This document shows positions 1 through 34,834 of a stretch of DNA of 34,834 nucleotides, in pieces. The translations under genes were made by a program, and so were the position numbers. The notes beneath the pieces were generated by a model, which was not told the DNA's origin, did no database searches, and worked only from the letters and a program-made list of their open reading frames with translations. The stretch's first letter is position 1, and each line of letters starts with the position of its first letter. The DNA is from Bacteroidota bacterium (lineage in GTDB: Bacteria > Bacteroidota > Bacteroidia > Cytophagales > Cyclobacteriaceae): positions 1-34,834 of the forward strand of contig JACZXH010000038.1 in NCBI GenBank assembly GCA_022571715.1. The letters are read 5' to 3'.

Positions 1-2
1 TA

Positions 3-707
3 GGTGAAGCCCACATATGGTTAGGTTTTGTTAAATTTTATTTCCAATGGGATTTCAAAGGAGCGGAAGAGGAATATTTGGAAGCAATCAAGTTAAGACC
101 TAGTAATTCTAATGCCCTATTTATTTATGTTAATTTTCTTAATAATATGGAGCGCCATGAAGAGGCGATCAATTTGGAAAGAAAATTATTGCAGATTGAT
201 CCCTTACAAATACCAGACCCGACCTTATTTTGGCTTGGAAGGATAGATGAAGCAATCCAATTGGCGAAAGAACGTGTGAATTTTACACCCAATCCTGGTA
301 CTTATAGCAATTTGGGTTTTGTTCTTTTAAATACTGGTTCTTATCAAGAAGCAATTGATGCCCAACAAAAAGCCCTTGAACTGGCTGGCAGGAGGCAACC
401 AAGGATGATGGCATGGTTGGCAGCAGCTTATGCCAAAAATGGGCAGGAAGATAAAGCCAATGAACTACTGAATGAATTAAAGGAAATAAGGGAAAAATCT
501 TTAGCAGGTAGTCCTTCGTTTTTCGTTGCAGTTATTTATTCAGCACTGGATGAAAAGGAATTAGCTTTTCAATGGTTGGAAAATGCTTATGAAGATCATG
601 ATATGGAAATGGTCTGGTTAAAAACTGAACCTCAATTATATCCCTTACATGACGATTCACGGTTTCAGGATTTATTGAAAAGAGTTGGGTTTGATGTTTC
701 TGGTTGA
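3..707 (+). CDS. TPR protein, C-terminal part (5' truncated by window edge)
   Basis: The frame is open to the left edge, so the true start lies outside the window and only about 234 C-terminal residues are seen. They form helical tetratricopeptide-like repeats: a first repeat around FQWDFKGAEEEYLEAIKL, then units with the A-x-NP-x-TYSNLG-x-x-L pattern around residues 95-130, and one with AWLAAAYAKNG. The tail (SALDEKELAFQWLENAYED, then LHDDSRFQDLLKRVGF) is the characteristic end of large bacterial proteins that join an N-terminal effector or DNA-binding domain and a TolB-like 'LPF' region to TPRs. That assignment of the missing half is an inference. TPRs normally serve protein-protein contacts. 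The gene reads into the disordered accessory stretch that follows, and no terminator hairpin is obvious after the stop. Confidence 0.8.
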   Translation, partial: GEAHIWLGFVKFYFQWDFKGAEEEYLEAIKLRPSNSNALFIYVNFLNNMERHEEAINLERKLLQIDPLQIPDPTLFWLGRIDEAIQLAKERVNFTPNPGTYSNLGFVLLNTGSYQEAIDAQQKALELAGRRQPRMMAWLAAAYAKNGQEDKANELLNELKEIREKSLAGSPSFFVAVIYSALDEKELAFQWLENAYEDHDMEMVWLKTEPQLYPLHDDSRFQDLLKRVGFDVSG

Positions 708-779
708 AAAGAGTCGGGGTCAGATGGAGCAAGAAGGGATGTTGTGAAAAACCACAAAAACGCTTATTCCCTTAAGTAA

Positions 780-926
780 CTATTTCATAGTTTGTTTTGA
801 TTCTTGTTTTTTAGGTATTGAGACGTCTATATCTTCTTCAAATCTAAAGGGTAAAGGTTTAGGTTTAACAGTATTGTTGAATCTTCTCCTTGTCCAATAT
901 TTTAGTGCCGGTACAGGCACTTTCAT
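780..926 (-). CDS. Small ORF (48 codons), possible gene remnant
   Basis: An ATG-started frame of 48 codons, rich in basic residues (starts [16 protein letters not shown], ends with a lysine/glutamine-rich tail). Its start abuts exactly the point where the plus-strand recombinase fragment loses its open frame. I do not recognise it. It could be the decayed end of a gene joined to the integrase remnant at a recombination junction, or chance. The rest of 708-926 shows nothing else that I can assign. Confidence 0.2.
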
Positions 927-1109
927 TTGCTTAGCTTTGCCACGCATTTATTAGAGAGTGGCACGAACTTTAGGTATATTCAACAGTTGTTAGGTCATTC
1001 TAGTAGTAGGACTACTGAAATCTATACTCATGTTGCCCAATCGAACTTAATTAATATAATTAGCCCGTTGGATTCAATTAATTATGACTTAGATTTGAAT
1101 GGTAGATAA
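906..1109 (+). pseudogene. Tyrosine recombinase (integrase), C-terminal fragment
   Basis: The last ~60 residues of a XerC/D-type phage integrase are clear: [11 protein letters not shown], then [21 protein letters not shown]. They contain the second-box histidine (LLGHSS) and the nucleophilic tyrosine (TEIYTHV). The family's H-x-L-R-H-S-F-A-T-H block reads H-L-L-S-F-A-T-H here (codons from 924), so the catalytic R and the adjacent H of box II are missing, consistent with a 6-base in-frame deletion. Upstream the frame stops at 903-905, so the catalytic domain's first half and the core-binding domain are absent. This is a non-functional relic of a mobile element. The downstream pseudouridine synthase appears to take its promoter from the end of this fragment. 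Confidence 0.8.
1068..1097 (+). promoter_or_regulatory. Putative promoter for the pseudouridine synthase
   Basis: TTG (1068-1070), 19 bases, then TAGATTTG (1090-1097) fits the Bacteroidota TTG-N17-23-TAnnTTTG promoter. Predicted transcription would start near 1102-1105, shortly before both possible start codons of the next gene. It lies inside the dead integrase fragment. Confidence 0.45.
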
Positions 1110-1154
1110 ACGCAATTGTGTTTAGCCACTAGTTACAGGCCATTTATTATCATT

Positions 1155-1862
1155 TTGCAAGAAAAAAAACCAAGGTTTAAAAGACCCTCTAAAAAACACG
1201 AACCAAAGGGACTTTCCATTCTTTTTGAGGATCAAGATATTATTGTTGTAAGTAAGACAAATGGCCTTCTAACGGTAAGTACAGATAGAGAGAAAGATAA
1301 AACAGCTCATTTCCTTTTGAACGATTATGTGAAGAAGGGAAATGCACGATCAAGGAACAGGGTATTTATAGTACATCGTCTGGACAGAGAAACTTCAGGT
1401 ATTTTAATTTTTGCTAAAAACGAAAAAGTTAAACGTTATTTGCAGAACGAATGGGGATCATTTGATAAGACATACTTTGCTGTTGTACATGGTAAATTAC
1501 GAGAAAAAGAAGGGATGATTACCTCTTATCTGGTAGAAAACAAGGCGCATAGAATGTACTCCGTAAAGGACGCTGAAAAAGGAAAGTTTTCTAAAACAGG
1601 CTACAAAGTAGTTAAAGAGTCGAGTAAATTTAGCTTGCTCGAAATCTACCTTTTTACAGGTAGAAAAAACCAAATTCGAATTCATTTCTCTGAAAAGGGA
1701 CATCCTGTAGTAGGAGACAAAATGTATGGACAAATAGATAAAGGAATAAAAAGACTAGCCCTTCATGCTGCTTCACTCACAATATTGCATCCGTTTACAA
1801 AGGAAAAAATGATTTTTAAGACAGAGCTTCCTCGATATTTTAAAACTCTCGTTAATAATTAA
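1155..1862 (+). CDS. RluA-family RNA pseudouridine synthase
   Basis: Isomerises specific uridines in rRNA or tRNA to pseudouridine in the cytoplasm. The signature HRLDRETSG, which carries the catalytic aspartate, sits near residue 78, and further family blocks follow (KTYFAVVHG, TGRKNQIRIH, VVGDKMYG, RLALHAASL). The N-terminus is a short basic arm (RFKRPSKKHEPKG) followed directly by the catalytic fold (ILFEDQDIIVVSKTNGLL), with no S4 domain. Length is about 235 residues, usual for S4-less RluA members. There is no in-frame ATG before the conserved region. TTG at 1155 gives a start just before the basic arm; TTG at 1116 is the alternative and adds 13 residues that do not look conserved. The exact target nucleotide cannot be told from sequence. 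The gene is complete although it sits between remnants. Confidence 0.88.
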   Translation: MQEKKPRFKRPSKKHEPKGLSILFEDQDIIVVSKTNGLLTVSTDREKDKTAHFLLNDYVKKGNARSRNRVFIVHRLDRETSGILIFAKNEKVKRYLQNEWGSFDKTYFAVVHGKLREKEGMITSYLVENKAHRMYSVKDAEKGKFSKTGYKVVKESSKFSLLEIYLFTGRKNQIRIHFSEKGHPVVGDKMYGQIDKGIKRLALHAASLTILHPFTKEKMIFKTELPRYFKTLVNN

Positions 1863-1965
1863 TTCCAGTATAGATATTAAAAGGATTGAGAAGGTTATTT
1901 ACTGGGCAGTTTGTGTTTAATTCAAGAAATGAAAAAAAGATTTCTAATTTTAAATATAAAAAACA

Positions 1966-2024
1966 GCCTGTAACAAAAGTATAAAATCAATGCGAAGCAC
2001 TACTTTTATACCTGACCGTTAGGC
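1966..2024 (+). repeat. attC-like integron cassette recombination site
   Basis: An imperfect 59-base palindrome with attC organisation. The left outer box is GCCTGTAAC (1966-1974), the inner arms are GTATAAAA (1979-1986) and TTTTATAC (2004-2011) around a 17-base loop, and the right outer box is GTTAGGC (2018-2024), which matches the attC R' consensus GTTRRRY. The left box equals the expected GCCTAAC with two extra bases (GT). A gene start follows 21 bases after the right box, as in integron gene cassettes. No integron integrase and no second attC site are seen in the window, so this is a solitary and probably decayed site. Confidence 0.5.
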
Positions 2025-2045
2025 ACAATTTAAAGACAATCGTCA

Positions 2046-2228
2046 ATGAAAATTTACATCACAATATTACTATCAATATTCACACTTTCTTGCAATGCTC
2101 AGAACGAAGCAAAATACTTAACCAAAAGCGAAATTGAAAGTGATTTGGCATTTCTTGATAACATCCTTCAAAATAAATCATCTTATCAAGGACTAAACGG
2201 TTATGATTATAAAAAAGATTTCGAATGA
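2046..2228 (+). pseudogene. Truncated lipoprotein, S41-peptidase-like N-terminus
   Basis: A 60-residue frame starting with a lipoprotein signal peptide (lipobox-like FTLSC, cysteine at residue 16) followed by YLTKSEIESDLAFLDNILQNK and a YQGLNGYDYKKDFE segment. This resembles the start of secreted C-terminal-processing-protease-like (S41) lipoproteins of Bacteroidota, which are several hundred residues long; that assignment is from memory of the family, not from a search. Here the frame ends at once in TGA and no continuation appears in any frame. The gene is therefore a 3'-truncated remnant directly behind the attC-like site, consistent with a decayed cassette. Confidence 0.5.
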
Positions 2229-2361
2229 TGAGTCTCACTATGTTAGGAAGCATATGGATTATGATGTGAGTGATATTAAAAAACTCATAATGTTCTTGAT
2301 TACTGATTTGGATAGGGAGTATCAGAAGAAAAAATATATTGAGGGTATTAATCCAAAATAA
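2203..2361 (+). CDS. Small hypothetical ORF, possibly the 3' end of another gene
   Basis: A 52-codon frame that overlaps the end of the truncated lipoprotein in a different frame and ends two bases before the ATG of the following ORF, a spacing typical of co-translated genes. The downstream half (HYVRKHMDYDVSDIKKLIM, then DREYQKKKYIEGINPK) has a natural composition of charged helical residues. The first few codons could be chance, with the real gene start lost at the junction near 2215. No family recognised. Confidence 0.35.
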   Translation: MIIKKISNDESHYVRKHMDYDVSDIKKLIMFLITDLDREYQKKKYIEGINPK

Positions 2362-2363
2362 TT

Positions 2364-2684
2364 ATGGAGGAAGTAATAAGACAGTTCATAGAGGCTCTTG
2401 AGACAAGAAGATATGTCCACGTAAGATTTCTTGATAGTGGAAGAGTTTTTATTTTAGCACCGCATATTGTAGCCAATGATGTGTTATTAGATCAACATAT
2501 CTGTCAGGCATGGATTCAAGAGCCTGAAGATAGTGCTGGGTGGAAGGCCTTTCAAATTACAAATAATCATGAATTTGTCGAGTTTGGAGAGAGGTTTGAA
2601 GTAAGACAAGATTACATTAAAATGGAAGCTTTAAATGTAGCAACATTAAACTTATTGGCTGAGATAATCCTCCCGTTCTCATGA
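2364..2684 (+). CDS. Hypothetical protein (106 aa)
   Basis: An ATG start two bases after the preceding stop suggests translational coupling. The protein is acidic and soluble, with a probable beta-rich centre (RYVHVRFLDSGRVFILAP), a tryptophan-containing stretch (ICQAWIQEPEDSAGW) and no signal peptide or membrane segment. The alternation of RYVHVRF and later strands faintly recalls small WYL/SH3-like folds, but I cannot assign a family. The last residues (EIILPFS) may be a non-native tail, because the reading frame runs into gene-poor DNA there. 2685-2824 contains nothing that I can assign. Confidence 0.45.
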   Translation: MEEVIRQFIEALETRRYVHVRFLDSGRVFILAPHIVANDVLLDQHICQAWIQEPEDSAGWKAFQITNNHEFVEFGERFEVRQDYIKMEALNVATLNLLAEIILPFS

Positions 2685-2824
2685 CCTCTAAGCCTTCTAC
2701 CCCCTCCAGCGATACTGTACACCACTAAAGAAAGATCGTTGATTGTAGGCTCTCTAAATAGCCTTATATTCGATTTATTTATATACATTAACACGCTGGT
2801 AACCAGTTGATTATCTGAAAATGT

Positions 2825-3094
2825 ATGAGCAAAGTAATATCAATGCACACATCAGTAGAGTATCAAGAACATCTAGCCGATATAAAAAGAACCTTAAAGA
2901 AAATGGAGAGTAAACTTTTTGTTCATGCAGCTAACTTATGTAGTTGTTCTGGATGGCGAAATTGGTATGATAGCATGGAAGTGGGAGAGGAATTTGAATT
3001 TGACACAGACATGTTAAGTGAGGGAGATAAGAATGCAGCCTTGTTGGTGGAGATGATGGAGCATCTACATCACCTCCGTAAGGAATTAAAGTAG
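2825..3094 (+). CDS. Hypothetical protein (89 aa)
   Basis: A small, mostly helical protein: an N-terminal helix (EYQEHLADIKRTLKKMESKL), a Cys-rich spot (NLCSCSGWRNWYDSM) and an acidic C-terminal helix ending HLHHLRKELK. There is no signal peptide. The two nearby cysteines and the two histidine pairs could bind metal, but that is speculation. It lies 140 bases after the previous ORF on the same strand and may belong to the same lost accessory unit. No family recognised. Confidence 0.4.
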   Translation: MSKVISMHTSVEYQEHLADIKRTLKKMESKLFVHAANLCSCSGWRNWYDSMEVGEEFEFDTDMLSEGDKNAALLVEMMEHLHHLRKELK

Positions 3095-3257
3095 AATTTC
3101 ACTCTGGTTAGAAAGCTTAGTAACTTAGTACTAGATTGGTTAATACCAATAGAAATACGACATGTAAAAGTAAACTGTATGGTAAACCGTTTGTGAAGAC
3201 TTAAAGATACACAGCTGTAAGTGATTGATTATCAAAAAGAAATCTAAGGAAACATAA

Positions 3258-3311
3258 CCTGCGGCCCTCCCGCCAAGGCGGGGTGCGCTAACCGGACTGC
3301 GCTACGCCCCG
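3258..3311 (-). pseudogene. tRNA-Pro 5' fragment truncated at the T-loop
   Basis: Read on the minus strand from 3311, the bases CGGGGCGTAGCGCAGTCCGG followed by TTAGCGCACC match the acceptor 5' strand, D-arm and first anticodon-stem bases of bacterial tRNA-Pro. The following stretch contains TTGG but the anticodon stem does not pair properly; it folds instead as a perfect CCCGCC/GGCGGG hairpin. Similarity stops at GCAGGTT, the 5' side of the T-loop, and no 3' half or acceptor complement follows. It is a broken tRNA gene. 3095-3257 holds nothing that I can assign. Confidence 0.55.
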
Positions 3312-3330
3312 AATAAACTATAATATGTAC

Positions 3331-3348
3331 TGCGGAGAGAGGGGGATT
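3331..3348. repeat. 18-bp direct repeat of tRNA-Ser 3' end (copy 1)
   Basis: TGCGGAGAGAGGGGGATT, identical to 3490-3507. It covers the acceptor 3' strand, T-stem and first T-loop bases of tRNA-Ser, the usual core of tyrosine-recombinase attachment sites at tRNA genes. The copies are 159 bases apart, so any element between them would be only a remnant. Confidence 0.6.
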
Positions 3349-3422
3349 AACTTCGTTGATCCCTTTTTGGGGACCTGCAAAGAATTAAATCTTTGATGCT
3401 TCGCATCGGATTTGCTCTCTCC
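3333..3422 (-). pseudogene. tRNA-Ser-like degenerate unit with several hairpins
   Basis: On the minus strand this 90-base unit begins GGAGAGAG and ends CTCTCTCC plus G, so it has a closed acceptor-like stem and the same length as the intact tRNA-Ser next door (89). Its 3' 18 bases (3331-3348) are identical to the 3' end of the real tRNA-Ser (3490-3507) up to the T-loop. The interior differs and forms other hairpins: GGGATTAAC/GTTGATCCC at 3343-3363, CAAAGA/TCTTTG at 3378-3395 and GATGC/GCATC at 3395-3407. A degenerate tRNA copy or a tRNA-derived element are both possible. Confidence 0.4.
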
Positions 3423-3489
3423 ACCTGATTATAAGCAAGCTCAAATCAGGTTCCCCCCAAATCTGTTCTTTTACATCGATTTTATTCTT

Positions 3490-3580
<91 letters not shown>

Positions 3581-3595
3581 GATTGAAAGGGATTG

Positions 3596-3626
3596 CAAAT
3601 ATAGAATAAGTATTTTTGCACAACAA
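3596..3626 (-). promoter_or_regulatory. Promoter for tRNA-Ser
   Basis: On the minus strand TTGTTG (3626-3621) is followed after 17 (or 20) bases by a perfect TATATTTG (3603-3596) and then C, matching the Bacteroidota TTG-N17-23-TAnnTTTG(C) consensus. It ends 15 bases before the mature tRNA 5' end. This is the best promoter match in the window. The remaining gap 3627-3893 shows no gene. Confidence 0.65.
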
Positions 3627-3914
3627 TACAGGCATCAACATTTTTGATCATTACTGCAAACCGTTAACTACCTATCCAAATTATATTGAAATCGAATGTT
3701 GATGTTATCATATTTTCAACTGAATTATCCTTTATCAGACTGCTTATTATAACTAATGTCAGGTACCTGTTTTTACGTTATTGATTCTGACCTCTGTAAT
3801 CATTTAAATAAAAATTTGAGTCTATTTTCTTAGTTTTTATCAGGATTTATTCTCTACTGCTTAATTCCTTTTTACTTTTGTTTACAATATTAGTTGGCTC
3901 CCGAAATTAACATA

Positions 3915-4352
3915 ACATTGTATTTTAAAACAATAACCTATCTGTTTCCTCTGGTTTTATTACTGTCGTGTAATGAGGACATTGCCGTAAATCCGGATAA
4001 TGAACTGATCGGTACCTGGATTGAAAAAGGAGCAGATATTAAACAATACAACGGCTTTATTATCGAAAGAGATTCAATTTATGCGATCTGGCATTATGGA
4101 AAGAACGAATCCAATCAAGCCGAATACTATGTATGGGCAAAAGGAACCTATTTCGCAATACAAGATACCGTGGCCAATAATAACTTATTTTCATTTGCTA
4201 TGAACCGGTTAAACAGTCCTGCTAATTATGAAGAAACTTATAATTATACCATTGGCAAGAACACACTTACACTAACATCTTCTGCACATTATGTACCTCG
4301 TATTCTGCGAAAATCAGAAATTGTGCTTGTACAAGTGAACAATAGCAGGTGA
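3915..4352 (+). CDS. Small lipoprotein of unknown function
   Basis: About 145 residues. The N-terminus is a lipoprotein signal (YFKTITYLFPLVLLLSC, cysteine at residue 18) followed by NEDIAVNPDNELIGTWIEKG. The rest has alternating beta-type segments ending in LTLTSSAHYVPRILRKSE. The 'ELIGTW' motif after a lipid anchor is common in lipocalin-like outer-membrane lipoproteins of Bacteroidota; a lipocalin-like fold is my inference. There is no ATG: TTG at 3915 gives a tidy signal peptide, and TTG at 3894 would add seven residues. A TACTTTTG box (3873-3880) lies upstream, without a clear -33 partner. A gap of about 120 bases separates it from batB. Confidence 0.65.
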   Translation, partial: TLYFKTITYLFPLVLLLSCNEDIAVNPDNELIGTWIEKGADIKQYNGFIIERDSIYAIWHYGKNESNQAEYYVWAKGTYFAIQDTVANNNLFSFAMNRLNSPANYEETYNYTIGKNTLTLTSSAHYVPRILRKSEIVLVQVNNSR

Positions 4353-4437
4353 CCATGTGTCTAACGCAGGGGTCATGAAGATTTAACCCGGAATTACCAT
4401 TCCTCATGTATCTATACTCATATTTATACCCCTTCCT

Positions 4438-4445
4438 TATATTTG
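4438..4445 (+). promoter_or_regulatory. Putative -7 box for batB
   Basis: TATATTTG followed by C is a perfect Bacteroidota -7 element 31 bases before the batB ATG. No TTG is found at the right distance upstream, so the match is incomplete. Confidence 0.4.
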
Positions 4446-4476
4446 CTTCGCTATATTTTAATGCTGATATGTGCTA

Positions 4477-5445
4477 ATGACCTGGTATTCTGTCCTATCG
4501 GTTACCGAAATTGTATTTATCCTTCTTTTTATACTGCTATATCTGGCATACATAATTCGGATAATCCGGATTTCCAAAAAATTAAATACTACTTATGGGA
4601 AACTCTTTGTAAAAGTTTTCCTTCGGTCTGGCTATTTTTTATTACTTATTGTAGCACTGCTGGGGCCCTCTTTTGGGGAAGCTACCAAAGAAATAAGATC
4701 TGTGGGTAAAGATATTATGATTGCCGTCGACCTTTCCGAATCGATGAACGCCCACGATATACAGCCTACACGGCTTGAAAAAGTAAAATTCGAATTAAAA
4801 AATATTGTAGAAGCATTTAATGCAGACCGGATCGGACTTATTATTTTTTCTTCAGAAGCCTTTATGCAATGTCCGCTCACGTATGATCAAAATGCACTTT
4901 TCCTTTTTATTGAAACACTTCATACAGGCCTGGTACCAAAAACAGGAACGGACCTGGCCCCTGCAATCGGATTATGTCTCGAAAAACTCCATGACAACGA
5001 AGGATCGTCGTTGGGGCAAACATCAAAAGTAATCATTCTGATAAGTGATGGAGAAGATTTTGGTGACGAAACTGGCGAAATGGTTGAAGAAGTGAAAAAA
5101 AGAGATATAAGGATGTACACCTTAGGTGTAGGCACAACACAAGGGAGCAAAATCCGCATTCATAATGGATTTAAAAAAGACAATAATGGGAAGGAAGTGA
5201 TTACAAAACTCAATTCAAAAAGCCTGAAATTGCTCGCATCAAAAACGGGTGGAAAATATTTTGAAATAAATGCAACAAGTAGTGACATTTCACGGTTAAT
5301 AAATACCATACATAATATTGAAGGTGAGCTGCGAGGGACACGCCGGGTAGATGTTAGTGCAAATAAGTATTTCTATTTTCTTGCTGCAGCCTTTTTATTA
5401 CTTTTGCTTGACGGCTTAGTCCATTTCAAAATTTTAAAACTTTGA
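4477..5445 (+). CDS. batB: BatB-like vWA-domain membrane protein
   Basis: A membrane protein of 322 residues with a von Willebrand factor A domain facing the periplasm. Two N-terminal transmembrane helices (about residues 7-28 and 48-64) precede GKDIMIAVDLSESM, in which D85-x-S87-x-S89 forms the metal-binding MIDAS. The conserved threonine lies in KTGTDLAPAI and the distal aspartate in LISDGEDFGD. A single C-terminal helix (YFYFLAAAFLLLLLDGL) closes the protein. This matches BatB of the Bat operon, linked in the literature to oxidative stress or envelope integrity. ATG at 4477 is chosen over GTG 4471. batC follows after 18 bases. Unusually, batA, batD, moxR and the DUF58 gene that normally accompany it are absent here; the upstream neighbour is an unrelated lipoprotein. 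Confidence 0.85.
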   Translation: MTWYSVLSVTEIVFILLFILLYLAYIIRIIRISKKLNTTYGKLFVKVFLRSGYFLLLIVALLGPSFGEATKEIRSVGKDIMIAVDLSESMNAHDIQPTRLEKVKFELKNIVEAFNADRIGLIIFSSEAFMQCPLTYDQNALFLFIETLHTGLVPKTGTDLAPAIGLCLEKLHDNEGSSLGQTSKVIILISDGEDFGDETGEMVEEVKKRDIRMYTLGVGTTQGSKIRIHNGFKKDNNGKEVITKLNSKSLKLLASKTGGKYFEINATSSDISRLINTIHNIEGELRGTRRVDVSANKYFYFLAAAFLLLLLDGLVHFKILKL

Positions 5446-5463
5446 CATATTACTGAATTGACA

Positions 5464-6294
5464 ATGAAACTTATTCTTGTTTTTTTATTAGTCCTTGCGC
5501 CGCTGTTGGAGGTGAATAAAATTGCAAAAATCAATGCCCATAAAAAGGAAGCGAAAGAAGCATTTCTGGCAGAAGATTTCGAAAAAGCAGCTTACCACTA
5601 CCGTTTTCTTATTGATTCGCTTGGGGTAACAGAAGGTGAAGTTCTCCTGAACCTCGCAAATTCACTTTACAAAATTCAGGACACAACATCTGCAAAAAAT
5701 ATTTACCATGAGATACTGTCAAAAAGTTCCTCACGGGAACTTAAATCTATTGCACACCAGCAACTTGGTACGATTGATTTTAATCTAAAAAAATACAAAG
5801 AATCATTGAACTATTACAAAAATGCATTGAAGCAAAATCCTGGAAATGAGGATGCAAGATATAACTACGAACTACTAAAGAAGATCCTGGAAGAACAAGA
5901 GAAAAACCAGGAGCAACAACAGAACCAGAAAAACAAAGACGAACAAAATCAGGATCAGCAAAACAAAGACCAGCAAAATAAGGATCAGCAAAATAAGGAA
6001 AATCAGGAGCAGGAAGATCAGGATCAGCAGGAAAATCAACAGCAGCAAGAGGGAGAGGAACAGGAACAGGACGAAAGCAAAAACCAGGAGCAGGAACAGA
6101 AGGAAGGTGAAGAAAACGATGAAAATCCCGAAGACAAGAAACCAACAACAGCGGAGAAACTGGAAGAAATGAATATAAGTGAAGAAAAAGCCCGGATGAT
6201 CCTGGAAGCCATGAAAAACAAGGAAATTCAATATATCCAACAGAACAAGCGAAAGGCAACAAAACCTAAAAAAAGTGGAAAACCCGACTGGTAA
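5464..6294 (+). CDS. batC: BatC-like TPR protein with Gln/Glu-rich tail
   Basis: A protein of 276 residues: a signal peptide or membrane anchor (MKLILVFLLVLAPLLE), then TPR repeats over about residues 25-135 (AKEAFLAEDFEKAAYHYRFL, LNLANSLYKIQDTTSAKNIY, QQLGTIDFNLKKYKESLNYY). A roughly 90-residue low-complexity segment built from Q, E, N, K and D follows, then a C-terminal helix (EEMNISEEKARMILEAMKNKEI) that is typical of BatC/BatE-type TPR proteins. It probably acts as a periplasmic scaffold for the vWA proteins. It follows batB closely and is surely in one transcript with it. ATG at 5464 is preferred to TTG 5458. The repetitive tail produces long antisense frames that are not genes. Confidence 0.82.
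   Translation: MKLILVFLLVLAPLLEVNKIAKINAHKKEAKEAFLAEDFEKAAYHYRFLIDSLGVTEGEVLLNLANSLYKIQDTTSAKNIYHEILSKSSSRELKSIAHQQLGTIDFNLKKYKESLNYYKNALKQNPGNEDARYNYELLKKILEEQEKNQEQQQNQKNKDEQNQDQQNKDQQNKDQQNKENQEQEDQDQQENQQQQEGEEQEQDESKNQEQEQKEGEENDENPEDKKPTTAEKLEEMNISEEKARMILEAMKNKEIQYIQQNKRKATKPKKSGKPDW
5953..5997 (+). repeat. 3 x 15-bp tandem repeat coding for DQQNK
   Basis: Three near-identical 15-base units (gatcagcaaaacaaa type) inside the batC low-complexity tail. Related degenerate units extend on both sides from about 5890 to 6110. The unit is in frame, so copy-number slippage would lengthen or shorten the linker without breaking the protein. Confidence 0.75.
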
Positions 6295-6332
6295 TAACCA
6301 GTATCCTACAAAATATAAAAATAGAGGCACAT

Positions 6333-7511
6333 ATGAATGAAGTATATATCATTTCAATTGCGAGAACACCGATAGGTAGTTTTGGCGGAAGTCTTGCAGG
6401 ATTTACTGCTGTGGAATTAGGTACGCTGGCTATCAAAGGTGCAATGGAAAAAGCAGGCATCGGACCTGATAAAGTAGAAGAAGTATATATGGGCATTGTG
6501 GTTTCAGCAAATCTCGGACAAGGACCTACCCGACAAGCGGCAGTTGGAGCATCTATTGGTTACAGTGTGCCATGTACGACGATTAACAAAGTTTGTGCCT
6601 CAGGAATGAAAGCAACGATGATCGGTGCACAGTCTATCATGCTTGGGCAGGCCGACATTATTGTAACAGGCGGAATGGAAAGCATGTCAAATATTCCATA
6701 CTATATTCCAAATGCACGTTATGGTTATAAATTCGGAAATGGAGAAATCGTGGATGGCCTTGCAAAAGACGGACTATGGGAAGTTTATTATGATTTCCCA
6801 ATGGGAAACTGCGCCGACAATACGGCTAAAGAAATGAACATCACACGAGAAATGCAAGATGAGTATGCCATATCTTCCTATAAAAGAGTAGCTGAAGCCA
6901 CCCAGTCGGGATATTTCAATAGTGAAATCATTCCGGTAGAAATTCCACAAAGGAAAGGTGATCCGGTAATTATGACTGAAGACGAAGAATATAAAAATGT
7001 TAATTTTGAAAAAATACCCACGCTCAAACCGGCATTTTCGAAAGAAGGGACCGCCACGGCAGCTAATTCTTCCACTATAAACGACGGAGCCGCAGCCCTT
7101 GTGCTCATGAGTAAGAAAAAAATGGAAGAACTTGGTATAACTCCACAAGCCCGGATCAGAGGGTTTGCTGATGCTGCACAGGATCCGATCTGGTTCACAA
7201 CCACTCCGTCAATTGCCATTCCCAAAGCGATGAAAAATGCTGGAATAAGCAAAGAAGACATTGATTATTATGAAATTAACGAGGCGTTTTCAACGGTAGC
7301 TATCGCCAACAATATGGAGTTAGGCATTGACCATGAAATCGCTAATGTATTTGGAGGTGCAGTAGCTCTCGGCCATCCGCTTGGTGCCAGCGGGGCACGG
7401 ATCATAGGTACCCTAAATAGCGTATTAACGCACAACCAAAAAAATATAGGTGTAGCCGGTATTTGCAACGGAGGCGGTGGCGCCTCTGCCATAGTAATTG
7501 AAAAAGTATAG
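6333..7511 (+). CDS. Acetyl-CoA C-acetyltransferase (thiolase)
   Basis: Thiolase of 392 residues, the usual family length. It condenses two acetyl-CoA to acetoacetyl-CoA, or cleaves acetoacetyl-CoA, in the cytoplasm. All active-site residues are present: nucleophile Cys88 in NKVCASGMKA, His348 in ALGHPLGASGAR, and Cys378 in GICNGGGGASA. The NEAF block (YYEINEAFSTVA) is also intact. The biosynthetic/degradative acetyl-CoA thiolase class (AtoB/PhaA type) is favoured by length and motif wording, but substrate length is not proven. ATG 6333 has a weak GAGG 5 bases upstream. It lies 38 bases after batC and could be read through from that operon. The HMG-CoA lyase at 33163 acts in the same acetoacetate-linked metabolism. 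Confidence 0.93.
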   Translation: MNEVYIISIARTPIGSFGGSLAGFTAVELGTLAIKGAMEKAGIGPDKVEEVYMGIVVSANLGQGPTRQAAVGASIGYSVPCTTINKVCASGMKATMIGAQSIMLGQADIIVTGGMESMSNIPYYIPNARYGYKFGNGEIVDGLAKDGLWEVYYDFPMGNCADNTAKEMNITREMQDEYAISSYKRVAEATQSGYFNSEIIPVEIPQRKGDPVIMTEDEEYKNVNFEKIPTLKPAFSKEGTATAANSSTINDGAAALVLMSKKKMEELGITPQARIRGFADAAQDPIWFTTTPSIAIPKAMKNAGISKEDIDYYEINEAFSTVAIANNMELGIDHEIANVFGGAVALGHPLGASGARIIGTLNSVLTHNQKNIGVAGICNGGGGASAIVIEKV

Positions 7512-7525
7512 AATGCATAACATTA

Positions 7526-7549
7526 ACCGGTTGTCCGGTCAATATTTTT
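7526..7549 (+). terminator. Weak hairpin-plus-T terminator after the thiolase gene
   Basis: ACCGG-TTGT-CCGGT (7526-7539) makes a 5-bp GC-rich hairpin followed by CAATATTTTT. The stem is short and the T-run is offset, so this is only a possible terminator. Confidence 0.3.
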
Positions 7550-7583
7550 ACCTGATCTTCAGTTATTTTAAACAGCATACGGT

Positions 7584-8408
7584 ATGAAACAAAACGTATT
7601 AACTGTCACCATGGTGATTTCGTTGTTGATGACACCTGGCATTTCATTGGGACAGAAGGAATTGAAGACTTATTATGATGTTGAGCAAATGCAGCTTAAA
7701 GAAGTATACCATGTGAAAGATAATGGTGGTGTTCGCGATGGGGAATACATAAAATATTATTTCGATGGGAATGTTCTTATAAATGGACAATACAAAGACG
7801 GACTGAAGTCTGGGTTTTGGGAGTATTTTCATACTAACGGACGACGATCAGCTATGGGAAATTTCAGAAATGATACGCTCACCAGGCACTGGATATATTT
7901 TCACCGAAATGGCAAGGTAAGCACGGAAGGAGATTTCGAAAACGGACTGAAACAAGGTATATGGGTCGCCTACAACGCATCCGGAAAAAAAACCGGCGAA
8001 GGGGAATTTGAAAACGGAAACGGGTATTTTACTAAATATTATGCCAATGGCAGTATTGAAAGAAAATCCTATTTTAAAGCAGGTTTGAAAAACGGCGAAA
8101 GCAGGATTTATTATGAAAACGGTACAGTCAAACAAATTGCACAGTTCAGTAATGACTTATCTGAAGATACCTTGAAAGTATATTATCCAAGTGGTAATCT
8201 TCAGTCGGTAAGCATTTTTAAAAATGGAATATTGGAAGAGGAAGTAATCCAGTACTATGAAACAGGCGAGTTAAAAGAAATCATGTCATATAAAAATGGC
8301 AAAGCCCACGGCAAAAATATTCGGTACGATAAAAATGGTCAAATTCAACTTGAAGCCACCTACAAAAACGGTGTGCTTACCGATACAAAAAGATACGACG
8401 ACGGTTAA
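7584..8408 (+). CDS. Secreted MORN-repeat (YwqK-like) protein
   Basis: A protein of 274 residues with a cleavable signal peptide (MVISLLMTPGISLGQ). Ten or so repeats of about 23 residues follow, of the type Y-x-x-G-x-x-x-x-x-x-Y-K-D-G-L-K-x-G-x-W-x-x-Y, for example YFDGNVLINGQYKDGLKSGF and YENGTVKQIAQFSNDLSED. These MORN_2 repeats are common in Bacteroidota envelope proteins annotated 'toxin-antitoxin system YwqK family antitoxin'. There is no toxin partner here and I see no reason to call it an antitoxin. The fold is a long beta-sheet surface and the function is unknown. It lies alone between the thiolase and purC. Confidence 0.82.
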   Translation: MKQNVLTVTMVISLLMTPGISLGQKELKTYYDVEQMQLKEVYHVKDNGGVRDGEYIKYYFDGNVLINGQYKDGLKSGFWEYFHTNGRRSAMGNFRNDTLTRHWIYFHRNGKVSTEGDFENGLKQGIWVAYNASGKKTGEGEFENGNGYFTKYYANGSIERKSYFKAGLKNGESRIYYENGTVKQIAQFSNDLSEDTLKVYYPSGNLQSVSIFKNGILEEEVIQYYETGELKEIMSYKNGKAHGKNIRYDKNGQIQLEATYKNGVLTDTKRYDDG

Positions 8409-8470
8409 CTTAATTCACCACTTAAACGAAGTAAAAGTCTGTACCTGTTTTTATAGTCGCGTACACCGTA

Positions 8471-8478
8471 TAAATTTG
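8471..8478 (+). promoter_or_regulatory. Putative -7 box for purC
   Basis: TAAATTTG lies only 7 bases before the purC ATG, so a transcript from it would be leaderless or nearly so. A T-rich GTTTTT (8447-8452) sits 18 bases upstream in place of a TTG. Moderate to weak. Confidence 0.3.
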
Positions 8479-8485
8479 TAGTTTG

Positions 8486-9445
8486 ATGAAAGCAATTAAA
8501 GAAACCCACTTCGAATTCCCAGGTCAGACAGGTTTTTATCGTGGCAAAGTCAGGGATGTCTATTTTTTTGAAGATAAATTGGCCATGGTGTCAACAGACC
8601 GTATATCGGCCTTTGATATTATACTTCCTCACCCCATTCCCTGTAAAGGGCAGGTTCTAAACCAGATAGCAGCCCTCAATCTGAAAGCCACCCGAGATAT
8701 CGTTTCCAACTGGCTTGAACATGTACCTGACCCAAATGTATCCATCGGCAAAAAATGCGAAACGTATCCTGTAGAAATGGTAATCAGGGGATATCTGGCT
8801 GGCCATGCCTGGCGAGAGTACAAAAGCGGGAAAAGAACATTATGCGGTGTACCTCTACCGAACGGATTAAATGAAAACGACCAGCTGCCCGAACCTATTA
8901 TCACCCCTTCAACCAAAGCCAAGGAGGGACACGATGAAGATATCAGCCGCGAAGAGATCATCTCAAAAGGACTTGTAGATGAAGAGGATTATCTAAAACT
9001 CGAAGCCTTTTCTTATCGTTTATTTGAAAGGGGAACTTCGATTGCTGCAAAAAAAGGGTTGATCCTGGTCGATACAAAATATGAATTCGGAAAAAAGGGA
9101 AACGAAATTTACGTCATTGACGAAATACATACACCGGATTCAAGCCGTTACTTTTATGCTGACGGGTATAACGAACGGCAGCATTCCGGTGAACGCCAAA
9201 AGCAACTTTCAAAAGAATTTGTTAGAGAATGGCTGATATCGTGTGGTTTTCAGGGTCAGGCAGGACAAAAAATGCCTGAAATGTCTGATGGAAAAGTGAC
9301 GGAAATTTCGGAACGGTATCTGGAATTGTACGAACAATTTACAGGCGAAGTCCTGAAAATGGAAAATTCAAGGCCTATTGATGAAAGAATTCATGATAAT
9401 ATTTTAAATTGGCTTCGAATTAAGAAAACTGATGCTATTATATAA
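8486..9445 (+). CDS. purC: Phosphoribosylaminoimidazole-succinocarboxamide synthase
   Basis: SAICAR synthetase, de novo purine synthesis: CAIR + Asp + ATP to SAICAR. The protein has 319 residues, matching the longer (~300 aa) bacterial and yeast-type form. Visible blocks are [23 protein letters not shown] (nucleotide site), [34 protein letters not shown] and [11 protein letters not shown] with [16 protein letters not shown] 8486 is chosen over TTG 8483 because it is the stronger codon at the same place. It opens a rightward run: STAS protein, RNase Z, VUT transporter and thioredoxin protein follow with short gaps. Confidence 0.96.
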
Positions 9446-9457
9446 TCATATAAAAAT

Positions 9458-9464
9458 AAAGGAG
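9458..9464 (+). promoter_or_regulatory. Shine-Dalgarno site of the STAS gene
   Basis: AAAGGAG, 8 bases before ATG 9473. It is one of the very few good Shine-Dalgarno sequences in this window and fixes the start of the STAS gene. Confidence 0.6.
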
Positions 9465-9472
9465 AACTGGAG

Positions 9473-9856
9473 ATGAAGTATTCGGTAAACAAAGAAGAAA
9501 AATATACAATTTTACGATTGAATGAAGAAAAGCTGGACACAAACCTTGCTCCTCAGCTAAAATCAGAGTTTGTAACGCTTCATGCTGAAGGAGTAAAAAA
9601 TATCATCCTCGATATGGCAGAAGTAAAATATACCGATTCATCGGGGTTAAGTGCTTTGCTGGTTGGTAACCGTACCATACAACAGAATGGAGGAATGTTT
9701 GTACTGGCTTGCCTGTCAGACCATGTCATGAAACTTATCAAAATCAGTCAACTTGATGGTGTACTCAACATTCTTCCTACTGTACAGGAATCTGTGGATG
9801 TAGTATTTATGAGTGAAATGGAAAACGACCTGAATGCAGAAGATTCAGAGAATTAA
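9473..9856 (+). CDS. STAS-domain anti-anti-sigma-factor-like protein
   Basis: A single STAS domain (about residues 5-105) with a short acidic tail (SEMENDLNAEDSEN), 127 residues. The phosphorylatable-serine motif of SpoIIAA-type antagonists is intact in VKYTDSSGLSALL. Such proteins normally switch partners with an anti-sigma kinase, but neither a kinase nor an RsbU phosphatase is encoded nearby. The next gene is RNase Z, only 9 bases away. I recall a STAS gene just before rnz in other Bacteroidota, but did not search for it. The partner is unknown. Confidence 0.85.
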   Translation: MKYSVNKEEKYTILRLNEEKLDTNLAPQLKSEFVTLHAEGVKNIILDMAEVKYTDSSGLSALLVGNRTIQQNGGMFVLACLSDHVMKLIKISQLDGVLNILPTVQESVDVVFMSEMENDLNAEDSEN

Positions 9857-9865
9857 TTTCCGGAT

Positions 9866-10783
9866 TTGACATTCTGTCTTAAAATCCTGGGTTCCGGCTC
9901 TTCGGTTCCTGTCTACGGACGACTTCATACTGCACATTTACTCACGATAAACAACACCCGGTATCTTATTGATTGCGGTGAAGGTACCCAGCTGAGCCTG
10001 ATGAAATACCATTTGAAGCAAAACAGGATCAATGCCATTTTTATAAGTCACTTGCATGGCGATCATTATCTTGGTCTCACCGGGCTAATTTCTTCCATGC
10101 ATCTTCTCGGAAGGCATAAACCACTGATAATATTTGCTCCACCCGGACTTAGTGAGATTATTAGCATTCAACTTAAATATTCCAATACCGTCATCAGCTT
10201 TGACCTCAGACTTATCGTATTGACCGGAAATAGGCTTCACCTCATTCATGAAACACCAACACAAACCGTGCATTCTTTTCCGCTCGACCACAGGGTTCCC
10301 TGTTGGGGGTTCATCTTCCGTGAAAAACCTAAATCGAGACGCATTAATAAAGAGAAAATTCCGGAAAAAATTTTGATTCGGGATATTATCAGACTCAAGT
10401 CGGGCAAGGACCTTACTGATCATTCGGGACGCGTGATTTACAAAAATAAAGATCTTACTTTCCCGCCAAAAAAATCAAGATCATACGCTTACTGCTCCGA
10501 TACGGTATATGACCCTCGAATAATTTCTTATATCAACGGTGTGGATTTGCTTTATCACGAATCAACATTTTTGAAAGAAAAGGAGGATATTGCATCCAAA
10601 ACATATCATACAACCTCAGAGCAAGCGGCTATGATAGCAAAAGCAGCAAATGCTAAAAAACTCATTATAGGACATTATTCGGCACGGTATAAAGATATTT
10701 CCGAATTTCGATCAGAGGCCGTTAAAACCTTTGGAGAAACGGAACTTGCATTGGAAGGGAAAACGTTTTGCGTCGAGGAATAA
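9866..10783 (+). CDS. rnz: Ribonuclease Z
   Basis: tRNA 3'-processing endonuclease of the metallo-beta-lactamase fold, 305 residues as in other bacterial RNase Z proteins. The zinc motif HLHGDH is at FISHLHGDHYLGL (about residues 63-68). Other ligands lie in LDHRVPCWGF, YCSDTVYD and the C-terminal GHYSARY. The N-terminal strand LKILGSGSSVP is conserved, and the first in-frame ATG comes only at residue 46. TTG 9866 must therefore be the start. It is relevant to the tRNA-Ser at 3492, which does not encode CCA and would need RNase Z-type processing. It is co-directional with the STAS gene (9-base gap). Confidence 0.95.
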   Translation: MTFCLKILGSGSSVPVYGRLHTAHLLTINNTRYLIDCGEGTQLSLMKYHLKQNRINAIFISHLHGDHYLGLTGLISSMHLLGRHKPLIIFAPPGLSEIISIQLKYSNTVISFDLRLIVLTGNRLHLIHETPTQTVHSFPLDHRVPCWGFIFREKPKSRRINKEKIPEKILIRDIIRLKSGKDLTDHSGRVIYKNKDLTFPPKKSRSYAYCSDTVYDPRIISYINGVDLLYHESTFLKEKEDIASKTYHTTSEQAAMIAKAANAKKLIIGHYSARYKDISEFRSEAVKTFGETELALEGKTFCVEE

Positions 10784-10801
10784 CAAATAAAATAATCCTG
10801 T

Positions 10802-11614
10802 ATGGCCCGTAATTTACAACTGAATAATAACGGCAAAGACAAAAGGAATACACTGTTCCTGATCCTGGGAGGAATATTCATTACCAATGCAATCCTGGCT
10901 GAACTCATCGGTGTCAAGATTTTTTCACTTGAAGCCATTTTAGGTCTTGCACCTGCACAAATAAGTCTATTCAACGGATTTACACTCGATTTTAATCTCA
11001 CGGCAGGGGCGCTAATCTGGCCTGTAGTATTTATTTCCACCGACATTATCAATGAGTACTTTGGAAAACAAGGTGTTCGTAAAGTAACATTACTGGCTTC
11101 GGTGCTCATCGCTTACGCATTTGTGGTTATTTTCGTAGTCACCAGGTTGGCGCCGGCACAATTTTGGCTTGATGTAAACAGTGTCGATCCTGAAGGTAAT
11201 GCATTTGATATAAATTTCGCTTTCAACACGGTTTTTACCCAAGGTATGGGTATTATTATCGGCTCCTTGACGGCCTTTCTGCTGAGTCAGTTTCTTGATG
11301 TTTACATTTTCCAGAAGCTGCGAAAACTCACCGGAAGCAAATATTTGTGGCTCAGAGCTACCGGATCAACATTGATATCGCAGTTACTTGATAGCTTTTT
11401 GGTACTCATAATTGCTTTCAATATATTCGGAAAATGGAGTATTGAACAGGTTTTAGCGGTGGGTATTATAAACTATATGTATAAATTTGCAGTTGCAATT
11501 GTGCTTACCCCATTGCTGTATGCTGGCCATTACTTAATTGACGGCTATTTGGGAAAAGAGATTGCCGAACAAATGACCAGCGATGCTTCGGACGCTAGTA
11601 ACGGATTTTTCTAA
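10802..11614 (+). CDS. yhhQ: Queuosine precursor transporter (VUT/YhhQ family)
   Basis: An integral membrane protein of 270 residues with about six hydrophobic helices (for example LFLILGGIFITNAILAELIG, VTLLASVLIAYAFVVIFVV, MGIIIGSLTAFLLSQFL). The family block WPVVFISTDIINEYFG is present. YhhQ proteins take up preQ0/preQ1 for queuosine modification of tRNA, so the pairing with rnz joins two tRNA-related genes. Its external loop (DVNSVDPEGNAFDINFAFNT) is longer than in the roughly 220-aa E. coli protein, as is usual in Bacteroidota. No preQ riboswitch is recognisable in the 18-base gap upstream. Confidence 0.88.
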   Translation: MARNLQLNNNGKDKRNTLFLILGGIFITNAILAELIGVKIFSLEAILGLAPAQISLFNGFTLDFNLTAGALIWPVVFISTDIINEYFGKQGVRKVTLLASVLIAYAFVVIFVVTRLAPAQFWLDVNSVDPEGNAFDINFAFNTVFTQGMGIIIGSLTAFLLSQFLDVYIFQKLRKLTGSKYLWLRATGSTLISQLLDSFLVLIIAFNIFGKWSIEQVLAVGIINYMYKFAVAIVLTPLLYAGHYLIDGYLGKEIAEQMTSDASDASNGFF

Positions 11615-11634
11615 ATGGATAAGATGTGTGACTT

Positions 11635-13053
11635 ATGAAAAGATTGTTTATATACATACTGATATCTTCAGCATTTTCTACTGTTACGTTCGGGCAGAAA
11701 TATTCAATCAAAATAACTGTTGAAGATTTCTCAGATTCGGTGGCATTCCTCGGCTATCATTTTGCAGACAAGCAGTTTGTACAGGATACCGTACCCGTCG
11801 ATAACAATCACACTGTGATATTTACAGCAAATACACCCTACAAACCAGGGTTATACTTTTTTTATACGCCAAATGTATATTTTGAATTTATCGTTAACGA
11901 ACCTGAAATTGTTCTTCAGACAAAAGGAGAAGACTATGTGGCGAACATGCAGGTAATCAAATCGGAAGAAAACCGTATCTTCAAAGAAATGCAATTATAT
12001 GTAACAGGGAAGCGAAAAACGTATAATAAACTTGCCGCCCGGGCCGATTCGTTAAAAGAAGACAGCCTCGCTTTAAATCAGATACGTAAAAAACTGCAAG
12101 ACATTGATGTGGACGTGAAAGATTATCAGAATGCGCTGATTATACGATATCCGGATACATTTGTGGCCCGAATGGTAGCGGCAATGCAAAAACCTGATAT
12201 ACCCGACTCGATGATTGGAAATGATACCGAAAAATCACAAATGCGTTATCATTACTACAAAAATCATTATTTTGATGGTGTTGACCTTGCGGATGCAGGT
12301 TTGCTGCGGACGCCGATATTTGATCAAAAAATAGTGGAGTTCCTGGATAAAGTAATCATTCAAAACCCTGATTCAATTATACAAGAAATCAATTTCCTGC
12401 TGAAAGCAGCTGAGGAAAATGATGAAGTGTATCGTTATATGCTTGTAACTCTTACCAACAAATACGAAACCTCCCCGATTATGGGAATGGATGAGGTTTT
12501 CGTGTATATAGTAGAACAATATTACCTTACAGGCACTGCAGATTGGGTGGATGCAGATATGTTGAAAAAGCTTTCGGACCGGATTGCCACCATTAAACCC
12601 AACTTTATTGGCAACCAGGCCCCTCCGCTTGTTCTTAACGACACATTACTCACCACAGTGTCGCTTTACGATATCCATGCCGATTACACTATCCTTTACT
12701 TCTATGATCCGGACTGCGGCCATTGCAAAAAGAAAACACCGGTTTTATACGAAGCCTACGGAAATCTGCGAAATAAAAACATAGAGGTGCTGGCCATAAA
12801 TATTACTACAAATACAGAAAGATGGAAGGAGTATATCACAGAAAACGAATTTGACTGGATTAATCTTATGGATTCGTTCAACCGGTCTGATTTCAGGTAT
12901 TATTATGATGTCCGAACCACACCTACACTCTACATTCTTGATAAGGAAAAGAAAATAATTGCCAAAAAACTGGATACCTCCCAGGTTGAAGAATTTATTA
13001 ATGCCCGCATGGAGTTTGAAAAAAAACAGGTATCGAAAGACAAATCAGACTGA
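11635..13053 (+). CDS. Thioredoxin-fold envelope protein (DUF4369/DUF5106 type)
   Basis: Periplasmic thiol-disulfide protein, 472 residues. A signal peptide (MKRLFIYILISSAFSTVTFG) is followed by a beta-rich DUF4369-like N-terminal domain (about 25-110) and a long helical middle part that resembles DUF5106. The C-terminal thioredoxin domain starts at about residue 325, with the active site DPDCGHCKK (Cys361 and Cys364) and a cis-Pro segment RTTPTLYILD. Both cysteines are present, so redox activity is expected. It lies 20 bases after the transporter gene, probably in the same operon. Confidence 0.87.
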   Translation: MKRLFIYILISSAFSTVTFGQKYSIKITVEDFSDSVAFLGYHFADKQFVQDTVPVDNNHTVIFTANTPYKPGLYFFYTPNVYFEFIVNEPEIVLQTKGEDYVANMQVIKSEENRIFKEMQLYVTGKRKTYNKLAARADSLKEDSLALNQIRKKLQDIDVDVKDYQNALIIRYPDTFVARMVAAMQKPDIPDSMIGNDTEKSQMRYHYYKNHYFDGVDLADAGLLRTPIFDQKIVEFLDKVIIQNPDSIIQEINFLLKAAEENDEVYRYMLVTLTNKYETSPIMGMDEVFVYIVEQYYLTGTADWVDADMLKKLSDRIATIKPNFIGNQAPPLVLNDTLLTTVSLYDIHADYTILYFYDPDCGHCKKKTPVLYEAYGNLRNKNIEVLAINITTNTERWKEYITENEFDWINLMDSFNRSDFRYYYDVRTTPTLYILDKEKKIIAKKLDTSQVEEFINARMEFEKKQVSKDKSD

Positions 13054-13283
13054 TATCCGGCCTCGGTATTACTTAGCAGGTAATTGCGTACAATTATATG
13101 CCTAAGTTATTGATTTTGTGCTGTAGGCATCCTTTCGGGGTTCGCTTTGCCTCATTCTCTAATCTCCTTTTATTTGCAAATCAAAGATTGTATCAGTTTG
13201 TAAGGCTGTTTAAAAAGATCAATGAAAAATCCTCCTTCGCAAGTGCCCTTCTAAATGACACCATCGGACGGCACTTCTTTTGA

Positions 13284-13300
13284 GACAGATCCGATCTGTC
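13284..13300. repeat. 17-bp perfect palindrome in the intergenic gap
   Basis: GACAGATC-C-GATCTGTC, perfect 8-bp arms around one base. AAGTGCC (13241-13247) and GGCACTT (13270-13276) form another inverted pair just upstream. It lies between convergent genes (thioredoxin protein and methyltransferase). With no T-tract it is not a standard terminator; it may be a dyad binding site or bidirectional stop. The gap 13054-13321 contains no credible gene. Confidence 0.45.
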
Positions 13301-13321
13301 CATGCTACATCACCCTATTAT

Positions 13322-14077
13322 TTAATTTTTTCTCCTTTGTATTCGGTAAAGGTTATCCAGTAAAACAGCTGTAGCAATGCCTGCATTTAACGATTCCATA
13401 CGCCCATCACCTGGAATAGTGATACGATAGTCAGTCAGAGCCGAAATTTCAACGCTGATACCAGTCGATTCGTTACCAACAACAATATACCCCCGCGATT
13501 TAAACCTGATCGTATGTATGCTTTCTCCTTCAAGATAAGTTCCGTAGAATGGCCCTTTTTCATTCTCCATAAATTCTTTCAGATTTGTATAATATATATG
13601 AACCCGTGTAAATGATCCCATTGTGGCAGCTATCACTTTAGGATTATACAAATCCACACAGTCCGTTGATGCAATCACTTTGCTGATCCCGTACCAGTCA
13701 CATATCCTTATAATGGTTCCGAAATTTCCGGGGTCATGTATATCATCCAGTATAAGGGCAAATTCATCTTTTCCCGCTGATAATGGTTTGCTTTCACTTA
13801 TTTTGGCGAGTGCAATTACCGAATTGTTAGTACGAAAGCTTCCTGCATCTGCCAATTGTGTTTCCGTTGCAGTGAAGATTTGGGCATTTAAATTTTTAAC
13901 CAGGACGCGATTTTTATCAAGAAATGTTGTTGTGGAATATAACGAGTGTAATAAAAAATTAGATTTAAGTAATTCAATTACATTTTTAGCCCCTTCAATA
14001 ACAAACAATTCTTCTTGTATTCGTATTTTTTTTAGTTTTAATGACTTTATAAATCTTGTGCGGGCTTTGGTCAACAT
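13322..14077 (-). CDS. SpoU/TrmH-family RNA 2'-O-methyltransferase
   Basis: An AdoMet-dependent ribose methyltransferase of rRNA or tRNA with the SPOUT knot, 251 residues. The N-terminal substrate-binding domain starts RFIKSLKLKKIRIQEELFVIEG. The three catalytic SpoU motifs are DDIHDPGNFGTIIR, VVGNESTGIS and IPGDGRMESLNAGIATAVLL. ATG 14077 gives the family-like start MLTKARTRFIKSL; an upstream ATG (14092) adds five residues but would run further into the divergent gene. It belongs to the RlmB/TrmH/TsnR group and the exact target is not visible. It is divergent from the TamL gene, with the 5' ends overlapping. Confidence 0.92.
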   Translation of the reverse strand: MLTKARTRFIKSLKLKKIRIQEELFVIEGAKNVIELLKSNFLLHSLYSTTTFLDKNRVLVKNLNAQIFTATETQLADAGSFRTNNSVIALAKISESKPLSAGKDEFALILDDIHDPGNFGTIIRICDWYGISKVIASTDCVDLYNPKVIAATMGSFTRVHIYYTNLKEFMENEKGPFYGTYLEGESIHTIRFKSRGYIVVGNESTGISVEISALTDYRITIPGDGRMESLNAGIATAVLLDNLYRIQRRKN

Positions 14078-16490
14078 CATTTTCAGATACATTACCTTTT
14101 TACTACCGATTTTTGTTTCATTTATTCTGTCTGGATGCTACGGAACTAAATATTTGAAAGATGATGAAAAACTACTCTATAAGCAAAAAATTACAGGAAA
14201 TGATCGTGTAAAGAGGGATGAATTAAATAAATTTTTCCAGCAAAAACCCAACCGACATATAATGGGAATGTGGGCTATGTATTTATGGTTACACGAAACC
14301 GGTAAAAAATCCTTCGAACCGGAAAAGTACAGTTTGAAAATCGAAAAAATAAACCTTAAGTACAATGAAAAATATAGTAAAGTAGAGGGCAATGTGAAAA
14401 AGGAAAACCGCGTTGAAAAAAAACGTAGCAAAAAAATAAGAAAAGTAGAAAAAACCATTCGGGAAGGCAATTTGCTGATGCGGTGGGGGGAGCCAATTGT
14501 ACTACTTGATACCCAAAAAATATCAAAATCAGCCAGCCAAATTCAGCTATACCTCAATTCAAAAGGATATTTCAGATCAGCGACCAATTATGATATTGCA
14601 TACCATAATAAAAAAGTAAGGGTAACCTATACTATAAACGAAGGCTTACCTTATATTATAGATTCGTTGATCCTGAAAGCAGATAATACTGCACTCCATG
14701 CCCTTATCAATGCCTTTGAGGATCAAAGCTTACTACGAAAAGGTGATAGGTATGATCAGATCAAATTATCGGATGAAAACACCCGAATTGAAAATTTGCT
14801 CAAAGACAATGGTTATTTCGACTTCCACCGTCGATATATTAACTTCGAAATAGATACGACCAAAGGAAATCACAAAATTGCCATTCGGACTGTAATCAGT
14901 GATCCGGGAGAAGGTAAACGACACAGGGTTTTTAAAATAGATTCAATCATTTTTACAACCGACGCAAATGTGAAGAATCTTAGCGAAGAGCGTGATAATT
15001 TCAGTTATAATGGCATTACGTACAATTACTACAAGGATATTTATTCATTCCGGGTGATGGACAGAAGAATTTTCTTACGTCCAGGCAATCTTTATAGCAA
15101 ATCGAATACATTCGAAACACAACGGCAATTAACCAATATGAATATTTTCCGGTTTGTAAATGTAAATTATGACACTACCGGAGGTAGGTTTGTGGCAAAT
15201 GTATTTGCCAGTCCAAGAAAACGACAGCAATTCACAAGCGAACTAGGTGTAATAGTAACATATGGCTATCCCGGGCCTTTTCTGGATGTTGGATACGTGG
15301 TTCGCAATGTTTTTCATGGTCTTGAAAATCTCCAGTTCAACATTCGTGGTGGTATAGAAGGCGTTCCTTCTGCAACAGATTTTACTAAAATACTTGCCAC
15401 AACCGACGCGGGGTTTAATGTTTCTTTGACATTTCCTCAATTTCTCATACCAGGCGGCCAGGTGGTTAAAAATAAATATGGACGTTTCAACCCAAAAACA
15501 AGGATATCAAGTGGTTTTAATCTGAGTGACAGACCAGAATATAACCGTAGGGGCCTCGTGGCTTCTATTGATTATTCTTGGTCAAACGACCAAAAACGTA
15601 ATTATACCATTTATCTGGCTGACGTGAAGTTTATCAATACAGATTTCAAAGACAGCACTTTTCTTGCCAGACTGGAAGAACTGCAGCGTGAAGGGAACAA
15701 TCTTATAAACTCTTTTCTCCCATCTTTTGTCAGTAGCACTATTTTTTCAGCAGCATATAATTTCGGAGAATATGGAGTCAAAAACAATTCAGGATCATTT
15801 TTAAGGTTTGGTCTTGAAAGTGGTGGTACCTTACTTAATTTGATTGGAGCAGACTTTCTTACAAACCGCAATCTTGAGCATTATAAATACCTGCGCGCCG
15901 ACATTGATTTCCGCAAACGTACAAACATTTCCTCTTCAACAGTAATTGCATATCGTTTCAACCTTGGTGGCGCCTATGCCTATTCGAAAGAGAGGGTACT
16001 ACCTTATGAAAAATACTTTTTTTCCGGGGGAGCTACCAGTATCCGTGCATGGCGACCAAGGCGATTAGGGCCAGGTTCATTCACTCCGGTTGGTAACGAT
16101 GGAAACGTGAGTTATAATCTCGAGCAACCGGGTGAAATTCTATTCGAAACCAGCGTTGAAATCCGGAAGGACATATCAAAAATTCTGGAAGGAGCACTAT
16201 TTGTTGATGCCGGTAATACCTGGGTGATACGCAACTCAGATAATCGCAAATCCCTTGGCGGAGGACTCAATGATTTTTATTCAGAAATTGCGGTTGGCGC
16301 CGGTGCTGGCATCAGGTTTGATTTTACTTTCTTCCTGTTCCGTCTTGACGCCGCGTTTAAGATATATGATCCAGCACGGCAAAAGGGTAACCGGTTTGTT
16401 CTTAGCAATGAATTTTTTAACGATCCGGTTAATGCAGCGCAGGGAAATGAATTTCCCCTCATAAATTTTGCTATCGGGTATCCGTTCTGA
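14067..16490 (+). CDS. tamL: TamL-like BamA/TamA-family outer membrane protein (lipid-anchored)
   Basis: A protein of 807 residues: a lipoprotein signal peptide (YITFLLPIFVSFILSGCYG, cysteine near residue 24), POTRA-like repeats in the N-terminal half (ASQIQLYLNSKGYFRSATNY; TYTINEGLPYIIDSL; TRIENLLKDNGYFDFHRRYI), then a C-terminal 16-strand barrel. The barrel carries the conserved loop-6-like block KYFFSGGATSIRAWRPRRLGPG and ends with aromatic F, as Omp85 barrels do. Bacteroidota are known to carry TamL, a lipid-modified TamA relative that works with TamB in outer-membrane assembly; TamB is not in this window. There is no ATG: TTG 14067 (or GTG 14058) is the start. The frame continues far upstream, opposite the methyltransferase gene, but that part is antisense and not coding. 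It is unusual in that a lipobox precedes a barrel protein. Confidence 0.88.
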   Translation: MVNIIFRYITFLLPIFVSFILSGCYGTKYLKDDEKLLYKQKITGNDRVKRDELNKFFQQKPNRHIMGMWAMYLWLHETGKKSFEPEKYSLKIEKINLKYNEKYSKVEGNVKKENRVEKKRSKKIRKVEKTIREGNLLMRWGEPIVLLDTQKISKSASQIQLYLNSKGYFRSATNYDIAYHNKKVRVTYTINEGLPYIIDSLILKADNTALHALINAFEDQSLLRKGDRYDQIKLSDENTRIENLLKDNGYFDFHRRYINFEIDTTKGNHKIAIRTVISDPGEGKRHRVFKIDSIIFTTDANVKNLSEERDNFSYNGITYNYYKDIYSFRVMDRRIFLRPGNLYSKSNTFETQRQLTNMNIFRFVNVNYDTTGGRFVANVFASPRKRQQFTSELGVIVTYGYPGPFLDVGYVVRNVFHGLENLQFNIRGGIEGVPSATDFTKILATTDAGFNVSLTFPQFLIPGGQVVKNKYGRFNPKTRISSGFNLSDRPEYNRRGLVASIDYSWSNDQKRNYTIYLADVKFINTDFKDSTFLARLEELQREGNNLINSFLPSFVSSTIFSAAYNFGEYGVKNNSGSFLRFGLESGGTLLNLIGADFLTNRNLEHYKYLRADIDFRKRTNISSSTVIAYRFNLGGAYAYSKERVLPYEKYFFSGGATSIRAWRPRRLGPGSFTPVGNDGNVSYNLEQPGEILFETSVEIRKDISKILEGALFVDAGNTWVIRNSDNRKSLGGGLNDFYSEIAVGAGAGIRFDFTFFLFRLDAAFKIYDPARQKGNRFVLSNEFFNDPVNAAQGNEFPLINFAIGYPF

Positions 16491-16582
16491 CAATTTGTGA
16501 GATAACGAAATCCATTATGCATTCATTACAGAAACTGCAACACACATTCCGTCATACCACTACTTGTGCAGTGGTTGCCACA

Positions 16583-18670
16583 TCAGTATTTCAGAAGTGC
16601 TTGGAGCATATGAAAGGTTTTTTCTGCATTTGGAAGCATCTGCTTCTCGAGTTCAATATTTAAAGGTATCGCCGGTAAGCTTACAGCACCCAGTGTTTTA
16701 ACCGGTGCGTCGAGGTACTCAAAAAGTTCACCGGCGATGCGTCCGGCAACTGACTCGGTAAAAGAATTTAATAACTGCTCTTCAGTAAGTAAAAGTACTC
16801 GGCTATGTTTTTTAACACTATCTGTAATGGCGTGCCAATCAATAGGATTTAGTGTACGCAGATCAAGTATTTCAATATTACCATGCAGTTTTTCAGAAGC
16901 AGCTTTAGCCCACCACACACCCATACCATAGGTGATCACAACGGCCGACTGCCCCGCATCCACGCACTTTGGTTCTGCATTCTGAACAATATTGGCTTTC
17001 CCAAGCGGAATAATGTAATCTTCATCCGGTTCGATGGTTTTGGCACCATCGGTACCAGGCACCTTTGACCAGTACAATCCTTTGTGTTCGAAACAAATCA
17101 CAGGGTTTGGGTCCATAAAAGCGGCTTTCATAAGTCCTTTCATATCAGCGGCATTCGAAGGGTAAATCACTTTAATTCCGCGAATTGTCAGCACTGCAGA
17201 TTCGATACTGCCGCTGTGATAGGGGCCTCCACCTCCATATGCGCCAATGGGTATCCGAATTAAGGACTGAATGGGAAATTTTCCATTTGTAAGGTAGCAA
17301 CTTTTCGATAGCTCTTGTACCAATTGGTTTATGCCCGGCCAGATGTAGTCTGCAAACTGGATTTCTACAATCGGCTTTGCTCCTACTGCCGACATCCCTG
17401 CTGTAGAACCTATTATGTAAGCCTCCAAAATTGGGGTATTTGAAACTCTATCTTCCCCATGTTTGGCCGCTAGTGTAGCAGCCTCGCGGAACACACCCCC
17501 AAGTCTTTTGCCTACATCCTGTCCATAAAACAGACTTTCAGGATATTTCTTTAATATTTCATCCACAGCGTGCAGGGCTGCATCAACCATCACAACTTTT
17601 TCACCTCCCGCAGGCTCGCGGTTACCTTTTTCTTCAGTTACCGGGGTGGGTGCAAATTCATGCGAATTAAAATCACTGATATCAGGATCCTCTGAATGAA
17701 GCGCTTTCAGATATTCTTTCTCCACAAAATCTGAAACTTCTTTTTGGATCTTTGTGAAATCTTCTTTTGTAAATCCCACATCTAACAGCAGGTTTTCAAG
17801 TTTCAAAACAGGATCATCCTTAGCGTGCTTTTTCAGATCTTTTTCACTTCTGTACCATTCTTTGCGAACTCCGGAAGTATGATGACCCAGTAAAGGGACC
17901 TTGGCATGTATAAGCACTGGAGCCCTCTCAGAGCGTGTATAGGCTATTGCTTTTTTTATGCCGAGGTAGCTGTCTTCAAAATCAGATCCGTCAACCCGAA
18001 TTCGTTTCAGTCCTTTAAAGCCTGCCGCATACTCATAAGCATCCATTGCATGCATTTCGTTGCTCGATACAGATATGCCCCAATCGTTGTCCTGCACCAA
18101 GTAAATGATTGGTAGTTTGATCAGAACAGCCATCTGAAAGGCCTCTGCAACCTCTCCCTCAGTTATCGATCCATCGCCCAGCGAGCAAAGTACAATGGGT
18201 TTGTTTTTGTCACCCAAACCCTGACTTTCAAGATATTGAATAGCATGGGCCATGCCTGTAGCTGGTATCGCCTGCATACCTGTTGCGCTGCTTTGATGCG
18301 GTATGGTCGGGAACCCCTTTTTCTTTAGAGCCGGGTGTCCGTAATAACTACGTCCTCCCGTAAATGGATCATTCTTTTTAGCCATAAGCTGCATCATCAG
18401 CTCATGAGGTTGCAATCTCAGGCCAAGTAGAATTGAGTCGTCACGGTAATATAAAGACGCATAATCGAACGGCTTTAGCTGTAGCCCTGCAGCTAATTGA
18501 ATGGCTTCATGCCCTCTTGAAGTGCTGTGTACATACTTACTGCAAATGTCTCTATGTTCATCATATGTATCAGACATGCGTTTAGCCGTACACATAAGCC
18601 TGTACGCCTTCAATAAAATATTTTTATCTATTTTAATTTTATTAACCTTGATATCTGCTTCCTGATTCAT
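16583..18670 (-). CDS. 2-oxoacid dehydrogenase E1, fused alpha and beta subunits
   Basis: A thiamine-diphosphate E1 of 695 residues, decarboxylating 2-oxoacids (branched-chain or related) for an E2/E3 complex. The N-terminal alpha half carries the ThDP motif G165-D166-G167-S168 with following EGEVAEAFQMA and LVQDNDWGIS. The beta half starts at about residue 345 (VVMVDAALHAVDEILKKYP) and has FREAATLAAKHGEDRVSNTPILEA, RIPIGAYGGGGPYHSGSIES and a transketolase C-domain (VVITYGMGVWWAKAA). The linker is a charged segment around TPVTEEKGNREPAGG. The fusion replaces two separate genes of the classical complex and is frequent in Bacteroidota. ATG 18670 is chosen over TTG 18679. No E2 or E3 gene is nearby. 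It is convergent with TamL over a 92-base gap. Confidence 0.92.
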   Translation of the reverse strand: MNQEADIKVNKIKIDKNILLKAYRLMCTAKRMSDTYDEHRDICSKYVHSTSRGHEAIQLAAGLQLKPFDYASLYYRDDSILLGLRLQPHELMMQLMAKKNDPFTGGRSYYGHPALKKKGFPTIPHQSSATGMQAIPATGMAHAIQYLESQGLGDKNKPIVLCSLGDGSITEGEVAEAFQMAVLIKLPIIYLVQDNDWGISVSSNEMHAMDAYEYAAGFKGLKRIRVDGSDFEDSYLGIKKAIAYTRSERAPVLIHAKVPLLGHHTSGVRKEWYRSEKDLKKHAKDDPVLKLENLLLDVGFTKEDFTKIQKEVSDFVEKEYLKALHSEDPDISDFNSHEFAPTPVTEEKGNREPAGGEKVVMVDAALHAVDEILKKYPESLFYGQDVGKRLGGVFREAATLAAKHGEDRVSNTPILEAYIIGSTAGMSAVGAKPIVEIQFADYIWPGINQLVQELSKSCYLTNGKFPIQSLIRIPIGAYGGGGPYHSGSIESAVLTIRGIKVIYPSNAADMKGLMKAAFMDPNPVICFEHKGLYWSKVPGTDGAKTIEPDEDYIIPLGKANIVQNAEPKCVDAGQSAVVITYGMGVWWAKAASEKLHGNIEILDLRTLNPIDWHAITDSVKKHSRVLLLTEEQLLNSFTESVAGRIAGELFEYLDAPVKTLGAVSLPAIPLNIELEKQMLPNAEKTFHMLQALLKY

Positions 18671-18800
18671 ACAAAACAACGGTTTTTTTGTATCTAAGTT
18701 ATATAATTACGCTGATTTTATGGATAAATATGAATGTATTATTTTTATAAATTCCACTAAAATATTTTATAGATTTACCCGGAATATCTGATACATTATT

Positions 18801-19382
18801 TTGATAGAGTTTCTCGATTCGCTGGACAAAGAATTGTTTTTGTTTTTAAACGGTTTTCACTTCTCTTTCATGGACCAGGTTATGTTCAGGCTTACGAACC
18901 AGATCACATGGATACCGTTTTTCCTTTTCGTTATTTTCATACTTATTAAATATTATAAATGGGAAACACTGTGGATTCTTTTGTCTGTGGTCATTTTAAT
19001 CACGTTATCCGACCAGTTAGTTTCGGGATTCATGAAGCCATTTTTTGAACGGCTTCGCCCTTCGCATTCACCCGATCTGACTGCAATAGTGCATACTGTA
19101 AACGGGTATAAAGGAGGATTGTATGGATTTGCTTCTTCACATGCTGCTAATTCTTTCGGATTAGCCATGTTTTTATGGAGGGTAACACGGGATAACATAA
19201 AATGGATTTGGATAATGTTTGTATGGGCCCTACTGTTTAGCTACACGAGAATATATCTGGGTGTACACTATCCGGGTGATATAATTTCAGGAGGATTATT
19301 GGGAGCAGGATTCGGATACCTGATGGCGCTACTATATGCCGTTTTAAGACACAACAGGTTGCGCAAACACATCAGCATTTGA
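18801..19382 (+). CDS. PAP2-family membrane phosphatase
   Basis: A membrane phosphatase of 193 residues, likely acting on undecaprenyl-pyrophosphate or other lipid phosphates. Five to six helices are visible. The three PAP2 motifs are KPFFERLRP (motif 1), GFASSHAANS (motif 2, with SSH in place of the usual PSGH) and SYTRIYLGVHYPGD (motif 3). The catalytic and nucleophile-assisting histidines are present. The first ATG is at residue 24, inside the conserved N-terminus (LDKELFLFLNGFH), so TTG 18801 is the start. It is divergent from the E1 gene (130-base gap), and its 3' end overlaps the convergent ribE end by 11 bases. Confidence 0.9.
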   Translation: MIEFLDSLDKELFLFLNGFHFSFMDQVMFRLTNQITWIPFFLFVIFILIKYYKWETLWILLSVVILITLSDQLVSGFMKPFFERLRPSHSPDLTAIVHTVNGYKGGLYGFASSHAANSFGLAMFLWRVTRDNIKWIWIMFVWALLFSYTRIYLGVHYPGDIISGGLLGAGFGYLMALLYAVLRHNRLRKHISI

Positions 19383-19956
19383 CAAGCCGTTTGACATACT
19401 TTCCAATTATATCAAACTCAAGATTTACTGTGTCACCTGCTTTCAGTTTGCTGAAATTCGTATTCTCAAAAGTATGAGGGATAATAGCCACTGTAAATCC
19501 AGTTTTGGTCACATTGTAACAAGTAAGGCTTATTCCATCTACGGTTATACTTCCTTTTTCAATAACCAGACCTTCTGACGCATCCTTATATTCAAAATCT
19601 ATCACCCAACTCCCGTCAGCTTCTGTAATTCTGGTACAAAATGCAGTTTGATCCACGTGTCCCTGTACAATATGGCCATCAAACCTTCCATTGCTGAGCA
19701 TTGCTCGTTCCAGATTTAAGGAGTCTCCGGGAGTCAGATTTCCCAGGTTCGACTTCTTCAGTGTTTCGTCTACCGCTGTCACAAAATGATTCCCGCCCTT
19801 AACCTGCGTAACTGTCAAGCATACGCCGTTATGGTTCAGGCTCTGATCTTTTTTTATTTCAATTGAAATACTGCTGTTGATTTCAAAAATCCGGTTTGTA
19901 CCACTGGAGGTAACTGAAACAACACGACCGACACTTTCTATTATACCTGTAAACAT
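19372..19956 (-). CDS. ribE: Riboflavin synthase alpha chain
   Basis: Dismutates two molecules of 6,7-dimethyl-8-ribityllumazine to riboflavin plus the pyrimidine by-product. The protein has 194 residues with the tandem lumazine-binding repeats: the first starts with the invariant MFTGIIESVGRV, the second follows FDGHIVQGHVD, and each contains a V-x-GVCLTV / VDGISLTC segment. ATG 19956 is set by the MFTGIIE start; an upstream ATG (19971) would add five unconserved residues. It is divergent from pcm over 120 bases. No FMN riboswitch is recognisable in that gap. Confidence 0.95.
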   Translation of the reverse strand: MFTGIIESVGRVVSVTSSGTNRIFEINSSISIEIKKDQSLNHNGVCLTVTQVKGGNHFVTAVDETLKKSNLGNLTPGDSLNLERAMLSNGRFDGHIVQGHVDQTAFCTRITEADGSWVIDFEYKDASEGLVIEKGSITVDGISLTCYNVTKTGFTVAIIPHTFENTNFSKLKAGDTVNLEFDIIGKYVKRLVKC

Positions 19957-20076
19957 AGGACTAAATATCAAAATTGTTAACAGAATTGAAAGTTAATCAA
20001 TTCACTAAAATTCAATCAGTAAAAGTTCATCTTTCCATGATATATCTTACTATTTTAGCTTTATAATTATAGCAGA

Positions 20077-20733
20077 TTGATACCCCAGGAAGACACATAC
20101 AAACATAAAGGAAAACGGAATGCACTCGTAAGAACCATAAAGTCAAAAGGAATCACAGAAGAAGGAGTACTTAAAGCCATCGGATCCGTGCCAAGGCATT
20201 ATTTTTTTGATCCTGCATTTCTCGAACATGCATATCAGGATAAAGCATTTCCCATTGGTCAGGGACAGACCATATCACAACCCTATACAGTTGCATTTCA
20301 AACAGAATTGCTTCACATCCAACCGGGGGATAAGGTGCTGGAAATAGGCACAGGTTCTGGATATCAGGCGTGCATTTTGTTAGAAATGGGTGCAAAAATG
20401 TTTACTATAGAACTTAATAAGGTGTTGTTCAACAAAGCACGCAAGTTTCTTCCTGTTATGGGCTATAAGCCTTTTTTCTCGCATGGTGATGGATCCAAAG
20501 GATGGCCCAGCCAAGCTCCATTTGACAAAATTCTGGTAACGGCAGGCGCACCAAAAATTCCACAGAATCTAATTGACCAGCTAAAAATTGGTGGTATCCT
20601 TGTTATACCAGTTGGAAACCGACAAAGGCAGGTAATGATCAGACTTACAAAGGAAAGGGACCATAAGGTTAAAAAGGAGGAATTTAATTATTTCGCTTTT
20701 GTACCTTTACTTGGCGAAAAAGGCTGGAAGTAA
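20077..20733 (+). CDS. pcm: Protein-L-isoaspartate O-methyltransferase
   Basis: Repairs isoaspartyl residues in ageing proteins with AdoMet, 218 residues as usual. The family region GQGQTISQPYTVAFQTELL is followed by AdoMet motif I VLEIGTGSGYQACIL and by FDKILVTAGAPKIPQNL. The conserved N-terminal stretch (RNALVRTIKSKGI) has no ATG before it, and an in-frame TAG lies at 20056. TTG 20077 is thus the start. It is followed by the thioesterase gene 20 bases later on the same strand. Confidence 0.95.
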   Translation: MIPQEDTYKHKGKRNALVRTIKSKGITEEGVLKAIGSVPRHYFFDPAFLEHAYQDKAFPIGQGQTISQPYTVAFQTELLHIQPGDKVLEIGTGSGYQACILLEMGAKMFTIELNKVLFNKARKFLPVMGYKPFFSHGDGSKGWPSQAPFDKILVTAGAPKIPQNLIDQLKIGGILVIPVGNRQRQVMIRLTKERDHKVKKEEFNYFAFVPLLGEKGWK

Positions 20734-20753
20734 ACAATACGATATACGTAAAT

Positions 20754-21278
20754 ATGGCCAGAAAGAAAAAATTTGTGAAAGAGTCGAATGTGATTATGAC
20801 AGAGTTGGTATTACCCAACGATACAAACACCCTTAATAATCTGATGGGCGGACGCCTGATGCACTGGATGGATGTGGCGGCAGCAATATCAGCTCAAAAA
20901 CATTCGAACAGAATAGTTGTAACTGCCTCCGTAGATAACATCTCGTTTGACAAACCCTTATTTCTCGGAAACGTAGTTACGATTCGCGCACAGGTAACTA
21001 GGGCATTTAGCAGTTCCATGGAAGTTTTTATAAAGGTGTTTGCTGAAGATATTCCAGCTAATAAAAAGGAAACTACACATTCTGCTTTTTTTACCTTTGT
21101 TGCCGTAGATCAGAGTAGAAGACCCATCAATGTACCGGAAGCCGTACCAGAAACCGACCTGGAGAAGGAATTGTATAAAGGAGCGCTCAGGCGACGTCAG
21201 CTCAGGCTTGTGCTGGCCAAACGAATGAAACCTGAGCACGCCACCGAACTGAAATCACTCTTTTTAATTGAAGACTAA
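20754..21278 (+). CDS. Acyl-CoA thioesterase (hotdog, YciA/Acot7-like)
   Basis: Hydrolyses acyl-CoA to free acid and CoA, 174 residues, one hotdog domain. Visible features are NTLNNLMGGRLMHWMDVAAAISAQKHS (hotdog helix with the active-site region), VVTASVDNISFDKPLFLGNVVTI and the following strand THSAFFTFVAVD. A charged C-terminal helix (ELYKGALRRRQLRLVLAKRM) may aid oligomerisation. ATG 20754 lies in the pcm operon. Chain-length preference cannot be told. Confidence 0.9.
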   Translation: MARKKKFVKESNVIMTELVLPNDTNTLNNLMGGRLMHWMDVAAAISAQKHSNRIVVTASVDNISFDKPLFLGNVVTIRAQVTRAFSSSMEVFIKVFAEDIPANKKETTHSAFFTFVAVDQSRRPINVPEAVPETDLEKELYKGALRRRQLRLVLAKRMKPEHATELKSLFLIED

Positions 21279-21290
21279 TAAATCTGCCCA

Positions 21291-21779
21291 ATGCAAATCG
21301 TAGATGATCCCGAATTCCTCAGACGATTTATTGACCAGGACGTCTATGTTATTTCTGAAAATAAAGTGAATGTAATTGAAAGTAAGAATGCAGAAAATGC
21401 TGCCGTTTTACCATTTCTTAAATATAAAGGAAATAATACGGTTGGCGTTGCAGTATGTATCAGTGAAAACAGTACAGATGAGGAAAAAAAACTACTGGCA
21501 GACATTCTGAAGTCTGTAAAATTAAGTGTCAATGAAATTGCGTTATTTGAAATAGGAGACGAAATCAAATCTCTTGAATTTCCTGATAATACCAGTTTTA
21601 GAATCCTGATTTCATTCGGAATCACATCGGTTAATTCAGTATTTCTGAATATAAAAACGAGGTATTCACCTACTACTGTAGAAACCTGCAGAGTACTTAT
21701 TTCTGATTCTCTAACCTTATTGGTGAAGAAAGTAGATCTTAAAAAGAAGCTCTGGACAGCCCTGAAAAGCATGTTCTGA
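21291..21779 (+). CDS. Hypothetical protein (162 aa), unknown function
   Basis: A soluble protein of mixed alpha and beta character: an N-terminal acidic stretch, VLPFLKYKGNNTVGVAVCIS, then a helix (EKKLLADILKSVKLSVNEIAL), FRILISFGI, and a terminal motif LISDSLTLLVKKVDLKKKLWTALKSMF. The order (helix, 'ILISFG' strand, 'D..LKKKLW.ALK' end) recalls the DNA polymerase III psi subunit of other bacteria, but I would not name it on this. ATG 21291 lies 12 bases after the thioesterase, so it is probably in the same operon as pcm. Confidence 0.75.
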   Translation: MQIVDDPEFLRRFIDQDVYVISENKVNVIESKNAENAAVLPFLKYKGNNTVGVAVCISENSTDEEKKLLADILKSVKLSVNEIALFEIGDEIKSLEFPDNTSFRILISFGITSVNSVFLNIKTRYSPTTVETCRVLISDSLTLLVKKVDLKKKLWTALKSMF

Positions 21780-21909
21780 GCTGGAATATCCACATCCCTA
21801 GCAGATTTAATTCCACACATCTATTCTTAAAAAAATCTTTTTGTCAATTTTATCAGTATCTCTATATTCTATTTCCTGTTACACATTAATGCCATATTTA
21901 TAAAACACA

Positions 21910-22173
21910 GTGAATATTCATTTTAAAAATACACTTACACCTGCAATTGGTTTGATCTCATTTGCATTTATCGGATTTAATCTCATGTATCCGGGAGGAC
22001 AAGGATTCATTCTCGAATTTGGTGGCTGGCAATTAGGTCCTCCGCCAGACTATAATTCGTTGAGTTATGCTGGCGGATACACCTACTGGACAGACTTTTT
22101 ATTCCAGGCAATGTTTGCTGCCACAGCAGCTACCATCGTATCAGGTGCGGTTGCAGAACGTGACAGGTTTTAG
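21910..22173 (+). pseudogene. Ammonium transporter (Amt) internal fragment
   Basis: About 85 codons match only the internal part of Amt: NIHFKNTLTPAIGLISFAFI and GFNLMYPGG, an extracellular-like loop, and DFLFQAMFAATAATIVSGAVAE. The real gene has a further N-terminal part before 'KNTVNI' and more than 300 residues after 'SGAVAER'. Here a stop (21901-21903) precedes the conserved segment and the frame diverges and ends right after it. Both ends of the gene are missing, so this is a non-functional relic with abrupt borders. GTG 21910 is not a real start. Confidence 0.82.
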
Positions 22174-22202
22174 AAAAAATCTGCCAGGTTCTTTTCAAAG
22201 AT

Positions 22203-22217
22203 AATTGTCCGACAATT
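22203..22217. repeat. 15-bp perfect palindrome after the amt relic
   Basis: AATTGTC-C-GACAATT. A second inverted pair, CTGAATT (22272-22278) and AATTCAG (22292-22298), lies downstream. Both are in the gap between convergent transcripts. No T-tract is present; the function is unknown. Confidence 0.4.
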
Positions 22218-22329
22218 GTTGCCTGCAATTAATTTTATCACCTGTGACATGAATTACCAATTGCCGGCATTCTGAATTCGTTAAAAACAGCAATTCAGGA
22301 ACTAATGAATCAAATTTCTCACCGGGCCT

Positions 22330-23472
22330 TTATTCTCCGAAAATCTCAGCCAATTTCTGATGCAGTGCATCTCCACGGAGGTTTTTTGCAATAATAACCC
22401 CTTTTTGATCAAGTAGAAAAGAAGCCGGAATGCCGGATACATTGTAAATCCTTGCTCCTTCTGACTTCCACCCTTTCAGATCGGAAACATGTATCCATAT
22501 CAAGTTGTCATCGTTTATGGCCTTCAGCCATTTTTCCTTTGTCCTATCAAGCGATACACCGAAAATCTCAAATCCCATGTCTCGATATTGGTTATATGCC
22601 TTCACCACATTTGGATTTTCAATGCGGCACGGTTTACACCATTCTGCCCAGAAATCCACCATAACATACTTGCCTTTTAATGATGAAAGTTTCACGATTT
22701 TGCCATCAGGACCTGGCAAAGCAATTTCCGGAGCAGGCTGACCAATGCTCACCTTCCGTAAAAGCTCCACTTCAGCAGCCAAGTTAATTATATTCGGCTC
22801 CATTGGATAGACTGCAGTTAGATTTTCTGAAATACGTGCTACAAATTCAAAGTTCTTGTCTTTATCAATATAGTTTAGGGCCTGAAGAACCGCAAGCGAG
22901 GTGCCCATTTTCTCGATTTGTTCTTTAACAGCTTTTTCCTTATGTACCTGCAAATCAAGATACGCTTCCTTTGCTTCTGATGCCAGAGATTCGTTTTTCG
23001 ACTGTTTGGCTTTCATAAATTCCTGATTGATCTGGTTTTCTCTCGAAACGTAATTCACTTGAAGAAACTTATTCAGGTCGCGCAATTGCTGGATCTCAGT
23101 GGAACCCTTTATATCTGTAAATCCGGTAGCACTGTTGCCATCTGCGATAATTTCCAGATCATCATTATTTAATATAAGAGTCAGCAACTGTATTTCGTAT
23201 ATATTCAGGCGGAAGTAACCAGGCGATTCCAGCGCTACAAAATGTCGGAAGGTATTGTCCGGTTTTAGTGTGATGGTGTCATACGGTTCAACTTCCCTTC
23301 CATTGACTTTTTCAAGAATAATTAATCCATTCTGGGGATAGTTTATTTTACCGCTTAAGGTGATACCTTTATCCTCTTCGATCTGTTTTGATTGAGAATC
23401 ACAACCTTGAACAAAAACTGTTACAACAAAAGCTACAGCTATCCGTACATATGCTTTTACTATTTCATTCAT
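22330..23472 (-). CDS. TlpA-like thioredoxin lipoprotein
   Basis: Periplasmic thiol-disulfide oxidoreductase anchored by lipid, 380 residues. The signal peptide ends at VFVQGC (Cys24). A DUF4369 N-terminal domain (ITLSGKINYPQNGLIILEKV onward) is followed by a helical middle and a C-terminal TlpA/AhpC-TSA domain starting near residue 247 (IGQPAPEIALPGPDG). The active site is WAEWCKPCRIENP (Cys279/Cys282) and the cis-Pro segment is NVSGIPASFLLD. It reads leftward 33 bases after gatB. It may be in the alaS-gatB transcript but also has its own promoter match. It resembles the thioredoxin protein at 11635 in layout. Confidence 0.9.
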   Translation of the reverse strand: MNEIVKAYVRIAVAFVVTVFVQGCDSQSKQIEEDKGITLSGKINYPQNGLIILEKVNGREVEPYDTITLKPDNTFRHFVALESPGYFRLNIYEIQLLTLILNNDDLEIIADGNSATGFTDIKGSTEIQQLRDLNKFLQVNYVSRENQINQEFMKAKQSKNESLASEAKEAYLDLQVHKEKAVKEQIEKMGTSLAVLQALNYIDKDKNFEFVARISENLTAVYPMEPNIINLAAEVELLRKVSIGQPAPEIALPGPDGKIVKLSSLKGKYVMVDFWAEWCKPCRIENPNVVKAYNQYRDMGFEIFGVSLDRTKEKWLKAINDDNLIWIHVSDLKGWKSEGARIYNVSGIPASFLLDQKGVIIAKNLRGDALHQKLAEIFGE

Positions 23473-23500
23473 CTTTTATCAGATATCAGATTTCAAGTTC

Positions 23501-23528
23501 CAAAATTACGTATTCTTTAACGCATCAA
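23501..23528 (-). promoter_or_regulatory. Putative internal promoter for the TlpA-like gene
   Basis: On the minus strand TTG (23528-23526), 17 bases, then TAATTTTG (23508-23501) fits TTG-N17-23-TAnnTTTG. It overlaps the end of gatB and lies about 29 bases before the ATG. Confidence 0.45.
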
Positions 23529-24957
23529 GTAGCATTTGTTTTGCTTTTTTCGGGTCTGATAGGTCTTTTGTTTTTTTCATTATCTTTCCCATAAACATTC
23601 CCAGTAGCTTCTGTTTTCCATTCCTTAACATTTCTGTTTCCTTTGGATATTCTTCAATCACCTCTTTAACAGCTTTTACAAGCTCCTCCTCCTGTTCGGA
23701 AAATAAATGCATCTTTTCTGCTAATTTCACTATATCGCTTTCGGGAGTATCAAGCAATGCGGGAAAAAGTTTTCTGGAAGCAACTGAATAGCTCAATTTA
23801 CCGGATTCAATAAAACTAATTATTCCGGCAATTTGTTTCGGTACGAGTCTAAATTCTTCTATCTGAATTTTCCTTGAATTTAAAACCGTCAAAACCGGTC
23901 CCATTACCCAGTTGGCAGCCGATTTATAATTTCTGCATTCGATTGCTACAGATTCGAAGAATATTGCCAAACTGTCCGAACTTGTAAGTACCGAAGCATC
24001 GTAAACCGATAACCCAAATTCTGTTCTGAATCTTTGCTCTTTTTCAATTGGCAACTCCGGCATTTTGTTGCCTATACTTTCCAACCATTCGGTAGTTAAT
24101 AAAACAGGCGGAAGATCCGGGTCAGGGAAATACCTGTAATCTGTAAGTGTTTCTTTCGCACGCATTGTCGAAGTGTTGTCAGATGAAGGATTGTATGTAC
24201 GGGTTTCAGAAATAACCTCCTTCCCATTCTGCTTCAGAATTATTTGTCTTTTAATTTCTGACACAATGGCTTTTCGTACATTATTCAGTGAGTTCATGTT
24301 TTTAATTTCCACCTTCTGTCCCAGCTGAGCATCTCCTATGCGTCGTATCGAAATATTGGCATCACACCGCATTGAGCCTTCTTCCATATTTCCGTCACTG
24401 ATGCCAAGACAACGTACAAGCCTCCGTATTTCGTATAAAAATGCATATGCCTCGTCGCCTGAATGGAGAACCGGTTCAGTAACAATCTCAATTAGTGCAG
24501 TTCCTGCACGGTTAAAATCAATAAGTGTTCCATTTTTCGAGCTGTCGTGCATTAATTTTCCGGCATCTTCTTCAAGGTGAATCCGATTTAACGCTATTCG
24601 TTTATCTGAATGATTTGACCGGATATGAATGTTGCCTCCTTTACAAATCGGGATTCGATCCTGGGTGATCTGATACCCCTTCGGAAGATCGGGATAAAAA
24701 TAATTTTTCCTGTCAAATAAAACTTCCGGGGCAATTTGCGAATGGCAGGCCAGCCCCATTTTTACAGCATATTCAATCGCTTTTTTATTAACCCTCGGCA
24801 GTGTACCCGGATAACCAAGTGATATCTCACTGATAAGCGTATTTGGCTCCTGCCCATAATCATTGATATCGCTGGAAAATATCTTTGTGTTCAGCTGTAG
24901 CCTTACATGTACCTCCAGACCGATAATGGATTCAAACCGTGTATCAGCTACCTTCAT
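23506..24957 (-). CDS. gatB: Asp-tRNA(Asn)/Glu-tRNA(Gln) amidotransferase subunit B
   Basis: Binds misacylated tRNA and, with GatA and GatC, converts Glu-tRNA(Gln) or Asp-tRNA(Asn) to the amide form. The protein has 483 residues. It starts FESIIGLEVHVRLQLNTKIFSS; the signature LPKGYQITQ follows in YFYPDLPKGYQITQ, and further blocks are RIHLEEDAGKL, DFNRAGTALIEIVTEP and EIKNMNSLNNVRKAI. The C-terminal YqeY-like helical domain ends KKTKDLSDPKKAKQMLLDAL. ATG 24957 lies inside the last 14 bases of alaS, so translation is likely coupled. gatA and gatC are not in the window. Confidence 0.97.
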   Translation of the reverse strand: MKVADTRFESIIGLEVHVRLQLNTKIFSSDINDYGQEPNTLISEISLGYPGTLPRVNKKAIEYAVKMGLACHSQIAPEVLFDRKNYFYPDLPKGYQITQDRIPICKGGNIHIRSNHSDKRIALNRIHLEEDAGKLMHDSSKNGTLIDFNRAGTALIEIVTEPVLHSGDEAYAFLYEIRRLVRCLGISDGNMEEGSMRCDANISIRRIGDAQLGQKVEIKNMNSLNNVRKAIVSEIKRQIILKQNGKEVISETRTYNPSSDNTSTMRAKETLTDYRYFPDPDLPPVLLTTEWLESIGNKMPELPIEKEQRFRTEFGLSVYDASVLTSSDSLAIFFESVAIECRNYKSAANWVMGPVLTVLNSRKIQIEEFRLVPKQIAGIISFIESGKLSYSVASRKLFPALLDTPESDIVKLAEKMHLFSEQEEELVKAVKEVIEEYPKETEMLRNGKQKLLGMFMGKIMKKTKDLSDPKKAKQMLLDALKNT

Positions 24958-27595
24958 TTACCACGTAGTCCTTTGCTTTTTCAAGTGCACTATCCAGTCC
25001 GTTTATGTCCTTGCCGCCTGCTGTTGCAAAAAACGGCTGACCTCCTCCTCCTCCCTTGATTTCACGCGCCAATTCGCGCACGATTTTTCCAGCATGCATT
25101 CCCTTGCGGCTCACCAACGAGTCAGATATCATAACAGTGATCAGTGGTTTATCATTAACAACAGCGCCAAGTACCATAAATAAGTTTTCAACCTGGTTTT
25201 TAAGCTGAAAAGCAATGTTTTTGATTTCGGTCGAATCACTTATGTTCACCCTTTGGATGATCACGGAAGTACCATTTTTATTTTTAATGTTTCTGAGAAG
25301 TTCCTGTTTTACAGCACTGGACTGCTTTTGATGCAATAACTCAAGTTCAGCTTCGAGCTTCCTGTTTTCATTCTTTAGATTTTCAATGGCTGACGGAAGG
25401 TGTTTCGGATCGTTAAGCATTGTCTTTACTTCTCTAATAGTACCTTCCAGATCGTACACATATTTTTCGGCTGCTACCGCAGTTAATGCTTCAATCCTTC
25501 GTACTGAAGAGGCAATGGAACTTTCACTGACAATTTTAAAAAAGCCGATATGGCCAGTATGCGAAACGTGGGTGCCGCCGCAAAGCTCGATCGAAAATTT
25601 CTTATCAAAAATAATCATCCTTACTTTTTCTCCGTATTTTTCACCAAAAAGCGCCATCGCTCCCATTTTTTTTGCTTCTTTCAGTGGAACATCACGTTTT
25701 TCACCGATTGGAATATTTTCTCTTATCTTATTGTTCACAATCTCTTCTACTTTTTGTAGCTCCTCATCTGTCATTTTGGTGAAATGTGAAAAATCAAAAC
25801 GGAGAAGTTTATGATTGACCAGCGAGCCGCGTTGTTCTACGTGTGATCCGAGAACCTCCCGGAGGGCTGCATGCATCAGATGGGTTGCGCTGTGATTGTT
25901 CATAATAAGCAATCGGTTTCCTTTGTTGACCTTTGCTGTAAACGTACTATTTATCTTATCCGGAACTTTTTCAGCATAATGAATGATAAGGTTGTGCTCC
26001 TTTTTAGTATCAAATATCCGGATCTTTTCATCCTCATTTTGAATATAACCAGTATCTCCCACTTGTCCGCCGCTTTCAGCATAAAACGGTGTTTTGTCAA
26101 GTACAATCTGAACAATTTTCCGGTTTTTATCCTTCACATGGCGATATTTTATGATTTTCGATTCAACCTCAAGATGCTGATAACCAACGAATTCAACTGA
26201 TTTTTTACCTTTTAGTTCAATCCAGTCGCCCGTCTCAACCATTGCATCCGTACGCGAACGTTTTTTCTGTTTTTGAAGACATCTATTGAACTGTGTCTCC
26301 CATTTTTCAGATACTTTTTTCTCAAATCCACGCTCACGCAATATAAGCATAGTCAGATCTTTGGGAAATCCATAGGTGTCGTACAACTTGAATAATGTTT
26401 CACCAGTAATCTCAAATTCATCTTCCTTTCTTTTGCTGCTTAAAAATGTATCGATCATACGCAACCCTTTTTCAAGCGTTTTAAGAAAAGCCTGCTCTTC
26501 TTCTTTTATCACTCTTTTTACATGTTCCTGCTGCGCCTTGAGTTCGGGAAATACATTGATAAACTGTTTGGTCAGCAATGGTACGATCCGGTATAGAAAC
26601 GGTTCGTTAAAATTCAGATACGAAAATCCATACCTGACCGCCCTGCGCAGAATACGCCGGATCACATATCCTGCGCCGGTATTGGAGGGCAACTGTCCGT
26701 CGGTAATAGCGAAAGAAACTGCCCGGATATGATCTACCACAACCCGCAACGCAATATCGGTTTCTTCCAACTCACCGTATGTAACACCCGCATGGTTTCC
26801 CACAAACCGGATCAAAGGCTGAAACAAATCCGTATCATAATTTGAGGTTTTATGTTGGATGGCCATCGTAAGCCTTTCGAGGCCCATACCTGTATCTACA
26901 TGCTTTTGAGGTAAATTTTCAAGTATTCCTTTACTTGTCCGGTTAAATTGAATAAAAACAAGATTCCAGATTTCAATTACAAGCGGATGATCTTTATTAA
27001 CCAGTTCAAACCCAGGTGTTTTGCGGATCTCTTCCGCTGTACGAAGGTCAATATGTATTTCAGAACATGGACCGCATGGCCCTGTTTCGCCCATTTCCCA
27101 GAAATTATCCTTTTTGCCGAATGAAATGATGCGGTTATCAGGAAGAATTTTTCGCCATAAATTTAACGATTCCTCATCCGGCTGCAACTCTTCTGTCTTA
27201 TCACCTCCGAATACAGTGGCGTATAAACGATCTTCAGGAAGTTTATATTCAGATACCAGTAATTCCCAAGCCCAATTTATTGTTTCTTTCTTAAAATAAT
27301 TTCCAAACGACCAGTTGCCAAGCATTTCAAACATAGTATGATGGTAAGTATCAATTCCAACTTCCTCTAGGTCATTATGTTTGCCGGACACGCGCAAACA
27401 CTTTTGGGTATCGGCAATGCGGTTGTATTTACTCTTGATATTTCCTAAAAAAAAGTCTTTAAACTGATTCATCCCGGCATTTGTAAACATAAGTGTCGGG
27501 TCGTCTTTAACCACCAAAGGAGCGGAAGAAACAATTTCGTGTTTCTTTGATTTAAAAAATTCTAAAAACCGGTTTCTTACCTCCTCAGACTTCAT
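24944..27595 (-). CDS. alaS: Alanyl-tRNA synthetase
   Basis: Charges tRNA(Ala), 883 residues, the usual length. Domain order: class II catalytic core (RNRFLEFFKSKKHEIVSSAP, FTNAGMNQFKDFFLG, DTGMGLERL), tRNA-recognition helices, editing domain with zinc-type motifs HSATHLMHAAL and ELCGGTHVSHTGHIG, and C-Ala domain with GGGGGQPFFATAGG near the end. ATG 27595 is clear. It is the first gene of a leftward operon with gatB (14-base overlap) and the TlpA-like lipoprotein, and is divergent from the first M23 peptidase gene. Confidence 0.97.
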   Translation of the reverse strand: MKSEEVRNRFLEFFKSKKHEIVSSAPLVVKDDPTLMFTNAGMNQFKDFFLGNIKSKYNRIADTQKCLRVSGKHNDLEEVGIDTYHHTMFEMLGNWSFGNYFKKETINWAWELLVSEYKLPEDRLYATVFGGDKTEELQPDEESLNLWRKILPDNRIISFGKKDNFWEMGETGPCGPCSEIHIDLRTAEEIRKTPGFELVNKDHPLVIEIWNLVFIQFNRTSKGILENLPQKHVDTGMGLERLTMAIQHKTSNYDTDLFQPLIRFVGNHAGVTYGELEETDIALRVVVDHIRAVSFAITDGQLPSNTGAGYVIRRILRRAVRYGFSYLNFNEPFLYRIVPLLTKQFINVFPELKAQQEHVKRVIKEEEQAFLKTLEKGLRMIDTFLSSKRKEDEFEITGETLFKLYDTYGFPKDLTMLILRERGFEKKVSEKWETQFNRCLQKQKKRSRTDAMVETGDWIELKGKKSVEFVGYQHLEVESKIIKYRHVKDKNRKIVQIVLDKTPFYAESGGQVGDTGYIQNEDEKIRIFDTKKEHNLIIHYAEKVPDKINSTFTAKVNKGNRLLIMNNHSATHLMHAALREVLGSHVEQRGSLVNHKLLRFDFSHFTKMTDEELQKVEEIVNNKIRENIPIGEKRDVPLKEAKKMGAMALFGEKYGEKVRMIIFDKKFSIELCGGTHVSHTGHIGFFKIVSESSIASSVRRIEALTAVAAEKYVYDLEGTIREVKTMLNDPKHLPSAIENLKNENRKLEAELELLHQKQSSAVKQELLRNIKNKNGTSVIIQRVNISDSTEIKNIAFQLKNQVENLFMVLGAVVNDKPLITVMISDSLVSRKGMHAGKIVRELAREIKGGGGGQPFFATAGGKDINGLDSALEKAKDYVVNEGS

Positions 27596-27656
27596 ATATC
27601 ATTACTTATAAAATTAATACAATAATTAATGTGTTTTACACAATTATAATATCAAA

Positions 27657-27691
27657 TTTGCATGTGAGTTAGCTAACTATTGTTACTTTTG
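27657..27691 (+). promoter_or_regulatory. Putative promoter for the first M23 peptidase gene
   Basis: TTTG (27657-27660), 23 bases, then TACTTTTG (27684-27691), at the upper limit of the Bacteroidota spacing. It leaves a leader of about 45 bases before ATG 27744. It lies in the divergent gap with alaS. Confidence 0.45.
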
Positions 27692-27743
27692 TGCGTTTTT
27701 TAAGATATACAAAATTAGGACATTTATTTTTTAAGACCTTGAT

Positions 27744-28727
27744 ATGGCGCGTATAAAGTACTACTACGATACAGAGACTTGCAAATATGAGAGAGTAAAG
27801 GTATCAAAGTGGGATATCATACTTAATTTATTAGGGTTTTTTACTGTTTCTCTACTATTGGCCGTAGGGTTGGTATTTGTTTTTAACAAGTATTTTGAGT
27901 CACCTAATGAAATGATGTTAAGAAAGGAGAATGATGAGTTAACACTTCATTACAACATTCTTGGCAAGGAGATGACTTATGTAAAAGAGATGCTTACTGC
28001 GCTTCAGGAAAGAGATGACAACGTATACAGGGTGATTTTCGAAGCCGAACCCATTCCGGCAAATGTACGGGCTGCAGGTGCAGGTGGTTCTGATAAGTAT
28101 GCTTCTTTACTTAACGGAACGCTTGAAGAAGAAGAGCTCATTGTCAGGAATTATGAAATGATTGACAAAATCAAGCGGGAAATGTATATCCAAACCAAAT
28201 CCTATGATGAGATTCTGGAATTGGCGTTGAATAAATCTGATATGTTGGCGGCAATACCTGCCATACAGCCTATCAAGAACAAGGAATTAACTCGATTAGC
28301 AAGTGGTTTTGGGCGAAGGATTCACCCAATATATAAAGTAAAAAGAATGCATTGGGGAATCGATTTTTCTGCCCCCCGAGGAACACCGGTTTACGCAACA
28401 GGAAACGGCGTTGTAAAATTTGCTAAACACAGCTACTTGAAAACGGGTTATGGTAATCAGATTGAAATTGACCACAAATATGGCTATGTGACTAAATATG
28501 CACACCTTCAGGAAATTGTTGTGAGAAAAGGCGAAAATATCAAAAGAGGGCAACTTATTGGGTATGTGGGCAGTTCAGGTGGAAGCACTGCACCACATGT
28601 GCATTATGAAATCATCAAAAACAGCCAGAAACTCAACCCTATCCAATATATTATCCAGGATGTTTCGGATTTTGAATACCAGATTTTGCTTGAATTAGCT
28701 TCAAGAGAGAATCAATCATTAGGATAA
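27744..28727 (+). CDS. M23-family membrane-anchored peptidoglycan peptidase (copy 1)
   Basis: A zinc endopeptidase of the LytM/lysostaphin type, 327 residues. A short cytosolic tail (ARIKYYYDTETCKYERVKVS) leads to one transmembrane helix (about 25-47). A periplasmic coiled-coil stretch follows (KENDELTLHYNILGKEM; EEEELIVRNYEMIDKIKREM) and then the M23 domain from about residue 180. Metal ligands are intact: H203 and D207 in HWGIDF, and H285/H287 in HVHYE. It should cut peptidoglycan peptides at the envelope. It is divergent from alaS and followed by a terminator and its paralogue at 28795. Confidence 0.92.
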   Translation: MARIKYYYDTETCKYERVKVSKWDIILNLLGFFTVSLLLAVGLVFVFNKYFESPNEMMLRKENDELTLHYNILGKEMTYVKEMLTALQERDDNVYRVIFEAEPIPANVRAAGAGGSDKYASLLNGTLEEEELIVRNYEMIDKIKREMYIQTKSYDEILELALNKSDMLAAIPAIQPIKNKELTRLASGFGRRIHPIYKVKRMHWGIDFSAPRGTPVYATGNGVVKFAKHSYLKTGYGNQIEIDHKYGYVTKYAHLQEIVVRKGENIKRGQLIGYVGSSGGSTAPHVHYEIIKNSQKLNPIQYIIQDVSDFEYQILLELASRENQSLG

Positions 28728-28751
28728 TTATATTTCACGTTATATATTTAG

Positions 28752-28793
28752 GCCCGAAACAAACGCCCTTTGCGTTGCGGGCTTATTTTATTC
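28752..28793 (+). terminator. Rho-independent terminator between the two M23 genes
   Basis: GCCCG (28752-28756) and CGGGC (28778-28782) with an inner AACGC/GCGTT pairing make a GC-rich stem-loop, followed at once by TTATTTTATTC. The next gene starts at 28795, so the terminator ends right at its start codon. Confidence 0.7.
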
Positions 28794-28794
28794 T

Positions 28795-29769
28795 ATGGGA
28801 AAAATCCAATATTACTATGATCCAGATACGTGTAATTACGAAAAGGTAAAGCCGTCGAAGCTACGCCGGATCCGTTATGTAGTCATATACCTGTTGATGG
28901 CTCTGATCATTGCTTCGGGATCACTTTTAGTCTTGCACCGTTATTACCCCAGTCCCAAAGAAGCCAGATATTCTGCCGAACAACAAATCCTGGAAATGAA
29001 ATGGCAGCTTCTTGAAAAGGAAGTAGAAAATCTGAATTTCCTTATCGAGGCGCTGTGGGTACATGATGAAGAGATCCGTGTGATCCTTGAGCTCGACTCT
29101 TTGCCACTTAGTATTCGAATGGCTGGTATTGGTGGTACAAACTCTTTCAAGGATTTGTTATCACAGCGGCTTATTTTCGAGCGGAAAATTGTTTCAGCGT
29201 ATCGACGAATCGAAAAACTTAAAGCGAAATTACACATCCAGAAGGCCTCATTAGATACATTGGCGAATTACGCATATGAGCGTGATAAATTCTGGGCTTG
29301 TATACCGGCAATACAGCCGGTTGAAAATAAAGACTTACGTAGATTATCTACTGTATTTGGCATGCGCCTGCATCCGATCGACAATAAATGGAAACCTCAC
29401 CGGGGACTTGATTTTATGGGGAAAACCGGCGTACCTGTTTATTCTACTGGCCAGGGAACAGTGAAATTTGCACAATCAACTTATGGTGGATTTGGCAATC
29501 TGATCATCATTGACCACGGCTATGGATATAAAACGCGGTATGCACATCTGAATTCGTTCAACGTGATAAAAGGCCAGAAAGTTAAGCGGGGTAAACTGAT
29601 TGGGTATATGGGCAGTACCGGCAGATCAGCAGGTGTACATCTCCATTATGAAGTGTTGATAAATGGTGTACAGGTAAATCCAAGTGGTTTTTTTGAAAGA
29701 GAACTGGGCGAAAAGGAGTTTGCCAATCTGCTTGCCAAAGTAAAGCAGGTCACTATTCCGCTTGATTAA
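28795..29769 (+). CDS. M23-family membrane-anchored peptidoglycan peptidase (copy 2)
   Basis: Paralogue of the preceding gene with the same architecture, 324 residues: cytosolic tail GKIQYYYDPDTCNYEKVKPS, one transmembrane helix (about 26-47), coiled coil, and M23 domain. The ligands H202 and D206 (HRGLDF) and H282/H284 (HLHYE) are kept, so it should be active. The two proteins share the tail, the PAIQP-x-x-NK-(ED)-L block and the M23 fold but differ much in the coiled coil, so the duplication is old. ATG 28795 follows directly after a terminator, which suggests separate control or read-through. Confidence 0.92.
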   Translation: MGKIQYYYDPDTCNYEKVKPSKLRRIRYVVIYLLMALIIASGSLLVLHRYYPSPKEARYSAEQQILEMKWQLLEKEVENLNFLIEALWVHDEEIRVILELDSLPLSIRMAGIGGTNSFKDLLSQRLIFERKIVSAYRRIEKLKAKLHIQKASLDTLANYAYERDKFWACIPAIQPVENKDLRRLSTVFGMRLHPIDNKWKPHRGLDFMGKTGVPVYSTGQGTVKFAQSTYGGFGNLIIIDHGYGYKTRYAHLNSFNVIKGQKVKRGKLIGYMGSTGRSAGVHLHYEVLINGVQVNPSGFFERELGEKEFANLLAKVKQVTIPLD

Positions 29770-29853
29770 AAATACATTATTCTGAAAGAACTGACCCGAG
29801 GTAGAGCCATCGAGGTATCCAACGGAATACTTTATTTATTGAAAAACCTGCCG

Positions 29854-29898
29854 TTTCTCAAATTATTCACAATTTTCCCCGAGGTACACCTTGAGAAA
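29854..29898. repeat. Inverted repeat in the gap before the CapA-like gene
   Basis: TTTCTCAA (29854-29861) and TTGAGAAA (29891-29898) are perfect 8-bp arms around 29 bases. The heptamer CGAGGTA occurs three times nearby (29797, 29811, 29880). No T-tract follows. The gap 29770-30123 otherwise holds only the putative promoter of the next gene. Confidence 0.35.
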
Positions 29899-30073
29899 TT
29901 CGTTAGATAAAATAGGATATTAGTTGTATGATAAATTCGATCAAATTCAGATACTTTTTTTAGGGCTGTTCCGAATATTACTCTACGTTCATTCGTGGAA
30001 TTGAATTGCTTTTGTCACCGAAATAGATTTCAGCAGGTTTGCAATTCAAATATAATCAATAAATATTCTTGTA

Positions 30074-30108
30074 TTGGCTGTGTTCATACACAGTGTTTTT
30101 TAATTTTG
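30074..30108 (+). promoter_or_regulatory. Putative promoter for the CapA-like gene
   Basis: TTG (30074-30076), 24 bases, then TAATTTTG (30101-30108), 15 bases before ATG 30124. The -7 box is perfect and the spacing one base beyond the usual range. It supports the ATG start rather than the upstream in-frame TTG at 29995. Confidence 0.4.
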
Positions 30109-30123
30109 TTTGCTTTAGAATTT

Positions 30124-31296
30124 ATGCGGATACCGATTTACATATTTGTTGTTTTGCTGGCAGGATATATTATCAGTTCATGCAAAGTAAGTAAGACTGC
30201 CACAACACAGATAAGCACTACAGATACTATTCGGGTACAACTTGCTGACACAACCCTTATTTCCCCAGAAGTGACCATTCAGGATTCGGTCGAAATCGGA
30301 ATATTTCGAATTTTCCCTGATACGGTGACCATAATTGGTGTTGGTGATATTATGCTGGGTACGAACTTTCCTGATGCGGGATACCTTCCGGAAGATTCCG
30401 GTAAATTCCTGTTATCAAACGTAGCGTATATCCTCAACAGCTCAAATCTGACATTCGGAAACCTGGAAGGTGTACTACTCGATGACGGAGGAACGCCAAA
30501 AAACTGCCTGAATCCGGATAAATGTTATTTGTTCCGGATGCCTCAATACATGGCCGTTAACCTTCACCAGGCCGGTTTTGATGTGCTGAGTGTCGCCAAC
30601 AATCATTCGGGAGATTTCGGACCTAAAGGCCGGAGTACTACATCCCGTATTCTTGACAGCCTTCAGATTCATTTTGCCGGATATGATTCAAAACCCTTCA
30701 CGATATTTAAAAAAGATGGAATTATTTACGGATTTGCAGCATTTGCTCCTAACAAAGGCACCGCAAGCCTGAACGACCTGGATTCAGCTCGAAATATCAT
30801 TTTATATCTTGACTCATTAACAGATATTGTACTTGTGTCATTCCACGGTGGAGCCGAAGGCAAAGACCACCAGCATGTTAAGCGGGAAACAGAGACATTT
30901 TATGGCGAAAACAGAGGTAACGTATATGTATTTGCCCATGCACTTATTGATTCCGGAGCTGATATTATATTCGGACACGGACCTCATGTAGTCCGGGCAG
31001 TTGAAGTCTATAAAAGCAGATTCATTGCCTACAGTCTAGGGAATTTCTGTACCTACAAGCGATTTAATTTACGTGGTGAAAATGCGTACGCTCCCATAAT
31101 AAGAGTTTATACAGATCATACTGGAAAATTTCTTAAGGGAAAAATAATTTCAGCTATACAAACCGGCTTGGGGATACCTGTAATTGACACTGATAGCAAG
31201 GCGATAAAAAAAATAATAGCCTTGACAGAATCAGACTTTCCGGAAGGGAAAATTTTTATTGGTGATTCAGGTGTAATTACTTATCTTCAGAAATAA
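30124..31296 (+). CDS. CapA-family (PgsA-like) lipoprotein
   Basis: A metallophosphatase-fold protein of the poly-gamma-glutamate capsule CapA family, 390 residues. A lipoprotein signal ends at YIISSC (Cys19), then a Thr/Ser-rich linker and the CapA domain follow from about residue 70. CapA blocks are VGDIMLG, FGNLEGVL, LSVANNHSGDFG, VSFHGGAEG, IIFGHGPHVVRAVE and IAYSLGNF. No polyglutamate synthase genes are nearby, so a capsule role is not shown; many Bacteroidota have such lone enzymes. The in-frame extension to 29995 is AT-rich leader, not protein. MerR and dprA follow on the same strand. Confidence 0.88.
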   Translation: MRIPIYIFVVLLAGYIISSCKVSKTATTQISTTDTIRVQLADTTLISPEVTIQDSVEIGIFRIFPDTVTIIGVGDIMLGTNFPDAGYLPEDSGKFLLSNVAYILNSSNLTFGNLEGVLLDDGGTPKNCLNPDKCYLFRMPQYMAVNLHQAGFDVLSVANNHSGDFGPKGRSTTSRILDSLQIHFAGYDSKPFTIFKKDGIIYGFAAFAPNKGTASLNDLDSARNIILYLDSLTDIVLVSFHGGAEGKDHQHVKRETETFYGENRGNVYVFAHALIDSGADIIFGHGPHVVRAVEVYKSRFIAYSLGNFCTYKRFNLRGENAYAPIIRVYTDHTGKFLKGKIISAIQTGLGIPVIDTDSKAIKKIIALTESDFPEGKIFIGDSGVITYLQK

Positions 31297-31306
31297 TTTT
31301 ATCAAC

Positions 31307-31645
31307 ATGCCTTACAAAGAAAAAGTTATTGAGAAAAGATACTACTCGATTGGTGAAGTAGCAGCCATGTATGGAGTAGCCACATCCCTTATACGGTTTT
31401 GGGAAACTGAGTTTAGTATTCTCAAACCAAAGAAAAACAGAAAAGGAAACCGTCAGTTTACGAAGGAAGACGTTGATAATTTGAAACTTATCTATCACCT
31501 GGTGAAAGAGCGAGGTTTTACCTTAAGCGGTGCAAATGAAATGCTGAAGAATGAAAAAGGGGCTATGAAGGATAAAATCGAAATGATTGATTCATTGACC
31601 CGGGTAAAATCTTTTCTTATGCAAATGAAAAACGAATTGCCCTGA
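31307..31645 (+). CDS. MerR-family transcriptional regulator, DNA-binding domain only
   Basis: A protein of 112 residues, winged helix-turn-helix of MerR type: YYSIGEVAAMYGVATSLIRF (helix-turn-helix), then WETEFSILKP, NRKGNRQFTKEDVDNLKLIY (wing) and a coiled helix (VKERGFTLSGANEML). No ligand-binding C-terminal domain follows, only a short dimer helix. It lies 10 bases after the CapA-like gene and one base before dprA, so an operon is likely. Target and signal are unknown. Confidence 0.9.
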   Translation: MPYKEKVIEKRYYSIGEVAAMYGVATSLIRFWETEFSILKPKKNRKGNRQFTKEDVDNLKLIYHLVKERGFTLSGANEMLKNEKGAMKDKIEMIDSLTRVKSFLMQMKNELP

Positions 31646-31646
31646 G

Positions 31647-32765
31647 TTGAACGAGAAAGCATATCAACTTGCCCTCAGTTTCATCCCCGGAATTGGTGAT
31701 ATATTAATCAAACAACTCATCAGTTACATCGGCTCAGCCGAAGCTATTTTCTCCACTTCAAACAGTAAGCTCAGGAAAATACCCGGCATAGGTGAAAAAA
31801 TTGCAGAATCGCTAAAGAATACTGAAAATTACTTCCGGAAAGCCGAAGAGGAATATGAGAAAGTGCAAAAAGCTGGCGGTGTCATACTTTGTTACACCGA
31901 CAAAGATTATCCAAAAAAACTCAAAGAAATAAACGATGCACCTTGCATCGTTTATTATAAGGGTAACGGAGATTTAAACAACCCCAAAGTGATCTCCATT
32001 GTGGGAACCCGTAGTGCCACCTCTTATGGCAAACGGATCGTGGAAGAAATAATATCAGGTGTCAAAGACCATAACCCTTTGATTGTAAGTGGTCTTGCAT
32101 ATGGCATCGACATTCATGCACACAAGACTGCCTTAAAAAACGGACTTGAAACCATTGGGATAATGGCCTCAGGAATCGACATTATTTACCCCGGCATTCA
32201 TCGGAAGATAGCTTCCCAAATGATTGAATCAGGAGGTATAATGACGGAATACCTGACAGAAACAAAACCGGATGCACCACATTTTCCTACCAGAAACAGG
32301 ATCATTGCAGGCATGGCAGATGCAGTAATAGTCGTGGAAGCGGCAGAACGAGGTGGGGCCTTGATCACGGCCGAACTGGCAAACGGATATAACCGTGAAG
32401 TATTTGCCGTACCTGGCGATCTACACTCTTCTTATTCCGAAGGATGCAACAAGCTGATAAGAAATCATAAAGCCAGCATCCTTACCAATCCGAAGGACAT
32501 CGAATACTTATTAAGCTGGCCCGAAAGCGATCAAATACCAGATGAACCGGTTGATCTTACTGAATTAAACGAGCAGGAAAAAAACATTATCAGGCTATTG
32601 CAGTCATTCACCGACGGATTAATGGTAGACGAGTTAAGTTGGAAATCGCAGATCCCGATCAACCAACTGGCTTCAATCCTGCTTAATCTCGAATTTAGCG
32701 GGCTGATCGTGTCATTACCAGGCAAGAAATATAAACTAAACTTAAAATCGTTATTTAGAAAATAA
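31647..32765 (+). CDS. dprA: DNA processing protein DprA
   Basis: Binds incoming single-stranded DNA and loads RecA during natural transformation, 372 residues. An N-terminal SAM/HhH-like part (SFIPGIGDILIKQLI; RKIPGIGEKIAESL) is followed by the Rossmann DprA/Smf domain: SIVGTRSATSYG, SGLAYGIDIHAHKTAL, HFPTRNRIIAGMADAVIVVEA and RGGALITAELAN. A C-terminal winged helix (DGLMVDELSWKSQIPINQL) closes the protein. No in-frame ATG lies before the conserved domains, so TTG 31647 is the start, one base after the MerR stop. The gene is intact, so transformation ability is possible. Confidence 0.95.
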   Translation: MNEKAYQLALSFIPGIGDILIKQLISYIGSAEAIFSTSNSKLRKIPGIGEKIAESLKNTENYFRKAEEEYEKVQKAGGVILCYTDKDYPKKLKEINDAPCIVYYKGNGDLNNPKVISIVGTRSATSYGKRIVEEIISGVKDHNPLIVSGLAYGIDIHAHKTALKNGLETIGIMASGIDIIYPGIHRKIASQMIESGGIMTEYLTETKPDAPHFPTRNRIIAGMADAVIVVEAAERGGALITAELANGYNREVFAVPGDLHSSYSEGCNKLIRNHKASILTNPKDIEYLLSWPESDQIPDEPVDLTELNEQEKNIIRLLQSFTDGLMVDELSWKSQIPINQLASILLNLEFSGLIVSLPGKKYKLNLKSLFRK

Positions 32766-32773
32766 AAATTTAA

Positions 32774-32926
32774 AAGAGTCGCATTATTTTTCTGAATGAC
32801 GGATTTGCACGGATTGAATCTGTGTCATTCAAAATGGCGGAAATTGATTCTGTGCTTCAATACTCTGCCGCAAATCTTCCAGCAGAAGTGGTGGCAGGAC
32901 TTGAGCCTGATTTATTGCACAACTGA
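32774..32926 (+). other. Open 50-codon stretch, doubtful gene
   Basis: The frame after dprA is open from 32774 to the TGA at 32924, with an ATG at 32834 giving 30 codons (starts MAEIDSVLQYSAANLPAEVV). The composition is protein-like, but it lacks a ribosome site, contains an inverted repeat in its 5' half and fits no family known to me. It is perhaps a gene remnant. Confidence 0.15.
32793..32831. repeat. 39-bp inverted repeat downstream of dprA
   Basis: TGAATGAC (32793-32800) and GTCATTCA (32824-32831) are perfect 8-bp arms. An inner GGATT/AATCT pairing extends the stem. No T-tract follows. It is perhaps a transcript-end hairpin for dprA or a dispersed palindrome. Confidence 0.4.
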
Positions 32927-32944
32927 ATTGGTGTGAAGTTCCAG

Positions 32945-33082
32945 TTAATAACGGCATTCTTTTTTCTTTTTTCCGCAATAAGGCCATTCCATATATTTGG
33001 CTTCATTCTCGCTATTATCTCCCTGCAACCCCACCTGGTACAAGACTAAATTCTTTAGGGCATATCTTCCAGCGATTACCAT
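32945..33082 (-). CDS. Small ORF (45 aa) downstream of HMG-CoA lyase
   Basis: ATG-started minus-strand frame MVIAGRYALKNLVLYQVGLQ, ending EWPYCGKKKKECRY. It lies 80 bases past the HMG-CoA lyase stop on the same strand. Its basic end with two cysteines gives a plausible small protein, but no family is recognised and no ribosome site is clear. It may be chance. The rest of 32766-33162 contains only the inverted repeat and the doubtful frame noted above. Confidence 0.2.
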   Translation of the reverse strand: MVIAGRYALKNLVLYQVGLQGDNSENEAKYMEWPYCGKKKKECRY

Positions 33083-33162
33083 GAGCGGCAGGCTCTCTCT
33101 GAAAAAGATGAATCATGATATGTTAAGGACTAAATACAAATAGCCACTAATACAATACTCGG

Positions 33163-34011
33163 CTACAGTGAAAAAACGTTTGAGGCCATTTGTATACATT
33201 CTGCAAAAACAGTCTTATTTATTCCCGTTTTATAACCTTTCTTTACAGCTAAATCTATAAATAGCTCTGTAGCAATGTTTCCTATCAATATATCTTCTGC
33301 AAAAGGGCAGCCACCGTAACCGCTAATGGCCCCGTCGAATCTCCTGCATCCGGCATTGAATGCTGCTTCAATTTTCTGATATGCCGTATGGGGATTACTG
33401 TGCAGATGGGCTCCAAACTCTATGCCCGGATACTCGGATGTTAAGCTGGAAAAGAGGTAAGTGATATTTTCATTGTCCGAAACACCGATGGTATCAGCCA
33501 GGGATATGGTATGTATTCCGATAGCTGCCAGAATGCCCGAAAACTGCTGCACAATATCCACATTGTACGGATCTCCATACGGATTTCCGAATCCCATCGA
33601 CAGGTAAACCACCAATTCTTTGCCAGATGCAGTGCACATGTTTTGAATCTCTTCCACAATATTCAGCGATTCTGCAATGGTTTTTTTGGTATTACGTAGC
33701 TGAAACGTCTCGGAAATAGAAAGCGGAAATCCCAGATAATGAATTTCATCAAATTCAACAGCTGCGCCTGCGCCTTTCACATTTACTACGATCGCCAGTA
33801 ATTTAGATTGTGTTTCTGAAAGGTCAAGTTTTGCCAGCACGTTTGCAGTATCTTTCATCTGGGGAACCGCTTTATGTGACACGAAGCTACCGAAGTCGAT
33901 CGTATCAAACCCGGCTTTCAGTAGCAGGTTAATGTATTCCGCTTTGACTGAAGTAGGGATAAATTTCTCTTTACCCTGCATTGCATCTCTGGGGCATTCG
34001 ATGATCTTCAT
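33163..34011 (-). CDS. Hydroxymethylglutaryl-CoA lyase
   Basis: Cleaves HMG-CoA to acetoacetate and acetyl-CoA (leucine breakdown, ketogenesis), 282 residues, TIM barrel of the DRE-TIM family. It begins IIECPRDAMQG (the ligand-binding ECPRD block) and has FGSFVSHKAVPQMKD, SLADTIGVS, FGAHLHSNPHTA (metal-binding HxH) and the catalytic-loop motif SGYGGCPFA. All the expected motifs are present. Together with the fused E1 (16583) and the thiolase (6333) it suggests branched-chain amino acid degradation, though the genes are scattered. ATG 34011 is chosen; metF lies upstream on the same strand, 353 bases away. Confidence 0.93.
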   Translation of the reverse strand: MKIIECPRDAMQGKEKFIPTSVKAEYINLLLKAGFDTIDFGSFVSHKAVPQMKDTANVLAKLDLSETQSKLLAIVVNVKGAGAAVEFDEIHYLGFPLSISETFQLRNTKKTIAESLNIVEEIQNMCTASGKELVVYLSMGFGNPYGDPYNVDIVQQFSGILAAIGIHTISLADTIGVSDNENITYLFSSLTSEYPGIEFGAHLHSNPHTAYQKIEAAFNAGCRRFDGAISGYGGCPFAEDILIGNIATELFIDLAVKKGYKTGINKTVFAECIQMASNVFSL

Positions 34012-34037
34012 ATAGCAATTATATTTCTGATCCTAAT

Positions 34038-34190
34038 TTACTCAATATCTGAGTATAATGTGATAGTCATATGCCGGCTTACTACGGTTGCTTTGGTAAT
34101 GCAACGATGAGGCAAGTAAGTTGAGGATGTCGCTAAAACATCCTGCTTTTCCTTGACGTAGGAACGCCAGTTGACATAATTGTCGCTCAT
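34038..34190 (-). CDS. Small ORF (50 aa) between metF and HMG-CoA lyase
   Basis: ATG-started frame MSDNYVNWRSYVKEKQDVLA, ending in a TLYSDIE tail, with AAAGGAAAT just before the ATG as a possible ribosome site. It is soluble and has no recognised family. It lies on the same strand as both neighbours and stops 26 bases before the lyase ATG. The rest of 34012-34364 shows nothing that I can assign. Confidence 0.25.
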   Translation of the reverse strand: MSDNYVNWRSYVKEKQDVLATSSTYLPHRCITKATVVSRHMTITLYSDIE

Positions 34191-34364
34191 ATTTCCTTTT
34201 ACCAGATATCGTTACCAAAAAAAAACGCTGTCGTAGAAACTCAATTTAAAAATCACTTTAACTGGATTAAAGACTGCAGAAAGCACGGGAGTAACCTACT
34301 CCACATGCGGCACATTTGATACCGGTCGAAAACTTTTGCGTTAGATATCCTGTTTCGAAGATGT

Positions 34365-34834
34365 TTAAAATAACTGTGAAGCGATACGCCTAACTGGTTC
34401 GGCCTTACCCATAGAATAAAAGTGAAGGCATGGAACACCGAATTCCATTAACTCCTTTGACTGTTGCACGGCCCATTCCACTCCTACTTCTACCGCGGCC
34501 TTGCTATCCTTACATTTATCAACCTCCTCAGCCAGATCAAAAGGTATATCAATGTAGAAAAAGCTGGGCAAAATGCTAAGCTGGCGCCTGGTAGTGATTG
34601 GTTTTAATCCGGGAATAATAGGAACATCTATACCTTCCTCCCTGCAGTGTTTCACGAAATCAAAATATTTGCTGTTATCAAAAAACATCTGGGTCACAAT
34701 ATACTCTGCACCAAGCTTTATCTTCTCTTTCAGGTAACCAAAATCCGACTTCATATTCGGCGCCTCAAAGTGCTTTTCAGGATACCCCGCCACACCAACG
34801 CAGAAGTTTGTGGGAAATGCATTCTGCAGCTCTT
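34365..34834 (-). CDS. metF: 5,10-methylenetetrahydrofolate reductase, C-terminal part
   Basis: The gene runs off the right edge, leaving about 155 C-terminal residues (the family has roughly 300-320). MetF reduces methylene-THF to methyl-THF with FAD and NADH, supplying methionine synthase. Visible barrel blocks are FCVGVAGYPEKHFEA, LKEKIKLGAEYIVTQMFFDN, VPIIPGLKPIT and the C-terminal strand GVPCLHFYSMGKAEPVRRI. The conserved GAEYIVTQMFFD segment is complete. There is no start in the window. Confidence 0.95.
   Translation of the reverse strand, partial: ELQNAFPTNFCVGVAGYPEKHFEAPNMKSDFGYLKEKIKLGAEYIVTQMFFDNSKYFDFVKHCREEGIDVPIIPGLKPITTRRQLSILPSFFYIDIPFDLAEEVDKCKDSKAAVEVGVEWAVQQSKELMEFGVPCLHFYSMGKAEPVRRIASQLF

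Follow-up and report, generated by a model that had tools for sequence, protein, structure and literature searches.

Two M23 peptidase genes stand in tandem in the window (the whole stretch of 34,834 nucleotides that was analysed), and both products begin with a similar short tail ahead of a membrane helix, which raises the question of what such a tail does for enzymes whose site of action on peptidoglycan is the periplasm. In our overall reading, to which we give about an even chance of being right, the two enzymes (A and B, Table 1) would dock through a cytosolic hairpin tail on the bactofilin scaffold, by which their cutting in the periplasm would be placed. A literature search found no paper on this peptidase family or its tail within the open-access literature that it covered (subscription papers lay outside its scope). 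To this extent the statement of the initial annotation that no function had been described was correct, although a close precedent, the tail hairpin of LmdC, was published in 2024. One paper on Riemerella (PMC7881567) was set aside, "M23" being there the name of a mutant.

Tandem M23 peptidases with a common tail

As the initial annotation had proposed, two M23 reading frames lie in tandem at this locus. Their products, 41% identical to each other, matched the Peptidase_M23 profile (PF01551) with 115.1 bits for A and 111.6 bits for B (gathering cut-off 28.7), and both carry the HxxxD and HxH motifs of M23 enzymes (H203, D207, H285 and H287). These four residues and H254, which we take to have metal or catalytic roles in the M23 domain, were invariant in a 35-row alignment that included A and B. 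The five top 19-residue hydrophobicity windows of each protein all begin at residues 25-30, and the first 26 residues of each hold 6 K/R against 3-4 D/E. Since M23 enzymes act in the periplasm, the first ~21 residues of A and B are probably cytosolic, and both proteins would be inner-membrane peptidoglycan endopeptidases with the N-terminus inside the cell.

Table 1. Positions of the genes, domains and predicted elements discussed in the text.
Feature	Position	Strand	Basis
alaS, divergently oriented neighbour that is kept in related loci	24944..27595	-	
M23 peptidase A (327 aa), with tail, membrane helix, coiled coil and M23 domain	27744..28727	+	
Tail of A, residues 1-21, MARIKYYYDTETCKYERVKVS	27744..27806	+	cytosolic side probable
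Hairpin predicted in A (beta-strands at residues 6-9 and 14-17)	27759..27794	+	AlphaFold2, 35-row alignment
Predicted membrane helix of A, residues 22-50	27807..27893	+	AlphaFold2 and hydrophobicity
M23 catalytic domain of A, residues 201-299	28344..28640	+	profile and alignment
M23 peptidase B (324 aa), the tandem paralogue of A	28795..29769	+	
Tail of B, residues 1-21, MGKIQYYYDPDTCNYEKVKPS	28795..28857	+	cytosolic side probable
M23 catalytic domain of B, residues 201-296; invariant positions as in A	29395..29682	+	
PGA_cap (capsule-synthesis-type) gene, between B and MerR	29995-31296		
Small MerR-type protein, conserved downstream neighbour	31307..31645	+	

Conservation of the tail

Between A and B, 13 of the 21 tail residues are identical, compared with 44 of 149 in the membrane helix and coil (Fisher P = 0.006, tail against helix and coil) and 62 of 126 in the catalytic domain, in agreement with the earlier claim that the tail had been kept while the coiled coils diverged. 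For the wider family, 128 proteins with an intact N-terminus were collected, a set from which three loci repeating the window were omitted and in which some species are present twice, from two collections; 33 representatives were taken from it. Among these representatives the mean information was 2.35 bits in tail residues 4-19, 1.10 bits in residues 20-26, 1.25 bits in the membrane segment (27-50), 1.91 bits in the coil (51-170) and 2.55 bits in the catalytic domain (180-305). Conservation in the N-terminal part is not confined to the tail: a 16-residue segment of the coil beginning at residue 90 reached 2.63 bits, against 2.53 bits for the segment that starts at residue 1. Low conservation of the tail beyond the two copies, which the initial annotation had named as the outcome that would speak against it, was not observed, the tail being conserved across the 128 proteins.

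The consensus of the tail was K-Y-x-[YF]-[DN]-x-x-[TS]-[LC]-x-Y. Position 13, at which an invariant cysteine had been announced, was occupied by L in 106 of the 128 family proteins and by C in 15, the other seven having V (3), Q (2), I (1) or D (1). That claim was wrong: the cysteine is a lineage-specific replacement of leucine. A conserved redox or lipid-anchor signal at this residue was ruled out on the same counts.

A tail-only profile run against 19 relatives gave 24 strong matches (E = 1.2e-7 or better), all in open reading frames of 326-349 aa (those not read were taken as M23 by size), and then nothing before E = 0.055, so that the tail match is not due to chance. The conserved tail is common to a family of M23 peptidases spread through the Bacteroidota, hereafter called tail-M23; the assignment to this phylum follows the titles of 80 named loci. 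The idea that the tail is a general sorting tag carried by other proteins was rejected, no match outside the 326-349 aa reading frames of the 19 relatives being better than that same E-value.

Predicted structure

AlphaFold2, run on A with the 35-row alignment, predicted a hairpin and then a membrane helix (E6-9/E14-17, then H22-50), which is the arrangement expected of an LmdC-type enzyme and is present here by prediction. The model of A had a mean pLDDT of 84, with values of about 70-79 over the first 20 residues, a moderate confidence for the hairpin. The top Foldseek matches in the PDB were the Helicobacter Csd1-Csd2 dimers, Neisseria NMB0315 and ShyA, with about 150-170 columns covered. 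A search of the tail-only profile against solved structures returned none with the tail at E <= 10.

Gene neighbourhood of tail-M23

The neighbourhood was read in 80 named loci, the best 80 of 360 matches, which describe the closer part of the tail-M23 family. Among these best 80, alaS lay upstream on the opposite strand in all 75 loci whose upstream stretch exceeded 800 bases. Downstream, where 77 loci had more than 600 bases, 73 showed a MerR match, its start often 3-40 bases past the end of the M23 gene; tandem tail-M23 copies occurred in 10 of the 80. Besides the window, eight loci titled Bacteroidales or Bacteroidetes (L083, L101, L075, L099, L106, L108, L113 and L116) have tandem copies, with tails unlike those of the window pair, which may represent a separate duplication.

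Downstream in the window, B is followed by the PGA_cap gene, MerR and then dprA. PGA_cap matches were found in 4 of the 80 related loci, which are of limited length (L039, L040, L041 and L109). merR and dprA (together 31307-32765) are separated by one base, the start codon of dprA having been listed mechanically, and the two genes are still adjacent in a number of genomes from which the M23 gene is absent.

In five genomes of three families that lack bactofilin, the M23 gene is absent from an alaS/MerR locus that is itself kept. The MerR region was read in ten genomes, nine without tail-M23 and one control (G273), and none of the nine has a bactofilin (PF04519) match. In G166 and G436 (family f2), G320 and G334 (f63) and G080 (f4), all bactofilin-less, alaS and MerR were immediate neighbours in divergent orientation, separated (counted from match to match) by about 120-280 bases that hold no M23 gene. 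Two other genes lay between alaS and MerR in G261, and no alaS match was found within the stretch read around MerR in G076, G111 and G012. The control showed the order alaS, M23, MerR.

Co-inheritance with bactofilin

With a full-length query, the 296 genomes of the phylum sample were divided into 180 with both genes, 57 with M23 only, 7 with bactofilin only and 52 with neither. This count was misleading, as 49 of the 57 M23-only genomes belong to family f17; in the 13 f17 genomes whose loci were read, with or without bactofilin, the match begins only at about residue 108-166 and there is no tail. Because tail-less f17 matches had been counted, the genomes were recounted, each being searched with a profile of residues 1-120 for tail-M23 and with PF04519 for bactofilin. 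In the phylum sample (n = 296), 146 genomes had both, 7 tail-M23 only, 41 bactofilin only and 102 neither, so that bactofilin was present in 146 of 153 genomes with a match to the N-terminal profile and in 41 of 143 without; this profile misses diverged members, and 34 of the 41 bactofilin-only genomes (6 of them f17) had shown an M23 match in the earlier count. The class members of the phylum sample (n = 73) gave 45, 5, 3 and 20 genomes in the same categories. In a sample of the window's order (n = 177) the figures were 117 with both, 2 with tail-M23 only, 16 with bactofilin only and 42 with neither (Fisher P = 6e-25); seven of the 16 bactofilin-only genomes were from family f58 and several were incomplete assemblies. 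At the genus level, 85 of 89 were concordant, and permutation within families gave P = 1.5e-4 (about 1.5 of 10,000 shuffles), the co-inheritance tests resting on family labels and not on a species tree.

Two controls were available for the order sample. Close MerR matches (E <= 1e-14) were uncorrelated with tail-M23 (93 genomes with both, 26 with tail-M23 only, 48 with MerR only and 10 with neither; P = 0.55). PF06723 (MreB) matches were found in 177 of 177 genomes (169 strong, E < 1e-70, and 8 weak, possibly cross-hits), so that a wholesale loss of MreB-based elongation was rejected as the driver.

Tail-M23 without a PF04519 match was detected in six genomes of 99-100% completeness (G126, G150, G178, G230, G238 and G096) and in one of 84% (G288), and, in the order sample, in two that are both 92% complete (G357 and G417). 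In G126 and G150 the tail appears intact and ordinary. Because complete genomes retain tail-M23 in this way, bactofilin cannot be the sole keeper of the gene or of its tail. A strict client should occur alone less often than bactofilin does, which holds in the order (2 vs 16) but fails in the class sample (5 vs 3). Moreover, since the whole gene is lost or co-inherited, the correlation is not specific to the tail.

A second M23 peptidase beside bactofilin

The genome of the window has one bactofilin match, on contig C97, while the window is contig C104, and A and B do not adjoin a bactofilin gene as an LmdC-type gene would. Directly upstream of this only bactofilin match lies the gene of an LmdC-like M23 peptidase (L119, 533-1881 on C97), for which a longer hairpin is predicted before the membrane helix (residues 14-20/28-34; mean pLDDT 70, hairpin about 64-75). 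The predicted strands of the bactofilin-adjacent M23 peptidases of Bacteroidota are seven residues long, against four in A, and comparison of the tail-M23 tail with 11 such Bacteroidota tails gave no detectable homology (hhalign probability 0.1).

No ATG precedes the membrane helix in the LmdC-like gene of L119 and four relatives (L129, L139, L141 and L143), which have an apparent TTG or GTG start. Two further loci, L170 (genome G281, family f6) and L172 (G099, f4), come from genomes with bactofilin and without tail-M23, and encode a different membrane M23 whose tail reads like a longer hairpin; no alaS or MerR match was found there within the 3.3-3.5 kb examined.

Discussion

A functional link between tail-M23 and the bactofilin system is, in our judgment, probable, and for direct contact of the tail with bactofilin the balance is even. 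The first ~20 residues would form a small two-stranded beta-hairpin, of moderate predicted confidence, with one face that may carry the conserved aromatics Y6, Y8 and Y15 together with L/C13. This face would dock on the bactofilin polymer at the surface of the inner membrane, and crosslinks would then be cut in the periplasm where the scaffold lies, which suggests a role in wall patterning. The initial annotation had postulated a docking motif with an aromatic cluster, and wide conservation, the predicted hairpin and the co-inheritance with bactofilin favor that part of its proposal; the claim of an invariant cysteine, at a position mostly held by leucine, was wrong.

The enzyme could instead work in a bactofilin-dependent shape system with its tail bound to another cytosolic or inner-membrane part, as Csd1/Csd2 of H. 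pylori are reached via Csd7. The same co-inheritance counts in the class and order samples are compatible with this, as are the Csd1-Csd2 dimers among the top Foldseek matches, the six genomes 99-100% complete that retain the M23 gene without a bactofilin match, and the action of H. pylori CcmA on Csd1 through Csd7 (PMC9507126, partial text); we consider it unlikely, though far from negligible, given that LmdC makes direct binding of bactofilin by a hairpin tail possible (PMC10945521, partial text). Docking to the small MerR-type protein encoded downstream, which would tie the chromosome or regulation to a wall enzyme, is suggested by the proximity of the genes (73 of 77 loci, often 3-40 bases apart, among the best 80 of 360 matches), but close MerR matches (E <= 1e-14; not every one a proven orthologue) were present in 48 of 58 order genomes and 22 of 23 class-sample genomes without tail-M23, and were missing from 26 of 119 tail-M23 genomes of the order, which makes this partner very improbable.

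It is also improbable that the tail is a topology or folding element only, a positive-inside signal without a partner: the charge of the first 26 residues in both copies (6 K/R vs 3-4 D/E) is in keeping with such a role, but the aromatics are conserved at alternating positions, the adjoining residues 20-26 are poorly conserved (1.10 vs 2.35 bits in the tail) and AlphaFold2 predicts a hairpin. Little credence is given, finally, to shared lineage history as the only source of the co-inheritance; within a family both traits vary little, and the tests used family labels and not a species tree, but the genus-level permutation within families (P = 1.5e-4), the joint absences in f1, f2, f3, f63, f58, f4, f5 and f6, and the MerR gene of the same locus, which does not follow the pattern, all argue against it.

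With docking on bactofilin as the preferred reading, tail-M23 is best regarded as a second, unlinked family of bactofilin-linked M23 peptidases with a hairpin of its own, a variant of the LmdC arrangement and not a proven member of it. Tentatively, and with somewhat less than even confidence, we propose that Bacteroidota bactofilins recruit two M23 endopeptidases via unrelated hairpins, the LmdC-like operon partner and the unlinked enzyme with KYxY(D/N)xxTLxY. If this is true, hairpin docking on bactofilin would have arisen at least twice and would serve generally to position wall hydrolases from inside the cell; in Bacteroidota, bactofilins would then act on several hydrolases, and bactofilin phenotypes there must allow for a second client. 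A likely cytosolic partner can be named for a family of wall hydrolases that occurs across the phylum and for which no described function was found in the open-access literature, and the 20-residue motif is directly testable.

Comparison with known systems

In their catalytic domain A and B resemble the MepM/ShyA-type M23 DD-endopeptidases, scoring 97-108 bits for MepM and 102-106 bits for ShyA over a matched stretch that comprises the catalytic domain and its flanks only; they fall outside both NCBIfam equivalogs (at most 108.2 bits vs a cut-off of 341, and 106.2 vs 700). Csd1/Csd2 of Helicobacter pylori are likewise a pair of M23 paralogues, in a bactofilin-dependent shape system, and are tied to CcmA through Csd7; Csd2 is catalytically inactive (PMC9507126, partial text), whereas A and B both retain the conserved catalytic-domain residues, and the Foldseek likeness to this pair covers about 150-170 columns only. 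For H. pylori, an interaction of CcmA with any one of Csd1, Csd2 and Csd7 alone has reportedly been excluded (PMC12468929, partial text), which counts against direct docking of the tail on bactofilin.

PbpC of Caulobacter has a short N-terminal cytosolic tail that is recruited by the bactofilin BacA (PMC12448750, partial text) and is similar in this respect, by description only, to tail-M23; it is a penicillin-binding protein and not an M23 peptidase, and its tail region is different. LmdC, an M23 peptidase of Hyphomonas neptunium and Rhodospirillum rubrum, is a client of the bactofilin BacA, to which its tail hairpin binds with a KD of about 15 uM, and a substitution in the hairpin abolishes recruitment (PMC10945521, partial text). 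The lmdC gene adjoins bacA, whereas the window genes adjoin alaS and MerR; in its architecture, as described in the same partial text, LmdC is a bitopic M23 peptidase like A, with a short cytosolic tail bearing a predicted beta-hairpin, a membrane helix, a coiled coil and a C-terminal M23 domain.
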